This document shows positions 1 to 55,889 of a stretch of DNA of 55,889 bases, in pieces. Position 1 is the first letter of the stretch. Every line of letters begins with the position of its first letter. Both the position numbers and the translations under genes were made by a program. The DNA is from Thermincola ferriacetica (GTDB taxonomy: Bacteria; Bacillota; Thermincolia; Thermincolales; Thermincolaceae): contig NZ_LGTE01000021.1 in NCBI RefSeq assembly GCF_001263415.1, positions 1 through 55,889 of the forward strand, written 5' to 3'. The notes under the pieces were generated by a model. It did not search any database, was not told the origin of the DNA, and saw only the letters and a program-made list of their open reading frames with translations.

Positions 1-780
1 CCGGCTGGCGCCGCCGCCTCCCGAAGAACCACCGCCGAAGCCGCCTCCGCCGAAGCCGCCTCCGCCAAACCCTCCGAACCCGCCGAACCCTCCAAAGCCG
101 CCGCCAAAGGGCCCGCGGTATTTACGAGAGCCTTTTCCTGAACCAAGCGACAGGAAAACCACTAGCAGGATAAGAAAAATTACAAATCCCGGGACCATTC
201 CTTCTGATAAATTATCATTAAGCGGCCTTGGCAGAGCGACCCCGTCAGGCGCTAATTCAACTTTATATTCTTTTGCCAATTCGGCCGCTATACCCAGGTA
301 GCCTCGCAAAATCCCGGCGCTGTAATCACCCTTTTCCCAGGCAGGTAATATAAAATTGTCTAAAATACGACCGGCTTTACCGTCAGGTATGGCTCCCTCC
401 AGGCCATACCCAACCTCGATACGTACCTTACCGGGTTTGTTTTTCAGCAAGTTCTCTTTGTTGACAAGCAGCAGCACACCGTTATTTTTATCCTTCTGAC
501 CTATCCCCCAATCTCTGAATAATTCATTGGCATATTCTTCAATACTGTAACCTTGGAGATTTTCTACAGTCACAACTGTTACCTGAGCCCCCGTTTTCTT
601 TTCCAGTTCATACCCCACTGCGCTTATCGTATCCCTGGTTTTCTCATCCAGCAAGCCGGCAAAATCCTGTACATATATATTGTCTGTTGGTTTGGCGGGT
701 AGGTTCAAACCGGCCCAGGCCGGAAAAGAAACCAGTAGTAAACAAACAAGCACCAATACACTGACAAGTTTATTTCTCAT
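1..780 (-). CDS. TPM-domain (YgcG-like) secreted/membrane protein, 3' end cut by window
   Basis: The reading frame starts at ATG 780 behind an AAGGGGTG ribosome site and is still open at base 1, so the C-terminus is missing. The N-terminus is a signal peptide (LVSVLVLVCLLLVSFPAWA). A TPM domain follows at about residues 30-155 (YVQDFAGLLDEKTRDTISAV, then EVGYGLEGAIPDG). A single membrane segment lies at about residues 190-207, followed by a basic stretch and a Gly/Phe-rich tail (repeated GGFGG) as in YgcG-type proteins. TPM proteins are placed at the membrane with the domain outside; their biochemical role is unsettled. The start lies 12 bp after lemA, and LemA/TPM pairs are common, so the two are probably one transcript under the upstream riboswitch. 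Family assignment is firm, function is not. Confidence 0.88.
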   Translation of the reverse strand, partial: MRNKLVSVLVLVCLLLVSFPAWAGLNLPAKPTDNIYVQDFAGLLDEKTRDTISAVGYELEKKTGAQVTVVTVENLQGYSIEEYANELFRDWGIGQKDKNNGVLLLVNKENLLKNKPGKVRIEVGYGLEGAIPDGKAGRILDNFILPAWEKGDYSAGILRGYLGIAAELAKEYKVELAPDGVALPRPLNDNLSEGMVPGFVIFLILLVVFLSLGSGKGSRKYRGPFGGGFGGFGGFGGFGGGGFGGGGFGGGSSGGGGASR

Positions 781-792
781 ACTCAGCACCCC

Positions 793-1365
793 TTACTGGG
801 TTCCGCCAAAATCAACTTTGGGGGCATTTTCTGCCTGCGGTTGAGCCTGAAAATAAGGTTTCTCTGTGAAGCCCATCATCCTGGCAAATATCACCGTCGG
901 AAAACGCTTGATGCTGGTATTATACTCCTGAACAGCCTGGTTATAATCCCGTCTGGCCACGGTAATCCGGTTTTCAGTACCGGCCAATTCATCCATTAAC
1001 TGTCTAAAGTTAGCATCGGCTTTCAGGTTTGGATAATTTTCCACAACCACCAGCAACCGGGATAAAGCTGCACTTAACTCATTATTAGCTTTAATCTGGT
1101 CATCCACTGTTGTCGCACCGGCCAGTTTGGCCCGCGCATCGGAGACACTCTTCAACACTTTTTGCTCGTGCGCCGCATATCCTTTAACGGTCTCCACCAG
1201 GTTAGGAATTAAATCTGCCCTCCTCTGTAAATATGTTCCTACATCACTCCATTTTTTATTGACATTTTCCTCTTGGCTTACCAGCCCATTATAGGCGCCA
1301 AAAGCGCCCATCACAGCAAAGGCAAAAATAATCACTAAGGCTATGACCAAACTTTTCCCTCTCAT
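793..1365 (-). CDS. lemA: LemA family protein
   Basis: The protein has 190 residues from the chosen ATG, which has AGGAGGG seven bases upstream. An upstream in-frame start at 1404 lacks such a site. An N-terminal membrane segment (LVIALVIIFAFAVMGAFGAY) is followed by the LemA coiled-coil helical domain, with the hallmark stretch NKKWSDVGTYLQRRADLIPN and the motif YPNLKADANFRQLMDEL. The end contains FPTVIFARMMGF. LemA proteins are membrane-anchored with the helical domain outside; no enzymatic activity is established. It precedes the TPM gene and follows a Mn2+-type riboswitch (1517-1652), which suggests metal-linked expression. Identification is secure. Confidence 0.93.
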   Translation of the reverse strand: MRGKSLVIALVIIFAFAVMGAFGAYNGLVSQEENVNKKWSDVGTYLQRRADLIPNLVETVKGYAAHEQKVLKSVSDARAKLAGATTVDDQIKANNELSAALSRLLVVVENYPNLKADANFRQLMDELAGTENRITVARRDYNQAVQEYNTSIKRFPTVIFARMMGFTEKPYFQAQPQAENAPKVDFGGTQ

Positions 1366-1503
1366 TGTATCCCTCCTATTAATTTCCCAAAAATTCAGTT
1401 TCAAAAAAATCGCCTTTAATCTTACTTCCTTCTAATAACCCTATTCACCTCCTTAAGATTTAATATTTAAAACTGAGGCCTCAGATAAAGGGGAAGTCCG
1501 GCC

Positions 1504-1547
1504 AAGGTAAAATAAAAAGACCTTAACCGTCACAACGGTAAGGTCTT
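1504..1547 (-). terminator. riboswitch-controlled intrinsic terminator before lemA
   Basis: On the minus strand AAGACCTTACCG pairs with CGGTTAAGGTCTT (one bulge) and is followed by TTTTTATTTTA. The 5' arm contains the AAGACCTT that also closes the aptamer P1 helix against AAGG at its 5' end. The two structures are therefore mutually exclusive, as expected of an expression platform where ligand-bound aptamer prevents termination. Confidence 0.85.
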
Positions 1548-1652
1548 GCTTTCAAGCAATCACTTGCGGTAAAACCGGAGGATGGATGTGAGTTAATCCT
1601 CGACTGACGATTTTACCAGAACAGGTTACCCTGCTCAAGCTACTCCCCTTCA
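1536..1652 (-). promoter_or_regulatory. yybP-ykoY (Mn2+) riboswitch aptamer
   Basis: Read on the minus strand, the element opens with AAGGGGAGTAGC, carries ATCGTCAG in its middle and closes with GCAAGACCTT. These are the conserved landmarks of the yybP-ykoY family, which senses Mn2+. The AAGG/CCTT ends form P1. The region between contains two hairpins (GGTAAAA...TTTTACC and GAGGAT...ATCCTC). It sits directly downstream of a consensus promoter and upstream of a terminator and lemA. The match is by eye, without a covariance model. Confidence 0.82.
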
Positions 1653-1671
1653 GCTTATTAACTTGATTTAA

Positions 1672-1700
1672 ATTATACAGAACCAAGCCAGAAAGGTCAA
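1672..1700 (-). promoter_or_regulatory. sigma-A promoter for lemA/TPM transcript
   Basis: On the minus strand TTGACC (1700-1695) and TATAAT (1677-1672) are separated by exactly 17 bp. The predicted start lies about 15 bases before the riboswitch aptamer, so transcription begins just ahead of the sensor. Confidence 0.85.
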
Positions 1701-1796
1701 TACCTGTTTTTGGTCATTTCCGCCCTTCCTGGTTTAATTTCTGGTATTCTAACGAAATTATCCTGCCGGGGATCCGCTGGACATATCCACAATTCT

Positions 1797-2609
1797 TTAC
1801 CTGAATATTGTCTTAAATATGTTCCACATACGTGAACTACAAGTATTTTTATATCCTTCGTTCCAAACAATAATCACAGAAATGTTATCGTTTCCTCCGT
1901 TATCATTGGCAATCCGTATCAAACGGTCCGCTGCGCCTGGCATATTTTCCATAATAGAAGTGGCCAAACAATGGTGAGGCACCTTATTATAAAGTCCATC
2001 GCTACATAATAAGAAAATGTCGCCTTTTTCCACCTTGCCCCAACTTAAAAAAGGCGATATTTCCTGGCGTATTCCCAAACACTGGGTCAGAATATTGCGG
2101 TTAGGATGATATAAAGCTTCTTCGGAAGTGATTTTACCGAAACGCACTTGTTCCGCCACTACAGTATGGTCTATCGTTAATTGGGTAAGCTGCTTATCCC
2201 GGCTTTTCAAACGATATACCCGGCTGTCCCCGATATGGCATAAAACATAGGTATCCCGAACTATAAAAAGAGCGCTCAGTGTTGTTCCCAGTTTAATTCC
2301 CCGTTCTTGGCCATAGTGGCAAATGTTACTGTTTATATGTCGAAACTGTTTTCCTAAATCATTGCCTATGCTTGTCTGATCCGGGTGGCAGATATTTTTA
2401 AAATCCAATTGCTCCCACCAGTGTTTCAGAGCTTCTACGGCAATTTCGCTGGCCTTTTCTCCTTCCGCCATTCCTCCCATACCATCGGCGACAACAAAAA
2501 GACCAAATTCTCCTATACCTTCTGCTTCCCCTATCCTGATAAGTAATTTATCCTGGTTATTAACTTTTCTTTTCCCAATATCACTGCCCAAATCATAAAA
2601 AAACTTCAT
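1797..2609 (-). CDS. PP2C-type serine/threonine protein phosphatase
   Basis: The protein has 270 residues from ATG 2609, which has GGAG six bases upstream; a TTG 15 bases earlier is less likely. All PP2C metal-binding landmarks are visible: NNQDK, VVADGMGG, GDSRVYR, LLCSDGL and a late GGNDNISVIIV. It should remove phosphate from Ser/Thr residues in a Mn2+/Mg2+-dependent way in the cytoplasm. It is the last gene of the Tad pilus operon, 24 bp after an FHA-domain protein that would read phosphothreonine. No partner Hanks-type kinase is encoded in the window. The final 25 residues (NTCSSRMWNIFKTIFR) extend past the domain. Confidence 0.92.
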   Translation of the reverse strand: MKFFYDLGSDIGKRKVNNQDKLLIRIGEAEGIGEFGLFVVADGMGGMAEGEKASEIAVEALKHWWEQLDFKNICHPDQTSIGNDLGKQFRHINSNICHYGQERGIKLGTTLSALFIVRDTYVLCHIGDSRVYRLKSRDKQLTQLTIDHTVVAEQVRFGKITSEEALYHPNRNILTQCLGIRQEISPFLSWGKVEKGDIFLLCSDGLYNKVPHHCLATSIMENMPGAADRLIRIANDNGGNDNISVIIVWNEGYKNTCSSRMWNIFKTIFR

Positions 2610-2633
2610 AATTATCTCCGGCAAACTAATTTT

Positions 2634-4196
2634 TTATTTGGAGCAAAATAGGTAATCTACATCGGCAAAAGTAATTTTATCGTTTTCTCGCAATGCGTAC
2701 TGCTTATTACTAATCAATTTATCACCATTTATAAAGGTACCGTTTCTGGAATCGAGATCCACGATATAATAAACGCCGTCAATACACTTGATTTCCGCAT
2801 GAGCCCGACCGATACTTTTGTTTGCTATCACCCAGTCACAAGTTTCCTTATTTCTGCCAATAACCATAGTTGATTTATCCAGGATTATTTTGTCTCCACC
2901 ATTTGCAGCCTTTAACACAGGGTAAGTATTCTCAACCAACAGGGTAGTTTCGTCACTGTAATCTTCCAAAAGGGTTGTCTCGTCGCGATCATAATTGGGT
3001 GAACCGGTTGCCGGCTTGGGAGGCAATGGAGAAATAACAAGATCGGCTAAAGTTGTCTTGCGTTGGGGCTGAGTTTCGATGTCCACTTTTGACATATTCA
3101 GGTGGTTAAAGGTTTGGGGTAAATTGTCATCTTTTTGATTAACACTGCTGCCGCCTTTTGCAGAAGCCCTTTTAACCTTCCGGTAATAAAAGCTTAGAGT
3201 AATAACGAAAATTAAAAGTCCACCGGCAGCAGCTAATTCTTTATTGGTAAAATTCTGCAGAACCCTTGCGAAATCAATACCACTGTTGGAAATAATTGCC
3301 GACACCACTGAAATGACCGCCATTACACCTAAAGCTTTAGTCCTGACTGAATTTTTATTATTTGTAGGAACAGGTGGTTGATTATTTATGCGTTTCTCAG
3401 CACGCATTTTTTTAACAGGTTGGGGCAGTACGGTTCTTTGAAAGGAAGGCTTTGGCGAAAAATTTAATCCGTTATAAAGCGGTATAACGGGCGCCCGTTT
3501 TAGCTGTAGTTTAGGCGTAGGTGTTGCTTCATCCTGCGTGGGCATAGGTTCTGTCCCTGGTCTGGGAGGGAAGTTCCTGATATTATATTGTTCAGGGTTT
3601 TCCTCGGGCAGTTTATCGTCAACTCTAATTAATTTCATTAATTGTTTGCGAAATTCCGGTAAATTGAAATCTTCTGCTTTAAGCAACTGCAAAAGCCGTT
3701 GCACAAAATTGTCCCCCGTATCAATATTAGCCTTGCCAACCAGTAAATCTGTAACAAAGGTTTTGAAAGTCCGAGTAATATCCTGTTCTAATTCTAACGG
3801 TAGATAGGCCAGAAATACTTCCCCGGAATCAGGATTGATATAAATTAAATTGTCATCAAGCAGGAAGGAATTGCTGTTTAGAAAATATTTTTTACTTTCC
3901 AAAATCGGACTTAAAATCCTTTCCAAAATTAAAGTAAATTCTGTTTTGCCTATTTTCTGCCTCTTTAAATAATTAGCCAGACTAATCAAACCGGTTAGAT
4001 TATAATACAGTTTGGCATGTGCATTCTTTTCCCTTATCTCCAGGTTTAAGACCCCGGGAATTTGGTTGTTAGCAATCATTTCGGCCTGAAATCCGATAAT
4101 TTGGTCAGCCTTAAGGTTCTCTTTATCCAACTCCAGGTAGCTTCTGCGCAAATCGGCAACATACTCCACCTTAAAATCAAATAAAGTGTTTTCCAT
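2634..4196 (-). CDS. DUF6382 + membrane + FHA domain protein
   Basis: This 520-residue protein has three parts. The N-terminal ~190 residues resemble the DUF6382 domain (includes SLANYLKRQKIGKTEF and LIYINPDSGEVFLAYLPLE). A proline-rich linker leads to two short hydrophobic stretches at about 288-305 and 320-338. A C-terminal FHA domain lies at about 445-515 (MVIGRNKETCDWVI, SIGRAHAEI, DLDSRNGTFING). FHA domains bind phosphothreonine peptides. Its place between the prepilin peptidase and a PP2C phosphatase suggests it couples phosphorylation to the pilus machinery. This is inference; the N-terminal domain has no assigned function. Confidence 0.85.
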   Translation of the reverse strand: MENTLFDFKVEYVADLRRSYLELDKENLKADQIIGFQAEMIANNQIPGVLNLEIREKNAHAKLYYNLTGLISLANYLKRQKIGKTEFTLILERILSPILESKKYFLNSNSFLLDDNLIYINPDSGEVFLAYLPLELEQDITRTFKTFVTDLLVGKANIDTGDNFVQRLLQLLKAEDFNLPEFRKQLMKLIRVDDKLPEENPEQYNIRNFPPRPGTEPMPTQDEATPTPKLQLKRAPVIPLYNGLNFSPKPSFQRTVLPQPVKKMRAEKRINNQPPVPTNNKNSVRTKALGVMAVISVVSAIISNSGIDFARVLQNFTNKELAAAGGLLIFVITLSFYYRKVKRASAKGGSSVNQKDDNLPQTFNHLNMSKVDIETQPQRKTTLADLVISPLPPKPATGSPNYDRDETTLLEDYSDETTLLVENTYPVLKAANGGDKIILDKSTMVIGRNKETCDWVIANKSIGRAHAEIKCIDGVYYIVDLDSRNGTFINGDKLISNKQYALRENDKITFADVDYLFCSK

Positions 4197-4210
4197 GTTC
4201 CTTCACATCC

Positions 4211-4765
4211 TTAATTAAACAAAATGATGCCTTTAAACTGCAACAGGGTAATTATATACTGTATCATGGTTCCCGGTACTATGGCTGTGGAGAAAATAAA
4301 TTTGGAACTTTTATCGTCATCACCGCTATACTTGGCCAACCGGCCGGTTAAAAAAATATATTTAAAGTAATTGCATACATCCTGCATGCGTCTGATAAAC
4401 ACTCTTTTTTTTAGCAAAATGACCAAGGCAATAACACCGCCTGTATATACTGAAAAGACAAAGCTATAGGCTGTAAAAGGCAGCCCCATAACCGCCCCGA
4501 TGGCAGCAAACAGTTTGATATCGCCCGCTCCCATAACATTGATGCGGTAAAGCACCATTAGGACTGCAACGGGAACAAGCCATCCCTTGATGGAGAACAA
4601 GAGCCCTGTCAAGCCACCTTCCATAAGGTTAGTTGCCAGTCCCAATACCGCTGCCGGTAAAGTAATAAAGTTTTTAATCTTTTGCTCCCTGATGTCATAA
4701 TACAGGGCAAGGCCTAAGATGATGATTAATATCAAAGATTTCCCAATAAAACAAACTGTCACCAT
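4211..4765 (-). CDS. type IV/Flp prepilin peptidase (A24 family, TadV/CpaA)
   Basis: The protein has 184 residues with several membrane helices. The two catalytic aspartates of A24 peptidases are visible in YDIREQKIKN and in the GxGD motif (NVMGAGDIK). It lacks the N-terminal methylase domain of full-length PilD, as is usual for TadV/CpaA. It should cleave the leader of the Flp pilin and the TadE-like pseudopilins encoded upstream in the same operon. The C-terminus (residues 120-184) contains an extra loop rich in charged residues. Confidence 0.9.
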   Translation of the reverse strand: MVTVCFIGKSLILIIILGLALYYDIREQKIKNFITLPAAVLGLATNLMEGGLTGLLFSIKGWLVPVAVLMVLYRINVMGAGDIKLFAAIGAVMGLPFTAYSFVFSVYTGGVIALVILLKKRVFIRRMQDVCNYFKYIFLTGRLAKYSGDDDKSSKFIFSTAIVPGTMIQYIITLLQFKGIILFN

Positions 4766-4776
4766 TATTCACCTGC

Positions 4777-5403
4777 CTATTTGTCGTCCACCCATGACCT
4801 TTCTATTGCCGTATTGGATAAAGTCAGCTCTTTTTTAAAAAACGGAAAAAGCAGTTTCACCTTATACTCCACCACCAGCGCTACATCTTCATTGTTTAGC
4901 TCCACGTTATTTACCAGACCGTTACTGCGGGATAGATTGAAAGGGTTAAACATAACAGCCTTAACAATTTTAAAGCTATCGTCCCTTAAGGAACCCAGGG
5001 GATACATTTCCCTTATCTTTTTCTGCGCATATACTTTAACGGCAGGCTCAATCAGCGCCATTGTATCTTCCTTTATTTGGTTGCCAACCACCGCTAGAAA
5101 ATCTGAGGTTACTGCCGCTTTGATCTGCTGCGGCAAATCAAGGGTAGCATTGGTTGGGTCCATAAGTATTTTTTGTGCCAAGTCTTCCATACCGGCGGGA
5201 TCTGATCCCCTGATAAATTTAAGCGGATAAGAATGGACCGCAATCTGTTTGGCCGTTTGACTGACCGCATGGTCCATGGCAATGTACACCATACATACAT
5301 GCACAAAATTTATCAGGGTTAACATCAGCACCAGGAAAAAGGGGAAAACAATAGTTGCTTCCAAAGTGAGGCTGCCATTTTTGTCTTTAAAAAAATTTCT
5401 CAT
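4777..5403 (-). CDS. TadE-like pseudopilin
   Basis: The chosen ATG at 5403 has GGGTG seven bases upstream. An in-frame ATG at 5427 would overlap the previous gene by 11 bp. The N-terminus FFKDKNGSLTLEATIVFPFFLVLMLTL is the TadE signature: a charged stretch, a Gly, then a hydrophobic helix with Glu near its start. The rest (about 180 residues) is extracytoplasmic with no recognised domain. TadE proteins are processed by the prepilin peptidase (next gene) and support Flp pilus assembly. It is one of two TadE-like proteins here. Confidence 0.82.
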   Translation of the reverse strand: MRNFFKDKNGSLTLEATIVFPFFLVLMLTLINFVHVCMVYIAMDHAVSQTAKQIAVHSYPLKFIRGSDPAGMEDLAQKILMDPTNATLDLPQQIKAAVTSDFLAVVGNQIKEDTMALIEPAVKVYAQKKIREMYPLGSLRDDSFKIVKAVMFNPFNLSRSNGLVNNVELNNEDVALVVEYKVKLLFPFFKKELTLSNTAIERSWVDDK

Positions 5404-5416
5404 CAAAATCACCCGT

Positions 5417-7282
5417 TTAGTAGCCATATTCTACCCGCTTGGTTATATAACACCGGCCATCCTTAACTGTTGTTCCAAAGGGCCCGTGTTCCATATTACG
5501 AATGCCGGCCAAAGGTAAAAACCATAACCTTATGGAAACCTCTGCACTACCCGTTAAAACCGTATTTAGATTTTTCGGGTCCACATTGTTACGCAACCGG
5601 ATTATTTCCTGAATCCGCCTTAATTTGTTGTCATCATTATTTATAAATAATAACAACCGCAAATGTTCTTTGTAGTTGGTCCTGATATCATGCAGGGGAT
5701 TACCAAAAGCGTAGGTCGGGTCATACATCTCGGCAATGGCTACGGTTTGGCCCAGCAGCAACTTCAGCGTATCCACACCCGCATGCGTAACTCCCATGAT
5801 TACAGAATAGATAAACCTGGCAACGGGTTCGGCAGGAGCAACTTTGCTGAAACAAAGATAAGCCATGGTATCCAGTCCAAAACGAATGAGGTATATTTCT
5901 CCTACTGCCCTTGCCCTGGGATAGGCTCCACCGAAGGTTATGTATTCCGCTTCACTGTTCCAATATTTATACATAAAATTTTTACTTGCCGCAGGCTTGG
6001 TCAGATAGGAGAAATGCGCCAGGACATATTCGTTGATATATAAATCATCCCGCATGCCCGTAAACACGTGCTCAATGGAAACAACGGCATTCATCTTTTC
6101 AGCAATTTGTTCGATATCTTGGCCGTTCTTATCTTCAAAATCGTCTACTCTTGACGTAATGTCCTTAGGCTCAATAATCCCTTCCCCTTCCAGAATATTT
6201 TTTTGAATTATTTGGTTTTGCAGGTCGCTTTGTTGCCGCCTAAGCTCATTTGCATAAGCTGATGCGCTAACAGTTTCATACTCAGAAATTACTACATTAA
6301 CAGCCGTCAACCCAATTCGTTCATACCGGTCATGGTCCAATGCATCCAGGCTGGCAGCAATTTCCCTGTTCACTTTTGTCATTTCTCGCTTGATATTGAG
6401 CTGAATTCTTTGCACTTCTGCATTAATCGATTTTTCACTTTCTTCAACAGCCATGTCCATTTCGTCTTTTCCCTCGGTCGGGCCCATATACCCGCCTTCA
6501 ATTAATTTACCCCTTCCCTTATCTACCTCCCGGGATAACCGTTGGCAGCGCTCTAAATCGCCGCTGATTTCTTCCTTTAACAGCTTTATTTCCTCTTTGA
6601 CCTTGGCCATCTCTTTCCGGATGGATTTTCTTGTTTCGGCATCCTGCGCCCGGGCCAGTTCTTCCTCCAGCTCTTTCAGGCGTTCCCTTTTGCTAATCAG
6701 GTCCTTTTTTCTCCGTTCTATGTCCCGGCCAATTGTATCAATCTCCCTGGACTTCTTTTTTATAGTATCCAGGCTTTTTCGTTCCTGGTTTTTCGCCTTA
6801 AAAAAGTTAAACATTTTGCCTATTACCTTGATCTTATCTGTAATAAACTGGCCCAACTCGATGGGAGCCCGATATTTCATGTCTTCCAAAATTTGCTGTT
6901 TTAATACCGCTTCTTTGTCTAATGAATTGCTTACATCTGCTTTGGAACCTTCATACCGGTAGTCCAGCAGGTTGAAATTCTGGTCCGCTGAAAAAGTTAA
7001 ATTGGCCTTGACATATTTTGCAAAATCCTGGTCATAATTCGCACCTTTATAGGTAAATAAACCAAAATCCTGTTTTGTAGAAGTATGGTAATCAGCCAAT
7101 ACGGAACAGGCAGCGGCATTGGCTACCCTGCGCAACTGATTCTGAGCTGTTTTTATCCGGGCCAAATCAATAAATAGCCCAATAAAAATCACCATTATCA
7201 CAAAAACAATAACCAGGTAGATAGTTACCGTCCCTTTTTCATTTTTCAGAAACCTTTCCAAAACACAGTTTATAATATACAT
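5417..7282 (-). CDS. TadG-like / DUF5702 Tad-associated protein with coiled coil
   Basis: The protein has 621 residues. The N-terminus RFLKNEKGTVTIYLVIVFVIMVIFIGLF is a TadE/TadG-like anchor, followed by DLARIKTAQNQLRRVANAAA, which resembles the region after the helix in TadG. Residues about 165-310 are a long charged coiled coil (RRKKDLISKRERLKELEEEL). The C-terminal half is globular with a hydrophobic patch near 490. It matches the DUF5702 type found in Firmicute tad loci. It probably sits outside the membrane, anchored by its N-terminal helix. Its exact role in pilus assembly is not known. Confidence 0.75.
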   Translation of the reverse strand: MYIINCVLERFLKNEKGTVTIYLVIVFVIMVIFIGLFIDLARIKTAQNQLRRVANAAACSVLADYHTSTKQDFGLFTYKGANYDQDFAKYVKANLTFSADQNFNLLDYRYEGSKADVSNSLDKEAVLKQQILEDMKYRAPIELGQFITDKIKVIGKMFNFFKAKNQERKSLDTIKKKSREIDTIGRDIERRKKDLISKRERLKELEEELARAQDAETRKSIRKEMAKVKEEIKLLKEEISGDLERCQRLSREVDKGRGKLIEGGYMGPTEGKDEMDMAVEESEKSINAEVQRIQLNIKREMTKVNREIAASLDALDHDRYERIGLTAVNVVISEYETVSASAYANELRRQQSDLQNQIIQKNILEGEGIIEPKDITSRVDDFEDKNGQDIEQIAEKMNAVVSIEHVFTGMRDDLYINEYVLAHFSYLTKPAASKNFMYKYWNSEAEYITFGGAYPRARAVGEIYLIRFGLDTMAYLCFSKVAPAEPVARFIYSVIMGVTHAGVDTLKLLLGQTVAIAEMYDPTYAFGNPLHDIRTNYKEHLRLLLFINNDDNKLRRIQEIIRLRNNVDPKNLNTVLTGSAEVSIRLWFLPLAGIRNMEHGPFGTTVKDGRCYITKRVEYGY

Positions 7283-7311
7283 TCCTAAAACCTCTCACCC
7301 CATTTAGGGGA

Positions 7312-8109
7312 CTAGTGATTATTTTGGGTGCAGACTTTACACTGCCTGTACCCCATCTCTGTTGCCACCGCCGTTGATTCCAGAACCATCAGGTTTCCGT
7401 GCCTGCTAATTCTTTGTACATACCGGCAATTGGGGTCAAAATGAAAAACCTTGTCTTCGTAAATATTTTTCGTGATATAAACCCTGCCTCCGTTATTTAA
7501 ACTGTCCTGCCGCTTACCCAGCAGGGTCAGATACCCTTTCAACCTGTTCAGGTAATCATATAGAATATCCACATTTCTTATGTACTCCACAGGTTCGGCC
7601 ACATCAGCCTGAGCCCTGGCCTGTATTTGATTGCCGAGGCACTTTGCTGCCCAAGCAGGCATGAGCACATTTTCATTGATTGAAGCCGTTACAGTTCTCT
7701 TGATAAGCTGATTATTATAGTTTATCTCAATTATCTGGTCGTTTTGGAATACCCCGTAAGCAAGGTGCTCGCCGGCCAGGCCGGTAGCTTCAACAACTTT
7801 TGCAACTGCCAGTGAGGAATTATCAGAGTCCTGGAAAATCCGCCAATACAGACCGTTATTTTTTAACTTCCCTCCCAAGGCGCCTGTTTCCAGGTCCTTA
7901 AAGCTGTTATTCCAGGTGGCGGCTCTTTGGGCGGAAGTGTACACAGCAGCATTGAGGACAACCAGTTTTTCAAAAATAAACATGGAAACAAACAATAGAC
8001 AAAACAAAATGAACAAGATTAACGGAAAAACAATAGTGGCTTCCAGGGTAAAACTACCTTTTGAACTGGCAAGGGCCTGGCAAAAATAAATACGCATTTT
8101 TGTTAACAT
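7312..8109 (-). CDS. TadE-like pseudopilin with C-terminal Cys/His cluster
   Basis: The protein has 265 residues. The N-terminus ASSKGSFTLEATIVFPLILFILFCLLFV is a TadE-type processing and membrane region. The C-terminal 55 residues are distinct: YITKNIYEDKVFHFDPNCRY, then GYRQCKVCTQ, giving H-x4-C and C-x2-C. This looks like a small metal-binding or disulfide-stabilised module outside the cell. That module is not usual in TadE. It lies between the Flp pilin gene and the large TadG-like gene. Confidence 0.8.
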   Translation of the reverse strand: MLTKMRIYFCQALASSKGSFTLEATIVFPLILFILFCLLFVSMFIFEKLVVLNAAVYTSAQRAATWNNSFKDLETGALGGKLKNNGLYWRIFQDSDNSSLAVAKVVEATGLAGEHLAYGVFQNDQIIEINYNNQLIKRTVTASINENVLMPAWAAKCLGNQIQARAQADVAEPVEYIRNVDILYDYLNRLKGYLTLLGKRQDSLNNGGRVYITKNIYEDKVFHFDPNCRYVQRISRHGNLMVLESTAVATEMGYRQCKVCTQNNH

Positions 8110-8143
8110 ATGGATAACCCCAAACTATATAAATCATTTGGTA

Positions 8144-8176
8144 CCGCCGGGCAGTTAAAACCAACCTGCCCGGCGG
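8144..8176 (-). terminator. strong stem-loop after the Flp pilin gene (attenuator or mRNA stabiliser)
   Basis: A perfect 11-bp stem (CCGCCGGGCAG / CTGCCCGGCGG) with an 11-base loop lies 12 bp beyond the flp stop codon. No T-tract follows on the minus strand, so complete termination is unlikely. Such hairpins often raise the level of a short upstream mRNA, here the pilin, relative to distal genes. Confidence 0.55.
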
Positions 8177-8187
8177 AAATCCGGTCA

Positions 8188-8379
8188 TTATTTCGCTTCT
8201 GTAACTGAAGGTAGGCCTTTATCAGTATTGTTAATCTGAGCAATTTGATCGTTGTACCATTTAGTAAGACTTTTTCTAAACGAAAAAGCCAAACCAACAA
8301 TAACGACCAGAATAATTACCATTTCTACGGTTTCAAGACCATCCTCATCTTTAAAAAAGTTTATCAGCAGCTCTTTCAT
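8188..8379 (-). CDS. flp: Flp-type pilin
   Basis: The protein has 63 residues: LINFFKDEDGLETVEMVIILVVIVGLAFSF, then a short polar tail. The charged leader, a Gly before the mature start, Glu at about +5 and one hydrophobic helix are the features of a class IVb Flp pilin. It should be cut by the prepilin peptidase and polymerise into the pilus. Its size and its position between tadC and tadE support this. The tail ends GLPSVTEAK. Confidence 0.85.
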   Translation of the reverse strand: MKELLINFFKDEDGLETVEMVIILVVIVGLAFSFRKSLTKWYNDQIAQINNTDKGLPSVTEAK

Positions 8380-8410
8380 CTTGTCACCCCCTTCACAACT
8401 TCCGCTACAA

Positions 8411-9295
8411 CTACCTGCCCATCGTCATGATGGCCGGAGCCAGAACTATAATTGCTACAGCAATAAACACCATAACCATGGGAAAAACCAGCTTTGACGA
8501 TGCTTCTTCTCCCTGTTTCCGGGCAATATCCTTTCTTTTCTCCCATGCTTCCTGGGCCAGTGTCCTTAGCACATAAACAATGTCCCCGTTTCCGCGATTT
8601 AAATTCTGAATCATAGTTGATACAAACCGGGTTATTTCCGGTATCCGGCATCTCCGGGCAAAATCTTCGTAAGCCTGGTGAATAGGTTTACCGGCGCCTA
8701 TATCTGCCAAAACATAGTTCATTTCTTTGTATAGCGGCCTGTCCGGGTCACTGTCATGTACAACCTTATGGACAGCCGATGAAAAAGGTAATCCGGCGTT
8801 TATCAGTAAGGCCAGGGTATTAATAAACCCGGGCAGATCAATCAAAATCTGTCTTTTTTTCATCTTCAGCTTCTTTTCCAAATCCTTATCAACCCAATAA
8901 TACAGAAGAGCTGATAATATTAAGCCAAAAACCAAAAAAGAGTATTCTGCCTCACCGGCCAAATAAGTGATGCTAAAGAAGAAAGCGCTTGCTGTCATCA
9001 AGGCTGCTTTTTGAGCGATATGGACAGCAAAATAGGTCCAGGTTTCACGCTGGCCAAACAGCTCAGCAATCCGGGCTCTAATTTTACGGTCGTAACCCGA
9101 GTTGAATTGATAGGGTAACTTTTCCGCCAGAAAAAAACCTATCGGGGCAAGAAACGCCAGTTTAAAACCGTACCTGTTGATTTCTTCGGCAAAATCACGG
9201 TCTTTGTCTTTAGCCAGAAAATATAAGCCTGCAAACAAAGCTAACAAAACCAAAGCCAATACCGGCTTGAGCACCAAAAGCAGATGATTCACCAT
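8411..9295 (-). CDS. tadC: Tad pilus inner-membrane platform protein TadC
   Basis: The protein has 294 residues from the ATG preceded by AAGGTG, six bases away. It contains a type II secretion system F domain at about 145-285 (LPGFINTLALLINAGLPFSS, then GIPEITRFVSTMIQNLNRG-like text) and hydrophobic segments at the N-terminus, middle and C-terminus. It overlaps the end of tadB. TadB and TadC form the membrane platform on which the TadA ATPase acts. Confidence 0.9.
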   Translation of the reverse strand: MVNHLLLVLKPVLALVLLALFAGLYFLAKDKDRDFAEEINRYGFKLAFLAPIGFFLAEKLPYQFNSGYDRKIRARIAELFGQRETWTYFAVHIAQKAALMTASAFFFSITYLAGEAEYSFLVFGLILSALLYYWVDKDLEKKLKMKKRQILIDLPGFINTLALLINAGLPFSSAVHKVVHDSDPDRPLYKEMNYVLADIGAGKPIHQAYEDFARRCRIPEITRFVSTMIQNLNRGNGDIVYVLRTLAQEAWEKRKDIARKQGEEASSKLVFPMVMVFIAVAIIVLAPAIMTMGR

Positions 9296-9297
9296 AA

Positions 9298-10134
9298 TCA
9301 CACCTTAATGTCAAAGATTTTTTTGGATAGCACTGAAGCGGCAATCAAAATTCCAAGGGCCAGCGCCATTAACAGGTAACCTTTAAATGAAGTATATAAG
9401 GAATCCATATAACCGGAGCCACCAAATTTGACCAGACCAATGAAGACTATGGGCATGATATTGAGAATTTTTTGTTCGTATTTTTGCTTTGTTAACAGAA
9501 GCTCTATCTCCTGACTGATTTCTATTTTGTCGCTAAGGATGGCGGAGGTGTTTTTTACCACCTGCACAAGGTTCCCGCCTGTTTTTTTGCAAATAACCAT
9601 CACTTCGGCAAAGTTTTTGATATCCTCTAAACCGGACCTTTCGGCAAAATCCAGCAAAGCCGTTTCAACAGGTTCATTTAGTTCAATTTTCCTGCATATG
9701 TATCCGAATTCTTTTATGATGTAGGTGTTTTCGTCCGGATAAAGGACCCGCAAGTCATTAAGAGCAGTTTTAAAAGCACTTTCCAAAGACCTACCCACAC
9801 CCAGGGACGAAGTTAAAGAATAAAGTGCATCTTTAAACTGTAACTGAAGTTCCGCTTTTCTCTTAGTAATTAAATGCTGGACTTTATATTTTGGATAAAA
9901 AAAACCACCTAACGAGAAAATGAAGGCGATAATTAAATTGCTGAAAAAAATTAAACCTATGCCAAACAATACAATGGCCGCTATAATTGTGTACTTGGTT
10001 TTCTCTTGCCGGGCCATATGGTATTCATTATAGTCAATTAAATCTGTCGCCGCAGGATTTTCGCCCAATATTGCTTTTTCACTGACAGCAATGGACTTCC
10101 GTAGTAACTCTCCTTCGTTTTTCCAATAGAGCAT
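9298..10134 (-). CDS. tadB: Tad pilus inner-membrane platform protein TadB
   Basis: The start is ATG 10134 with GGAG nine bases upstream; TTG 10143 is the alternative. The product of 278 residues has two N-terminal membrane helices (about 50-85), a T2SS F domain at about 100-225 (KDALYSLTSSLGVGRSLESA, KKTGGNLVQVVKNTSAILSD) and two C-terminal helices. It is the partner of TadC and lies directly between tadA and tadC. Function follows from family and order. Confidence 0.9.
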   Translation of the reverse strand: MLYWKNEGELLRKSIAVSEKAILGENPAATDLIDYNEYHMARQEKTKYTIIAAIVLFGIGLIFFSNLIIAFIFSLGGFFYPKYKVQHLITKRKAELQLQFKDALYSLTSSLGVGRSLESAFKTALNDLRVLYPDENTYIIKEFGYICRKIELNEPVETALLDFAERSGLEDIKNFAEVMVICKKTGGNLVQVVKNTSAILSDKIEISQEIELLLTKQKYEQKILNIMPIVFIGLVKFGGSGYMDSLYTSFKGYLLMALALGILIAASVLSKKIFDIKV

Positions 10135-10153
10135 ATTTTCCAACTCCAGACTT

Positions 10154-11386
10154 CTAGTCTTCCAAGTTTAATCCCGCCATTTTCAATTTCAACCTGTGTA
10201 AAAGCTTACCGGTTCGTTTTAAGTTTCCGATTACCCTCTGGTCCACTTCGCCTTCTTCCTGGAAGCGGAATAAGGGATTTAGGACGATGTCGCCATGGGC
10301 AAAGCCTTCTACCTCACATATTTCCAAAACCTTACGGGTTCCATCCCGCAGGCGGCCGAGGTGAATAATAATATCTAACGCAGCGGCTATTTGCTTGCGA
10401 ATGACTTCAACAGGAAGAGGTGCGGCGCTAAGAACCATGGTTTCCAACCGGCTGAGCATATCCTTGGTAGTATTGGCATGACCCGTTGATAAAGAGCCTT
10501 CATGCCCCGTATTCATTGCCTGCAGCATATCCAGGGCTTCCGCTCCCCTGACTTCCCCGACAATAATCCGGTCCGGTCTCATTCTTAGCGAAGTTTTAAT
10601 CAAATCCCGGGTGGTTATTTCGCCTTTCCCTTCGGTGTTGGCATTTCTGGTTTCCAGACTTACCAGGTTCTTGATGTTTTTCAACTGTAGCTCGGCAGAA
10701 TCCTCGATAGTAATGATCCTTTCATGCGGTGGGATAAAATCGGAAAGGGCGTTTAGAAAAGTGGTTTTTCCCGAACCCGTGCCACCGCTAACAAAGATGT
10801 TATACCTGGCCTGTACCAGTTTTTTTAATAGTTCTGCCGCTTCTTCCGATAAAGACCCCAGCTCGATTAATTTTTCCACTGTTAAATGCTGCTCGGGAAA
10901 CTTCCGGATAGTCATGGTCGGCCCCCGCAACGCTATAGGGGGTAGTACCACGTTTACCCTGGACCCGTCCGGAAGCCTGGCATCTACTATGGGCATAGCC
11001 TCGTTTACAACCCTGTTTACCCTGGAAACTATTGACTGAATTACATTTTCCAGCTTTTCTGTGCCTTCGAATTTGATATCGAGTTGATAAGTCCGGCCGT
11101 TTTTCTCAATGAAAATGTTATCCGGTCCGTTAACCATGATTTCAGTAACCGCCGGGTCTTCCAGCAGCGGCTGAAGCACATCCAGCCTTCTCATGGAATT
11201 GAAAACCCCGGCTATCAGTTCCTGCTTTTGCAAAAGCGTCAGGTAATTTTCTTTGCTCTTTTCAAAAACTACCTGGGTAATCACATCTTTAATCTCTTCA
11301 TCTTGCAATTCTTTTGAAAGGTCTAGCCTGTATCCGACTTCATCCCTAATAAGTTGGATCATATCTTCCTTGGCAATATCCACCAT
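10154..11386 (-). CDS. tadA: Tad secretion ATPase TadA/CpaF
   Basis: The protein has 410 residues, normal for the family. Walker A is GGTGSGKTT. An Asp box follows (IITIEDSAELQL), then Walker B (RMRPDRIIVGEVRGAEALDM) and the His box GHEGSLSTGHAN. The N-terminal domain contains LLEDPAVTEIMVNGPDNIFIE, typical of CpaF. It is a cytoplasmic hexameric ATPase that powers Flp pilus extension on the TadB/TadC platform. Gene order places it after tadZ. Confidence 0.96.
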   Translation of the reverse strand: MVDIAKEDMIQLIRDEVGYRLDLSKELQDEEIKDVITQVVFEKSKENYLTLLQKQELIAGVFNSMRRLDVLQPLLEDPAVTEIMVNGPDNIFIEKNGRTYQLDIKFEGTEKLENVIQSIVSRVNRVVNEAMPIVDARLPDGSRVNVVLPPIALRGPTMTIRKFPEQHLTVEKLIELGSLSEEAAELLKKLVQARYNIFVSGGTGSGKTTFLNALSDFIPPHERIITIEDSAELQLKNIKNLVSLETRNANTEGKGEITTRDLIKTSLRMRPDRIIVGEVRGAEALDMLQAMNTGHEGSLSTGHANTTKDMLSRLETMVLSAAPLPVEVIRKQIAAALDIIIHLGRLRDGTRKVLEICEVEGFAHGDIVLNPLFRFQEEGEVDQRVIGNLKRTGKLLHRLKLKMAGLNLED

Positions 11387-11412
11387 CTCAGGTAACCCCT
11401 TTCACTCAGTGT

Positions 11413-12510
11413 TTACCCAACCGCTTTAGCCAACTGATACAAACTGTTGCTAAACTCACGTGTGCTGTCAAAAATGTTGCGCCCATTGACGGAATGCCAT
11501 AACCCCTGAACAACAGGAATTGTAAAGTTGGTTTGCAATTCCTCACTTAATTGGGTATCCACATTACCGTAATGTTTGTTTAACACCGGTACCAGCTTGT
11601 CAAAAAACCCCGTTTTTTCCGCAATACCTGTTATCCTCATCTGGTTTAAAAAGCTTTGCGTCTTGAAGTGGCACAGACTATCGGGGGCCTGAACCAACAC
11701 AACACTGTCGCTTGCTTCAAAAACCGCAACAGCCCGTTCATCAGCGGCAGCATCCATATCTACCAGTATAAAGTCATATTTGCCCAATTGCCTGAGATTT
11801 TGGAAAAGCAAACGCAAATCATCAGCTTTTAATTCCGAAAGTTCCAGAAAACATTCAGGAGGCTCAATAAAATCAATGTTCAAGGAAAGGTCTTTGGTTT
11901 TGTACATTTCCAATTTAACCGGCAGTACCGCCACATTTTCCTTCAGGCTTATTAATATATGAGTCATGGCATCATTTCCATTGCATACCAGCCCGAAAAC
12001 CATTGAATTGATGCTTTCAAAACTCAAACACAATACTGCGTTTCCAAAATCACCGAGTTTAGAAGCCAGGCCCAGGGTAAGGGATGTTTTTCCCACGCCG
12101 CCGGCCGGTGAATAAACAGAAACAACCTTTGTCCTGGCGCATCCTTTAATCAAATCAGATACAGACGAATTCTTTTCAGCATAAAAATTTAGCAACTGGC
12201 TGACCAACTGGTCCCCCGGCTGGTATTTGTTAATACTGCAGCCTTTTCCCTGACAGATGAGGCTTCCGTCAGATAGGGTAACAATCATGCAGACATTTTT
12301 ATATAAATCGGGTTCATCAATTAGAAAATTCGGGTGAGCCAATAATATATCAACTTTATCCCGACCGGAGCTTAAAAATTCCCTGAGCAGGTCAGCTCTG
12401 GTAAAAGAGACAACCCTTATGCGTGACGTGTAGATTGAATTAATGTATTCAGCAACCTTATCTACATATTTACTATCATGGTCGGCCAGGACCAGGCGAA
12501 TTTTATACAA
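11413..12510 (-). CDS. tadZ: Tad localisation ATPase TadZ/CpaE (MinD/ParA-like)
   Basis: The start is TTG 12510 with GAGGTG seven bases upstream. The N-terminal ~120 residues form a receiver-like domain (RLVLADHDSKYVDKVAEYI). A MinD/ParA-type ATPase follows with a deviant Walker A (SPAGGVGKTSLTLGLA) and FILVDMDAAADERAV as Walker B. TadZ/CpaE proteins position the pilus machine at a cell site. It is the first gene of the operon, behind the candidate operator at 12584-12603. Confidence 0.88.
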   Translation of the reverse strand: MYKIRLVLADHDSKYVDKVAEYINSIYTSRIRVVSFTRADLLREFLSSGRDKVDILLAHPNFLIDEPDLYKNVCMIVTLSDGSLICQGKGCSINKYQPGDQLVSQLLNFYAEKNSSVSDLIKGCARTKVVSVYSPAGGVGKTSLTLGLASKLGDFGNAVLCLSFESINSMVFGLVCNGNDAMTHILISLKENVAVLPVKLEMYKTKDLSLNIDFIEPPECFLELSELKADDLRLLFQNLRQLGKYDFILVDMDAAADERAVAVFEASDSVVLVQAPDSLCHFKTQSFLNQMRITGIAEKTGFFDKLVPVLNKHYGNVDTQLSEELQTNFTIPVVQGLWHSVNGRNIFDSTREFSNSLYQLAKAVG

Positions 12511-12574
12511 CTGAAATCACCTCTAAATATCCTGGGTTCTGAACTTAGAATATAAAATTGCCACCTTAGCCTCA

Positions 12575-12603
12575 ATTATAAAGCGATGATATATCGATGA
12601 TAT
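12575..12603 (-). promoter_or_regulatory. tad operon promoter with 11-bp direct repeat (candidate wHTH operator)
   Basis: On the minus strand a TATAAT (12580-12575) lies 65 bases before tadZ, without a good -35 hexamer. In its place the plus strand shows CGATGATAT twice (12584-12592 and 12595-12603), an 11-bp period. OmpR-type winged helices bind such head-to-tail repeats, and the divergent gene encodes one. This suggests an activator-dependent promoter. The promoter and operator are read by eye. Confidence 0.5.
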
Positions 12604-12634
12604 TGCAAAAACCCCGTCAAATGTCCGCTATGTA

Positions 12635-12663
12635 TTAAATTTCCTGGCAATACATGGTATAAT
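12635..12663 (+). promoter_or_regulatory. promoter for FHA/wHTH regulator gene
   Basis: A perfect TATAAT (12658-12663) lies about 60 bases before the start codon. The matching -35 (TTAAAT, 12635-12640) is weak. It is divergent from the tad promoter about 55 bp away. Confidence 0.5.
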
Positions 12664-12722
12664 GATAACTACTGACAAAATATAATCTTTATATCCGGCG
12701 TGGATTGGGGGAGGAAAAAGCT

Positions 12723-13418
12723 GTGCACAATATATTCCTTTATATTATTCAGGGAGAGCCTTATAATTACGCTACAGTCATATACCTGCCCGGTCACCGA
12801 ACCCTAATTGGACGTTCCTGGAACGGGCATCAACCAGATATTTCTTTTAACAGTTTGTTAATATCAAGAAAACACGCCGAAATAGTCCTCGAAAAAGACC
12901 GTTGCTATATAAAAGATTTGGCCAGTAAGCACGGAACCCATGTAAATGGCCGCGATATCGGGCAAAACCAGGCCTGTCCCCTTAGCCACGGAGACAAGAT
13001 TGACCTGGCCCGGGGGGAAGTGAAATTTATCTTTAACAACTTACTCGAAGCCGATGCCGGGGAAACTGTAGAACTTGGTGAAGCTCTTCTGCGGCAGCGC
13101 CATAGCGGCTCCGGTACTGATTCCCTCTGCATTGTTCCCGAGCGGAGAGAGGTTTTTGTAAATGACCAACCGGTAAACTTGTCCGGCAAAGACCTGGACC
13201 TGCTGCTACTGCTGTACGATAACCGCGGCAAAGCAGTAAATTATGATGAAATTAAGAGAAAAATCTGGCCCGAACGGCAAATAGACATTACCAACACCCC
13301 GGACGTGGGTAATGACGAAATTACTGCCCTTGTTTACCGTTTAAGAAAAAGACTTGGCAACTGCGGGCAGTATATCGTAAGCATTCCAAGATACGGCTAC
13401 ATGCTGGAGTCAAAATAA
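12723..13418 (+). CDS. FHA domain / OmpR-type winged-helix transcription regulator
   Basis: The start is GTG 12723, eight bases after GGGGGAGG; a TTG 18 bases upstream overlaps that site. The FHA domain lies at about residues 20-100 (RTLIGRSWNGHQPDI, ISRKHAEIVL, DLASKHGTHVNG). The C-terminal ~95 residues are a Trans_reg_C winged helix (LSGKDLDLLLLLYDNRGKAV, EITALVYRLRKRLG, IVSIPRYGYML). It should bind DNA under control of a phosphothreonine ligand. It is the only gene between the divergent Tad operon and yqeY, so the Tad operon is its likely target. The domain order is the reverse of EmbR. Confidence 0.88.
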   Translation: MHNIFLYIIQGEPYNYATVIYLPGHRTLIGRSWNGHQPDISFNSLLISRKHAEIVLEKDRCYIKDLASKHGTHVNGRDIGQNQACPLSHGDKIDLARGEVKFIFNNLLEADAGETVELGEALLRQRHSGSGTDSLCIVPERREVFVNDQPVNLSGKDLDLLLLLYDNRGKAVNYDEIKRKIWPERQIDITNTPDVGNDEITALVYRLRKRLGNCGQYIVSIPRYGYMLESK

Positions 13419-13419
13419 A

Positions 13420-13444
13420 AAGCCCGGTCAAATGACCGGGCTTT
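13420..13444. terminator. bidirectional intrinsic terminator
   Basis: AAGCCCGGTC AAAT GACCGGGCTT forms a 10-bp stem flanked by T-runs on the 3' side of each strand. It serves the plus-strand FHA/wHTH gene and the convergent minus-strand yqeY. Confidence 0.93.
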
Positions 13445-13446
13445 GT

Positions 13447-13896
13447 TCAGCTCAACAATTCTCTTACTATTTCGTTTACCAGCTTGCCGTCTGCTTTTCC
13501 TTTTACCTTCGGCATCAGTTTACCCATTACTTTACCCATATCTTTGGGTCCTGAAGGATTAACTTCAGCAATTACTTCCTGTGCTAATTTCCTAATTTCG
13601 TCCGCAGACAGTTGCTCGGGGAGGTATTTCATAAGAATGGCGATTTCTTCTTTTAGGGTATTGACTATATCATCGCGGTTTGCTCTTTCGTATTCCGCAA
13701 TGGCATCCCGTCTTTGTTTAACTTCCCTTGCCAAAACTTCGATAACTTCTTCTTCGGATAATTCCCTTTTTTTATCAATTTCGATATTCTTGATAGCCGA
13801 CCTGGCCATACGGATAACGCTTAGCCTAAGCTTCCCGTTTTCCTTATCCTTCATGGCGGCCTTCATATCTTCGTTTAACATGTCCTTAAGGGACAT
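13447..13896 (-). CDS. yqeY: GatB/YqeY domain protein
   Basis: The protein has 149 residues and matches YqeY over its full length (LNEDMKAAMKDKENGKLRLS, EYERANRDDIVNTLKEEI, GPKDMGKVMGKLMPKVKGKA). The family resembles the tRNA-binding tail of GatB; its role is not settled. The ATG has AGGAGG upstream. It follows rpsU by 19 bp, the usual Firmicute rpsU-yqeY arrangement, and ends at the shared terminator. Confidence 0.95.
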   Translation of the reverse strand: MSLKDMLNEDMKAAMKDKENGKLRLSVIRMARSAIKNIEIDKKRELSEEEVIEVLAREVKQRRDAIAEYERANRDDIVNTLKEEIAILMKYLPEQLSADEIRKLAQEVIAEVNPSGPKDMGKVMGKLMPKVKGKADGKLVNEIVRELLS

Positions 13897-13915
13897 TTGG
13901 ATTCCTCCTTAGAAA

Positions 13916-14092
13916 CTAAACAAACCTGCGCTTGCGTGCAGCCTCAGACTTTTTCTTCCTCCTCACGCTGGGCTTTTCGTAATGTTCGCGCTTTCTTACT
14001 TCTGATAAAACACCAGCTTTTTGACAGGAACGCTTGAACCTTCTGAGGGCGCTATCCAGTGTTTCGTTTTTTCCTACTCTAACTTCCGCCAT
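13916..14092 (-). CDS. rpsU: 30S ribosomal protein S21
   Basis: The protein has 58 residues: [19 protein letters not shown], then a Cys-containing [20 protein letters not shown] and an Arg/Lys-rich tail. This is the classic short S21 of the small ribosomal subunit. The ATG is preceded by GGAGGGA. It is the first gene of rpsU-yqeY and has its own promoter at 14195-14224. Confidence 0.97.
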
Positions 14093-14194
14093 TTCTTATC
14101 CCTCCCTCCGCCGGGCAATAAATGCCGAGAGGTAAAATTAACTAGCATAGGAGTAATTTCTAAAGTCTCTGTTTTTGGCACATAAGCAATTTTT

Positions 14195-14224
14195 ATTATA
14201 CTATATTATGTAAAAGAATGTCAA
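14195..14224 (-). promoter_or_regulatory. sigma-A promoter for rpsU-yqeY
   Basis: On the minus strand TTGACA (14224-14219) and TATAAT (14200-14195) are separated by 18 bp, about 100 bases before rpsU and just beyond the end of the HIT gene. Confidence 0.85.
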
Positions 14225-14229
14225 CCGGA

Positions 14230-14571
14230 CTAAGCGAAGTTACGCAGTTCTTCGCCGCCGATAAGGTGATAGTGGAGGTGGAAAATAATCTGCCCACCCT
14301 CTTTGTTGCAGTTGGTTACAATCCTAAAACCTTTCTCCGCTATACCTGTATCGCGGGCAATCTTATTGGCTACCAGGTGGATATGTCCGATCAAATCGAC
14401 ATTATCCTCATGTATATCCAGCACGTTTGTTAGATGTTCCTTGGGAATTATCAGGATATGCACGGGAGCCAAGGGATTGATATCTTTAAAAGCCAGCACC
14501 CGGTCGTCTTCATAAACTACCTGACTGGGAATCTCTTTCCTGACTATTTTACAAAAAATACAGTCCTCCAT
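14230..14571 (-). CDS. HIT family nucleotide hydrolase (HinT-like)
   Basis: The protein has 113 residues from ATG 14571, which has AGGAGG seven bases upstream; the frame extends further upstream without support. It shows CIFCKIV at the N-terminus, the zinc-type CxxC of many HinT proteins, and the histidine triad HLHYHLIGG at the end. HinT proteins hydrolyse purine nucleoside phosphoramidates. It lies between mtaB and rpsU, as in related Firmicutes. Confidence 0.94.
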   Translation of the reverse strand: MEDCIFCKIVRKEIPSQVVYEDDRVLAFKDINPLAPVHILIIPKEHLTNVLDIHEDNVDLIGHIHLVANKIARDTGIAEKGFRIVTNCNKEGGQIIFHLHYHLIGGEELRNFA

Positions 14572-14645
14572 AGTCAACCTCCTTTCCAAAAAAACTCTTC
14601 CCTCAAAAGTATTTCTTTCTTTATATTTGCGCAAAATCCTGCACT

Positions 14646-15983
14646 TTAAACCAAATTAGCCCATTTTTTCAACCAATCCGCCTTCACTTCCCCGAAGACA
14701 TGCTCCTCTTTAACAGAAGTTAATTTCACGGTGACAAATTCCCCCTTTAATTCATTGCCGCCGGGAAAAGCAACCGCCAGGTAATTATCGGTAAGACCTT
14801 CCATATAATGCAAGTCGGCCTCCAGCCTTTGCTCGACCAGGACTTCCATTTCCCGGCCCAAAAAGCGGCGGGCAAATTCGCGGCCCATTTCTTTACCCAG
14901 CTCAATAAGCCTGCTGCTGCGCTCCTCTTTCGTTTCCGCCGGAACCTGCCCGGGGAAATTTGCCGCCGGCGTGCCCTTACGCGGCGAGTATTTGAAAACA
15001 TGCAAGCGGCTGAACCCCAGAGCTTTAACATAGTTATAAGTGTTGTCAAACTGCTCGTCGGTCTCTCCCGGAAATCCGACAATTATGTCCGTTGTAATAG
15101 CAATGTCGTCAACCATAGCCCTGATGGAGTTCACCAGTCGGGTAAACTCGTGAGTATTATACTTGCGGTTCATTTTTTCCAGGACTGCATCATCACCGCT
15201 CTGCAGAGGAAGGTGCAGGTGACGGCAGATTACCCGGTTGTCCGCCATGGTAGCAATCAAATGCGGGGTAACATCCTCCGGCTCCACGGAACCCAAGCGC
15301 AGCCGGCGTAAGCCTTTTATCCGGGCAAGGTCGGCAACCAACGCCGCCAAGTCATACCCGTCGTCCCTGTCCCGACCGTAAGCTCCTATATGGATGCCCG
15401 TCAGAACTATTTCCCTGAATCCTTCGCCAACGAGACGCTCCGCTTCCGCGATAACTTTGTCCCTTTTCCGGCTGCGCACAGGACCTCGGGCATAGGGAAT
15501 GATGCAGTAGGTGCAAAAATTGTTACAGCCTTCCTGGATTTTCAGAAAGGCCCGCGTTCTTGATTCATAATCAAGAACAGGCAATTCTTCAAACTCCCGT
15601 GCCTGCATTATGTCTTTCACCAGGTTAACGGGAGTATCCTGTCTTTTAAAGTCCTCCACACATTCAACAACTTTGCTCCGGTCGCTGGTGCCGATCACCA
15701 GGTCCACCCCTTCTATGGCCGTCACTTCCCCGGGAGAAGTCTGGGCATAGCAGCCCATTACAGCAACAATGGCATCGGGGTTGTTGCGTTTGGCCCGCCT
15801 GATCATCTGCCTTGATTTGCGGTCTCCCAGGTGCGTAACGGTACAGGTATTTATCACGTAAACATCAGCTTTATCAGAAAATTCGACAACCTGGTAACCT
15901 TGCCGCCGGAACAGGCTGGCCAGCGCTTCTGTTTCGTATTGATTAACTTTACACCCAAGGGTATGAAAAGCCACCTTTTTCAT
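14646..15983 (-). CDS. mtaB: tRNA t6A37 C2-methylthiotransferase MtaB
   Basis: The protein has 445 residues. The N-terminal MTTase domain (HTLGCKVNQYETEAL, INTCTVT, MGCYAQ) supplies three Cys for the auxiliary cluster. The radical SAM motif is CNNFCTYC, followed by IPYARGPVRSR. A C-terminal TRAM domain contains KGEFVTVKLTSV. HTLGCKVNQ rather than the MiaB form points to MtaB (YqeV), which adds the 2-methylthio group to t6A37 of ANN-decoding tRNAs. The start overlaps the rsmE stop (TAATG), indicating coupled translation. Confidence 0.95.
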   Translation of the reverse strand: MKKVAFHTLGCKVNQYETEALASLFRRQGYQVVEFSDKADVYVINTCTVTHLGDRKSRQMIRRAKRNNPDAIVAVMGCYAQTSPGEVTAIEGVDLVIGTSDRSKVVECVEDFKRQDTPVNLVKDIMQAREFEELPVLDYESRTRAFLKIQEGCNNFCTYCIIPYARGPVRSRKRDKVIAEAERLVGEGFREIVLTGIHIGAYGRDRDDGYDLAALVADLARIKGLRRLRLGSVEPEDVTPHLIATMADNRVICRHLHLPLQSGDDAVLEKMNRKYNTHEFTRLVNSIRAMVDDIAITTDIIVGFPGETDEQFDNTYNYVKALGFSRLHVFKYSPRKGTPAANFPGQVPAETKEERSSRLIELGKEMGREFARRFLGREMEVLVEQRLEADLHYMEGLTDNYLAVAFPGGNELKGEFVTVKLTSVKEEHVFGEVKADWLKKWANLV

Positions 15984-16732
15984 TACGCCATTCCTCCCAG
16001 GTCTCCCAGTTGGTACAGGACCATGGTTATTGCCGCTATGCCTGCCGTTTCCGTACGCAGAATCCGCCTGCCCAGGGTAACAGGGACCACCCCTTTGCCC
16101 TTGGCTTTTTCAATTTCCGCCTCGGTAAAACCGCCTTCGGGGCCGATAAAAATCCATACCTGCCCCCTGTTATTGTAACTCCGCAAGACCTTTTTTAACC
16201 CCGTACCTACGGCATCCTCCCATGGAATCACCGCCAGAACCCCATCCGGTATTAATTGCAAGGCCTCATCAAAGCCCGTCAGGGGCGAAACTTCCGGTAC
16301 CTTGTTACGACGGCACTGCTTGGCTGCCTCCAAGGCCACCCGTTGCCACCGTTCGCGCCTTTTGGCCGCTTTCTCCTCTGTCAGTTGAACAACACTGCGG
16401 GTGCAGGACACAGGTATAATGCGGGTGACGCCAAGCTCCACGCCTTTTTGAATGATTAGCTCCAGTTTGTCTCCTTTAGGCAGCCCCTGGCACAAAATTA
16501 CTTCCAGGGGTGGTTCCCGGTTAACGGAAGTTTCAGTAACAATTTCACATGTAATCCGCTCCGGGGCTATTTGAGTTATCCGGGCTTCATACTCCGTCCC
16601 CGCTTCGTCAATGAGGGTCAAGCAATCCCCCGGCTGCATCCGTAACACTTTGCTGATGTGCCGGACATCGGACCCAACTATGAAAACCTGAACCCCCTTA
16701 ACCTGTTCATCTTTTACAAAAAACCTGGCCAT
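15983..16732 (-). CDS. rsmE: 16S rRNA m3U1498 methyltransferase RsmE
   Basis: The protein has 249 residues from ATG 16732 (AGGAGG upstream), starting MARFFVKDEQ. The N-terminal PUA-like part is followed by a SPOUT domain with LPKGDKLELIIQKGVELGVT and the SAM-knot sequence FIGPEGGFTEAEI, then LGRRILRTETA. It methylates N3 of U1498 in 16S rRNA. It sits between prmA and mtaB, as in Bacillus (yqeT-yqeU-yqeV). Confidence 0.96.
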   Translation of the reverse strand: MARFFVKDEQVKGVQVFIVGSDVRHISKVLRMQPGDCLTLIDEAGTEYEARITQIAPERITCEIVTETSVNREPPLEVILCQGLPKGDKLELIIQKGVELGVTRIIPVSCTRSVVQLTEEKAAKRRERWQRVALEAAKQCRRNKVPEVSPLTGFDEALQLIPDGVLAVIPWEDAVGTGLKKVLRSYNNRGQVWIFIGPEGGFTEAEIEKAKGKGVVPVTLGRRILRTETAGIAAITMVLYQLGDLGGMA

Positions 16733-16734
16733 GG

Positions 16735-17670
16735 TTATGCCTCCTTGACAGCCAGGACTGCGGCCCAATCGCCGGACTCTCTGGTCTTTCTGTGCTTAAA
16801 ACCGTTTTCCTCCAGCCACCGGTAAATGTCCGGCAGCCTTTCGACAAATATTCCCGAAACCAGCAGCAGCCCACTATCCTTTAATTTCTCTTTTGCCTGG
16901 GGAATAACCTCTTTTATTACATCCGCCACAATATTGGCCACCACTATATCGGCAGGTTCCGTTTCACCGGCCAGCAAATCGCCCAATTTCACTTCCACCT
17001 TAGCAGCAACACCGTTTAAAGCTGCGTTTTCCCGGGCAACTCTGACAGCCACTTCATCTATGTCGATAGATACCACTTCCGCACCCAACTTGGCGCCGGT
17101 AATGGCCAGGATGCCAGAACCGGTACCCACATCATAAACCTTATGCCCTTCCCTGATAATGTCCTCCAGGAATTCCAGGCATAAAACCGTTGTAGCATGG
17201 GTTCCCGTTCCGAAAGCCATACCCGGGTCAAGTTCTACAATTATATCACCCGGCGCGGGAACTACCTCTTCCCAGGAAGGCTTGATAAGTATGGAGCGGC
17301 CCACCCGAACAGGTTTATAATAAGCCTTCCAGTTCTCTGCCCAGTCTTCTTCCTTGACGGTGGCATATGAAATGTTTTTAATGCAGCCGGGCAACAGGTA
17401 GGTATTGAGATAATCCAATCGCTGTTTCATATCTTCCAGCCTGCGTGGCAGATTTTCATTTACAGGGAGGTAGAGTCTGACAAAAGCATTCTCCCCTTGG
17501 GTAAGGTATTCGGGCAATTCATAAGCGTCCCAGCTTCCTTCTTTGATTTTATTGATTACCATTTGCGGGTCTTCTATGGCGACACCACCGGCCCCGACTT
17601 CATCGGCTATATTTGCTACAGCTTCCACTCCTTCCGGAGCAGACTCGATAATTATTTCCTGCCAGTTCAT
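16735..17670 (-). CDS. prmA: ribosomal protein L11 methyltransferase PrmA
   Basis: The protein has 311 residues. An N-terminal substrate-recognition domain precedes a class I SAM-binding domain with LDPGMAFGTGTHATT, VYDVGTGSGILAI and IVVANIVADVI. It trimethylates ribosomal protein L11. It ends two bases before rsmE and lies 100 bp after dnaJ; the dnaJ-prmA-rsmE order is conserved in Firmicutes. Confidence 0.96.
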   Translation of the reverse strand: MNWQEIIIESAPEGVEAVANIADEVGAGGVAIEDPQMVINKIKEGSWDAYELPEYLTQGENAFVRLYLPVNENLPRRLEDMKQRLDYLNTYLLPGCIKNISYATVKEEDWAENWKAYYKPVRVGRSILIKPSWEEVVPAPGDIIVELDPGMAFGTGTHATTVLCLEFLEDIIREGHKVYDVGTGSGILAITGAKLGAEVVSIDIDEVAVRVARENAALNGVAAKVEVKLGDLLAGETEPADIVVANIVADVIKEVIPQAKEKLKDSGLLLVSGIFVERLPDIYRWLEENGFKHRKTRESGDWAAVLAVKEA

Positions 17671-17770
17671 AAGTCAGCCTCCTTCCGGCCCATAAGTCAC
17701 AAATTTAAAGCCCCGGAGTCCGTTCAGACCCGGAGCCCTTTTGCTGCCTATTAATGGAATTTCCAACGGG

Positions 17771-18904
17771 CTAACCCATAAACGCATCTTTCATCTTTTC
17801 GAAAAAGCCTTTTTCCACTCCCTGCGGGTGTTCCCCAAAAGTGGCCGCATATTTGCGCAGCAGATTTTTCTGCTCCTCGGTAAGTTTGGTTGGCGTTTGG
17901 ATAACCACTTTTACGTGCTGATCCCCGCGTCCGTATCCATGTAGATCGGGAATGCCCTTGCCCCGCAGTCGGAAATAGGTCCCTGACTGGGTCCCCTCGG
18001 GTATCTTGAGTTTAACCTTTCCGTCAAGAGTCGGCACCTCTATTTCATCCCCCAATGCAGCCTGGGGAAAACTAATGGGAATTTCACATATAACATCATT
18101 GCCGTCACGGGTAAATATTTTATGAGCCTTTACCCGCACATAAACAAATAGGTCACCGGGAGGGCCACCTCTCAAGCCTGGCTCCCCTTCGCCGCTCACC
18201 CTGAGCCTTGAACCGGTATCAACACCGGCAGGAACCCGAATGTGAATTTTCTTCTGTTTGCGTACAATACCTTCGCCATGGCAAGACGGGCAAGGCTGGT
18301 CAATAATCTTCCCGCTGCCATGGCATTTATCACAGGTCCTTGTCTGGACGAACCTTCCGAAAGGCGTATTCTGGGCATACTGTACCTGTCCTGATCCGTG
18401 GCAAACATCACAAGTCCTGGGCTTGGTTCCTGGCGCCGCGCCGGTCCCGGCGCACTTGCCGCAGGTCTCGTTCTTAGTGATGGCAATATCCTTCTCCACG
18501 CCAAAGGCAGCCTCTTCAAAAGTAATATCCAGGTTATACTTCAAATCAGCGCCTTTTACAGGCCCGTTCCTGCGGCGTCCACCACCGCCGAAAAACATTT
18601 CAAAGATATCGCCAAAGCCGCCAAAATCTGCTCCCGAAAACCCGCCGAAACCTTCAAATCCGCCGAAACCGCCCTGGCCGTTCATACCGGCATGGCCAAA
18701 CTGGTCATACTGCCTGCGTTTTTCCGGGTCGCTAAGAACCTCGTATGCCTCAGTTACTTCCTTAAATTTGGCTTCCGCCTCTTTATCTCCCGGATTCATG
18801 TCGGGATGGTACTTGCGGGCCAGTTTACGATATGCCTTTTTAATTTCCTGTTCGGTAGCATCTTTGCTGATCCCCAGGACCTCATAATAGTCCCGTTTAC
18901 TCAT
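17771..18904 (-). CDS. dnaJ: chaperone DnaJ (Hsp40)
   Basis: The protein has 377 residues. The J domain has HPD ([10 protein letters not shown]), followed by a Gly/Phe region at about 75-115. The zinc domain has four Cys repeats ([32 protein letters not shown]), then the substrate-binding C-terminal part. It stimulates DnaK ATPase and hands over substrates. It is the last gene of the HrcA-regulated operon and is separated from dnaK by a stem-loop. Confidence 0.98.
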
Positions 18905-18955
18905 TACTTATCACCTTTCCTACCGGGGTTAAAGCTGAACTGCTAAAAAGAAATT

Positions 18956-18986
18956 AGAAAAGCCAGGTAGATACACCAGCTTTTCT
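18956..18986 (-). terminator. stem-loop between dnaK and dnaJ
   Basis: AGAAAAGC / GCTTTTCT forms an 8-bp stem with a 15-base loop, followed on the minus strand by AATTTCTTTTT. It may be a partial terminator or processing hairpin that keeps dnaJ below dnaK. Confidence 0.55.
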
Positions 18987-19027
18987 ATTATATCATAAAC
19001 ATTCCGGTTTTGGTGACCTGGGAAAGA

Positions 19028-20872
19028 TTATTTTTTCTCGTCTTCGTCAACAACCTTATAATCGGCGTCGACGACGTTATCTTTTTCTTTGCCTGTCTCT
19101 GCGCCACCGGCAGCGCCGGCTCCCTGCGCCCCCTGTGCCGCCTGCTGTTGATACATGGCGGTAGTCAATTCGTACAGGGGCCCGGTCAGAGCTTCGGACT
19201 TGGCTTTAATTTCCTCAATGTTATTCCCTTTGAGGGCCTCCTTCAATTCATCAACGGCCTTTTGCACCTTATCGACCAAGGCCTTATCGGCCTTATCGCC
19301 AAAATCTTTGATTGTCTTTTCAGCCTGGTAAACCAGAGAATCAGCCTGGTTCCTGGTTTCGGCCTCTTCCTTACGCTTTTTGTCTTCTGAAGCATGAGCC
19401 TCAGCTTCTTTAACCATCCTGTCAATTTCCTCATCAGAAAGTCCGGAAGACGCGGTAATGGTTATCTGCTGCTGGTTGCCGGTAGCCATATCCTTGGCCG
19501 AAACATGGACTATACCGTTGGCATCGATATCAAACTTGACTTCAATTTGCGGAATACCGCGCGGAGCGGGCGGAATTCCGGTAAGTTGGAACCTGCCCAG
19601 GGTCTTGTTGTATGCTGCCATTTCCCTTTCACCCTGTAGGACATGGATCTCTACAGTAGTCTGGTTATCAGCGGCTGTAGAGAAAATTTGGCTCTTAGAA
19701 GTCGGAATGGTGGTATTCCGTGGAATAAGCTTGGTAAATACGCCACCCAGTGTCTCAATACCCAGGGAAAGCGGTGTTACATCCAGCAACAAAACGTCTT
19801 TTACTTCACCGGCCAATACCCCGCCCTGGATGGCGGCGCCCATAGCCACAACCTCATCGGGGTTGACGCCCTTGTGGGGTTCTTTGCCCAGCAACTTCCG
19901 GATAGCTTCCTGCACCGCCGGTACCCGTGTGGAACCGCCGACCAGAATTACTTTATCGATCTGGTCAGGGGTTAAACCCGCATCAGATAAAGCCTGACGG
20001 GTTGGGCCCATGGTTTTTTCGATCAGGTCAGCAATCAGCTCTTCAAATTTTGCCCTTGTTAATGTTATATCAAGGTGTTTCGGACCTGTCTGGTCAGCAG
20101 TAATAAAGGGTAGGTTGATGTTGGTGCTGGTAACACCGGACAGTTCTATTTTAGCTTTTTCCGCAGCTTCTTTGAGCCGCTGCATGGCCATTTTATCATT
20201 GCGCAGGTCAATACCGTTTTCTTTTTTAAACTCTTCTACCAAATAATTTATGATGCGTTCATCAAAGTCATCACCACCCAGATGGTTATTCCCGCTGGTG
20301 GCTTTTACTTCAAACACCCCGTCGCCCAGCTCCAAAATGGACACGTCAAAGGTACCGCCACCCAGGTCATAAACCAGAATTGTCTGGTCCTCGCCTTTAT
20401 CCAATCCGTAAGCAAGAGCTGCTGCTGTAGGCTCGTTAATAATGCGCAGAACTTCCAGTCCGGCAATTTTGCCGGCATCCTTGGTAGCCTGACGTTGGCT
20501 ATCAGTAAAATAAGCCGGCACAGTAATTACGGCCTGGGTGATAGTTTCTCCCAGGTAAGCTTCTGCATCAGCCTTCAGCTTCTGTAAAATCATGGCTGAA
20601 ATTTCCTGGGGGGTGTAATCCTTGCCGTTTATATGCACTTTATAGTCAGAACCCATGTGCCGCTTTATAGACATGACCGTCCCTTCCGGATTGGTAACGG
20701 CCTGACGCTTGGCCACCTGGCCCACCAGTCGTTCACCTGTTTTCGAAAAAGCTACTACGGACGGTGTGGTCCGGCCTCCTTCAGCGTTGGGAATTACCGT
20801 GGCTTCTCCACCCTCCATAACAGCCATACATGAATATGTAGTTCCTAAGTCAATTCCTAGTACCTTACCCAT
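19028..20872 (-). CDS. dnaK: chaperone DnaK (Hsp70)
   Basis: The protein has 614 residues. The ATPase domain has [28 protein letters not shown] and [14 protein letters not shown]. The substrate domain follows ([14 protein letters not shown]), and the tail is rich in Ala/Gly and ends [14 protein letters not shown]. It binds exposed hydrophobic peptides with GrpE and DnaJ. It lacks the 24-residue insertion of Gram-negative DnaK, as expected for a Firmicute. Confidence 0.98.
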
Positions 20873-20938
20873 TTACGAATCCCTCCTAAAAATATGATAT
20901 CCCTTTTAAAAAATTAATTAATTCTTTTTAGATTAATA

Positions 20939-21607
20939 TTAGCTGTTTTTCGCCACTTTAACCATTGCCGGGCGGATAACCTTGTCATGCAAGTAATAAC
21001 CCTTCTGTACCTCTTCAACCACAGTGTTATCGGGATGGTCGGGTGATTCTACGCCCATTACCGCCTCATGCTTGGTCGGGTCAAATTCAGTCCCCACGGC
21101 TTCGATGGGTTTAACCCCCTCTTTTTGCAGGACATCCTGTAACTGCCTGAAAATTAAGGAAACTCCCGCTAAAAAGCTCTCTAAATCTTGTCCCTCAGCT
21201 TTCAAAGCTCTTTCAAAATTGTCCAGCACAGGTAGCATGTTCTCCACTAACCGACAGGCCCCGTATTTCAATATTTCTTCCCGCTCCTGCCGGGCCCGAC
21301 GGCGGAAGTTTTCAAAATCTGCCTGGGTCCTCTGCAATAACTGCAGATATTCATTAGCCTCTGCTTTGGCCTTGGCCAGTTCCTTTTCAATGTCCGCCTG
21401 TCCTTCCCGGCCCGGAGTCGCATCGGCAGGGGTATCCCCCTCTGCTCCTTCGCCGGCATTTTCTATATCCTGAGTACCGGCGGCGTCCGGGGCATTATTT
21501 TCGCCTGTAACCGCTGTTGTATCGGCATTGGCGTTAACGGAATTTTCCGTTTCTTTTTCATCAGGCAGTCCGTTATCGGCTTGGCCCGTTACCTTCTCTT
21601 CCTGCAT
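20939..21607 (-). CDS. grpE: nucleotide exchange factor GrpE
   Basis: The protein has 222 residues from ATG 21607, with GGGAGGG six bases upstream inside the chaperonin stop region. The first ~80 residues are low-complexity and acidic. A coiled coil (KELAKAKAEANEYLQLL) and the GrpE core (RTQADFENFRRRARQE, KEGVKPIEAVGTEFDPTKHEA, VVEEVQKGYYLHDKVIRPA) follow. It releases ADP from DnaK. The start is three bases from the end of the chaperonin gene, so the two are co-translated. Confidence 0.97.
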   Translation of the reverse strand: MQEEKVTGQADNGLPDEKETENSVNANADTTAVTGENNAPDAAGTQDIENAGEGAEGDTPADATPGREGQADIEKELAKAKAEANEYLQLLQRTQADFENFRRRARQEREEILKYGACRLVENMLPVLDNFERALKAEGQDLESFLAGVSLIFRQLQDVLQKEGVKPIEAVGTEFDPTKHEAVMGVESPDHPDNTVVEEVQKGYYLHDKVIRPAMVKVAKNS

Positions 21608-21609
21608 TA

Positions 21610-23190
21610 TCAACCCTCCCAGTCAAAGTTTTCCTTTCCTGTTTTGTGCTCAGGTTTTTCTTCCTTTTTCTTGATGATGGTATCTATCCGCAGAATAGCC
21701 TCAGCTACTTCTCCCGCCGCTCGTAATGCATGCAGTTTAACCAGCGTGGGGTCAACAACGCCGAGTTCCAGCATATCGGCAACATCGCCCGTATCACAAT
21801 CAAGGGAAAGGGAATCTTTACCTTCTGTAACCTGTGCAGCAATTACATCACCGATTTTCTCCAACGGGTTAAAACCTGCATTGGCCACAATTTGCGAGAA
21901 AGGCCTTTTCAGGGCTTCTACCACACAATCAACACCGTAGGCGGCCATGCCGCGGATACTTTCCCTGACCTTTTCCACTTCCCGGGCTACGGCCAGTTCC
22001 ACTGAACCTCCACCGGGCACTATTCCGCCACGGACCGCTGCCTGTACAGAAGCGGCGGCATCTTTGGCAATACGTTCTCTTTCCCCTACTACCTCTTCCG
22101 TGGCAGCGCCCACCAACACTGTGGCCATAGGCTTACCTTTCCCGCCCAGAATGCAGATATGCTTTAGTTTTTCATCTTCGTAAACCTTTTCCGCCATACC
22201 CAAAATCTTGGCCAGCTCTTCAACGGGCTTTTTCAAGCCGGTTCTTTTAATCGGGCGAGCCCCCACGTGTTCCGCAGCTTTTCGCAGTTCCTTGTTGGAA
22301 ATCCGCTGCACCACCATAATCCCCGCATCTGTCAGCACTTCTTCCGCTATGTCTTCTACTCCTCGGTCTACAAGTACAACATTGACACCCAGATCAACAA
22401 TCTTATCGAGATTTTCCCTGAACTGCCGCTGTAATTCCTGGTACCGGGCAAAGCCCGCTTCTGTGGCCAGGGCTTCGTCCTCTATTTCCTCCGGCTCCAG
22501 GGCATCGTCGATAACCAATACTTTGGCGTCAATCACTTCCCGGGGCATATGTTTGCTCAGGCGCTCCTTGTTAATCAGAACGCCCATAAACACTTCATTA
22601 TTGGCTCCTTCCTCGGCAGTGATGATATCCGAAAGCTTAAATCCAGAATCTTTAAGTTTTTCGGTTCCAATCATGCCGGCAGCCTTTACCACCAGGCTGG
22701 CAATGTCGTCATAACCCCTTCCGGCAACAAGAGCAATCTGGTGCAGTATCGGGTCATCGGCGCCAGAAACAGGTCTTGATTTTTTTTCGACCAGCTCCAG
22801 CGCTTTCCTTACCCCTACCCGGACACCTTCAATAACTCTGGACACCGGCACACCTTTAATTACCTGTTCCACACCGCAACCTACCAAAGCACCGGCCATC
22901 ACTGTAGCGGTGGTAGTGCCGTCTCCTATTTCCGCCTGCTGGGCTTTGGCTATATTAATAAGCATCTTGGCCGCAGGATGGTTAGCCTCCATCGTGGTAA
23001 GGATGGTAACCCCATCATTGGTTATCACCACTTCCCCGAATTTATCCACCAGCATAGTATCAAGTCCTTTTGGCCCAAGGGTCCCTTCTACGGCCGATGC
23101 AATAGCTCTGATAGCATTTGAATTGGTCACAAGGGCGGCCAACCGTTCATCCACATCGGAACCGGCGCTGGCTTGCTGTTTTAAGCTCAT
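21610..23190 (-). CDS. group III (archaeal/thermosome-like) chaperonin in the dnaK operon
   Basis: The 526-residue protein is a TCP-1/Cpn60 family chaperonin but not GroEL. It carries the thermosome-style motifs [28 protein letters not shown] and [14 protein letters not shown], and a late [13 protein letters not shown] followed by [10 protein letters not shown]. It lacks the GGM tail of GroEL and needs no GroES (group II/III rings have a built-in lid). Bacterial group III chaperonins of this kind were described in Carboxydothermus and relatives, linked to the dnaK operon. It lies between hrcA and grpE. No groES or groEL is present in the window. Confidence 0.93.
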
Positions 23191-23219
23191 GCAGCGAATC
23201 CTCCTGACTACATAACTCT

Positions 23220-24257
23220 TTATCTTTTCTTGTAATAATCATGCAGTACCTCAGACAGGTACTGGGTGACAAATTCCACCATGGCAACTGCCTTATCATA
23301 ATGCATGCGCGTCGGCCCGATGAGACCGATAGCTCCAACAACCTCCCCCTCGATCTGGTAAGAGGCTGTAATCATACTGCACTCTTTAAAGCCTTCAAGC
23401 TCATTCTCGCCGCCGATTTTTATAGTAACGCCGGCTTCATTTTTACTGGACTCCTTGAGAAGGTTTCTCAGTAAGGAATCCTGTTCTAACAGGCTGAGCA
23501 GGGTTTTGACCTTATTTATATCCCTAAATTCCGGCTGGTTAAAAATGTTCAGAGTCCCGGCCAAATACACCTTTTCTTCCGAATTAAGGTCTAAGGTCCC
23601 CTGCAGTAAATCCATGGCCGCATCAAAAATATGCTCATTTTTGGCCAGTTCGGAGTAAATTTCCCGTATTAGGGTCATTTTTATGCTTTCCAGGGTCAGG
23701 CCTTGCAGTTTAGCATTGAGTACCCTGCTGATATGCTCCAGATCAGCCGGCGTTAAGCTCTCTGCAATGTCTATCATCCGATTGCGGACCACACCGACGG
23801 AAGTAACAACCACAACCAGGGCTTTCCCGCCCTCCAGGGGTATAATTTGCACATGCTTTATAGCGCCTCCAGTGTTCGGGCCCAGTACTACGGTAGTATA
23901 ATTGGTCAGCGAGGACAAAATCCGGTTGGTTTGTTCTATTACCTGGGCCACTTCGTTCACCCTGGTCGCAAGCCCCCGGGTAATTGCATCTTTTTCGTTC
24001 TTAGTAAGTTTGCTCTTTTTCATCAGGCAGTCCACATAGTAACGGTACCCTAAATCTGACGGGACTCTGCCTGCAGAAGTGTGGGGCTGTTCTATATATC
24101 CAAGCTCTTCCAGGTCAGCCATTTCGTTTCTGATGGTAGCGGGGCTGACGCCGAGCTTATATTTACGGGCTATAGTCCGTGAACCGATAGGTTCGGCAGT
24201 AGCAATGTAATCTTGAATGATAGCCAGTAAAATCTGTTTTTTCCGCTCATCAAGCAT
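23220..24257 (-). CDS. hrcA: heat-inducible transcription repressor HrcA
   Basis: The protein has 345 residues from ATG 24257 (GGGGTGA upstream); a GTG nine bases earlier is possible. The N-terminal winged helix reads LLAIIQDYIATAEPIGSRTI and GVSPATIRNEMADLEELGYI; the rest is a GAF-like dimerisation and regulatory part. It binds CIRCE (24276-24302, immediately upstream) and represses its own operon, including the chaperonin, grpE, dnaK and dnaJ, until heat stress. Confidence 0.97.
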   Translation of the reverse strand: MLDERKKQILLAIIQDYIATAEPIGSRTIARKYKLGVSPATIRNEMADLEELGYIEQPHTSAGRVPSDLGYRYYVDCLMKKSKLTKNEKDAITRGLATRVNEVAQVIEQTNRILSSLTNYTTVVLGPNTGGAIKHVQIIPLEGGKALVVVVTSVGVVRNRMIDIAESLTPADLEHISRVLNAKLQGLTLESIKMTLIREIYSELAKNEHIFDAAMDLLQGTLDLNSEEKVYLAGTLNIFNQPEFRDINKVKTLLSLLEQDSLLRNLLKESSKNEAGVTIKIGGENELEGFKECSMITASYQIEGEVVGAIGLIGPTRMHYDKAVAMVEFVTQYLSEVLHDYYKKR

Positions 24258-24275
24258 CACATTCACCCCAGTTTG

Positions 24276-24302
24276 TTAGCACTCTAACCCGTTGAGTGCT
24301 AA
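24276..24302. promoter_or_regulatory. CIRCE operator
   Basis: TTAGCACTC, nine bases, GAGTGCTAA: a perfect match to the CIRCE inverted repeat. It lies between the hrcA promoter and start codon, giving autoregulation of the heat-shock operon by HrcA. Confidence 0.97.
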
Positions 24303-24315
24303 AATATCTAATTAA

Positions 24316-24344
24316 AAAATACCATCGAAAGCCCCCTTTGTCAA
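24316..24344 (-). promoter_or_regulatory. sigma-A promoter of the hrcA operon
   Basis: On the minus strand TTGACA (24344-24339) and TATTTT (24321-24316) are 17 bp apart. The predicted transcription start falls at the edge of CIRCE. Confidence 0.75.
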
Positions 24345-24366
24345 GAAGTAACCAAAGACCGGCAAT

Positions 24367-25503
24367 TTAGACAAATTCGGCAAAAACTTCATTGGCTAAG
24401 GGCAATCCTTTCCTGGTCAGGCGCAAAAAAACATCCCTCTTTTCTACCAGTCCTAACCGTTCTAGTTTATCCAAAGCAGCCGGAAACAATTCTTCAATGC
24501 TTTGACCAAAACGCTGCCGAAAATCCTTCAAATTCAGCCCATTAATCAAGCGCAAACCCAGAAAAATTGTCTCAGAAATTTCCCCGTGCCGGTCAACAGG
24601 ATTCCGCTCTGCAACAGGCAGCAACCCATCATTCAAGGCAGTACAATACTCGTTAAGGCCGGGTCTGTTGGAAAAACGCACGCCGTGCAAGTAAGAATGG
24701 GCCGCCGGCCCAAGGCCCAGGTATTCCTTGTTGGCCCAGTACCTCAGGTTATGGGCAGAGGCCTTCCCCGGGCGGCAGAAATTGGAGATTTCATAATGCT
24801 CGTATCCTGCCGCCCTTAAAGTATCTATGGTATGAAAATACATTTCCACTTCCAGGTCTTCGTCGCCCGGGGGCAGTTGCCCCTCTGCCTGTAGCCTGGC
24901 CAAAGGGGTCCCCTCTTCTATCTTCAGTCCGTAGGCAGAAATGTGTTCCGGCCCGAGTTCCAGCACCCGCCGCAATGTATCCGACCAGTCATGCATCCCC
25001 TGCCCCGGAATGCCAAAAATCAGATCTATATTTATATTGTCAAAACCTGCTTCCCTGGCCAGGTAAAAAGCATGGGCGGCTTCATCGGCCCGGTGTATTC
25101 TGCCCAGAAACCGCAACAGGCTGTCATTCATCGATTGCATACCAATGCTTAACCGGTTGCAGCCAAAAGCTTTCCAGTTATTCAGTTTTTCCCGGTCCAA
25201 AGTGCCGGGATTGGCTTCAACAGTGACCTCCGCCCCGGGGACATAATCAAAAAACCTTCCTAAATTGCCAAAAACGGCTTCCAACTGGGGTACAGACAAC
25301 AGCGAAGGGGTTCCCCCCCCTATATAAACAGAAGCCAGCTCTTTATCTTTTCCGGACAGTTGTTGCCCGTACAGCTCAATTTCTTTTAACAACGCAGAAA
25401 CATATGACGCAGTCAAACCTGCGTCATAAGGATAAGATATAAAATCACAGTAATTACATTTTTTTACACAGAACGGTACATGAATATAAAGGCCTATTGC
25501 CAT
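24367..25503 (-). CDS. hemW: heme chaperone HemW (HemN-like radical SAM)
   Basis: The protein has 378 residues. The radical SAM motif is CVKKCNYCDF, with VYIGGGTPSLL and VTVEANPGTLD downstream. The HemW-type end shows SAHNLRYWANKEYLGLGPAAHS. True oxygen-independent coproporphyrinogen oxidases (HemN) have a longer N-terminus and an extra Cys, both absent here. HemW proteins bind heme. The lepA-hemW-hrcA order is conserved in Firmicutes. Confidence 0.93.
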   Translation of the reverse strand: MAIGLYIHVPFCVKKCNYCDFISYPYDAGLTASYVSALLKEIELYGQQLSGKDKELASVYIGGGTPSLLSVPQLEAVFGNLGRFFDYVPGAEVTVEANPGTLDREKLNNWKAFGCNRLSIGMQSMNDSLLRFLGRIHRADEAAHAFYLAREAGFDNINIDLIFGIPGQGMHDWSDTLRRVLELGPEHISAYGLKIEEGTPLARLQAEGQLPPGDEDLEVEMYFHTIDTLRAAGYEHYEISNFCRPGKASAHNLRYWANKEYLGLGPAAHSYLHGVRFSNRPGLNEYCTALNDGLLPVAERNPVDRHGEISETIFLGLRLINGLNLKDFRQRFGQSIEELFPAALDKLERLGLVEKRDVFLRLTRKGLPLANEVFAEFV

Positions 25504-25526
25504 AATTTAACACCTTGCCGAAAGTT

Positions 25527-27335
25527 CTATTCAAGCTTCAGTACAGCCATAAATGCTTCCTGCGGAATCTCCACGTTGCCCACCTGCTTCATGCGTTTTT
25601 TACCCTCTTTCTGCTTTTCCAAGAGCTTTCGTTTCCGGGTAATGTCACCGCCGTAACATTTGGCCAGCACGTTCTTCCGCAGAGCTTTTACCGTTTCGCG
25701 AGCGATAATCTTGTTTCCTATGGCGGCCTGAATAGGAATTTCAAACATGTGCCGCGGAATTAATTCCTTAAGTTTTTCCGCCAGTTGTCTTCCTCTTTGG
25801 TAAGCCCGGTCCTTGTGTACTATTGAAGACAGAGCGTCAACTACTTCGCCGCCGACCAGAATGTCCAGTTTGACCAGGTCCGATTCCTTATAGCCGGAAA
25901 ATTCGTAATCAAAAGAGGCGTAACCCTTTGTCCGTGATTTTAACAAGTCAAAGAAATCGTAAATAATCTCAATAAGAGGGAGTTCATAATGAAGCATGAC
26001 CCTGTTTTCGCTAAGGTATTCCATATTGATAAAGGTGCCCCGTTTCTCCTGGGCCAGTTCCATCACCGAACCAACGTAGGTGTTCGGTACCATAACAGTA
26101 GCCTTCACATAAGGTTCTTCCATTTTGGCGATGTTTTGGGGCGGCGGTAGGTTGGTCGGATTGTCCACATCAATAACTTCGCCGTTAGTTTTGTGTACCT
26201 TAAATATTACACTGGGCGCTGTGGTAATCAGATTTAAACCATATTCCCGCTCCAGGCGTTCCTGGATTATTTCCATATGCAGCAGCCCCAGAAAACCCAG
26301 GCGAAAACCGAATCCCAGCGCCACCGAATTTTCGGGTTCAAAAATCAGTGAAGCATCGTTAAGTTTCAGTTTTTCCAAGGCATCCCGCAAATCGTCGTAA
26401 TCAGCCCCGTCAATCGGATACAGACCACAGAAAACCATGGGTGTAATCTTCTTGTACCCTGGCAAGGGCTTATCAGCAGGCCTGTCGGCTTCGGTAACCG
26501 TATCACCGACCCGGGTATCCTTCACATTCTTGATACTGGCGGCAATAAAACCCACATCACCGACGGATAACCGGTCTACCTGTGTCATATAGGGCTTGAA
26601 AATCCCCACTTCGTTTACCTCGAAGGTCTTGCCGGTAGCCATCATTTTTATTTTCATACCCGGGCGGATAGACCCGTCCACTACCCTGATGTAAACAATA
26701 ACTCCTTTATAAGGGTCATAATGGGAGTCAAAAATCAGGGCTTTTAACGGCGCCGCAGCATCGCCCTTCGGCGGCGGAACCTGCCGGACAATCCGTTCGA
26801 GAATCTCCTCAACCCCGATACCTTCCTTGGCAGATGCCAGAATCGCGTCACTGGCATCGAGGCCGATAACCTCTTCGATCTCCTTTTTGACCCTCTCCGG
26901 TTCCGCACTGGGCAAGTCGATTTTATTGATAACCGGAATAATTTCCAAATCATGTTCCAAAGCAAGGTACACATTGGCCAGGGTCTGAGCCTCAATTCCC
27001 TGAGCCGCATCCACTACCAACAGGGCTCCCTCGCAGGCAGCCAGGCTACGGGATACTTCATAAGTAAAGTCAACATGTCCGGGAGTATCGATCAGGTTTA
27101 AGGTATAAACATTGCCGTCTTTAGCCGGATATGTAAGTCTCACGGCCTGGGCTTTAATAGTTATCCCCCGTTCCCGTTCAAGGTCCATTTGGTCCAAAAC
27201 CTGGTCGGCCATTTCCCGCTGCGACAGGGTGCCCGTATACTCCAGCAACCTGTCGGCCAATGTGGATTTGCCGTGGTCAATATGGGCAATAATGGAAAAA
27301 TTACGGGTAAAGTGGTGTTTCTTATCCTCTCCCAT
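25527..27335 (-). CDS. lepA: elongation factor 4 (LepA) GTPase
   Basis: The protein has 602 residues from ATG 27335 (GGAGG eight bases upstream). The GTPase domain has [14 protein letters not shown] (G1), RGITIKAQ (G2), IDTPGHVDF (G3) and PVINKIDLP (G4). The EF4-specific C-terminal domain ends [20 protein letters not shown]. LepA acts on stalled or initiating ribosomes. It is 24 bp upstream of hemW. Confidence 0.98.
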
Positions 27336-27401
27336 TAACATTTCCTCCAAATCACTGCGTAGATCTTAACTTTTTAATTATAGCACCTGAGGTAAGACCT
27401 A

Positions 27402-27809
27402 TCAACTTATTACCCAAATACCCATCCCCACTATCGTCAGCAGTTGAACCAGTAATCCAAACCGGCCACCCGCTTTGCGATGGGGTATCCAACCGGAATG
27501 AGAAGGAAAATACCTTTTGGAAATTAGCCTATAATAATACAACGGTATTTCTATATCCGGGAGAACACCGGCCACTGACCCCACCAGGCAACTGAGACCC
27601 GGCCGGTAAGCAAAAAACCATAAAGCAAATAATAAGCTGCCGCCCATTACATCTATTAAGCAGTTTATTACTTTTTCATGGTCACGGTGAGGAATCAGGT
27701 CCATTATAATGTGGCTGGCCAACCCGGCAATAAAAGCCTTTAGCGGATGACCGGTAGTAATTCCGATGGTTGCTCCGACTACCAAATGCGTTGAATAGTA
27801 CAATGACAA
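27402..27809 (-). CDS. small membrane protein, possible YdjM-type metal-dependent hydrolase
   Basis: The protein has 135 residues with about four hydrophobic segments. It begins YYSTHLVVGATIGITTGH and contains SHIIMDLIPHRDHEKV and AGVLPDIEIP. The His/Asp placements in membrane-edge loops recall the YdjM/DUF457 membrane-bound hydrolase group, but the match is partial and the function is unknown. It lies between murJ and lepA with 16-66 bp gaps, so it is likely cotranscribed with murJ. Confidence 0.6.
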   Translation of the reverse strand: MSLYYSTHLVVGATIGITTGHPLKAFIAGLASHIIMDLIPHRDHEKVINCLIDVMGGSLLFALWFFAYRPGLSCLVGSVAGVLPDIEIPLYYYRLISKRYFPSHSGWIPHRKAGGRFGLLVQLLTIVGMGIWVIS

Positions 27810-27825
27810 TTACCTCCTACCTATG

Positions 27826-29388
27826 TTAAGCGGCTCTTTTTACCTTCCTTTTAATTATACCCAAAACCATGTCGGCTTCTTCCAGTTTTAAAAGAAAAGT
27901 TACGCCAACATAGGCAGCTAAACCAACTACAATGGCCATGCCCACCTGAATCATTTGATTTACTTTCTGTGCCGTGTCCAGAACGGAACCTGAATAGTAC
28001 GCAGCTCCATAAGCTGCAGCTCCCATAACAGCAGAGGCCAGTACAATGAGAACAAAAGAACGCAGGATACTCCTCGCCCCTAACGGACCAATTTTTTTCC
28101 TCAACAGAATCATCAGTACCAGCATATTGAATATCCCGCTCAGGGAATAAGCCAGCGCCAGACCTCCCTCAGCCATCGGCCCCATCAGGGTAACGTTAAG
28201 CAGGTAGTTTACAACAATAGTAACACAAGCGACGAGCAGCGGGATCAGAGTGTTATGTATAGCGTAAAAAGCCCTTGTTATGACGAGAATAGCTGACTGG
28301 GCAAAAAGCCCAATGCAATAAAAAATCAGCGCATAAGCAGTCCTTTCAGTAGCATCGGGTCCGAATTTCCCCTGTTCAAAAAGCAGCCTGACTATCGGCA
28401 TACTGAGAACCATTAAACCGGTAGCCGCCGGGATAATAATGAGGAAAATGGACCTTATGCCAAGAGAAAGAGTCTTTTTGAACTCGGAAATTTCATTCCT
28501 GGCCACCTGAGCCGTCATGGTGGGAAAAATAGCTACGCCAATCGAACCGGCAAAAACGCCCAGGGGCAACCACATTAAACGGTTGGCCATCCGCAATGCC
28601 GTGATACTGCCGTCAGATAAACCGGATGCCAGGTTTTGGTTAATTATAAGGTTTATCTGGTTCGCCGCCAACCCCAGCACTGCGGGAAGCATAAGGACAA
28701 ACAACCGCTTGACACCGGGGTGCCGCAAGTTTAATACCGGTTTATACCGTAAACCCTTTCTCACCAAAACAGGCAGTTGGACCAGGAAATTACCTATGTG
28801 GCCGGCCACAACACCGATAGCAAAAGCAGCTATACCAAATTTATGAGCCAAAGCCAGTCCGAAAACAATAATAGACAGGTTGTAAATAATGGCGCCAAAA
28901 GCCGGAGCTTTGAAATGCTGGTAGGAATTCAATATCCCCATCATCAGCCCGTTTAAGCCCAACAATAAAAAGGCCGGAAACATAATGCGCGTAAGCTTCA
29001 CCGTCAAATCAAGGGTCTCCCCTTTAAACTTGTATGCAACCAGGGGAACCAATTGGCGAGTGAAAATCATGCCGCAAACAATGCCCACGGTCATGACTAT
29101 GACCACCAGATTTATAACAGTGCTGGCTACCTCCCAGGCATCCTTTTCCTCGTTTCGGGCCACGTAACTGGAGAAAACAGGAATAAAGGCTGAACTTAAC
29201 ACTCCCCCTACCAGCAGGTTATAAAGTAAATCCGGGACCGTAAAAGCAGCTATGTAAGCGTCTGTTACCGAAGTTTGTCCAAACTTGGAAGTCAGGGCTA
29301 TTTCCCTTACGTAACCGAGGACCCTGGATACCAGCATTGCCACCATCAGCATACCTGCCGCCTTGGCTACTGTTTTCCCTGTTGACAT
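27826..29388 (-). CDS. murJ: lipid II flippase MurJ
   Basis: The protein has 520 residues with about 14 membrane helices. The MviN signature is present: SRVLGYVREIALTSKFG, DAYIAAFTVPDLLYNLL, FIPVFSSY, LPLGVFAGSIGVAIFPTMT. MurJ transfers lipid-linked peptidoglycan precursor across the membrane. In a spore former it could serve in vegetative growth or in spore cortex synthesis (next to spoIIP). The ATG has AGGAGA upstream. Confidence 0.95.
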   Translation of the reverse strand: MSTGKTVAKAAGMLMVAMLVSRVLGYVREIALTSKFGQTSVTDAYIAAFTVPDLLYNLLVGGVLSSAFIPVFSSYVARNEEKDAWEVASTVINLVVIVMTVGIVCGMIFTRQLVPLVAYKFKGETLDLTVKLTRIMFPAFLLLGLNGLMMGILNSYQHFKAPAFGAIIYNLSIIVFGLALAHKFGIAAFAIGVVAGHIGNFLVQLPVLVRKGLRYKPVLNLRHPGVKRLFVLMLPAVLGLAANQINLIINQNLASGLSDGSITALRMANRLMWLPLGVFAGSIGVAIFPTMTAQVARNEISEFKKTLSLGIRSIFLIIIPAATGLMVLSMPIVRLLFEQGKFGPDATERTAYALIFYCIGLFAQSAILVITRAFYAIHNTLIPLLVACVTIVVNYLLNVTLMGPMAEGGLALAYSLSGIFNMLVLMILLRKKIGPLGARSILRSFVLIVLASAVMGAAAYGAAYYSGSVLDTAQKVNQMIQVGMAIVVGLAAYVGVTFLLKLEEADMVLGIIKRKVKRAA

Positions 29389-29482
29389 GAATAATCTCCT
29401 TTCATCTCCCCTTGTTATACCTTTATTTAATATACCACTTTTGGGATGCGCCGGAAAGAAGAATTATTGAAAAGTTGCATGA

Positions 29483-29827
29483 TTAACGGTCAAGGTAAGC
29501 ATGGAACCTACAGGTAACTTCCGTAGCCTTTTCCCGGGCGTTGTTGTAAAGTTGCTCAGCTTTGATGAGCGACCGGTTCCAAAGGCTATTCGCCCGGTCG
29601 TCCCAGTATTTGAGGTAAAATATAGCCTTTCCCTCCGGGTCTCTAATACCGAAGTTGTCACCAAATACTGACACAGTAACTGTTTCCTCCCGAAGGTTCC
29701 AGGTAACAGGCTGCGGAATCTCCGTAGCTCCCGTCATTGCCAGATTGGCCCGGTAGGCTTTATTTACGCCCAGTAAAATCAAAATAAAACCTGCCAGAAT
29801 AAAAATGAACATCTTGGTCCGATCCAT
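29483..29827 (-). CDS. unknown membrane-anchored protein
   Basis: The protein has 114 residues from ATG 29827, preceded by GGAGGA; the longer frame upstream lacks a ribosome site. It has one N-terminal membrane helix (MFIFILAGFILILLGVNKAY) and a soluble domain of about 85 residues (SVFGDNFGIRDPEGKAIFYL, KYWDDRANSLWNRSLIKAEQ). I do not recognise the family. It lies between murJ and the divergent spoIIP. Confidence 0.65.
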   Translation of the reverse strand: MDRTKMFIFILAGFILILLGVNKAYRANLAMTGATEIPQPVTWNLREETVTVSVFGDNFGIRDPEGKAIFYLKYWDDRANSLWNRSLIKAEQLYNNAREKATEVTCRFHAYLDR

Positions 29828-29968
29828 CAGCGATTCCTCCAATATAGGGTTTTCCATGACGCAGAATTTTTCTACATAATTTAGTTTACCCACCCAGCCG
29901 TTTCCCAAACTTTTGTCTAAATCTTAGGTCCATAAAAGGGACCAGAAAAAGAGAAAAGACCTAGCTGA

Positions 29969-29997
29969 AGTATAAAAAAATGAAACAAGCATATAAA
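29969..29997 (+). promoter_or_regulatory. candidate sigma-E promoter for spoIIP
   Basis: GTATAAA, about 13-14 bases, then CATATAAA. This resembles the mother-cell sigma-E consensus (ATA-rich -35, CATACAAT-like -10) and lies about 30 bp before spoIIP, a sigma-E gene in Bacillus. The spacing is slightly short. Confidence 0.4.
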
Positions 29998-30029
29998 TTA
30001 AAGTACCCAAAAGTTTAGGAGTGGTCCCC

Positions 30030-31121
30030 TTGCGAGCTCATTCTTTAAGGAGAATATCCCCTCTACTAAAAAGTATGGGCATATATTTATTAATTGTCGT
30101 TATCTTTTTCGCCGGATTAGGTTCCCGGTTTCTTTCGGATACCAATGCCATGGTAGCTCCGGTGTTCAAAAATTTAAACAGTGACACTGTTAGCAAAGGA
30201 CTGCCACTGGTAAATAAATTAAACAGCGCAACGCTGAAAAACCTGCTTTTTTCCAACATACCGGCTCTTAAAGAAGCCAGCGACGACGGTAACTTGCACC
30301 ACACCCAATGGAATCCTTTTAATTTTTTCCTGTTTGTTTTGACAGGCATAAAACTTGATGACCCGGTGAACTTTCTGCAAGCCGAAGTCCCGGTAATGAA
30401 CATGATTCCAATTGAGCAGGACAATCTGGACGATGCCGAACCTGATTCAATAACCGACCCGCCCCACCCCAACCCGCAAGCAGAGGAACAGAAAATAAAA
30501 AATGACATCCGCGCAGATTCGCCGCTGGTAGCCTTCTACTGTACTCATTCCAGCGAAACATACCAACTGACGGAAGGCATCGCCCATGTTAAAGGAAAAG
30601 CGGGAGCCGTTATGGAGGTAGCAAAATCTATCGCGCAAAAAATACAAGATAAATATAAAATCCCAACAATCTACTCCGATAAAATTCACGATACCGCATT
30701 CAATAAATCATATGTGGAGTCCCAGAAAACGGTAAAAGACTTGCTGGCCAACAATAAATCTCTGCGTATGCTCTTTGATATTCACCGTGACAGTTCTCTG
30801 CCCCGTGAGCGTACCCAGGTGCAAATCAACGGGAAAAGTTGTGCCAAAGTATTAATTGTTGTAGGCACCGATGCCCGGGCTGAACACCCTAGATGGAGGG
30901 AAAACCTGGCCTTGGCCAGAAAACTTGCGGCTAAAATGGATGAACTGTATCCGGGGCTATCCCGCGGGATATCAGTCAAAAAGGGGCGTTACAACCAACA
31001 ATACAGCACCTCCGCTCTCCTGCTGGAAATTGGTAGCTTAAACAACACTAAAGAAGAGGCTTTAAACTCTGCCTCCCTCATAGCCGATGTCATCGTTTCT
31101 TTGCTCAACGACGAAAAATAA
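30030..31121 (+). CDS. spoIIP: stage II sporulation protein P (cell-wall amidase)
   Basis: The start TTG 30030 lies eight bases after AGGAG; a GTG at 30021 overlaps that site. The product of 363 residues has an N-terminal membrane helix (MGIYLLIVVIFFAGLGSRFL). The SpoIIP amidase domain occupies about 165-360: VAFYCTHSSETY (zinc-binding His and Glu), FDIHRDS, VVGTDARAEHPRW and LLEIGSLNNTKEEAL. SpoIIP removes stem peptides from septal peptidoglycan during engulfment. It is usually followed by gpr or lepA; here lepA is on the other strand. Confidence 0.93.
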   Translation: MRAHSLRRISPLLKSMGIYLLIVVIFFAGLGSRFLSDTNAMVAPVFKNLNSDTVSKGLPLVNKLNSATLKNLLFSNIPALKEASDDGNLHHTQWNPFNFFLFVLTGIKLDDPVNFLQAEVPVMNMIPIEQDNLDDAEPDSITDPPHPNPQAEEQKIKNDIRADSPLVAFYCTHSSETYQLTEGIAHVKGKAGAVMEVAKSIAQKIQDKYKIPTIYSDKIHDTAFNKSYVESQKTVKDLLANNKSLRMLFDIHRDSSLPRERTQVQINGKSCAKVLIVVGTDARAEHPRWRENLALARKLAAKMDELYPGLSRGISVKKGRYNQQYSTSALLLEIGSLNNTKEEALNSASLIADVIVSLLNDEK

Positions 31122-31222
31122 CTAAAAGCCAGGCCGATACCACAAGTGAAAGGCCCAAACCACCGGCACAGACCTCGCAACAGCCATCGCCACTTAGGTG
31201 ATTTGGACCTTATGTGCTTTCG

Positions 31223-31246
31223 GTTATTCCAAAAATAACTTTTTTA
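31223..31246 (+). terminator. possible terminator after spoIIP
   Basis: GTTATT CCAAA AATAAC followed by TTTTTTATT. The stem is only 6 bp and AT-rich, so it is weak. Confidence 0.45.
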
Positions 31247-31277
31247 TTGCAGAAACAGATTTGTGAAGACCTTTCTT

Positions 31278-31625
31278 CTATCTTAACAAAGTAGGCACAA
31301 ATGCATCGATGAGTCCTACCACAAAGGCTGTCAACAGCGCGCCGATGATGCTTACACTTAAATAAGCAGGAACAATGTATTGGGCCAGGTAAATAACCAC
31401 AGCAGATGTAATAAAGCCAACAATGCCCCTGCCCTGTGGTGAAATTTTATCGCCCATGATACGCTCAATCAGGAAACCTATAATAGCTATGACTGCTGCG
31501 GCAATCAAAGCTCCGGTAAACCCTGCCACCTTAATTCCCGGCAGTAAGGCTGCAACCAGCAACAATACTAACCCGGAAACAATAAACCTGACAATGAAGC
31601 CTATCCAACTCTGCATATTCTTCAC
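31278..31625 (-). CDS. YvlD-like phage-holin-family 4 membrane protein
   Basis: The protein has 115 residues with four membrane helices and a conserved central stretch (GFLIERIMGDKISPQGRGIVGF). This fits the PF04020 group (YvlD), which is named phage holin but is chromosomal and not shown to be lytic. GGTGAA precedes the ATG. It occupies the place between rpsT and spoIIP where gpr is found in Bacillus. Confidence 0.8.
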   Translation of the reverse strand: MKNMQSWIGFIVRFIVSGLVLLLVAALLPGIKVAGFTGALIAAAVIAIIGFLIERIMGDKISPQGRGIVGFITSAVVIYLAQYIVPAYLSVSIIGALLTAFVVGLIDAFVPTLLR

Positions 31626-31783
31626 CTCCTATAAAGCTTTTCAGGAATATAATTCTCCAAAAAAATTATGTCTATACGTTTTTGCCCTTGCTTTTTTATT
31701 TACCACGTGGTAAAATGTAGTGTGTTATTCAAGGAAATTATAAATTTCGATAGGATAAGCGTTCTTTTAAGGAGGTGAAGCCC

Positions 31784-32050
31784 ATGCCAAATATTAAATC
31801 TGCTATGAAAAGGGTAGAAATCACCAAAAAAAGGACTTTACGGAACAGCGCCATCAAGTCTTCTGTTAAAACAGCTATCCGCAAGTTTGAAAATGCTTTG
31901 GAAAACGCTAATATCGATGAAGCTAAGGCTAAGTTGACTGTTGCCATTTCGGCCCTTGATAAGGCAGTCACTAAGGGCGTTTTACATAAAAATTCCGCTG
32001 CCAGAAAAAAGTCCAGATTGGTCAAGAAATTACAAAAGGTGCAAGGTTAA
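31784..32050 (+). CDS. rpsT: 30S ribosomal protein S20
   Basis: The protein has 88 residues from ATG 31784, preceded by AAGGAGGTG; an ATG nine bases upstream is within the ribosome site. The sequence MPNIKSAMKRVEITKKRT with a C-terminal KNSAARKKSRLVKKL is typical S20. It is monocistronic, with a terminator directly after it. Confidence 0.97.
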   Translation: MPNIKSAMKRVEITKKRTLRNSAIKSSVKTAIRKFENALENANIDEAKAKLTVAISALDKAVTKGVLHKNSAARKKSRLVKKLQKVQG

Positions 32051-32052
32051 TA

Positions 32053-32081
32053 AAAAGCATGTCCATGCGGACATGCTTTTT
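32053..32081. terminator. bidirectional terminator between rpsT and holA
   Basis: AAAAAGCATGTCC ATG CGGACATGCTTTTT: a 12-13 bp stem with T-runs on both strands. The holA stop codon lies inside its end, so the convergent genes share it. Confidence 0.92.
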
Positions 32082-33120
32082 ATATTGCCCTTTCCTGTCG
32101 GCAGAGATTTACGAAAAGAAGTTCCAGGGCAAGGACGGGTTCGCGGTAGCTGGTTTTAATTGAAATATCCGTCTCAAGGATTTTTTCCAGGGCCTGTTCC
32201 AGTTCTTCCCGGCTAAAGTTTTTCGACTGCCGGACACATTTCCGGGCCACGTAGGGGTGAATCTGCAGTTGAGTGGCTACCTGTTTCTCGGCATAACCGG
32301 TCAAGTACAGCGTTTTCGCCTGCAAAAGTGTCCGGAAATGCTTGGCCACCATAAACAAAAGCCTCACGGGCGGCTCCCCGTAAATAATCATTTCCCTCAT
32401 CAACTGAATGGCCTTTTGGGAATTCCGCTCACCGACAGCATCAACAAGTTCAAAAATGCTTAAATTCGTAGTTTTGCTGACTAACTGGAGAACATCTTCC
32501 CTGTTAATAACCTTTCTTTCCCCTGTATAATTAAAAAGCTTCCGGAGTTCCGCATCCAACATTCTTAGATTGCTGCCCACTGCCGCCACCAGTTCGTCAA
32601 CGGCTTCGGTTTCTATGTTTTTCCCCATCCCGTTGATCCTGTTTTCAACCCAATCGTTTAATTCAGTATCTTTCAGAGGCGTAAATTCCACCGCCATACC
32701 TGTTTCCTGAACGGCCTTAAAAAGCTTCTTTTTCCGGTCCACGCTGTCGGAAGTAAATATAAGGCAGGTTGTGTCCAGCGGTTGTTTACAATATTCTATC
32801 AGCAACTCTTCCTGACTTTTGGCCTGGTCGCTTTTTTCACCGGTTTTTTTCTGCGCTTTAAAAAGGTCCGCATTTTCTATTATCACAACCCGTTTATCAG
32901 ACATAAACGGCAGCGTCGTAGCAAGTCTGACGATGTCTTCAGGAGAAACATTTTTGCCCTCTACCACATCCATGTTAAAATCCCTGACATCAGGAGGAAT
33001 AAGTTGATATTTGAATTTTGCCAACACCTCTTCCAGCAAAAAAGTTTCTTCTCCCCAAAAGAGATAAACGGGTAAAACAACCTTCCTTTTCAGACTGTTC
33101 ATCAAAGCTTGGTAGCTCAA
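32080..33120 (-). CDS. holA: DNA polymerase III delta subunit HolA
   Basis: The protein has 346 residues, typical for HolA (YqeN). It shows VYLFWGEETFLLEEVL near the start (the degenerate AAA+ region), FMSDKRVVIIENADLF, LIFTSDSVDRKKKLFKAV and a C-terminal helical collar with ARKCVRQSKNFSREELEQAL. It loads the beta clamp as part of the clamp loader. It overlaps the comEC stop by four bases (ATGA), and comEC-holA-rpsT order is conserved. Confidence 0.95.
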   Translation of the reverse strand: MSYQALMNSLKRKVVLPVYLFWGEETFLLEEVLAKFKYQLIPPDVRDFNMDVVEGKNVSPEDIVRLATTLPFMSDKRVVIIENADLFKAQKKTGEKSDQAKSQEELLIEYCKQPLDTTCLIFTSDSVDRKKKLFKAVQETGMAVEFTPLKDTELNDWVENRINGMGKNIETEAVDELVAAVGSNLRMLDAELRKLFNYTGERKVINREDVLQLVSKTTNLSIFELVDAVGERNSQKAIQLMREMIIYGEPPVRLLFMVAKHFRTLLQAKTLYLTGYAEKQVATQLQIHPYVARKCVRQSKNFSREELEQALEKILETDISIKTSYREPVLALELLFVNLCRQERAI

Positions 33121-35552
33121 TCCATGCCCTCCTTCCGAAACGCAGAAACCCTTATACTTTTTCCGTCGCTCAGGCAGGTAACCGCTCCGGTACGGTCGGT
33201 ACGGTAAACCATGGCGCCCCTTTGTTTCAATTCTTCAATAACTCGTCGGTCAGGGTGGCCGAAATAATTCGGTCCGACAGAAACCACTGCAATATGCGGT
33301 CTTGTTTTATCGTAGAAGCGGGAATCAAAAGAGCCTTTACTGCCATGGTGCGGTACTTTTAATACGGTAGCTGTTAACGTACCTACTTCCGCTTCTGCAG
33401 CTTCACTACAGTAATAATCTATGGCCTCCTGCTGGATATCCCCCGGAAACAAGTAGGTAACTTGGCCATATGTCAATTTCAGTACCAGTGAATTGTTGTT
33501 GACATCGGATACAGTGTTTTCGAAGTTCTTCCGAGGCGGCCCCAATATCCTCAGTTGCAACCCGGGTTCCAAAACAATTTGCTTCAGCCGCCCGGCATTG
33601 ATGAAGGGAATGTGCTTCCTTTTCAGCAAAGCAAATACCTGGCGAGCCTCTTCTGAATCTTCCCACTCTCCGGGCACCAAAACCTGCTTTATAGTAAATT
33701 CGCCGGCCAATCCGGCGATTCCTCCTATGTGGTCCCGGTGGAAGTGAGATAAAACCAGCAGGTCTACCTGCTGCACACCCATACTGCGCAAATATGGCGT
33801 CAAAACCGTCCTGCCCGGGTCGAAGGATTTTTTCAACCCCAAACTTCCTCCTGTATCAATGACAAGCACATACCTGCGTGGGCCGATAACCACAGCGCAA
33901 TCCGCTTCGCCCACATCCAGGAAAGTGACGTTTAATCGCTTGGCAGGCAAGATTACGCCGAACCAGACAAAAATGCACATAAGAAATAAAGCCAACGTGA
34001 CTGCACTCCTGCGGTTTCGTTTGTAAATCCATAAAACCCGCAAGTAAAGCAATCTTTCCCAATAGAGGGCGCCCAATAACACAAGTATCCCGTACCAAAT
34101 CACCAATTCCCAGAGGCGGGGGCTTTGTATGTTATAAACAGCTACGGGCAACTGGCCGACGATCCAGACTATCCACCTGACAACCTGTAACAAACAGGAA
34201 GTCCCTGTATTCAGCAATACAGCGCCGGGTAAAAAAAGCAAGCCAACCGTCAGTGACGTGCAGGCCAACAAAATAATTAATGTAATGAGCGGAACAACCA
34301 GGAGATTGGCCAGAACTGAAAAAAGAGGCAGATAATTAAAATAATAAATTAACAAAGGCATCGTACTAATCTGGGCAGCACATATTACCGCCAGGGAACC
34401 TCTTAAAGCCGCAGGCATAAATCCAATCAGGTTTTTAATGGGCGATGTCAGATATAATATGCCCCAGGTGGCGGCAAAGGAAAGTTGCGCTCCTGTGGTA
34501 AAGAGATTGGCCGGGTTCCACATCATCAGCAGCATACATGCGGCGCTTAAAGAAACCGGCCAACTGCTTTTCCTGCCCAGAACACTGCCCACCAACGGCA
34601 GACAGGCCATTACCGCCGCCCGTAGTACCGAAGGGCGCCATCCCGTCATCAATGTGTATAAGAACAAAACTGCCAACGCAACCAAAATATGAACCCGTTT
34701 CTTTCTAATCCGCAAACAACGGAGCAAAACCTGCGTTCCGGCCATGACCAGGCCGACATGAAACCCGGAAACAGATAAAACATGAATTACCCCGGTTTTT
34801 TGTAGGTCGGTTTTAAAATCCCCGTTTAAATTACCGGCGCCGCCAAACAACAATCCATCTACTACATAATAATCCTGTTGCGGTAAAGAACGAAGGGCTA
34901 TATCGCGCAGTTTTTCTTTTATTTTTATTGCTCCCCCGGTAACTACGCCGGCTACGGTTTTCCGGCCCATACCAACGGTGGTCACCTTTTCGGGATACAT
35001 GATCCCGCTGATACCCTGCTGCCGGCAGTAGCTCCGATAGTCAAACTGCCCCGGATTCGAAGGTGGCGGCGGAGATTCGAGAACTCCCCGAACACATAGT
35101 ATTTCCCCATACCTGTGGACTTTGCGGCTCTTTGCCGCGGTAGCCGGAACAGGGGTGTTCCGGAGCCTTACCAATATTTTTGCGCTGATTTTTTCAGTAT
35201 CTTTATTTCCTCCCTTCAGCTCATTGATTTTGAAGATGTAATCTGTCGTATTTTCCCTTACCACCGGTTCCTCGCAAATCATACCGCAAACTTCTATATT
35301 TTTGTTCACCAGATAACGGTCGGCAGTTGCCAGCCGGTCAAGAGCATAATGCTGCCGCAAAGCCCCCAGAAAAACAAAGGCCAGCAAAATATAAACAGAA
35401 GTTTTGCGCCAGGAAAAAAACTTGTTAAACAGGACCAGCGCAGTAGATAAAATTAAACCTGAAATCAAAAGGCCCCTGGGCAGGGGCAGGTAAGTGGCAG
35501 TGATAATACCTAAAATAAAACATGCCGTATAATGGACAAAAACCTTTTTCAT
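33117..35552 (-). CDS. comEC: DNA uptake channel ComEC/Rec2
   Basis: The protein has 811 residues. An N-terminal soluble OB-like region (DUF4131) precedes the multi-helix Competence domain (GLLFGGAGNLNGDFKTDLQK, HVLSVSGFHVGLVMAG). A C-terminal metallo-beta-lactamase-like domain carries LSHFHRDHIGGIAG and LKVPHHGSKGSFDSRF. It carries single-stranded DNA across the membrane in natural transformation. It lies 31 bp after comEA. All three domains are intact, so competence is plausible. Confidence 0.96.
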   Translation of the reverse strand: MKKVFVHYTACFILGIITATYLPLPRGLLISGLILSTALVLFNKFFSWRKTSVYILLAFVFLGALRQHYALDRLATADRYLVNKNIEVCGMICEEPVVRENTTDYIFKINELKGGNKDTEKISAKILVRLRNTPVPATAAKSRKVHRYGEILCVRGVLESPPPPSNPGQFDYRSYCRQQGISGIMYPEKVTTVGMGRKTVAGVVTGGAIKIKEKLRDIALRSLPQQDYYVVDGLLFGGAGNLNGDFKTDLQKTGVIHVLSVSGFHVGLVMAGTQVLLRCLRIRKKRVHILVALAVLFLYTLMTGWRPSVLRAAVMACLPLVGSVLGRKSSWPVSLSAACMLLMMWNPANLFTTGAQLSFAATWGILYLTSPIKNLIGFMPAALRGSLAVICAAQISTMPLLIYYFNYLPLFSVLANLLVVPLITLIILLACTSLTVGLLFLPGAVLLNTGTSCLLQVVRWIVWIVGQLPVAVYNIQSPRLWELVIWYGILVLLGALYWERLLYLRVLWIYKRNRRSAVTLALFLMCIFVWFGVILPAKRLNVTFLDVGEADCAVVIGPRRYVLVIDTGGSLGLKKSFDPGRTVLTPYLRSMGVQQVDLLVLSHFHRDHIGGIAGLAGEFTIKQVLVPGEWEDSEEARQVFALLKRKHIPFINAGRLKQIVLEPGLQLRILGPPRKNFENTVSDVNNNSLVLKLTYGQVTYLFPGDIQQEAIDYYCSEAAEAEVGTLTATVLKVPHHGSKGSFDSRFYDKTRPHIAVVSVGPNYFGHPDRRVIEELKQRGAMVYRTDRTGAVTCLSDGKSIRVSAFRKEGMD

Positions 35553-35583
35553 AGCAGATACCTCGAATATTCAACCGGCATCG

Positions 35584-36261
35584 TCATATGGTAATTAGAT
35601 CCTTCAGCTTGGCAAATTTCTGGTCGCCAATACCCGACACCTTCTTTAAATCACTGATGTTTTTAAAGCCACCGTTACTTTGCCGGTATTCGATAATTCT
35701 TTCCGCCAAAGCGGGTCCTATGCCGGGCAGACTGTCCAATTCTTTGGCGGAAGCGGTATTAATATTGACCTTCCCCGTGGGACCTGCGGGTCGAACACCG
35801 GAACCGGGGGAAGCAACCGGCGGTTGCGCGGAAGTAAAACGGTTAACCTCTCCCTGTCTGGGCACATAAATTTTTTGTTGGTCAACAACCAACTCGGCCA
35901 GGTTTAATGCGTTCAGGTCAGCCCTGGAACTGGGGATAGCCAAGCGGACGGCGTCGGCAACTCGCGCCCCCTGCGGCAGCCAGTATAATCCGGGCTTATT
36001 CACTGCGCCCACGATATGAAAGTAAACCATTTGGGCAACCCGGTCTTCCTCCGGGCTTTCTCCTTTCTGCCCGGCTTCCGCGGTTTTAGCTGCTCCTCTT
36101 CCCTCATCCGCAGCATCATTTTCCTCATCGGTTTCAGTCATCACCGTTTCATATGGGTTTGTCAGCCCGGAACCGGCCAGGCGGTATCCCAGTCCGAAAA
36201 CCAGCGCCAACACTATAATTATTATCAACATTATTTCTTTTCTTTTCAAATCAATTTCCAT
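35584..36261 (-). CDS. comEA: competence DNA receptor ComEA
   Basis: The protein has 225 residues from ATG 36261 (GAGAGGAT upstream). It has an N-terminal membrane helix (IMLIIIIVLALVFGLGYRLAG), an acidic linker, and an SLBB-type domain (HIVGAVNKPGLYWLPQGARV). A C-terminal helix-hairpin-helix DNA-binding region follows (VNINTASAKELDSLPGIGPA, LAERIIEYR, ISDLKKVSGIGDQK). It binds double-stranded DNA outside the cell and passes it to ComEC, encoded next. Confidence 0.95.
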   Translation of the reverse strand: MEIDLKRKEIMLIIIIVLALVFGLGYRLAGSGLTNPYETVMTETDEENDAADEGRGAAKTAEAGQKGESPEEDRVAQMVYFHIVGAVNKPGLYWLPQGARVADAVRLAIPSSRADLNALNLAELVVDQQKIYVPRQGEVNRFTSAQPPVASPGSGVRPAGPTGKVNINTASAKELDSLPGIGPALAERIIEYRQSNGGFKNISDLKKVSGIGDQKFAKLKDLITI

Positions 36262-36422
36262 AATAATCCTCTCCAATCCTCCCAATTTTAAATACATAAT
36301 TGCCGGTATTTTTTCTATCGGACTTAACATAACACTACTACTCTAATTTTTAATTATATTTAAAAGTCCGTAAAAAACTTGTCGTTTTATGTCGCCGTTG
36401 AAAGTTTTTGTCTTTTTGGCGC

Positions 36423-36488
36423 AAAAAAATGACCGCCTTAAAAGGCGGCCCATGTTTTGGGGATTTTAGGAGAATGAAGAAGTTCTCC
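36423..36488. other. two hairpins in the comEA-kimA intergenic region
   Basis: CCGCCTT AA AAGGCGG (36433-36448) has a seven-T run on its minus-strand 3' side, as in a minus-strand terminator. AGGAGAA...TTCTCCT (about 36469-36489) is a second inverted repeat. No gene on the minus strand here needs a terminator. They could belong to a small RNA or a remnant. Between 36262 and 36728 I see no credible gene. Confidence 0.4.
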
Positions 36489-36728
36489 TTAACAATATTA
36501 TCGCTTTTAAATTGTTTACAAAAAAGACTAAAAATATTCACTTTTTATGCAAATAATGGCAGACCAATAAAAGGCAAGATTGCATTAGCTAAATGATGAA
36601 ATATTTTAATTGATTGTGTCCTGATTCACCCACGCTTTACCATAGCCCTGCACGGACCGTCAACTCTCTTTAAAGCTGAAAACAGCCATATACATTCCGG
36701 CATAAAAGGAGTAATATTGTTATCAGAA

Positions 36729-36862
36729 AAAAGCACTGCTTAATGCGCTGAATCCGATAAGGAACGGGGGACCCATTTACACAGGGGTGAATCTCTATTG
36801 AGTAGGGTTACTCTTTCGACCCGAACCCGGCAGCTAACCTCGTAAGCGTTGAAAGGGAGGCG
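36729..36862 (+). promoter_or_regulatory. ydaO-yuaA (c-di-AMP) riboswitch
   Basis: The conserved blocks are present in order: GCTGAATCCG, GGAACGGGGGACCCA, GGGGTGAATC, GGGTTACTCTTTCGACCCGA, ACCCGGCAGCTAACCTCG, TAAGCG and AAAGGGAGG. This is a near-canonical ydaO aptamer, which binds c-di-AMP and shuts off expression. A terminator at 36898-36927 forms the expression platform, and the regulated gene is a K+ transporter, the classical target. Confidence 0.96.
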
Positions 36863-36897
36863 TGATAAACAGGTATTTTCTGCCCGTCTGTCCATCT

Positions 36898-36927
36898 CCC
36901 AGGAAAACCCTGGGTTTTATTTTTTTG
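36898..36927 (+). terminator. riboswitch terminator before kimA
   Basis: CCCAGG AAAAC CCTGGG followed by TTTTATTTTTTTG, between the c-di-AMP aptamer and the ribosome site of the transporter gene. Expected to form when c-di-AMP is high. Confidence 0.88.
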
Positions 36928-36943
36928 TTTCGAGGTGTTTATT

Positions 36944-38776
36944 ATGACAACGGCTGTTTTTCGGGCAACCAAAAAATTTTTGTTGGGCCGGCCATTGCGC
37001 ACTTCCAGGCTGATGCAGGAACGTCTGGGCAAAGCCAGGGCTTTGGCAGTTTTTTCTTCTGATGCTTTATCCTCCGTTGCTTACGCCACGGAAGAAATTT
37101 TAATGGTATTGGTTACGGCAGGCACTGCCGCCCTGCGTTTGTCTTTGCCGGTAGCTCTGGTTATTTCGGCGTTACTGGTTATACTCATAACCTCCTATCG
37201 CCAGACTATTTATGCATATCCGAACGGAGGCGGGGCTTATATAGTAGCCAAGGATAACCTTGGTACCGCCCCAGGATTGGTGGCAGCCGCAGCTTTATTG
37301 ACTGATTATGTCCTTACCGTGGCCGTAAGTATTTCAGCAGGAGTAGCGGCCATTACATCTGCCTTCCCTGCACTTCTTGAATACAGGGTAGCCATCTGCC
37401 TCTTTTTCATAGCCCTGGTTACCCTGGCCAACCTCAGGGGAATGAAAGAATCAGCCACCATATTTGCAGTACCGACTTATATTTTCGTTTTCAGTATATA
37501 CATTATGATTTTTGCGGGGCTCATCAAATATTTTACCGGTTCTTATGTTCCGACTCACGCCATGGCGACTGCGGGGCCGGCGCAGGGTGTTACCCTGTAC
37601 CTTATTCTCAGGGCCTTTTCTTCAGGTTGCTCTGCTCTGACCGGCGTGGAAGCAATCAGCAACGGAGTGCCTGCTTTCCGGCCACCAGAGTCAAAAAATG
37701 CCGGGATAACCCTGGTTTGGATGGGTAGTATCCTGATGACCATGTTTGTTGGAATTACGCTCCTGGCCAGGTTTTTCGGGATTGTACCCGTTCATGACCA
37801 GACAGTGGTGTCGCAAATTGCCGCTGCCATCTTTGGCCGTTCGCCGCTTTATTTCCTGATCCAGGCCAGTACAACGGCTATTTTGGTCCTGGCCGCCAAC
37901 ACCAGTTTTGCCGATTTTCCCCGATTGGCTTCTCTTTTGGCCAAAGATGGGTTTATGCCCAGGTTTATGGCCATGCGCGGGGATAAATTAGTATTTTCCA
38001 ACGGCATTATCACCCTTGGGTTCCTGTCAGCCATACTGGTAATTATATTCGGCGGTTCTACCCATGCCTTAATTCCTTTGTATGCCGTAGGAGTCTTCCT
38101 CTCTTTTACCCTTTCCCAAAGCGGCATGGTCGTACACTGGCTAAAAACCAAGGAAAAAGGCTGGGTAAATCACGCGCTGATTAATGGGCTCGGCGCACTG
38201 GCCACCAGCATAGCGGTCGTAATTATCGCCCGCACAAAGTTTCTGTATGGGGCCTGGGTCGTTATTATCATTATCCCAGTGCTTGTCCTGACATTTCTAA
38301 AAATACACCGGCATTATTCTGAAATCACTGCCGAACTGGACCCCAACGGCTGTGCATGTTACCGTAAACTTAATCCCATTATTATCGTGCCCATCGCCAA
38401 TATAAACAAAGTTGTGATCAATACCATCGAATACGCCAAATCCATGACGGATAATATAATTCCTGTTCACATTTGCATCAGTGAAGAAGGAGCCGGTCGA
38501 TTAAAAGAAGAGTGGAAGAAATGGAACTTTGGCGTAGATTTGCTGGTTATTCCTTCTCCTTACCGTTCTATCTTCGGGCCTTTGCTGCGGTTTATCGATA
38601 GGGTGGAAGCCCGGGCCGGAGAAAACGATAAAGTCACTGTGCTCATCCCCGAATTTGTGCCCCGGAAATGGTGGCATTATTTCCTGCACAATCAAACAGG
38701 CATGTGGCTGAAGTTCCTCCTGCTCATGCGCAAAGATATAGTGATCAGTTCTGTTCCCTATCACTTGAAAAAATAA
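36944..38776 (+). CDS. kimA: KimA-type high-affinity potassium transporter
   Basis: The protein has 610 residues from ATG 36944, with GAGGTG six bases upstream; a GTG nine bases earlier overlaps that site. About 12 membrane helices occupy residues 35-450, with the APC-fold start SSDALSSVAYATEEIL and AYPNGGGAYIVAKDNLG. A cytoplasmic C-terminal domain follows from about 465 (NPIIIVPIANINKVVINTIE). Size, domain order and c-di-AMP riboswitch control match Bacillus KimA (YdaO), a K+/H+ symporter. Without the riboswitch the family could be read as a generic amino-acid permease. Confidence 0.9.
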   Translation: MTTAVFRATKKFLLGRPLRTSRLMQERLGKARALAVFSSDALSSVAYATEEILMVLVTAGTAALRLSLPVALVISALLVILITSYRQTIYAYPNGGGAYIVAKDNLGTAPGLVAAAALLTDYVLTVAVSISAGVAAITSAFPALLEYRVAICLFFIALVTLANLRGMKESATIFAVPTYIFVFSIYIMIFAGLIKYFTGSYVPTHAMATAGPAQGVTLYLILRAFSSGCSALTGVEAISNGVPAFRPPESKNAGITLVWMGSILMTMFVGITLLARFFGIVPVHDQTVVSQIAAAIFGRSPLYFLIQASTTAILVLAANTSFADFPRLASLLAKDGFMPRFMAMRGDKLVFSNGIITLGFLSAILVIIFGGSTHALIPLYAVGVFLSFTLSQSGMVVHWLKTKEKGWVNHALINGLGALATSIAVVIIARTKFLYGAWVVIIIIPVLVLTFLKIHRHYSEITAELDPNGCACYRKLNPIIIVPIANINKVVINTIEYAKSMTDNIIPVHICISEEGAGRLKEEWKKWNFGVDLLVIPSPYRSIFGPLLRFIDRVEARAGENDKVTVLIPEFVPRKWWHYFLHNQTGMWLKFLLLMRKDIVISSVPYHLKK

Positions 38777-38860
38777 AGTTTCCTAAGTCACCTCCCGGCC
38801 AAAGTCTAAAACCTCTGTATGATGTCTATACTTATAATAAGAACGGTCGGGAGGTCACAG

Positions 38861-38962
38861 ATGAAAAAGAAGGAATTGGTTAAAGAGATTGAAAAACACT
38901 TAAAGCTTTACGAACAGTATCTGAAATCTCTCAGAAAAACGAAAAAAACCGGAACCAGATAA
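38861..38962 (+). CDS. 33-residue basic small protein
   Basis: ATG 38861 has GGGAGGT five bases upstream and a TATAAT at 38833-38838. The product is MKKKELVKEIEKHLKLYEQY followed by LKSLRKTKKTGTR: a single charged helix, strongly basic. A strong terminator begins at its stop codon. Ribosome site, codon usage and terminator argue it is a real gene. I do not know its function. Confidence 0.65.
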   Translation: MKKKELVKEIEKHLKLYEQYLKSLRKTKKTGTR

Positions 38963-38990
38963 AGCACAGCCCGCCGGGCTGTGCTTTTGT
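38961..38990. terminator. bidirectional terminator
   Basis: AAAGCACAGCCCG CCGGGCTGTGCTTTT: an 11-12 bp GC-rich stem with T-runs. It serves the 33-codon gene and the convergent L,D-transpeptidase gene. Confidence 0.9.
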
Positions 38991-38994
38991 CTGG

Positions 38995-39870
38995 TTATGG
39001 TTTCGTCAGTACAACCGTACAGTTATTTTCATCCCATGTTACCCCATAGCCAAAAGCCTCGGCCAGGACCCTGACATGGACAAAAGCCCTGCCGTGCTTC
39101 ATAATCACAGGTTTATCTATTATTTTTGGGATACCGTTAACCGTTATTTCCCTGCTGTTCACAACAAAACATATCTGCGTCTCCCCTTGCTGCACGGTAA
39201 CCTCTTTTTTCCCGGCATCCCATGTTATTACAGCGTCCAACGCCTCTGCCAGCGTCCGGATGGGAACCATTACTCTGTTATCTTCCAAATAGGCTCTGCC
39301 TTCCCCGTCCTGAGCAACGGTCTTTCCGTTAACCACAAGTTCAACAAACTTCTGTAACCCGTCTCCTTCCAGGTCCCAGTCTCTGTTGATAATTTCCACC
39401 GGCGTCCCAATGGGCGTCCGTTCATAAAGCCAAATAACATCCTGGTTAAACATCCTGATGCAGCCGCCGGAAGCATATTTCCCGATGGATTTCGGGTTAT
39501 TCGTTCCGTGAATACCGTAAGTTCCGCCCGAGGTGCCGCGTGCATCAATCCCCAGCCAGCGGGCGCCCAGCGGATTTCTGGGACTGCCACCGGGTATTTT
39601 TAACTTATTGTAATATGGATTGACCACTTTACGGACCACCCGGAAAGAACCTTCAGGCGTGAGGTCCGGCGTGCGCCCCGTGGCCACCGGAAAAATCTTG
39701 CTCACTTGGCCGTTTTCCAGATAAGCCAGCTTGTTAACCTTCTTGTTGATAATTATCTTTTTTGCTTCAGTGGCAAATACCGGACCCGGCAATGAGCACA
39801 ATAAAAACAAAGCCAGCAGAACACAACTGAACCTGCGCGTCCTTCTTCCCTCCCCCCAATAGTTTTTCAC
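38995..39870 (-). CDS. secreted L,D-transpeptidase with copper-amine-oxidase-like stalk domain
   Basis: The protein has 291 residues. A signal peptide (FSCVLLALFLLCSLPGPVFA) is followed by a YkuD domain at about 35-160, with the catalytic motif HGTNNPKSIGKYASGGCIRM. The C-terminal ~110 residues form a Cu_amine_oxidN1-type stalk domain (RVMVPIRTLAEALDAVITWD, AFVHVRVLAEAFGYGVTWDE). It should form 3-3 peptidoglycan cross-links or attach to spore or cell wall material. It is monocistronic. Confidence 0.92.
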   Translation of the reverse strand: MKNYWGEGRRTRRFSCVLLALFLLCSLPGPVFATEAKKIIINKKVNKLAYLENGQVSKIFPVATGRTPDLTPEGSFRVVRKVVNPYYNKLKIPGGSPRNPLGARWLGIDARGTSGGTYGIHGTNNPKSIGKYASGGCIRMFNQDVIWLYERTPIGTPVEIINRDWDLEGDGLQKFVELVVNGKTVAQDGEGRAYLEDNRVMVPIRTLAEALDAVITWDAGKKEVTVQQGETQICFVVNSREITVNGIPKIIDKPVIMKHGRAFVHVRVLAEAFGYGVTWDENNCTVVLTKP

Positions 39871-40026
39871 AGGGAAATAACTATGCGCAAGGGAGAGGAC
39901 TTAGAACCGGCAACAATGGATAAGAATTAATTATCTCTATGCGACCTTTGATAGAAAACTTTTATTGGTCACATATATAGTTTTTATATACAATTATGTT
40001 GATACGGCAAATTCGTTCTTGAAAGG

Positions 40027-40827
40027 ATGAAGCAGGTGATACTGTGCGCACAAGATATAAACAAATTTTTTCACACTCAGAACGGCAAACAAATCGAGGC
40101 TCTCAAAGATGTCGGTCTGTCTGTCAGGAAACACGAATTTGTTGCCATTGTCGGTCCAAGCGGCTGCGGTAAGAGCACCCTGCTAAATGTTTTGGCCGGA
40201 CTTTATGAACCCGATACCGGCCAGGTTCTTATTAACGGCAGTCCCAGCAGGAGTTCCAGTGTCAAAAGGGGCCACATATCCCAGGCTGATACCCTTCTTC
40301 CCTGGCGAACGATAATGGAAAATGTCGAACTTGGACTCGAAATCAGAGGTATGGCCAAAAAAGAAAGAAGAGAAATTGCCGCCATGTTGATTAAACAGGT
40401 CGGTTTGGGCGGTTTTGAAAAAAGTTACCCCTTTGAGCTTTCGGGCGGGATGAGGAAGAGAGCTATTATAATCAGGACTCTGGCTTATGCCCCTGAGATA
40501 ATATTTATGGACGAGCCCTTTGTCGGGCTGGATGTTCAATCAAGAGACGAGCTTATGGATGACATCTTAAAATTATGGCAGGAAACAAAAAAAACCATCT
40601 TATTTGTAACCCACGACCTGGCCGAAGCGATAACCCTTGCCGACAGGGTTATTTTGATGAGCGCCCGGCCGGCCACTGTGAAAGCCGAATACCTGGTATC
40701 ATTGCCCCGCCCCAGATCTGTGGCCGAGATCAAATTCACTCCTCAATTTATTCAGCTTCATAAACGTATTTGGGGAGATTTAAGTAACGAAGTAATGAAA
40801 TCCTATAGAAATGAGGCGTCTTCATGA
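40027..40827 (+). CDS. ABC transporter ATP-binding protein (TauB/SsuB-like)
   Basis: The protein has 266 residues. Walker A is VGPSGCGKSTLLN, the Q-loop region HISQADTLLPW, the signature FELSGGMRKRA, Walker B IIFMDEPFVGLD, and the H-loop VTHDLAEA. This is the nitrate/sulfonate/taurine subfamily. ATG 40027 lies directly against AAAGG; GTG 40036 is an alternative start. It overlaps the permease gene by four bases. Confidence 0.9.
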   Translation: MKQVILCAQDINKFFHTQNGKQIEALKDVGLSVRKHEFVAIVGPSGCGKSTLLNVLAGLYEPDTGQVLINGSPSRSSSVKRGHISQADTLLPWRTIMENVELGLEIRGMAKKERREIAAMLIKQVGLGGFEKSYPFELSGGMRKRAIIIRTLAYAPEIIFMDEPFVGLDVQSRDELMDDILKLWQETKKTILFVTHDLAEAITLADRVILMSARPATVKAEYLVSLPRPRSVAEIKFTPQFIQLHKRIWGDLSNEVMKSYRNEASS

Positions 40828-41621
40828 AAAACGTTGTACGTGCAAATCCGGAAGTCAGAGCAACTGTCTTAAGAATTATTTTTGTAATAACGTTGATTTT
40901 GGCCTGGGAACTTGTTGCTGAATTTAAAATAATTGACCCATTTTATATCAGTCAGCCCTCACAGATTTTCAAAGATTTAAAACACCTCTTCATATCAGGG
41001 GAACTTGGCAAACATCTGACCATTACATTAAAAGAGGCATTCCTGGGTTTGACCATTGGCACATTTTTGGGCATGGCCGGCGGGTTTATCCTTGGGAGAA
41101 TTGAGTTACTGGCAAAGATTTTTGAGCCGATTATTACGGCTCTTTACGGCATTCCCAAACTGGCGCTGGCTCCCGTTTTCGTCCTCTGGTTCGGGCTTGG
41201 TATCGAATCCAAAGTTTTCTTGTCACTCCTGATGGTTTTTTATCTCGTTTTCTTTAATACCTACGGAGGGATTAAAAGCGTTGACCCAAACCTGGTTGGA
41301 GCAGTCAAGTTAATGGGCGCAAATGAACTTCAGTTATTTACAAAAGTCGTTTTGCCTTCGTGCGTCCCCTGGATTTTGGCAGGGCTCCGGGGAGGGCTGG
41401 GCGCTTCCCTGCTTGGGGCTATCGTTGGGGAATATATAGGTGCCAGCGCCGGCTTGGGATGGATGATTCAATATGCAACCGGAACGTATCAGATCAACCG
41501 GGTAATGTCCTGTATAGTATTACTCCTCTTTACCGGGCTGATCCTGAACACGGGGTTAAAAATTCTGGAGAAACGCCTTTTAAAATGGCGTCCCCGTGTT
41601 GATTACGATACTATCTCATAG
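40824..41621 (+). CDS. ABC transporter permease (TauC/SsuC-like)
   Basis: The protein has 265 residues with six hydrophobic segments. The BPD_transp_1 fold includes an EAA-type loop (VGAVKLMGANELQLFTKVVL). LYGIPKLALAPVFVLWFGLG is typical of SsuC/TauC. Overlap with the ATPase gene shows translational coupling. Confidence 0.93.
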   Translation: MKNVVRANPEVRATVLRIIFVITLILAWELVAEFKIIDPFYISQPSQIFKDLKHLFISGELGKHLTITLKEAFLGLTIGTFLGMAGGFILGRIELLAKIFEPIITALYGIPKLALAPVFVLWFGLGIESKVFLSLLMVFYLVFFNTYGGIKSVDPNLVGAVKLMGANELQLFTKVVLPSCVPWILAGLRGGLGASLLGAIVGEYIGASAGLGWMIQYATGTYQINRVMSCIVLLLFTGLILNTGLKILEKRLLKWRPRVDYDTIS

Positions 41622-41691
41622 GAGGTGATTCTGCAGTTAAACTTTGGCTATAAATTAAACAACAATATTTTGGAGAAAGGAGACAGGTTAA

Positions 41692-42750
41692 ATGAGACGC
41701 AAAGTACTTTTGAGCACCGTGCTAGCAGCGCTAATGTTGATAACGCCTTTTTTAGCGGGTTGCGCTAAACAACCGGCAGGGCAAACAAAGGCGACGGCAA
41801 ACACCGGTGAGCCAACTGAAAAACAACCAAAACTCCAAAAAGTTGTAGTAGCTGAAGCTACCAGGGGCGAGTACTGGCTCCCTGTCTATCTTGCCCACCA
41901 ACTGGGTTATTTTAAAGAGGAAGGTCTGGAAGCAGAATTTGTCACATATAAAGACGGGCCTTTGGCGCTACTTGGATTAGTCAGCGGAGATGCCCAGTTT
42001 TGTATCATTGGTTTTGAACCTGTATTGAGGGCTTATGAGCAGGGTAAAAAAACAAAAGTTATTTTAACAACTACATATAACCAGCCTTATATGTTCGCCA
42101 CACGAAAAGGCATTAACAAAATCAGCGATCTCAAAGGCAAAGTTATTTTTGCCGGTATGCCGAGTTCAGCACCATACGCCTTTGCCAGGGCTGTACTGAA
42201 AACTGCCGGTTTGGACCCCGATAAAGACGTAACCTTCGCCAATTTAGAGTATGGCGCTGAAATAGCAGCCCTGAGCAAGGGGGAAATTGACGGTACCTAT
42301 GTACGTGCCTCAAGGTACCCTGAATTTACGGCCATTGGCGCAAATATCCTGGTTGATGCCACTGACCCACCACAGCACAAAAAAATATTTGGCTCGGAAA
42401 GATATGAGGCTATGACTGTTCAGGTCACTGATGACTTTATTAAAACAAATCCCGAAACCGTTCAAAAGTTTGTAAATGCCGTGGTGAAAGCTATGAAGTG
42501 GCAATTTGATCATTCCGATGAAGAAGTCGCTGCCAAGATTGCCCCGCTTTTCCCGGGAAGGAAAATCGATGCCAGGTTAATCAATACTGTAAAGCGTTCC
42601 CTCTCTCCCGACGGTTATTTTACGAAAGAAGGATATGCAACTGTAGAGAGGTTCTGTAAGGATGTCGGTCTTATTACCAAACCGGTGCCTTTTGAAGAAG
42701 TAATCGACCAGTCGTTTATTAAAAAGGCCCATGAAACACTTGGTAAATAG
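41692..42750 (+). CDS. ABC transporter substrate-binding lipoprotein (NMT1/SsuA-like)
   Basis: The protein has 352 residues. The lipobox is FLAGC (Cys about 24) after a hydrophobic leader. The mature part has the NMT1/SsuA fold (YWLPVYLAHQLGYFKEEGLE, AQFCIIGFEPVLRAYEQGKK). It follows AGGAGA. The ligand cannot be read from sequence; homologues bind sulfonates, nitrate, pyrimidine precursors or aromatics. Confidence 0.92.
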   Translation: MRRKVLLSTVLAALMLITPFLAGCAKQPAGQTKATANTGEPTEKQPKLQKVVVAEATRGEYWLPVYLAHQLGYFKEEGLEAEFVTYKDGPLALLGLVSGDAQFCIIGFEPVLRAYEQGKKTKVILTTTYNQPYMFATRKGINKISDLKGKVIFAGMPSSAPYAFARAVLKTAGLDPDKDVTFANLEYGAEIAALSKGEIDGTYVRASRYPEFTAIGANILVDATDPPQHKKIFGSERYEAMTVQVTDDFIKTNPETVQKFVNAVVKAMKWQFDHSDEEVAAKIAPLFPGRKIDARLINTVKRSLSPDGYFTKEGYATVERFCKDVGLITKPVPFEEVIDQSFIKKAHETLGK

Positions 42751-42792
42751 GGCTGGCTAGTAAGCATGTTTTGGTTAAAAGGAGTCGAATAA

Positions 42793-44916
42793 ATGGGCGA
42801 TAATAATTGGCAAGTTAAACTCTGCGAGGGGATACCAGAAGTTAAGTTAGCTCAGTCAGTCTGCGACATGTGCAACGGAAACTGTGGCGGAAGCTGCGGG
42901 ATTAATCTTTTCATAAAAAAAGATATGCTCATTAAAACCTCAGGCCGGCAGGGGCATCCTCTCAGTCACGGGTATATTTGTGCAAAGGGAATGCTCATTC
43001 CGGAAATCTTAAACGCCCCGGATCGGCTCCGGCATCCCCTGAAAAAAGACGGTAAGGGCCGGTTTAGGGAAATATCCTGGGATGAAGCCTTCTCTCTGAT
43101 CACACGGCAGTTAAAAGATATTAAGGCCAAATATGGAGCAGAATCCCTGGCCGTTCACGTTGGCCATGCAGGAGTAAGAAAAGAATTCACCCCTTATGTG
43201 GAACTGTTTTGCAGGCTGTTCGGAACGCCGAACTTTTCCACGAGCGGGAGCCACTGCTACCTCTCCAAATTAATCGCCAATGAAATTACCTGCGGCAGCC
43301 TGCCGGTTCCGGACCTGCCAAACAGCAAATGTGTAATTCTCTGGGGGTACAACCCAAAAGAATCCTATCCTCCGGTGAAGCGTATTATCAACGAGGCACG
43401 CAAAAAGGGGACCGGGCTCATTGTAGTAGACCCCAGGGCAACCTCAACGGCAAGAGAATCCGACCTCCATCTCCAACTTCGCCCTGGGACTGACACAGCC
43501 CTGGCTCTTGGCCTGCTTAACGTAATCATCGGGGAAAATCTCTATGACCGTGAGTTCGTTGACAAATGGACCATTGGTTTCAGTGAGCTTCTTCAGCATA
43601 TCCGGCAATATCCTCCGGAAGAAGTGGCAAAGATTACATGGGTACCGGCGGATAAAATCAGAAAGGCTGCCCGCATGTATGCGTCCTGTAAACCGGCCAG
43701 TATTGCTTCCGGAATCGCACCGGAACTTCTCACCAACGGGTTTCAGGCCGAACGGGCCATGTCTGTGTTACAGGCAATAACGGGTAACCTGGACATACCA
43801 GGAGGGGCTATCTTTACCCCACCGCCGAAATTGTCTCCTGTATTGGTAGAAACTGCAACAGAAAAGCCGGCCATTGGCAAAGAAGAGTTCCCCTTATTTC
43901 ATAAATATACTAATCGTGCCCAGGCTAACTTGTATCCAAGAGCAATTCTCGAAGGCAGGCCATACCCTATAAAAGGTTTAATAGTTGTTGGAAGTAATCC
44001 TGTTTTAACTTGGCCTGACGCCGGAAAAGTTAAAAGAGCACTGGGTAAATTAGAGTTTCTGGCGGTCATGGACCTGTTTCTGACGGAAACAGCTAAACTT
44101 GCTGATCTGGTTCTCCCTGCAGCAACGTTCTGGGAACGCGATGAAATATGGGACCATTCCTACATAATAGGCGACCCAAGGTTGGGAATAGCTCAAAAAG
44201 CACTACCAGTCGGAGACGTTATAACTGACTGGGCCTTTTGGCGAGAATTGACCACCAGGCTGGGATACGGGCAGAAATTCTCACCCAAAACCGAGTATGA
44301 AGCAATTAATTTTAGATTAAAACCATTAGGCCTTGATTTTGAACAACTGGCTGAGTGTCCGAACGGCTATATTTATCAGGAAAAGCAATACAAAAAATAT
44401 GAAGAAGAGGGATTTAATACTCCCTCAGGAAAAGTTGAAATCTATTCCAAACAGTTGGAAAACCACGGGTATTATCCTCTGCCAACATATCACGAGCCTG
44501 GTGAAAGTCCCTGGTCCACGCCCGAAATTGCCAGAGATTATCCGTTTATTCTCAGCACCGGGGCGAGGGCTCTCAGTTATATCCATTCCCGCTACCGTAA
44601 CCTGCCTTCATTCCGTAAACGGGCGTATGAGCCCTTAGTTGAAATGAACAGAAAAACAGCCGAAAAGCTAAAGATAAAAGACGGAGAGTTGATTGCCGTT
44701 GAGTCCCTGAGAGGAAGAATTGAGCTCAAGGCAAAGTTAACAGAGGAGCTACATCCTCAAGTGATCTATGTTCCCCATGGCTGGGCCGAGGCCAATGTAA
44801 ACCTTTTAACCGATGATACCGTTCTTGATCCTGTCACCGGTTTTCCGGCATTTAGGGCACTTTTGGCCCGGGTAAGAAAAATAAACCTTTCGCACCATAA
44901 AAGCCCCGCCTTGTAG
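42793..44916 (+). CDS. molybdopterin (bis-MGD) oxidoreductase catalytic subunit, cytoplasmic
   Basis: The protein has 707 residues. The N-terminal [4Fe-4S] motif has Cys24, Cys27, Cys31 (or Cys35) and Cys63 (SVCDMCNGNCGGSC, GYICAKG). The molybdopterin domains follow (LRHPLKKDGKGRFREISWDE, ILWGYNPKESYPPV, VVDPRATSTARESDLHLQLR), then a C-terminal MGD-binding domain (LSTGARALSYIHSRYRNLP, HGWAEANVNLLTDD). GSHCYLSK lies where the Mo ligand is expected, suggesting Cys. No Tat signal is present. No electron-transfer subunit lies beside it. It follows the ABC genes and ends at a terminator. Confidence 0.88.
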   Translation: MGDNNWQVKLCEGIPEVKLAQSVCDMCNGNCGGSCGINLFIKKDMLIKTSGRQGHPLSHGYICAKGMLIPEILNAPDRLRHPLKKDGKGRFREISWDEAFSLITRQLKDIKAKYGAESLAVHVGHAGVRKEFTPYVELFCRLFGTPNFSTSGSHCYLSKLIANEITCGSLPVPDLPNSKCVILWGYNPKESYPPVKRIINEARKKGTGLIVVDPRATSTARESDLHLQLRPGTDTALALGLLNVIIGENLYDREFVDKWTIGFSELLQHIRQYPPEEVAKITWVPADKIRKAARMYASCKPASIASGIAPELLTNGFQAERAMSVLQAITGNLDIPGGAIFTPPPKLSPVLVETATEKPAIGKEEFPLFHKYTNRAQANLYPRAILEGRPYPIKGLIVVGSNPVLTWPDAGKVKRALGKLEFLAVMDLFLTETAKLADLVLPAATFWERDEIWDHSYIIGDPRLGIAQKALPVGDVITDWAFWRELTTRLGYGQKFSPKTEYEAINFRLKPLGLDFEQLAECPNGYIYQEKQYKKYEEEGFNTPSGKVEIYSKQLENHGYYPLPTYHEPGESPWSTPEIARDYPFILSTGARALSYIHSRYRNLPSFRKRAYEPLVEMNRKTAEKLKIKDGELIAVESLRGRIELKAKLTEELHPQVIYVPHGWAEANVNLLTDDTVLDPVTGFPAFRALLARVRKINLSHHKSPAL

Positions 44917-44933
44917 ACGGGGCGACAATTTTT
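44903..44933 (+). terminator. terminator after the Mo-enzyme gene
   Basis: GCCCCG...CGGGGC stem, overlapping the stop codon, followed by ATTTTTT. Confidence 0.75.
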
Positions 44934-44950
44934 TCGGCTGAATCATTTAT

Positions 44951-45090
44951 GACCTACAACCATTTGATTGATGTCCCCGAACGTCTTATATGTGAGGCGT
45001 TCCCTGCAATATTACAATCCCTCGCAGACAGGCTAAAAACCCAAATCCTGCCCTAGCTACTTCTGATAAATTGGATGAACTTCATTCCGG
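44951..45090. repeat. segment A, homologous to 49363-49616 on the other side of the CRISPR array
   Basis: The block begins GACCTACAACCATTTGATTG and contains CCCCGAACGTCT and ATGTGAGGCGTTCCC. It then has a degenerate CRISPR repeat (45011-45040, about 24 of 30 bases, ending CAGGCTAAAAAC), and ends GATAAATTGGATGAACTTCA then TTCCGG. The same blocks in the same order occur at 49363-49616, but there about 115 bases longer in the middle (the small zinc-protein gene). A is thus a deleted copy. Confidence 0.85.
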
Positions 45091-45258
45091 GTTATAACGG
45101 AATATCAACTTAGTAAGATGTCCAAATACATCCTTGCCCAGTTCCTCCCATAAAAAATACATCGACAATTTGTCTCCCGGGTATTCTTCTTTTATAATCT
45201 GCCAAAATTCTTCTGTGTTTTTGGTTTTCATGAGCCTTTCCTTTACATCGTCATTCAT
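45082..45258 (-). CDS. 58-residue hypothetical protein
   Basis: The frame encodes MNDDVKERLMKTKNTEEFWQ, then IIKEEYPGDKLSMYFLWEEL and a short end. GAGG lies close before the ATG. I do not recognise it. It follows a zinc-ribbon fragment by 32 bp on the same strand. Its last codons lie in segment A; the matching end in segment B retains only the last two codons. Confidence 0.5.
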   Translation of the reverse strand: MNDDVKERLMKTKNTEEFWQIIKEEYPGDKLSMYFLWEELGKDVFGHLTKLIFRYNPE

Positions 45259-45290
45259 TTCCTCAACCCCTTTTGATTTTCAATTCCTTA

Positions 45291-45432
45291 TCAGGTACGC
45301 TTAAGACCTTTAGTAGTATGAGTCGTTCCGCAGAGAGGGCATATCCCAAACAAATGGTTTTTATTTTCATCAAATACCATTACATATGTCAACAGGACGA
45401 TGGGATATGGTTTTTGACATTTACAGTCATCT
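45291..45432 (-). pseudogene. zinc-ribbon protein fragment truncated by the CRISPR array
   Basis: The open frame runs directly from the outermost CRISPR repeat, with no start codon, and encodes DDCKCQKPYPIVLLTYVM, then FGICPLCGTTHTTKG. It has C-x-C and C-x2-C, like a small zinc ribbon. A start at the internal ATG (45378 region) would give only about 29 residues without the first Cys pair. The array appears to have replaced its 5' part. Confidence 0.5.
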
Positions 45433-48400
45433 GTTTCAATCCCTTATAGGTAGGCTAAAAACGAACGCATGAGTATTGTTGAGACAAAAGTAGATGAAGT
45501 GTTTCAATCCCTTATAGGTAGGCTAAAAACCGAAATAACATATTTCCCACATTCGGCTAGCTTGTCCCTGTTTCAATCCCTCATAGGTAGGCTAAAAACT
45601 CCTTTTTGGGAAGTGGAATAAACTTTTTATTGTCGTTTCAATCCCTCATAGGTAGGCTAAAAACAAGTACATGCGCCATTTCGTGTGCGAGAGAAAATTC
45701 AGGTTTCAATCCCTCATAGGTAGGCTAAAAACTCGCTGAAATAGCGGGTCTTTTTTTTTCTATCTCGGGTTTCAATCCCTCATAGGTAGGCTAAAAACCG
45801 CGGGGCTATCGGCGGAAATTTCGTAATAGGCGGTGTGTTTCAATCCCTCATAGGTAGGCTAAAAACGGAGTAAAAATCTATCTGGCTGAGTTGTTCGTGA
45901 TTGACTGTTTCAATCCCTCATAGGTAGGCTAAAAACCATGGACAAAAAATGGAATGTCGACGGGGCCCAGTTAGTGGTTTCAATCCCTCATAGGTAGGCT
46001 AAAAACAGGATATTCTCTTCTTGTTTCCTTGTGAGAATTTCTGTGTTTCAATCCCTCATAGGTAGGCTAAAAACGCTTCTTCTTTGGTACGGAAACAGTT
46101 GCCGGTGGAAGTTTCAATCCCTCATAGGTAGGCTAAAAACTTATCAAATGATGCCAAATTTCTAATGCTTTACTTATGTTTCAATCCCTCATAGGTAGGC
46201 TAAAAACACAAGAAGAAAGTTGTCCGAGAGAGGACAAAGAGGAAGGTTTCAATCCCTCATAGGTAGGCTAAAAACGGACCAAGAGGGGGAATAACAATGG
46301 CAAAACAATTGAGTTTCAATCCCTCATAGGTAGGCTAAAAACCGACTAGCACCAACAAGAACGGTCAGCTTCCCTGCTGTTTCAATCCCTCATAGGTAGG
46401 CTAAAAACTTATCGTGCCATAACTGGACCATACTGGTTTGCCAAGTTTCAATCCCTCATAGGTAGGCTAAAAACTGCATAAAGCGAGTGGGAAACATGTT
46501 TCTGCTCATTTGTTTCAATCCCTCATAGGTAGGCTAAAAACACACAAGGAGGATGATAAAATGCAAAATCAAAAAATTGGTTTCAATCCCTCATAGGTAG
46601 GCTAAAAACGGATAAAGAGGTTGCAGATAAAATAAACCGGACCATTGTTTCAATCCCTCATAGGTAGGCTAAAAACTCGGAGTACAAAAACAGATTAACA
46701 ACTTAATGGGCGTTTCAATCCCTCATAGGTAGGCTAAAAACTCTGAGCTTTGGCCTGCAGATTACGGCCCAAATTAGTGTTTCAATCCCTCATAGGTAGG
46801 CTAAAAACCAAAACCACCAACACCAAGCATTTGAGCAGTTTTGTTGTTTCAATCCCTCATAGGTAGGCTAAAAACTCCCTACGTTAAGTTTCACAGCGCA
46901 TTTCATGATTTGGTTTCAATCCCTCATAGGTAGGCTAAAAACAACTTTAGGTTCTACTATCTCGAGTTTCCTTTCATCAGTTTCAATCCCTCATAGGTAG
47001 GCTAAAAACGAGACAATTGACAAGGGCAGTCTACTCCGGCAAAAAGGGTTTCAATCCCTCATAGGTAGGCTAAAAACGCTCTTTGGCTTCGTCCAGTTGT
47101 TCCTTCAAATCGGGTTTCAATCCCTCATAGGTAGGCTAAAAACCCGAGGCCTTGTTGTCTGAGATAACTCAGCAGAGAAAAGTTTCAATCCCTCATAGGT
47201 AGGCTAAAAACGCAACTCTTTGACCGCTTCGCCTTTGGAACCCAACTTGTTTCAATCCCTCATAGGTAGGCTAAAAACCTATATTCTTTTTAATTTGTTC
47301 TGGTTCTGTTTGGGTTTCAATCCCTCATAGGTAGGCTAAAAACCAGGCACATTGGAATATTGAATTGTCACTTTGCCGTTAGTTTCAATCCCTCATAGGT
47401 AGGCTAAAAACAAAGCCGAAGACACTGATGCTAAAAGACCAATTACAGTGTTTCAATCCCTCATAGGTAGGCTAAAAACTGTACCTTCAACATTAAACTT
47501 ACTTGTTTTCCATTACGTTTCAATCCCTCATAGGTAGGCTAAAAAATACTTTTGGCTACAGTGTTTACGGCTAAACAGATTTAGTTTCAATCCCTCATAG
47601 GTAGGCTAAAAACGGCATATGTGGCGCTTAATAACTTGCCGTCTGACAAATGTTTCAATCCCTCATAGGTAGGCTAAAAACGCTGTCCATTTTTGCACAA
47701 CTCAAACACCTATTCATCAGTTTCAATCCCTCATAGGTAGGCTAAAAACTGACAATCTATTAAAATATTGCATAATTTCCTAAACCGTTTCAATCCCTCA
47801 TAGGTAGGCTAAAAACTGACTTAACTGTTCCTACACCTCCAACAGGTTTATATGCGTTTCAATCCCTCATAGGTAGGCTAAAAACTAAAGAAAACGCGAC
47901 AGATACCTACTAGATAAAAATGGTTTCAATCCCTCATAGGTAGGCTAAAAACAGTCAATAAGGTTTACGGATGAAGTAGCGGAAATAGTGTTTCAATCCC
48001 TCATAGGTAGGCTAAAAACAATATATAAATTTACTAATAAATCATTTGGATCAGGTTTCAATCCCTCATAGGTAGGCTAAAAACAATAGAATAGCTGGCT
48101 TGCGTTTTGTAGGTGAGGCAGTTTCAATCCCTCATAGGTAGGCTAAAAACTGGCTTCTGGTGTTGGATATATTATTTCTTTGGTTGCGTTTCAATCCCTC
48201 ATAGGTAGGCTAAAAACCTTTATTCCCTGCCAAATCTGGGCCGCTTTTGCCTGTTTCAATCCCTCATAGGTAGGCTAAAAACGCCGATTACTTGCGATTA
48301 GTAAACAGTTTTTGTGAAGGTTTCAATCCCTCATAGGTAGGCTAAAAACACATAGATGGGGAAATGTATATTCATCCTGAGTCATTTTGTTTCAATCCCT

Positions 48401-48689
48401 CATAGGTAGGCTAAAAACCATTATAAAATTTATGGTTTATGTTTTTGCTTTTGTTTGTTTCAATCCCTCATAGGTAGGCTAAAAACCCTTCTCATCATCA
48501 CTTTTTAAAACAGGATACACTTTGTTTCAATCCCTCATAGGTAGGCTAAAAACTATCATTACAACATCTTTGACTTTGTCATTTTTCTTCTGTTTCAATC
48601 CCTCATAGGTAGGCTAAAAACACCACCTTACACCTTCTTTCAAACTCAGATACAAATTAGTTTCAATCCCTCATAGGTAGGCTAAAAAC
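45433..48689 (-). CRISPR. CRISPR array, 49 repeats of 30 bp, 48 spacers
   Basis: On the plus strand the repeat begins GTTTCAATCCCTCATAGG and ends TAGGCTAAAAAC. Counting by eye gives 49 copies with spacers of 35-40 bp. The reverse orientation ends in ATTGAAAC, the usual 5' handle of type I-B/III crRNAs, so transcription is most likely on the minus strand with the leader at the right. Consistent with this, variants lie at the left: copies 1 and 2 (45433, 45501) have a C-to-T change at position 13. Copy 32 (47517) ends in A instead of C. No cas gene is in the window. Subtype cannot be fixed. Confidence 0.98.
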
Positions 48690-48890
48690 CCGTTCGGGCG
48701 GCGCAAAAAATCAGGTACAGCAAGGCTTTTTGGTTTTCTGTACCTTTCAGCATTTTACCATAAAAATGCTCTTTTTTAAAGGCCTGTTTTGCAGTATTTT
48801 CTTATTTTTCTAGGCCTGCGCCCTGTTTTGGCTTTGTCGTCGATCCCCCGGGGTTTTTGCGCTACCGGAGGTCGACGACAAATTTTCCGT
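48690..48890 (-). promoter_or_regulatory. CRISPR leader with long stem-loop
   Basis: The sequence right of the last repeat is A/T-rich in the array-reading direction. It contains a possible -10 (GGTAAAAT) about 65 bases out. An imperfect hairpin at 48834-48881 has 10-bp perfect outer arms TTGTCGTCGA / TCGACGACAA, extended inward by CCCCCGG / CCGGAGG. The position suits a leader. A 93-codon plus-strand frame (48789-49070) here shows no recognisable protein. 48891-49180 holds nothing I can name. Confidence 0.6.
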
Positions 48891-49180
48891 CTGACCGGTT
48901 TCGGCTTTGAAGTTAATAATTCAGGGCTTACGCCCATCTGGTACTTTTCCAGTTTACACAGTTCCAGTCTGATTAACCGTCTTTATGAAACTTCCCTGCC
49001 AGTATCCCGGTGTTTAGTAGAAGTCTTGAGCTTGTTATCCCCCCATGCCGGGTACAAGTATATCGGCTAAATCATTTAACCATTTGGGGATGGTAAGGGT
49101 TTTTTTGACCGCCTTGTTCGCCGTGAAAAATTACGCTTAAATATTTATTATTATTAACTTATTGGAGCGAGGCAGGATTT

Positions 49181-49258
49181 TTATTCAAGCCCCGCCTGTT
49201 TTAGTAAGTTTCTTAAAGTCTTGGGGTCAACGTCCTTCTTCGGATGAGGAACTGTTAC
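49181..49258 (-). pseudogene. HicA toxin C-terminal remnant
   Basis: The minus-strand frame reads VTVPHPKKDVDPKTLRNLLK, then QAGLE and a stop. This is the ending of HicA mRNA-interferase toxins (VPHHP..KG.L..ILKQAGL). Everything upstream, including the catalytic dsRBD-like part, is missing. The break is within a few bases of a 14-base CRISPR repeat piece (49261-49274). No hicB is nearby. Confidence 0.75.
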
Positions 49259-49260
49259 CT

Positions 49261-49274
49261 GGTAGGCTAAAAAC
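49261..49274 (-). repeat. 14-base CRISPR repeat piece
   Basis: GGTAGGCTAAAAAC equals the last 14 bases of the plus-strand repeat. It lies exactly between the HicA stump and segment B/C homology, marking a recombination junction. Confidence 0.7.
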
Positions 49275-49384
49275 ATAATTTGCAGCCGCAAAAACAAACC
49301 GGTATACTGTGCAGTAGAAAGGAGACGATGTCAATGACCACTGTCAAAGCGCCAATTTGCATGACCTGTGACCATTTCATTGAT
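49272..49384. repeat. 113-bp direct repeat, copy B (second copy at 50971-51082)
   Basis: From AACATAATTTGCAGCCGC to CATTTCATTGAT the two copies differ by three substitutions and one base deletion. Both contain the same promoter region, ribosome site and first ~20 codons of the small zinc-protein gene; only this copy continues into a full gene. Confidence 0.9.
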
Positions 49385-49549
49385 GACCCCGAACGTCTGA
49401 TATGTGAGGCGTTCCCAAATGGAATTCCGGAAGCAATTATTAATAGTCAAGCTGATCACCGAATGCCTTACCCAGGTGATAACGGCATACAATATAAGCG
49501 CAAACTCAATGGACCAGGTTTAGCCGAACCGCAATATTTCAATCCCTAA
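49334..49549 (+). CDS. small conserved zinc-binding-type protein (function unknown)
   Basis: The protein has 71 residues: MTTVKAPICMTCDHFIDDPE, RLICEAFPNGIPEAI, then DHRMPYPGDNGIQY. The C-x2-C-x-H, CEAFP-GIP and DH-PYPGD-GI pattern is a recurring small-protein family in Firmicutes and phages, without known function. The second ATG is chosen, nine bases after AGGAG; ATG 49328 is the alternative. The last residues (YFNP and stop) are encoded by a degenerate CRISPR repeat. Confidence 0.7.
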   Translation: MTTVKAPICMTCDHFIDDPERLICEAFPNGIPEAIINSQADHRMPYPGDNGIQYKRKLNGPGLAEPQYFNP

Positions 49550-49564
49550 AATGCAGGCTAAAAC
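49536..49564. repeat. degenerate CRISPR repeat at the end of segment B
   Basis: TTTCAATCCCTAAAATGCAG followed by GCTAAAAC. It corresponds to the degenerate copy at 45011-45040 in segment A, showing that both segments descend from one repeat-bearing ancestor. The shared block ends at 49616. Confidence 0.75.
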
Positions 49565-49649
49565 CCTTAAATCCTACCCCACCCGCTTCTGATAAATTGG
49601 ATGAACTTCATTCCGGAGTTTCGCTCATCAAATATGCCTCCAGCCATCT

Positions 49650-49731
49650 GTTTCAATCCCTCATAGGTAGGCTAAAAACTGGCTGGCTGACCGGGGCAGA
49701 GCCAAAGGCATTCCGAGTTTCAATCCCTATA
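49650..49731 (-). CRISPR. orphan mini-array: one perfect repeat, one spacer, one truncated repeat
   Basis: A perfect 30-bp repeat at 49650-49679 is followed by a 37-bp spacer-like segment (49680-49716) and the first 12 bases of another repeat (GTTTCAATCCCT, 49717). This copy stops where an IS-like end begins. It lies about 960 bp from the main array, on the leader side. Confidence 0.8.
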
Positions 49732-49890
49732 TGTCAACGCCGGAATTAAATTGACCCACTTTAGCCGGAATAGTTTTGACCCACCCCGGCTTCATGTAGT
49801 TGCCAGTATGGCATAAGTGCCGGTCTTTATGCGGTCTTTATGCGGTCCTTAAGACGATAGCTGTTGCCACGGGGTTTTTCCTGTCTTCTT
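49732..49890 (-). mobile_element. IS21-like element remnant (right end)
   Basis: It starts TGTCAACGCCGGAATTAA and carries two subterminal copies of a TTGACCCAC-type unit, as in IS21-family ends. On the minus strand, 49827-49883 encodes KPRGNSYRLKDRIKTA and a stop, resembling an IstB C-terminus. Only the end is left. 49890-49933 holds nothing further. Confidence 0.5.
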
Positions 49891-49933
49891 CATAGGCCCA
49901 TTATTAGCATGAAGATAACATCCAGAACCATAT

Positions 49934-50326
49934 TTATCTCCCATTTTTCTCCTCTAAAGCAGGCTGTTCAAGCACACGGTATTTTCTTAAAATCGAATTG
50001 CAATAGTCCCTTAGTTTCGGCACATCATCAGAAACAGCTTCCCAAACTGTCGAAATACTTATATCTCCATATTTGTGCGCTATAAAGTTTCTCATTCCCT
50101 TAATGTTCTTCCACGGAACTCCATTATGCATTTCTTTAAAGCTATCAGATAAATGACCAGACAGCTCACCAATTTGAAGGATGCACATTGATACTGCATT
50201 TCTATAAATGGAATTAGCCTTAAAAATTTCAAAGGAATTGCCAAAATACTCTATTGTTTTATAAATTTCATCACAATATTTTATAATATGCTCCAAAATA
50301 TCAACGTTTCTTGCATCATTGCTCAT
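49934..50326 (-). CDS. hepT: HepT-like HEPN toxin (DUF86 ribonuclease)
   Basis: The protein has 130 residues, all helical. The HEPN RNase motif R-x4-H-x-Y is intact (RNFIAHKYGD), preceded by VPWKNIKGM. HepT toxins cleave RNA and are silenced by MntA, which AMPylates the Tyr of this motif. The gene overlaps the mntA end by 11 bp. The pair lies in the mobile region beside the CRISPR array. Confidence 0.9.
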   Translation of the reverse strand: MSNDARNVDILEHIIKYCDEIYKTIEYFGNSFEIFKANSIYRNAVSMCILQIGELSGHLSDSFKEMHNGVPWKNIKGMRNFIAHKYGDISISTVWEAVSDDVPKLRDYCNSILRKYRVLEQPALEEKNGR

Positions 50327-50618
50327 AAAGCAAAATCTCCTCTCTGCTTATTCTTTTTAAAAATTTCTCATCAAGGCTGTCACTAACGATTACATCAACA
50401 TGCGTTTTAAATTTCTCCTCAAGGTCAATATGAAAGCCAGAAAGCTGGAATAGCCCACGTATTCTCCCCTTATCAATACGCAGGTCAATGTCACTGCCAG
50501 GCCTTGCCTCACCTCTGGCATAGGACCCAAATAAAGTTACCCTTTCAACCCCATACTGCTTTGCAACTTCACTTACAATGTTCCGTATTTCATCAATGGT
50601 GTATATATGTTTCGTCAT
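50316..50618 (-). CDS. mntA: MntA-like nucleotidyltransferase antitoxin
   Basis: The protein has 100 residues with the minimal nucleotidyltransferase motif LFGSYARGEARPGSDIDLRI (GS...DxD). It should AMPylate HepT. It is upstream of and overlapping the toxin gene, the usual order. An IPR in the upstream region was not evident. Confidence 0.9.
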   Translation of the reverse strand: MTKHIYTIDEIRNIVSEVAKQYGVERVTLFGSYARGEARPGSDIDLRIDKGRIRGLFQLSGFHIDLEEKFKTHVDVIVSDSLDEKFLKRISREEILLYEQ

Positions 50619-50696
50619 ACCAAAACACCTCTTTTCCTTTTTTGGTAGACATTGTTTACAAACTTAAATCCTGTTCCAACAATATTCTCTGCTCCC

Positions 50697-50890
50697 TTAT
50701 CTTATACTCATATTATATACTACATTGGGATATAATAAAATATTACTGTCGCTGCTGGCCAATCCGCTGAAGGAATCCACCAATTTCAGATTACTTGTGG
50801 TCTTGCCTGTCCCCACATCCCCAGTTACAACAGCAAATAGCCTGTTTGGCTACATTCAAGCCTACTACGCAGTTCCTCCAGCCCGTCCTA
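50697..50890 (-). pseudogene. AAA ATPase (ExeA/IstB-like transposition helper) fragment
   Basis: One minus-strand frame reads NRLFAVVTGDVGTGKTTSNL, a Walker A typical of ExeA-like ATPases of transposons. The preceding EELRSRLECSQTGY lies in another frame, and the frame stops about 40 residues after Walker A. It is a frameshifted remnant. Confidence 0.5.
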
Positions 50891-50893
50891 TAA

Positions 50894-50925
50894 AAAACAG
50901 CCTTAAACAGGCTGTTTTATTGTTG
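50894..50925 (+). terminator. orphan intrinsic terminator
   Basis: AAAACAGCCT TAAAC AGGCTGTTTT followed by ATTGTTGTTTT. No intact gene upstream on either strand uses it; probably a relic of the mobile element. Confidence 0.6.
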
Positions 50926-50970
50926 TTTTATATCGGTTACATTTTACTGCAGAGGGCCAAAAAAACGTGA

Positions 50971-51082
50971 AACATAATTTGCAGCCGCAAAACAAACCGG
51001 TATACTGTGCAGTAGAAAGGAGACGATGTCAATGACCACTGTCAGAGCACCAATTTGCATGACCTGCGACCATTTCATTGAT
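50971..51082. repeat. 112-bp direct repeat, copy C (see 49272-49384)
   Basis: Near-identical to copy B, including the ribosome site and first codons of the small zinc-protein gene. It breaks after CATTGAT and meets a perfect 16-bp palindrome (51081-51096). Confidence 0.9.
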
Positions 51083-51231
51083 TGACAATTGTCAATTCCT
51101 AATAAGTAGTGCCACAAACTCCACATATGTTTTGGAGCAGACAAGAAAAAAGGGAGTGGCCCCAGATTGAACCGATGGCTCCGTTCACTTTTGGACCACC
51201 CCATCAGACCAACTAAGTATTTAGTTTTTTG
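51081..51231. other. palindrome and possible IS-end relic
   Basis: ATTGACAATTGTCAAT is a perfect palindrome. 51110-51205 contains GGGAGTGGCCCCAGATTG and TTTTGGACCACCCC, which look like insertion-sequence end sequences, but I cannot assign a family. No gene is supported between 50926 and 51231. Confidence 0.3.
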
Positions 51232-51372
51232 TTACATACCCAAGAACATAATAAAAGCAATTAGCATTTCCTCGTATCCCTGCAACTTAGGCGCCGCTGT
51301 CTTTTCTTGATTTTCGATTTCAGGATGTTGAGCCTTGTATTCTTCCCATGTTTTATAATATTTGCTCTTCAT
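51232..51372 (-). CDS. 46-residue protein of the methyltransferase operon
   Basis: ATG 51372 has GAGGTG seven bases upstream. The product is MKSKYYKTWEEYKAQHPEIE, a polar linker, and a hydrophobic end (MLIAFIMFLGM). It lies 13 bp after the UroD-type methyltransferase gene on the same strand and is probably cotranslated. I do not recognise the family. Confidence 0.6.
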   Translation of the reverse strand: MKSKYYKTWEEYKAQHPEIENQEKTAAPKLQGYEEMLIAFIMFLGM

Positions 51373-51385
51373 TATTTATCACCTC

Positions 51386-52543
51386 TTAATAATTAGAATT
51401 TGACGCAACATATTCCCAGACAGCCTTCAAATTGTCTACGTTTAGGCCATCCTGTGTTATGAGTACTTTATCAAAACTAAAGATATACCCTCCACCCGGC
51501 GCCAGTATGTCAATCAGTTCTTTAGCTTTATCGATACACTCCTGCTTAGTGCCGGTTTTTAACAATGTAAGGGGATAAAAGCCAGTAATAATATGTTTGC
51601 GGCCTAGCTTTTCTTTAACCAGCTTAGGATCACCGTCTTCAAAGAACATAATTGTTCCTGCCGGTAATTCAGCTAAGTAATCTAAGTACCGCATCCAGTT
51701 ATTCTCGCAGTAAATGAACGACCTGAACCCTGCGGCTGCTAGCCCGTCAAGCTGCTTCTTGAAACCAGGCCAATAAAATCTGGCAAAATCTTTATCCCTC
51801 ATATACGGGGCCATATGGAGCGGTATAAAGGTCGCCGAATTTAATGACGGAAATGGCTGCATTCCCATCTTTGTTACCCAAGGAACCAGAGCCTCAACGG
51901 CTGCCTCAACTTTATCCGGAATCCGTCTTATATCCAAGGAAATCCCTTTGAAGCCCCTCATTTGATCCGCTAAGTAATCGAAGGGAGCCTCACAAATGGC
52001 GGCCATAAAATTCACTTCGGCATACCCATATTTTTCACGTATTCTGGCAGTTTGCATAGCCTGGTTACCAAATTCATCACTAAATGTTTTAAACGCCTTG
52101 GCTAGAGTAAAGGCGATAGACATCGGGTCCTTATTATCAAGCTCAGAATAGAGCCTGGGTAATACTCTCTCAATAAAACAATCAAGAGGAGCTTCAATAA
52201 AGTAATCGTAATCTTCTACCGCTAATCCTTCAATTTCGGGATGCTGAATAAAACCATTAGAACCCATAACCCAGTTTCGGGCTCCCAACTGCTGGTAAAT
52301 GGATGGATATCTGACCGCATGTACCGGAACATTATCAGTGATGAAATCCCGACATATTATTTCTGTTACTTCCTCAAAAGCATTGGAATCCCATTGCGCC
52401 TCTGCTAAATTTTTTCCGGCATATTGCATGGCAAATTCCTGCTGCATAAAGGAAAATATAGGTACTCTTTTCGGAATTTTACCATCCAACACATCAGTAA
52501 ACAATTGAGTTCTTTCCTGGGCTAAAGCCTTAACATCACTCAT
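51386..52543 (-). CDS. UroD-fold corrinoid methyltransferase
   Basis: The protein has 385 residues in the uroporphyrinogen decarboxylase superfamily. Paired with a corrinoid protein gene, it is much more likely a cobamide-dependent methyltransferase (MtaA/MtbA/CmuA and O-demethylase relatives) than a heme enzyme. Visible features include GKIPKRVPIFSFMQQEFA at the N-terminus, FKGISLDIRRIPDKVEAAVE, FIPLHMAPYMRDKDFARFYW and IYCENNWMRYLDYL. The zinc-type H-x-C of MtaA is not clearly present. It starts at the base after the corrinoid gene ends. Confidence 0.85.
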   Translation of the reverse strand: MSDVKALAQERTQLFTDVLDGKIPKRVPIFSFMQQEFAMQYAGKNLAEAQWDSNAFEEVTEIICRDFITDNVPVHAVRYPSIYQQLGARNWVMGSNGFIQHPEIEGLAVEDYDYFIEAPLDCFIERVLPRLYSELDNKDPMSIAFTLAKAFKTFSDEFGNQAMQTARIREKYGYAEVNFMAAICEAPFDYLADQMRGFKGISLDIRRIPDKVEAAVEALVPWVTKMGMQPFPSLNSATFIPLHMAPYMRDKDFARFYWPGFKKQLDGLAAAGFRSFIYCENNWMRYLDYLAELPAGTIMFFEDGDPKLVKEKLGRKHIITGFYPLTLLKTGTKQECIDKAKELIDILAPGGGYIFSFDKVLITQDGLNVDNLKAVWEYVASNSNY

Positions 52544-53188
52544 CTATTTCACCCACTCCCGACAATATTTAACGCCCTCAGCAGCATTGGTTGTAAACCG
52601 GTCTGCACCAATCTGTTTACAAGCATCTTCTGTAACTGGGTTCCCACCAATAATGATTTTTATTTCGTCACGAACCCCAGCTTCTTTAAGCGCATCTACA
52701 GTAGCTTTCATAGAATCAAGAGCCAGGGTAAGCACTCCGCTCATGCCTACGATTTGTGGCTTAACTTCTTTTACTTTGTCTACAAAGGCACTTGCAGGTA
52801 CGTCTATCCCCAAGTCGTAAACTTCAAAGCCGGCTGCTTCTACCATGCTGGCGAAAATGTTTTTACCGATATCGTGAAGGTCACCTTCAACTGTTCCTAA
52901 AACAATAGTACCGATTTTCTTAGATTTGTCTGCTACCAACACTGGTTTGAGAATATCAATTGACTTGGTGAGTAGTTCACCGGCAAAAATTAAGTCTCCA
53001 ACAAAGTACACATTTTTCTCAAATAGATCACCTACTATGGCCATACCCTGCTGACACGCCCCGACTACAGCATCTGTTTCATCTGAACTTGGATTGGATG
53101 ATACAAATTCCTTTAATAAACTTTCTACTTCGGCTTCATCAAGATCGCCCACCGCCTGTGTTAACCGTTCTAAATCTAACAAAACCAT
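52544..53188 (-). CDS. corrinoid (B12)-binding methyl carrier protein
   Basis: The protein has 214 residues from ATG 53188, with AGGAGG close upstream; nearby TTG starts are possible. An N-terminal helical cap (about 1-85) precedes a cobalamin-binding domain with DLHDIGKNI (the axial His in D-x-H-x-x-G), MSGVLTLAL (S-x-L) and IIIGGNPV (GG). It shuttles a methyl group on cobalt between two methyltransferases. Only one methyltransferase gene is adjacent. Its promoter carries two candidate TetR sites. Confidence 0.94.
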   Translation of the reverse strand: MVLLDLERLTQAVGDLDEAEVESLLKEFVSSNPSSDETDAVVGACQQGMAIVGDLFEKNVYFVGDLIFAGELLTKSIDILKPVLVADKSKKIGTIVLGTVEGDLHDIGKNIFASMVEAAGFEVYDLGIDVPASAFVDKVKEVKPQIVGMSGVLTLALDSMKATVDALKEAGVRDEIKIIIGGNPVTEDACKQIGADRFTTNAAEGVKYCREWVK

Positions 53189-53381
53189 CTCCTCCTTTGT
53201 TTCCAAAGTAATGCTGCTTCATACTTATTAGGATTAGTTGAAAACACCCCCTCCATCACGCATAAAAGTTACCCATAGGTTAACACAAGTCGGATTTTTT
53301 AACCTACTGGGCTATTAGCAACTGTATAGCTGTATATACAGTTAAATCCAAAAAAATAAGAGAATAAACCACGGTCCTTTT

Positions 53382-53439
53382 ACATACTAAAGTATGTTGA
53401 TTTAAAAAAATTTTAACATACTTCGGTATGTTTGGTCAA
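53382..53439 (-). promoter_or_regulatory. corrinoid operon promoter with two TetR-type operators
   Basis: On the minus strand TTGACC (53439-53434) and TAAAAT (53415-53410) are 18 bp apart. Exactly between them lies ACATACTTCGGTATGT (53416-53431), and just after the start lies ACATACTAAAGTATGT (53382-53397). Both 16-bp palindromes fit ACATACTNNRGTATGT. The divergent tetR gene encodes the obvious ligand-controlled repressor. The transcript would have a leader of about 215 bases. Confidence 0.75.
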
Positions 53440-53465
53440 TCCTTTATTTTCTCTTCCCCTCATGA

Positions 53466-53471
53466 TATAAT
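53466..53471 (+). promoter_or_regulatory. -10 element of the tetR gene
   Basis: TATAAT about 130 bases before the tetR start. The -35 is weak (TTTATT, 17 bp upstream). Confidence 0.45.
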
Positions 53472-53599
53472 CACAATTAATATTGAGCATTTTGCAAAAT
53501 AATTAGCCTTAGAAAATCAAGATTTTCCGAAAAAGTAGAAAGGACTTCACCTCAAAAACGGAGAAGTTTTCAAGTGGCTAAATCAGGAAAGGAAAAATC

Positions 53600-54214
53600 A
53601 TGGATAATATAAGAAATTTGCGAAGAGACCAAGCACATGCGACAAAAAGAAAACTTATTGATAAAGCCTTCCGACTGTTTGAGAAATACGGATACGATAA
53701 TGTGACTATTGATCAAATTTGTAACGAACTTGGCTTAACAAAAGGAGCCTTTTACCATCATTTTAGATCAAAAGCAGATATTCTTTTACGACGGTATAAA
53801 ATCGCTGAAGGTGATATCTTCGAACTTTTCAATAATAACCTTAAACTACCGCCAGATGTACAGCTCCGGAAGATTTTCGATTTCTATCTTGAATATTTTC
53901 AAGAAAATAGATTGGATGAGGTCAAGGTATTAATAAAAATTCAAATGGACAAGCATTACAAGAACTTCGCACTGACCAGTACCCTTCAGAGACAAGTGTT
54001 AAAACACATAATTCAAAAGGGCCAAGAGAGTGGCTGTTTTAAAAAAAACGTCGATAGCGAAGAAACCGCACGGTTTATCATGAGTTACCTTTATGGTCTC
54101 TTGTCAGAATGGTGTGCATATGACGGTAAAATTCAGTTCTCAGCTTCGCTAAATAACTTTTATGAGAAATATTTAAAAGAGATTTTATTTCTAAAAAACG
54201 AAACTTCCAAGTAA
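53600..54214 (+). CDS. TetR family transcription regulator
   Basis: The protein has 204 residues. The N-terminal helix-turn-helix is clear (LIDKAFRLFEKYGYDNVTID, QICNELGLTKGAFYHHFRSK). The C-terminal helical ligand domain ends EKYLKEILFLKNE. It is divergent from the corrinoid methyltransferase operon and probably represses it through the paired palindromes, released by the methylated substrate or a relative. Confidence 0.93.
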   Translation: MDNIRNLRRDQAHATKRKLIDKAFRLFEKYGYDNVTIDQICNELGLTKGAFYHHFRSKADILLRRYKIAEGDIFELFNNNLKLPPDVQLRKIFDFYLEYFQENRLDEVKVLIKIQMDKHYKNFALTSTLQRQVLKHIIQKGQESGCFKKNVDSEETARFIMSYLYGLLSEWCAYDGKIQFSASLNNFYEKYLKEILFLKNETSK

Positions 54215-54227
54215 TCATAAAAGCGAT

Positions 54228-54290
54228 ATGCTCCCCTAAAGGTAGAGACGGTAATAAAAACCTACTACCAAAAAGTGAGCATTTTCATTT
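54228..54290 (+). terminator. possible tetR terminator
   Basis: ATGCTC...GAGCAT with an inner GGTAG/CTACC, followed by TTTCATTT. Loose structure. 54291-54395 shows nothing else. Confidence 0.35.
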
Positions 54291-54531
54291 ATAAAATGAG
54301 TCAGGTAGGAACAGGCCTCTCGCAAATCCCAGGATATCGCAATTGAGCCTCCCCCATCGCAGAACCGCGCGAACGCAATTAACGCACACGGCTCCTGTTA
54401 GCAGTATAATAAAATACAGCAAAAACGGCCACTTAAAATACAGCAATTTCGGCCACTGGATACAGCACCTCGACTGGAAACAATGGGTTATGCTACCATT
54501 AAGGTAAATCTCAATTCCGGAGGGGTACACG

Positions 54532-55293
54532 ATGAAGGGGCGGAAGGAAGCTGAGCTTATACGAAGGAGTAGTCATCGACTGGCTCAAACAGCATCCCGA
54601 TATGTCGGCTGCACAGGTATTGGACTGGCTTAAAGAGCACTACCAGGTAACGGTTTCTGAAAGAGCAGCCCGGCGATTTGCGGCGCATCTCAGGGAGCAA
54701 AACAACATCCCTAAAGTGGCAGCAAAGATGTGAGGCAGTATATGGCCACAGAAGACCCGCCAATGGGTCATCAGATGCAGGTAGACTTAGGTGTTGTCTA
54801 CATCAGGGATGCTCGGACAATGAATTATCGTAAGCTATACTGCGTAGCTTGCGTCCTTTCCCACTCCAGGTATAAATGGGGTGAATGGTATACTCAAGCA
54901 CTAACAGCAGCACAACTTGTATCAGCCTTGCAAGAATGCTTTGAGTATATGGGCGGAATGCCCAAAGAGCCGGTATTTGATCAGGACAGGCTGATTGCTG
55001 TTGATGAAAACTATGGTGATATAATCTATACCCGGGAATTTGAACAGTTCCGCCAACAGATGGGCTTCAACGTATATCTTTGCCGGGGTGCAGACCCAGA
55101 AAGCAAAGGAAAAGTGGAAGCCGTAGTCAAGTACTTTAAGAATAACTTCGCAAGAAACAAAACGTATACGGAACTTGACATATGGAATGAAGATTTTCTC
55201 GCATGGCTTAACCGGACAGGCAACGCAAAGGTACATGGGACAACAAAAAAGATACCGGCAGAGGTTTTCAGTAGTACTGGCCAAAGGGGGTGA
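54532..55293 (+). pseudogene. istA: istA transposase, frameshifted and C-terminally shortened
   Basis: ATG 54532 follows GGAGGGG. After KGRKEAEL the frame is lost by one extra base. It resumes as LYEGVVIDWLKQHPD, then SERAARRFAAHLREQ, and is lost again near 54728 (one base missing). The rve/DDE part is open at 54730-55293 (MQVDLG, FDQDRL, GADPESKGKVEAVVKYF). It ends at AEVFSSTGQRG, about 150 residues short of a normal IstA. The transposase should be inactive. Confidence 0.85.
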
Positions 55294-55299
55294 AACAGA

Positions 55300-55889
55300 A
55301 TGAACCTTCTTTACACAGTACAGGAACAGCTTAATAGCCTGGCCATGGTATATGCTGCAAAGCAACTCGAAGATATACTTGAAAAAGCCCAAAAAGAAGA
55401 ATGGACGCCGCTGCAGACGATTAAGGAATTGCTCGAAGCCGAACAAAACGGGCGACAAGACCGAGGCAGACTAAGACGGCTGAAAGCGGCAAATCTGCCA
55501 TATATGAAAACACTGGAAGACTTTGATTTCGGATTTCAAAACAGTGTTTCGAAAAGACAGATGAAACAGCTCACTGATATGGCATGGCTGGAAGGCGCCT
55601 ACAACATTATGTTCCTAGGCCCTCCCGGAGTTGGTAAAACCCATCTTGCTGTATCCCTGGGATTGGCAGCGATAGATGCCGGATACCGGGTATATTTTAC
55701 AACCATGGATGACTTGGTACAGGCTTTAAAAACCGAAATGATATCGGGTAAAAGCCGGAAAAAACTTAAGATACTGTATGCGGCTAATCTTGTCATACTT
55801 GATGAAGTTGGTTTTCAGCCCATAACCAGACAGGAAGCCAATATGCTTTTTGGCCTGATAAACAAGCTATACCAGCAAACCTCCATCAT
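55300..55889 (+). CDS. istB: IstB transposition helper ATPase, 3' end cut by window
   Basis: ATG 55300 follows AAAGGGGGTG. About 196 residues are visible: an N-terminal helical region, Walker A FLGPPGVGKTHLAVSLGL, Walker B LVILDEVGF, and QEANMLFGLINKLYQQ. It is intact as far as seen. It assists IstA by loading target DNA. Confidence 0.93.
   Translation, partial: MNLLYTVQEQLNSLAMVYAAKQLEDILEKAQKEEWTPLQTIKELLEAEQNGRQDRGRLRRLKAANLPYMKTLEDFDFGFQNSVSKRQMKQLTDMAWLEGAYNIMFLGPPGVGKTHLAVSLGLAAIDAGYRVYFTTMDDLVQALKTEMISGKSRKKLKILYAANLVILDEVGFQPITRQEANMLFGLINKLYQQTSI

Follow-up and report, generated by a model that had tools for sequence, protein, structure and literature searches.

A tandem 11-bp repeat running into the Tad promoter of Thermincola ferriacetica as a candidate operator of a divergent FHA-winged-helix regulator

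Several described systems lie close to the arrangement considered here. The PHO box is built from a pair of direct repeat units of 11 nt each (PMC4415409). Binding sites of PhoB overlap the -35 position (PMC3348028), and PhoB activates only where the spacing requirements, which are strict, are satisfied (PMC10294691). For WalR/VicR-type regulators, sites that overlap the promoter go with repression (PMC4168254). An OmpR-type DNA-binding domain and an FHA domain are combined in one protein in EmbR of Mycobacterium tuberculosis, which is regulated by PknH and linked to Ser/Thr kinase signalling (PMC4601284). The Spo0A box, found in promoters such as that of spoIIG, has the documented core TGTCGAA (PMC3485338).

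In this study, a 55,889-nucleotide stretch of the T. ferriacetica genome (the window) was analysed, which harbours a Tad pilus operon and, transcribed divergently from it, the gene of a predicted DNA-binding protein. The intergenic region resembles the PHO box and other operators of the OmpR/PhoB family (PhoB, PhoP, KdpE) in having two direct repeats of 11-bp period, a promoter without a -35 element and a PF00486 winged-helix gene next door. It differs from them in that the array lies nearer to the -10 hexamer, has TATAAT in phase with the repeat and is not conserved; it is a candidate site. The hexamer-N5-hexamer layout with period 11 in a Firmicute is likewise shared with the WalR/VicR operators, but the site described for that group is TGTTATagaacTGTAAT at gcrR (PMC4168254) and not TATCAT, and the neighbouring regulator has no receiver domain. 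The genes concerned are as follows.

1797..2624, minus strand: PP2C-type phosphatase gene at the distal end of the Tad operon
2634..4196, minus strand: gene for a DUF6382-FHA protein of the Tad operon
4211..11386, minus strand: tadA, tadB, tadC, TadE-like genes and prepilin peptidase gene
11413..12510, minus strand: tadZ, with which the Tad operon begins, its TadZ identity confirmed
12723..13418, plus strand: gene for a regulator with FHA and OmpR-type winged-helix domains, with a GTG start after GGGGGAGG; the longest open reading frame starts at 12705

The first nine genes of the Tad operon are common to five relatives, whereas a PP2C match within the compared stretch of the operon was found in only one of the relatives (G004). 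The DUF6382-FHA gene is present in the Tad operon of 6/6 genomes compared. Because it is kept across these operons, a phosphothreonine-type reader (FHA) belongs there whether or not the FHA-winged-helix gene is near.

The divergent regulator has 231 residues, with an N-terminal FHA domain (1.2e-18) followed by a C-terminal Trans_reg_C domain (6.5e-10, PF00486), and the domain search gave neither a receiver nor a BTA domain. The divergent FHA/winged-helix gene without a receiver that the original prediction had read from the DNA is thus borne out by domain matches. EmbR provides a functional precedent, together with PknH, for an OmpR-type DNA-binding domain and an FHA domain in one protein. On the other hand, EmbR is a SARP with an N-terminal winged helix, a central BTA domain and a C-terminal FHA domain, and membership of the present protein in the EmbR/SARP family was rejected because its domain order is reversed and the BTA match is absent. 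Across the aligned orthologues hardly any variation is seen in the recognition-helix region (...ALVYRLRKRLG), and a shared binding site is therefore expected. In the FHA domain the GR and SRxHA motifs are kept. The usual NGT loop is replaced by SKHGT (HGT) in all aligned orthologues, and this phosphopeptide loop may alter phosphothreonine binding.

Between the divergent tadZ and regulator genes lies a gap of 194 bp, which contains the following elements.

12575..12580, minus strand: TATAAT, the probable -10 of the promoter that drives the Tad operon; it doubles as a third, imperfect array unit and lies 3 bp from the proximal repeat copy
12584..12592, no strand assigned: proximal copy of the repeat, CGATGATAT, which reads ATATCATCG on the minus strand and precedes the Tad -10 by 4-12 bp
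12595..12603, no strand assigned: distal copy of the repeat, CGATGATAT, which precedes the Tad -10 by 15-23 bp and lies over the would-be -35 position
12603..12608, minus strand: TTGCAA, the sole -35-like hexamer (4/6 against TTGACA), with a 22-bp spacer
12658..12663, plus strand: TATAAT within TGGTATAAT, an extended -10 likely serving the FHA-winged-helix gene

Positions 12570-12610 read TCAATTATAAAGCGATGATATATCGATGATATTGC. The two copies form an exact 9-mer repeat with period 11, and the best 11-bp unit has 10/11 identical bases; a third occurrence of CGATGATAT in the window is on the other strand, at 13667. On the minus strand the region reads TATCAT-CGATA-TATCAT-CGCTT-TATAAT, so that the -10 hexamer takes the place of an imperfect third unit in the same phase (match 12573-12592, 3 mismatches). 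The repeat described beforehand, two CGATGATAT copies with an 11-bp period, is confirmed exactly, and with the third in-phase unit it is somewhat richer than had been stated. A reading of the region as an inverted repeat was discarded, the only candidate being an unconvincing 17-nt, 82% pair 74 nt apart. A search for matches in phage records returned only weak chance ones of 27-35 bp.

Chance expectation was estimated by dinucleotide shuffling of the 194-bp gap. Shuffled gaps contained an exact repeat of a 9-mer with period 11 in 0.3% of cases (P about 0.003), with periods 10-12 in 0.65% and with any spacing of 10-33 in 4.4%. One further exact 9-mer repeat with period 11 is present in the 55.9-kb window, at 49821. 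When up to three mismatches were allowed in the 3.18-Mb genome, the tandem site was found here (in two registers) and at one other place; a backwards control pattern gave two matches in the same scan.

These numbers bear on the explanation that the repeat is an 11-bp replication-slippage duplication in the AT-rich promoter spacer, with no regulatory role, and that sigma-A RNA polymerase reads the Tad promoter with other inputs. At any spacing of 10-33 the chance is 4% for a single gap, a genome has many gaps, and copies that are nearly identical (10/11) are what a recent duplication leaves, whereas natural OmpR-type half-sites are usually degenerate. Against slippage speak a period of exactly 11 bp, the location between a winged-helix gene and its divergent neighbour, and the TATAAT as a third unit in phase.

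The geometry of the Tad promoter was then compared with that of activated promoters. When spacers of 15-19 bp were scanned for the TATAAT at 12580-12575, no hexamer exceeded 3/6 against TTGACA, so that an ordinary sigma-A -35 was ruled out at these spacings, and the promoter scanner did not call a Tad promoter at 12580-12575. The claim of a minus-strand TATAAT lacking a -35 at normal spacing therefore held. The distance from the tadZ start to the TATAAT is 70 bases, a value similar to the about 60-67 of the relatives. An alternative -10, TATATT at 12554-12549, is without a good -35.

The original prediction had taken the repeat for the site of a class II activator of the OmpR/PhoB type, which would replace the missing -35 and recruit RNA polymerase to the Tad operon. 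The distal copy does cover the -35 position, as PhoB sites do (PMC3348028), and no -35 is found at normal spacing. In Pho-box promoters the units occupy positions about 11-28 bp before the -10. The copies here, at 4-12 and 15-23 bp, are about 5-7 bp, or about half a helical turn, nearer to the -10 hexamer. Since PhoB depends on a strict spacing (PMC10294691), a repeat some 5 bp too near to the -10 fits activation of the PhoB type poorly. It would be workable only if TATATT at 12554-12549 were the real -10, but that hexamer has no good -35 and the TATAAT position is the one kept in the relatives. Thus, of the proposal that an OmpR-type tandem site activates the Tad promoter, the 11-bp period stands, whereas activation in place of a -35 is not supported with copies so near to the -10, and this is the least probable of the readings considered here.

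Because the -10 hexamer itself forms a third unit of the same phase, the array suits a promoter-occluding operator better than a class II activator, in line with the repression exerted by regulators of this type from promoter-overlapping sites (PMC4168254). The single most likely reading, to which we assign a probability of roughly 0.4, is that the repeat is a candidate operator of the neighbouring FHA-winged-helix protein and probably serves to repress or switch Tad transcription. Two or three 11-bp units, TATCAT-N5-TATCAT-N5-TATAAT, would be occupied head-to-tail by the OmpR-type winged helices of the protein. As the array spans the spacer and extends into the Tad -10, the bound protein would most likely block or remodel the promoter, by repression or as a switch, and an effect on the regulator's own gene is possible as well. 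Through the FHA domain this control would be coupled to Thr phosphorylation by a Hanks-type kinase and to the PP2C of the Tad operon. The sequence, the domains, the phasing, the uniqueness of the site in the genome and the kinase linkage of orthologues are observations, from which binding, the direction of regulation and phospho-control are inferred. A functionless duplication by slippage is almost as likely as the operator reading.

Because the recognition region is shared, every hexamer was tested for tandem pairs of 11-bp period in the sequences upstream of FHA-winged-helix genes (in the case of G276, upstream of the kinase gene preceding the regulator gene). TATAAT-like pairs were present in 7/11 regions, compared with 0/11 at periods 10 and 12. 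Among other upstream regions of the same loci, a pair was present in 7/87, of which 3 are the other side of FHA-winged-helix intergenic regions. A score of at least 7 was reached in 4/2000 AT-matched background sets, a figure to be read with the overlap between the AT-rich hexamers of the motif and the -10 consensus. With a tied tandem model, the leave-one-out procedure usually gave best support to the T. ferriacetica region (genome G000) and that of its relative G005. Against null sets, 4/6 runs exceeded about 99% of sets and 2/6 were not significant. More seeds gave P about 0.02 for period 11, chance values for periods 9, 10 and 14, and P about 0.07 for period 12, for a signal found after several looks and coming mostly from G000 and G005. 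The orthologue upstream regions thus hint at a tandem TATnAT enrichment with 11-bp period, clearest in these two genomes; weak as it is, and short of proof, the enrichment counts in favour of binding by the regulator and against slippage.

The conservation of the gene pair was surveyed in the order of T. ferriacetica, which comprises 10 genomes (a class-level search gave the same 10), with G001-G006 as the relatives compared. The FHA-winged-helix gene is present in G000, G005 and G006. A tadZ gene is present in G000-G004 and G006, while G005 has a truncated remnant of it. The two genes are neighbours only in G000, while the regulator genes of G005 and G006 sit elsewhere. In a survey of the phylum the regulator was found at E below 1e-18 in 9/398 genomes, and one extra orthologue, G482, came from the orders of G177, G276 and G106. 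No Tad genes were found beside the FHA-winged-helix gene in G106, G276, G177, G152, G354, G111, G482 or the Fictibacillus loci L032, L036 and L040. Plasmid-borne copies of the regulator were limited to one distant Paenibacillus match. The pairing of the FHA-winged-helix gene with the Tad operon is therefore not conserved and is known from a single genome.

The repeat itself was not found upstream of tadZ in six relatives, no column around it could be trusted when the tadZ promoters were aligned with MAFFT, and the CGATGATAT half-site did not occur above chance upstream of the FHA-winged-helix gene in 14 other regions. The expectation that the repeat would accompany tadZ in genomes carrying the same regulator gene thus largely failed: the pair is adjacent in G000 only, so that the refuting condition of a conserved pair without the repeat does not apply cleanly, and the indirect forms of the test failed, the tadZ promoters of the relatives lacking the repeat. 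Its absence both from these promoters and from the FHA-winged-helix genes of other lineages agrees with slippage; the half-site missing before other orthologues and the single-genome pairing count against the operator. As a separate observation, tandem arrays of a different kind, with repeats of about 20-21 bp (for example ATTTATGCTCGCTCGCAGTG and TGAGCGATTCGAGAGTTTTA), are present upstream of the FHA-winged-helix gene in Fictibacillus and G354 (L040:5664-5860, L033:5614-5805, L074:1179-1239).

The tadZ promoters of several relatives carry an element of another type. In G001-G003 the tadZ gene, and in G005 the tadZ remnant, are preceded by TGACAGGGTTCGACAGG or TTGACAAGTTTCGACAG (the latter in G005). 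These elements contain a perfect Spo0A box, TTCGACA (= TGTCGAA), at -95 to -86, with a TATAAT about 20 bp on. Some relatives' promoters thereby resemble Spo0A-box promoters, with TTCGACA about 20 bp from a good -10, whereas the window promoter has no recognisable Spo0A box. A box was sought there and rejected, with no match at up to one mismatch and a best match of 5/7 (P 0.95). A Spo0A-family match is present in 10/10 genomes of the order, 9 of them over the cut-off, this genome included. The conserved tandem element before tadZ (L050 of G003, L051 of G002, L052 of G001 and L054 of G005) suggests that Tad pili in the order may be Spo0A targets. In G005 the element is kept without a full tadZ, before a remnant with a 76-codon open frame (L054 around 1501, G005:C46:45477).

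One further stretch of the window promoter bears on this element.

12610..12619, minus strand: TGACGGGGTT, 9/10 against TGACAGGGTT of the relatives' Spo0A-box element (P 0.0065 for a match chosen after the fact)

The second half of the relatives' element, TTCGACA, is not kept in TGACGGGGTT. The Tad promoter could accordingly descend from a Spo0A-controlled ancestor in which the upstream TGACGGGGTT is still functional, the repeat being divergent spacer or the site of some other regulator, for instance another protein of the OmpR type. The perfect boxes of G001-G003 and of the G005 remnant, the Spo0A-family matches throughout the order and the 9/10 bases retained here argue for such a descent. 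However, the box itself is lost in the window, and the Spo0A-box element is absent before tadZ in G004 and G006; we consider this explanation unlikely. That the Tad promoter left Spo0A control here and maybe came under the newly adjacent FHA-winged-helix regulator is coherent but unproven.

The neighbourhoods of the orthologues offer a possible source of the signal that the regulator would read. Hanks-type Ser/Thr kinase genes adjoin the FHA-winged-helix gene in five lineages: divergently in G106, directly upstream in G276, directly downstream in G482, as a divergent PP2C-kinase pair in G152, and downstream in G354. In the present genome three kinases are over the Pfam cut-off, all on other contigs and none in the window. 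The orphan kinase of contig C18 shares 59% identity with the kinase of G152 and 60% with a second kinase close to the gene in G276, and would be the candidate for phosphorylation read by the FHA domain. The suggestion that pilus synthesis responds to Thr phosphorylation is thus supported at the level of family context, by orthologues beside Ser/Thr kinase genes in five lineages, but not by a kinase gene in the window.

Taken to its full extent, the operator reading would have a one-component OmpR-type regulator, with FHA in place of the receiver, bind the three-unit 11-bp array after taking over a Tad operon whose relatives are Spo0A-controlled, so that pilus synthesis would answer a circuit of Hanks-type kinase and PP2C for which the operon itself holds some of the genes. 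This whole chain is unlikely. If the array is an operator, it would be the first binding site for the patchily distributed FHA-winged-helix family, which stands beside Ser/Thr kinases in several lineages, and Tad pilus expression would be tied to Thr phosphorylation. A literature search returned no paper on a link of Tad pilus expression with Thr phosphorylation. The candidate operator is a single-genome, unproven but testable lead.

At several of the orthologous loci (L076, L077, L079, L080 and L093), in several lineages, FHA-winged-helix regulators occur together with Hanks-type kinases, some with an N-terminal zinc ribbon, and the combination appears to constitute an unnamed phospho-signalling cassette.
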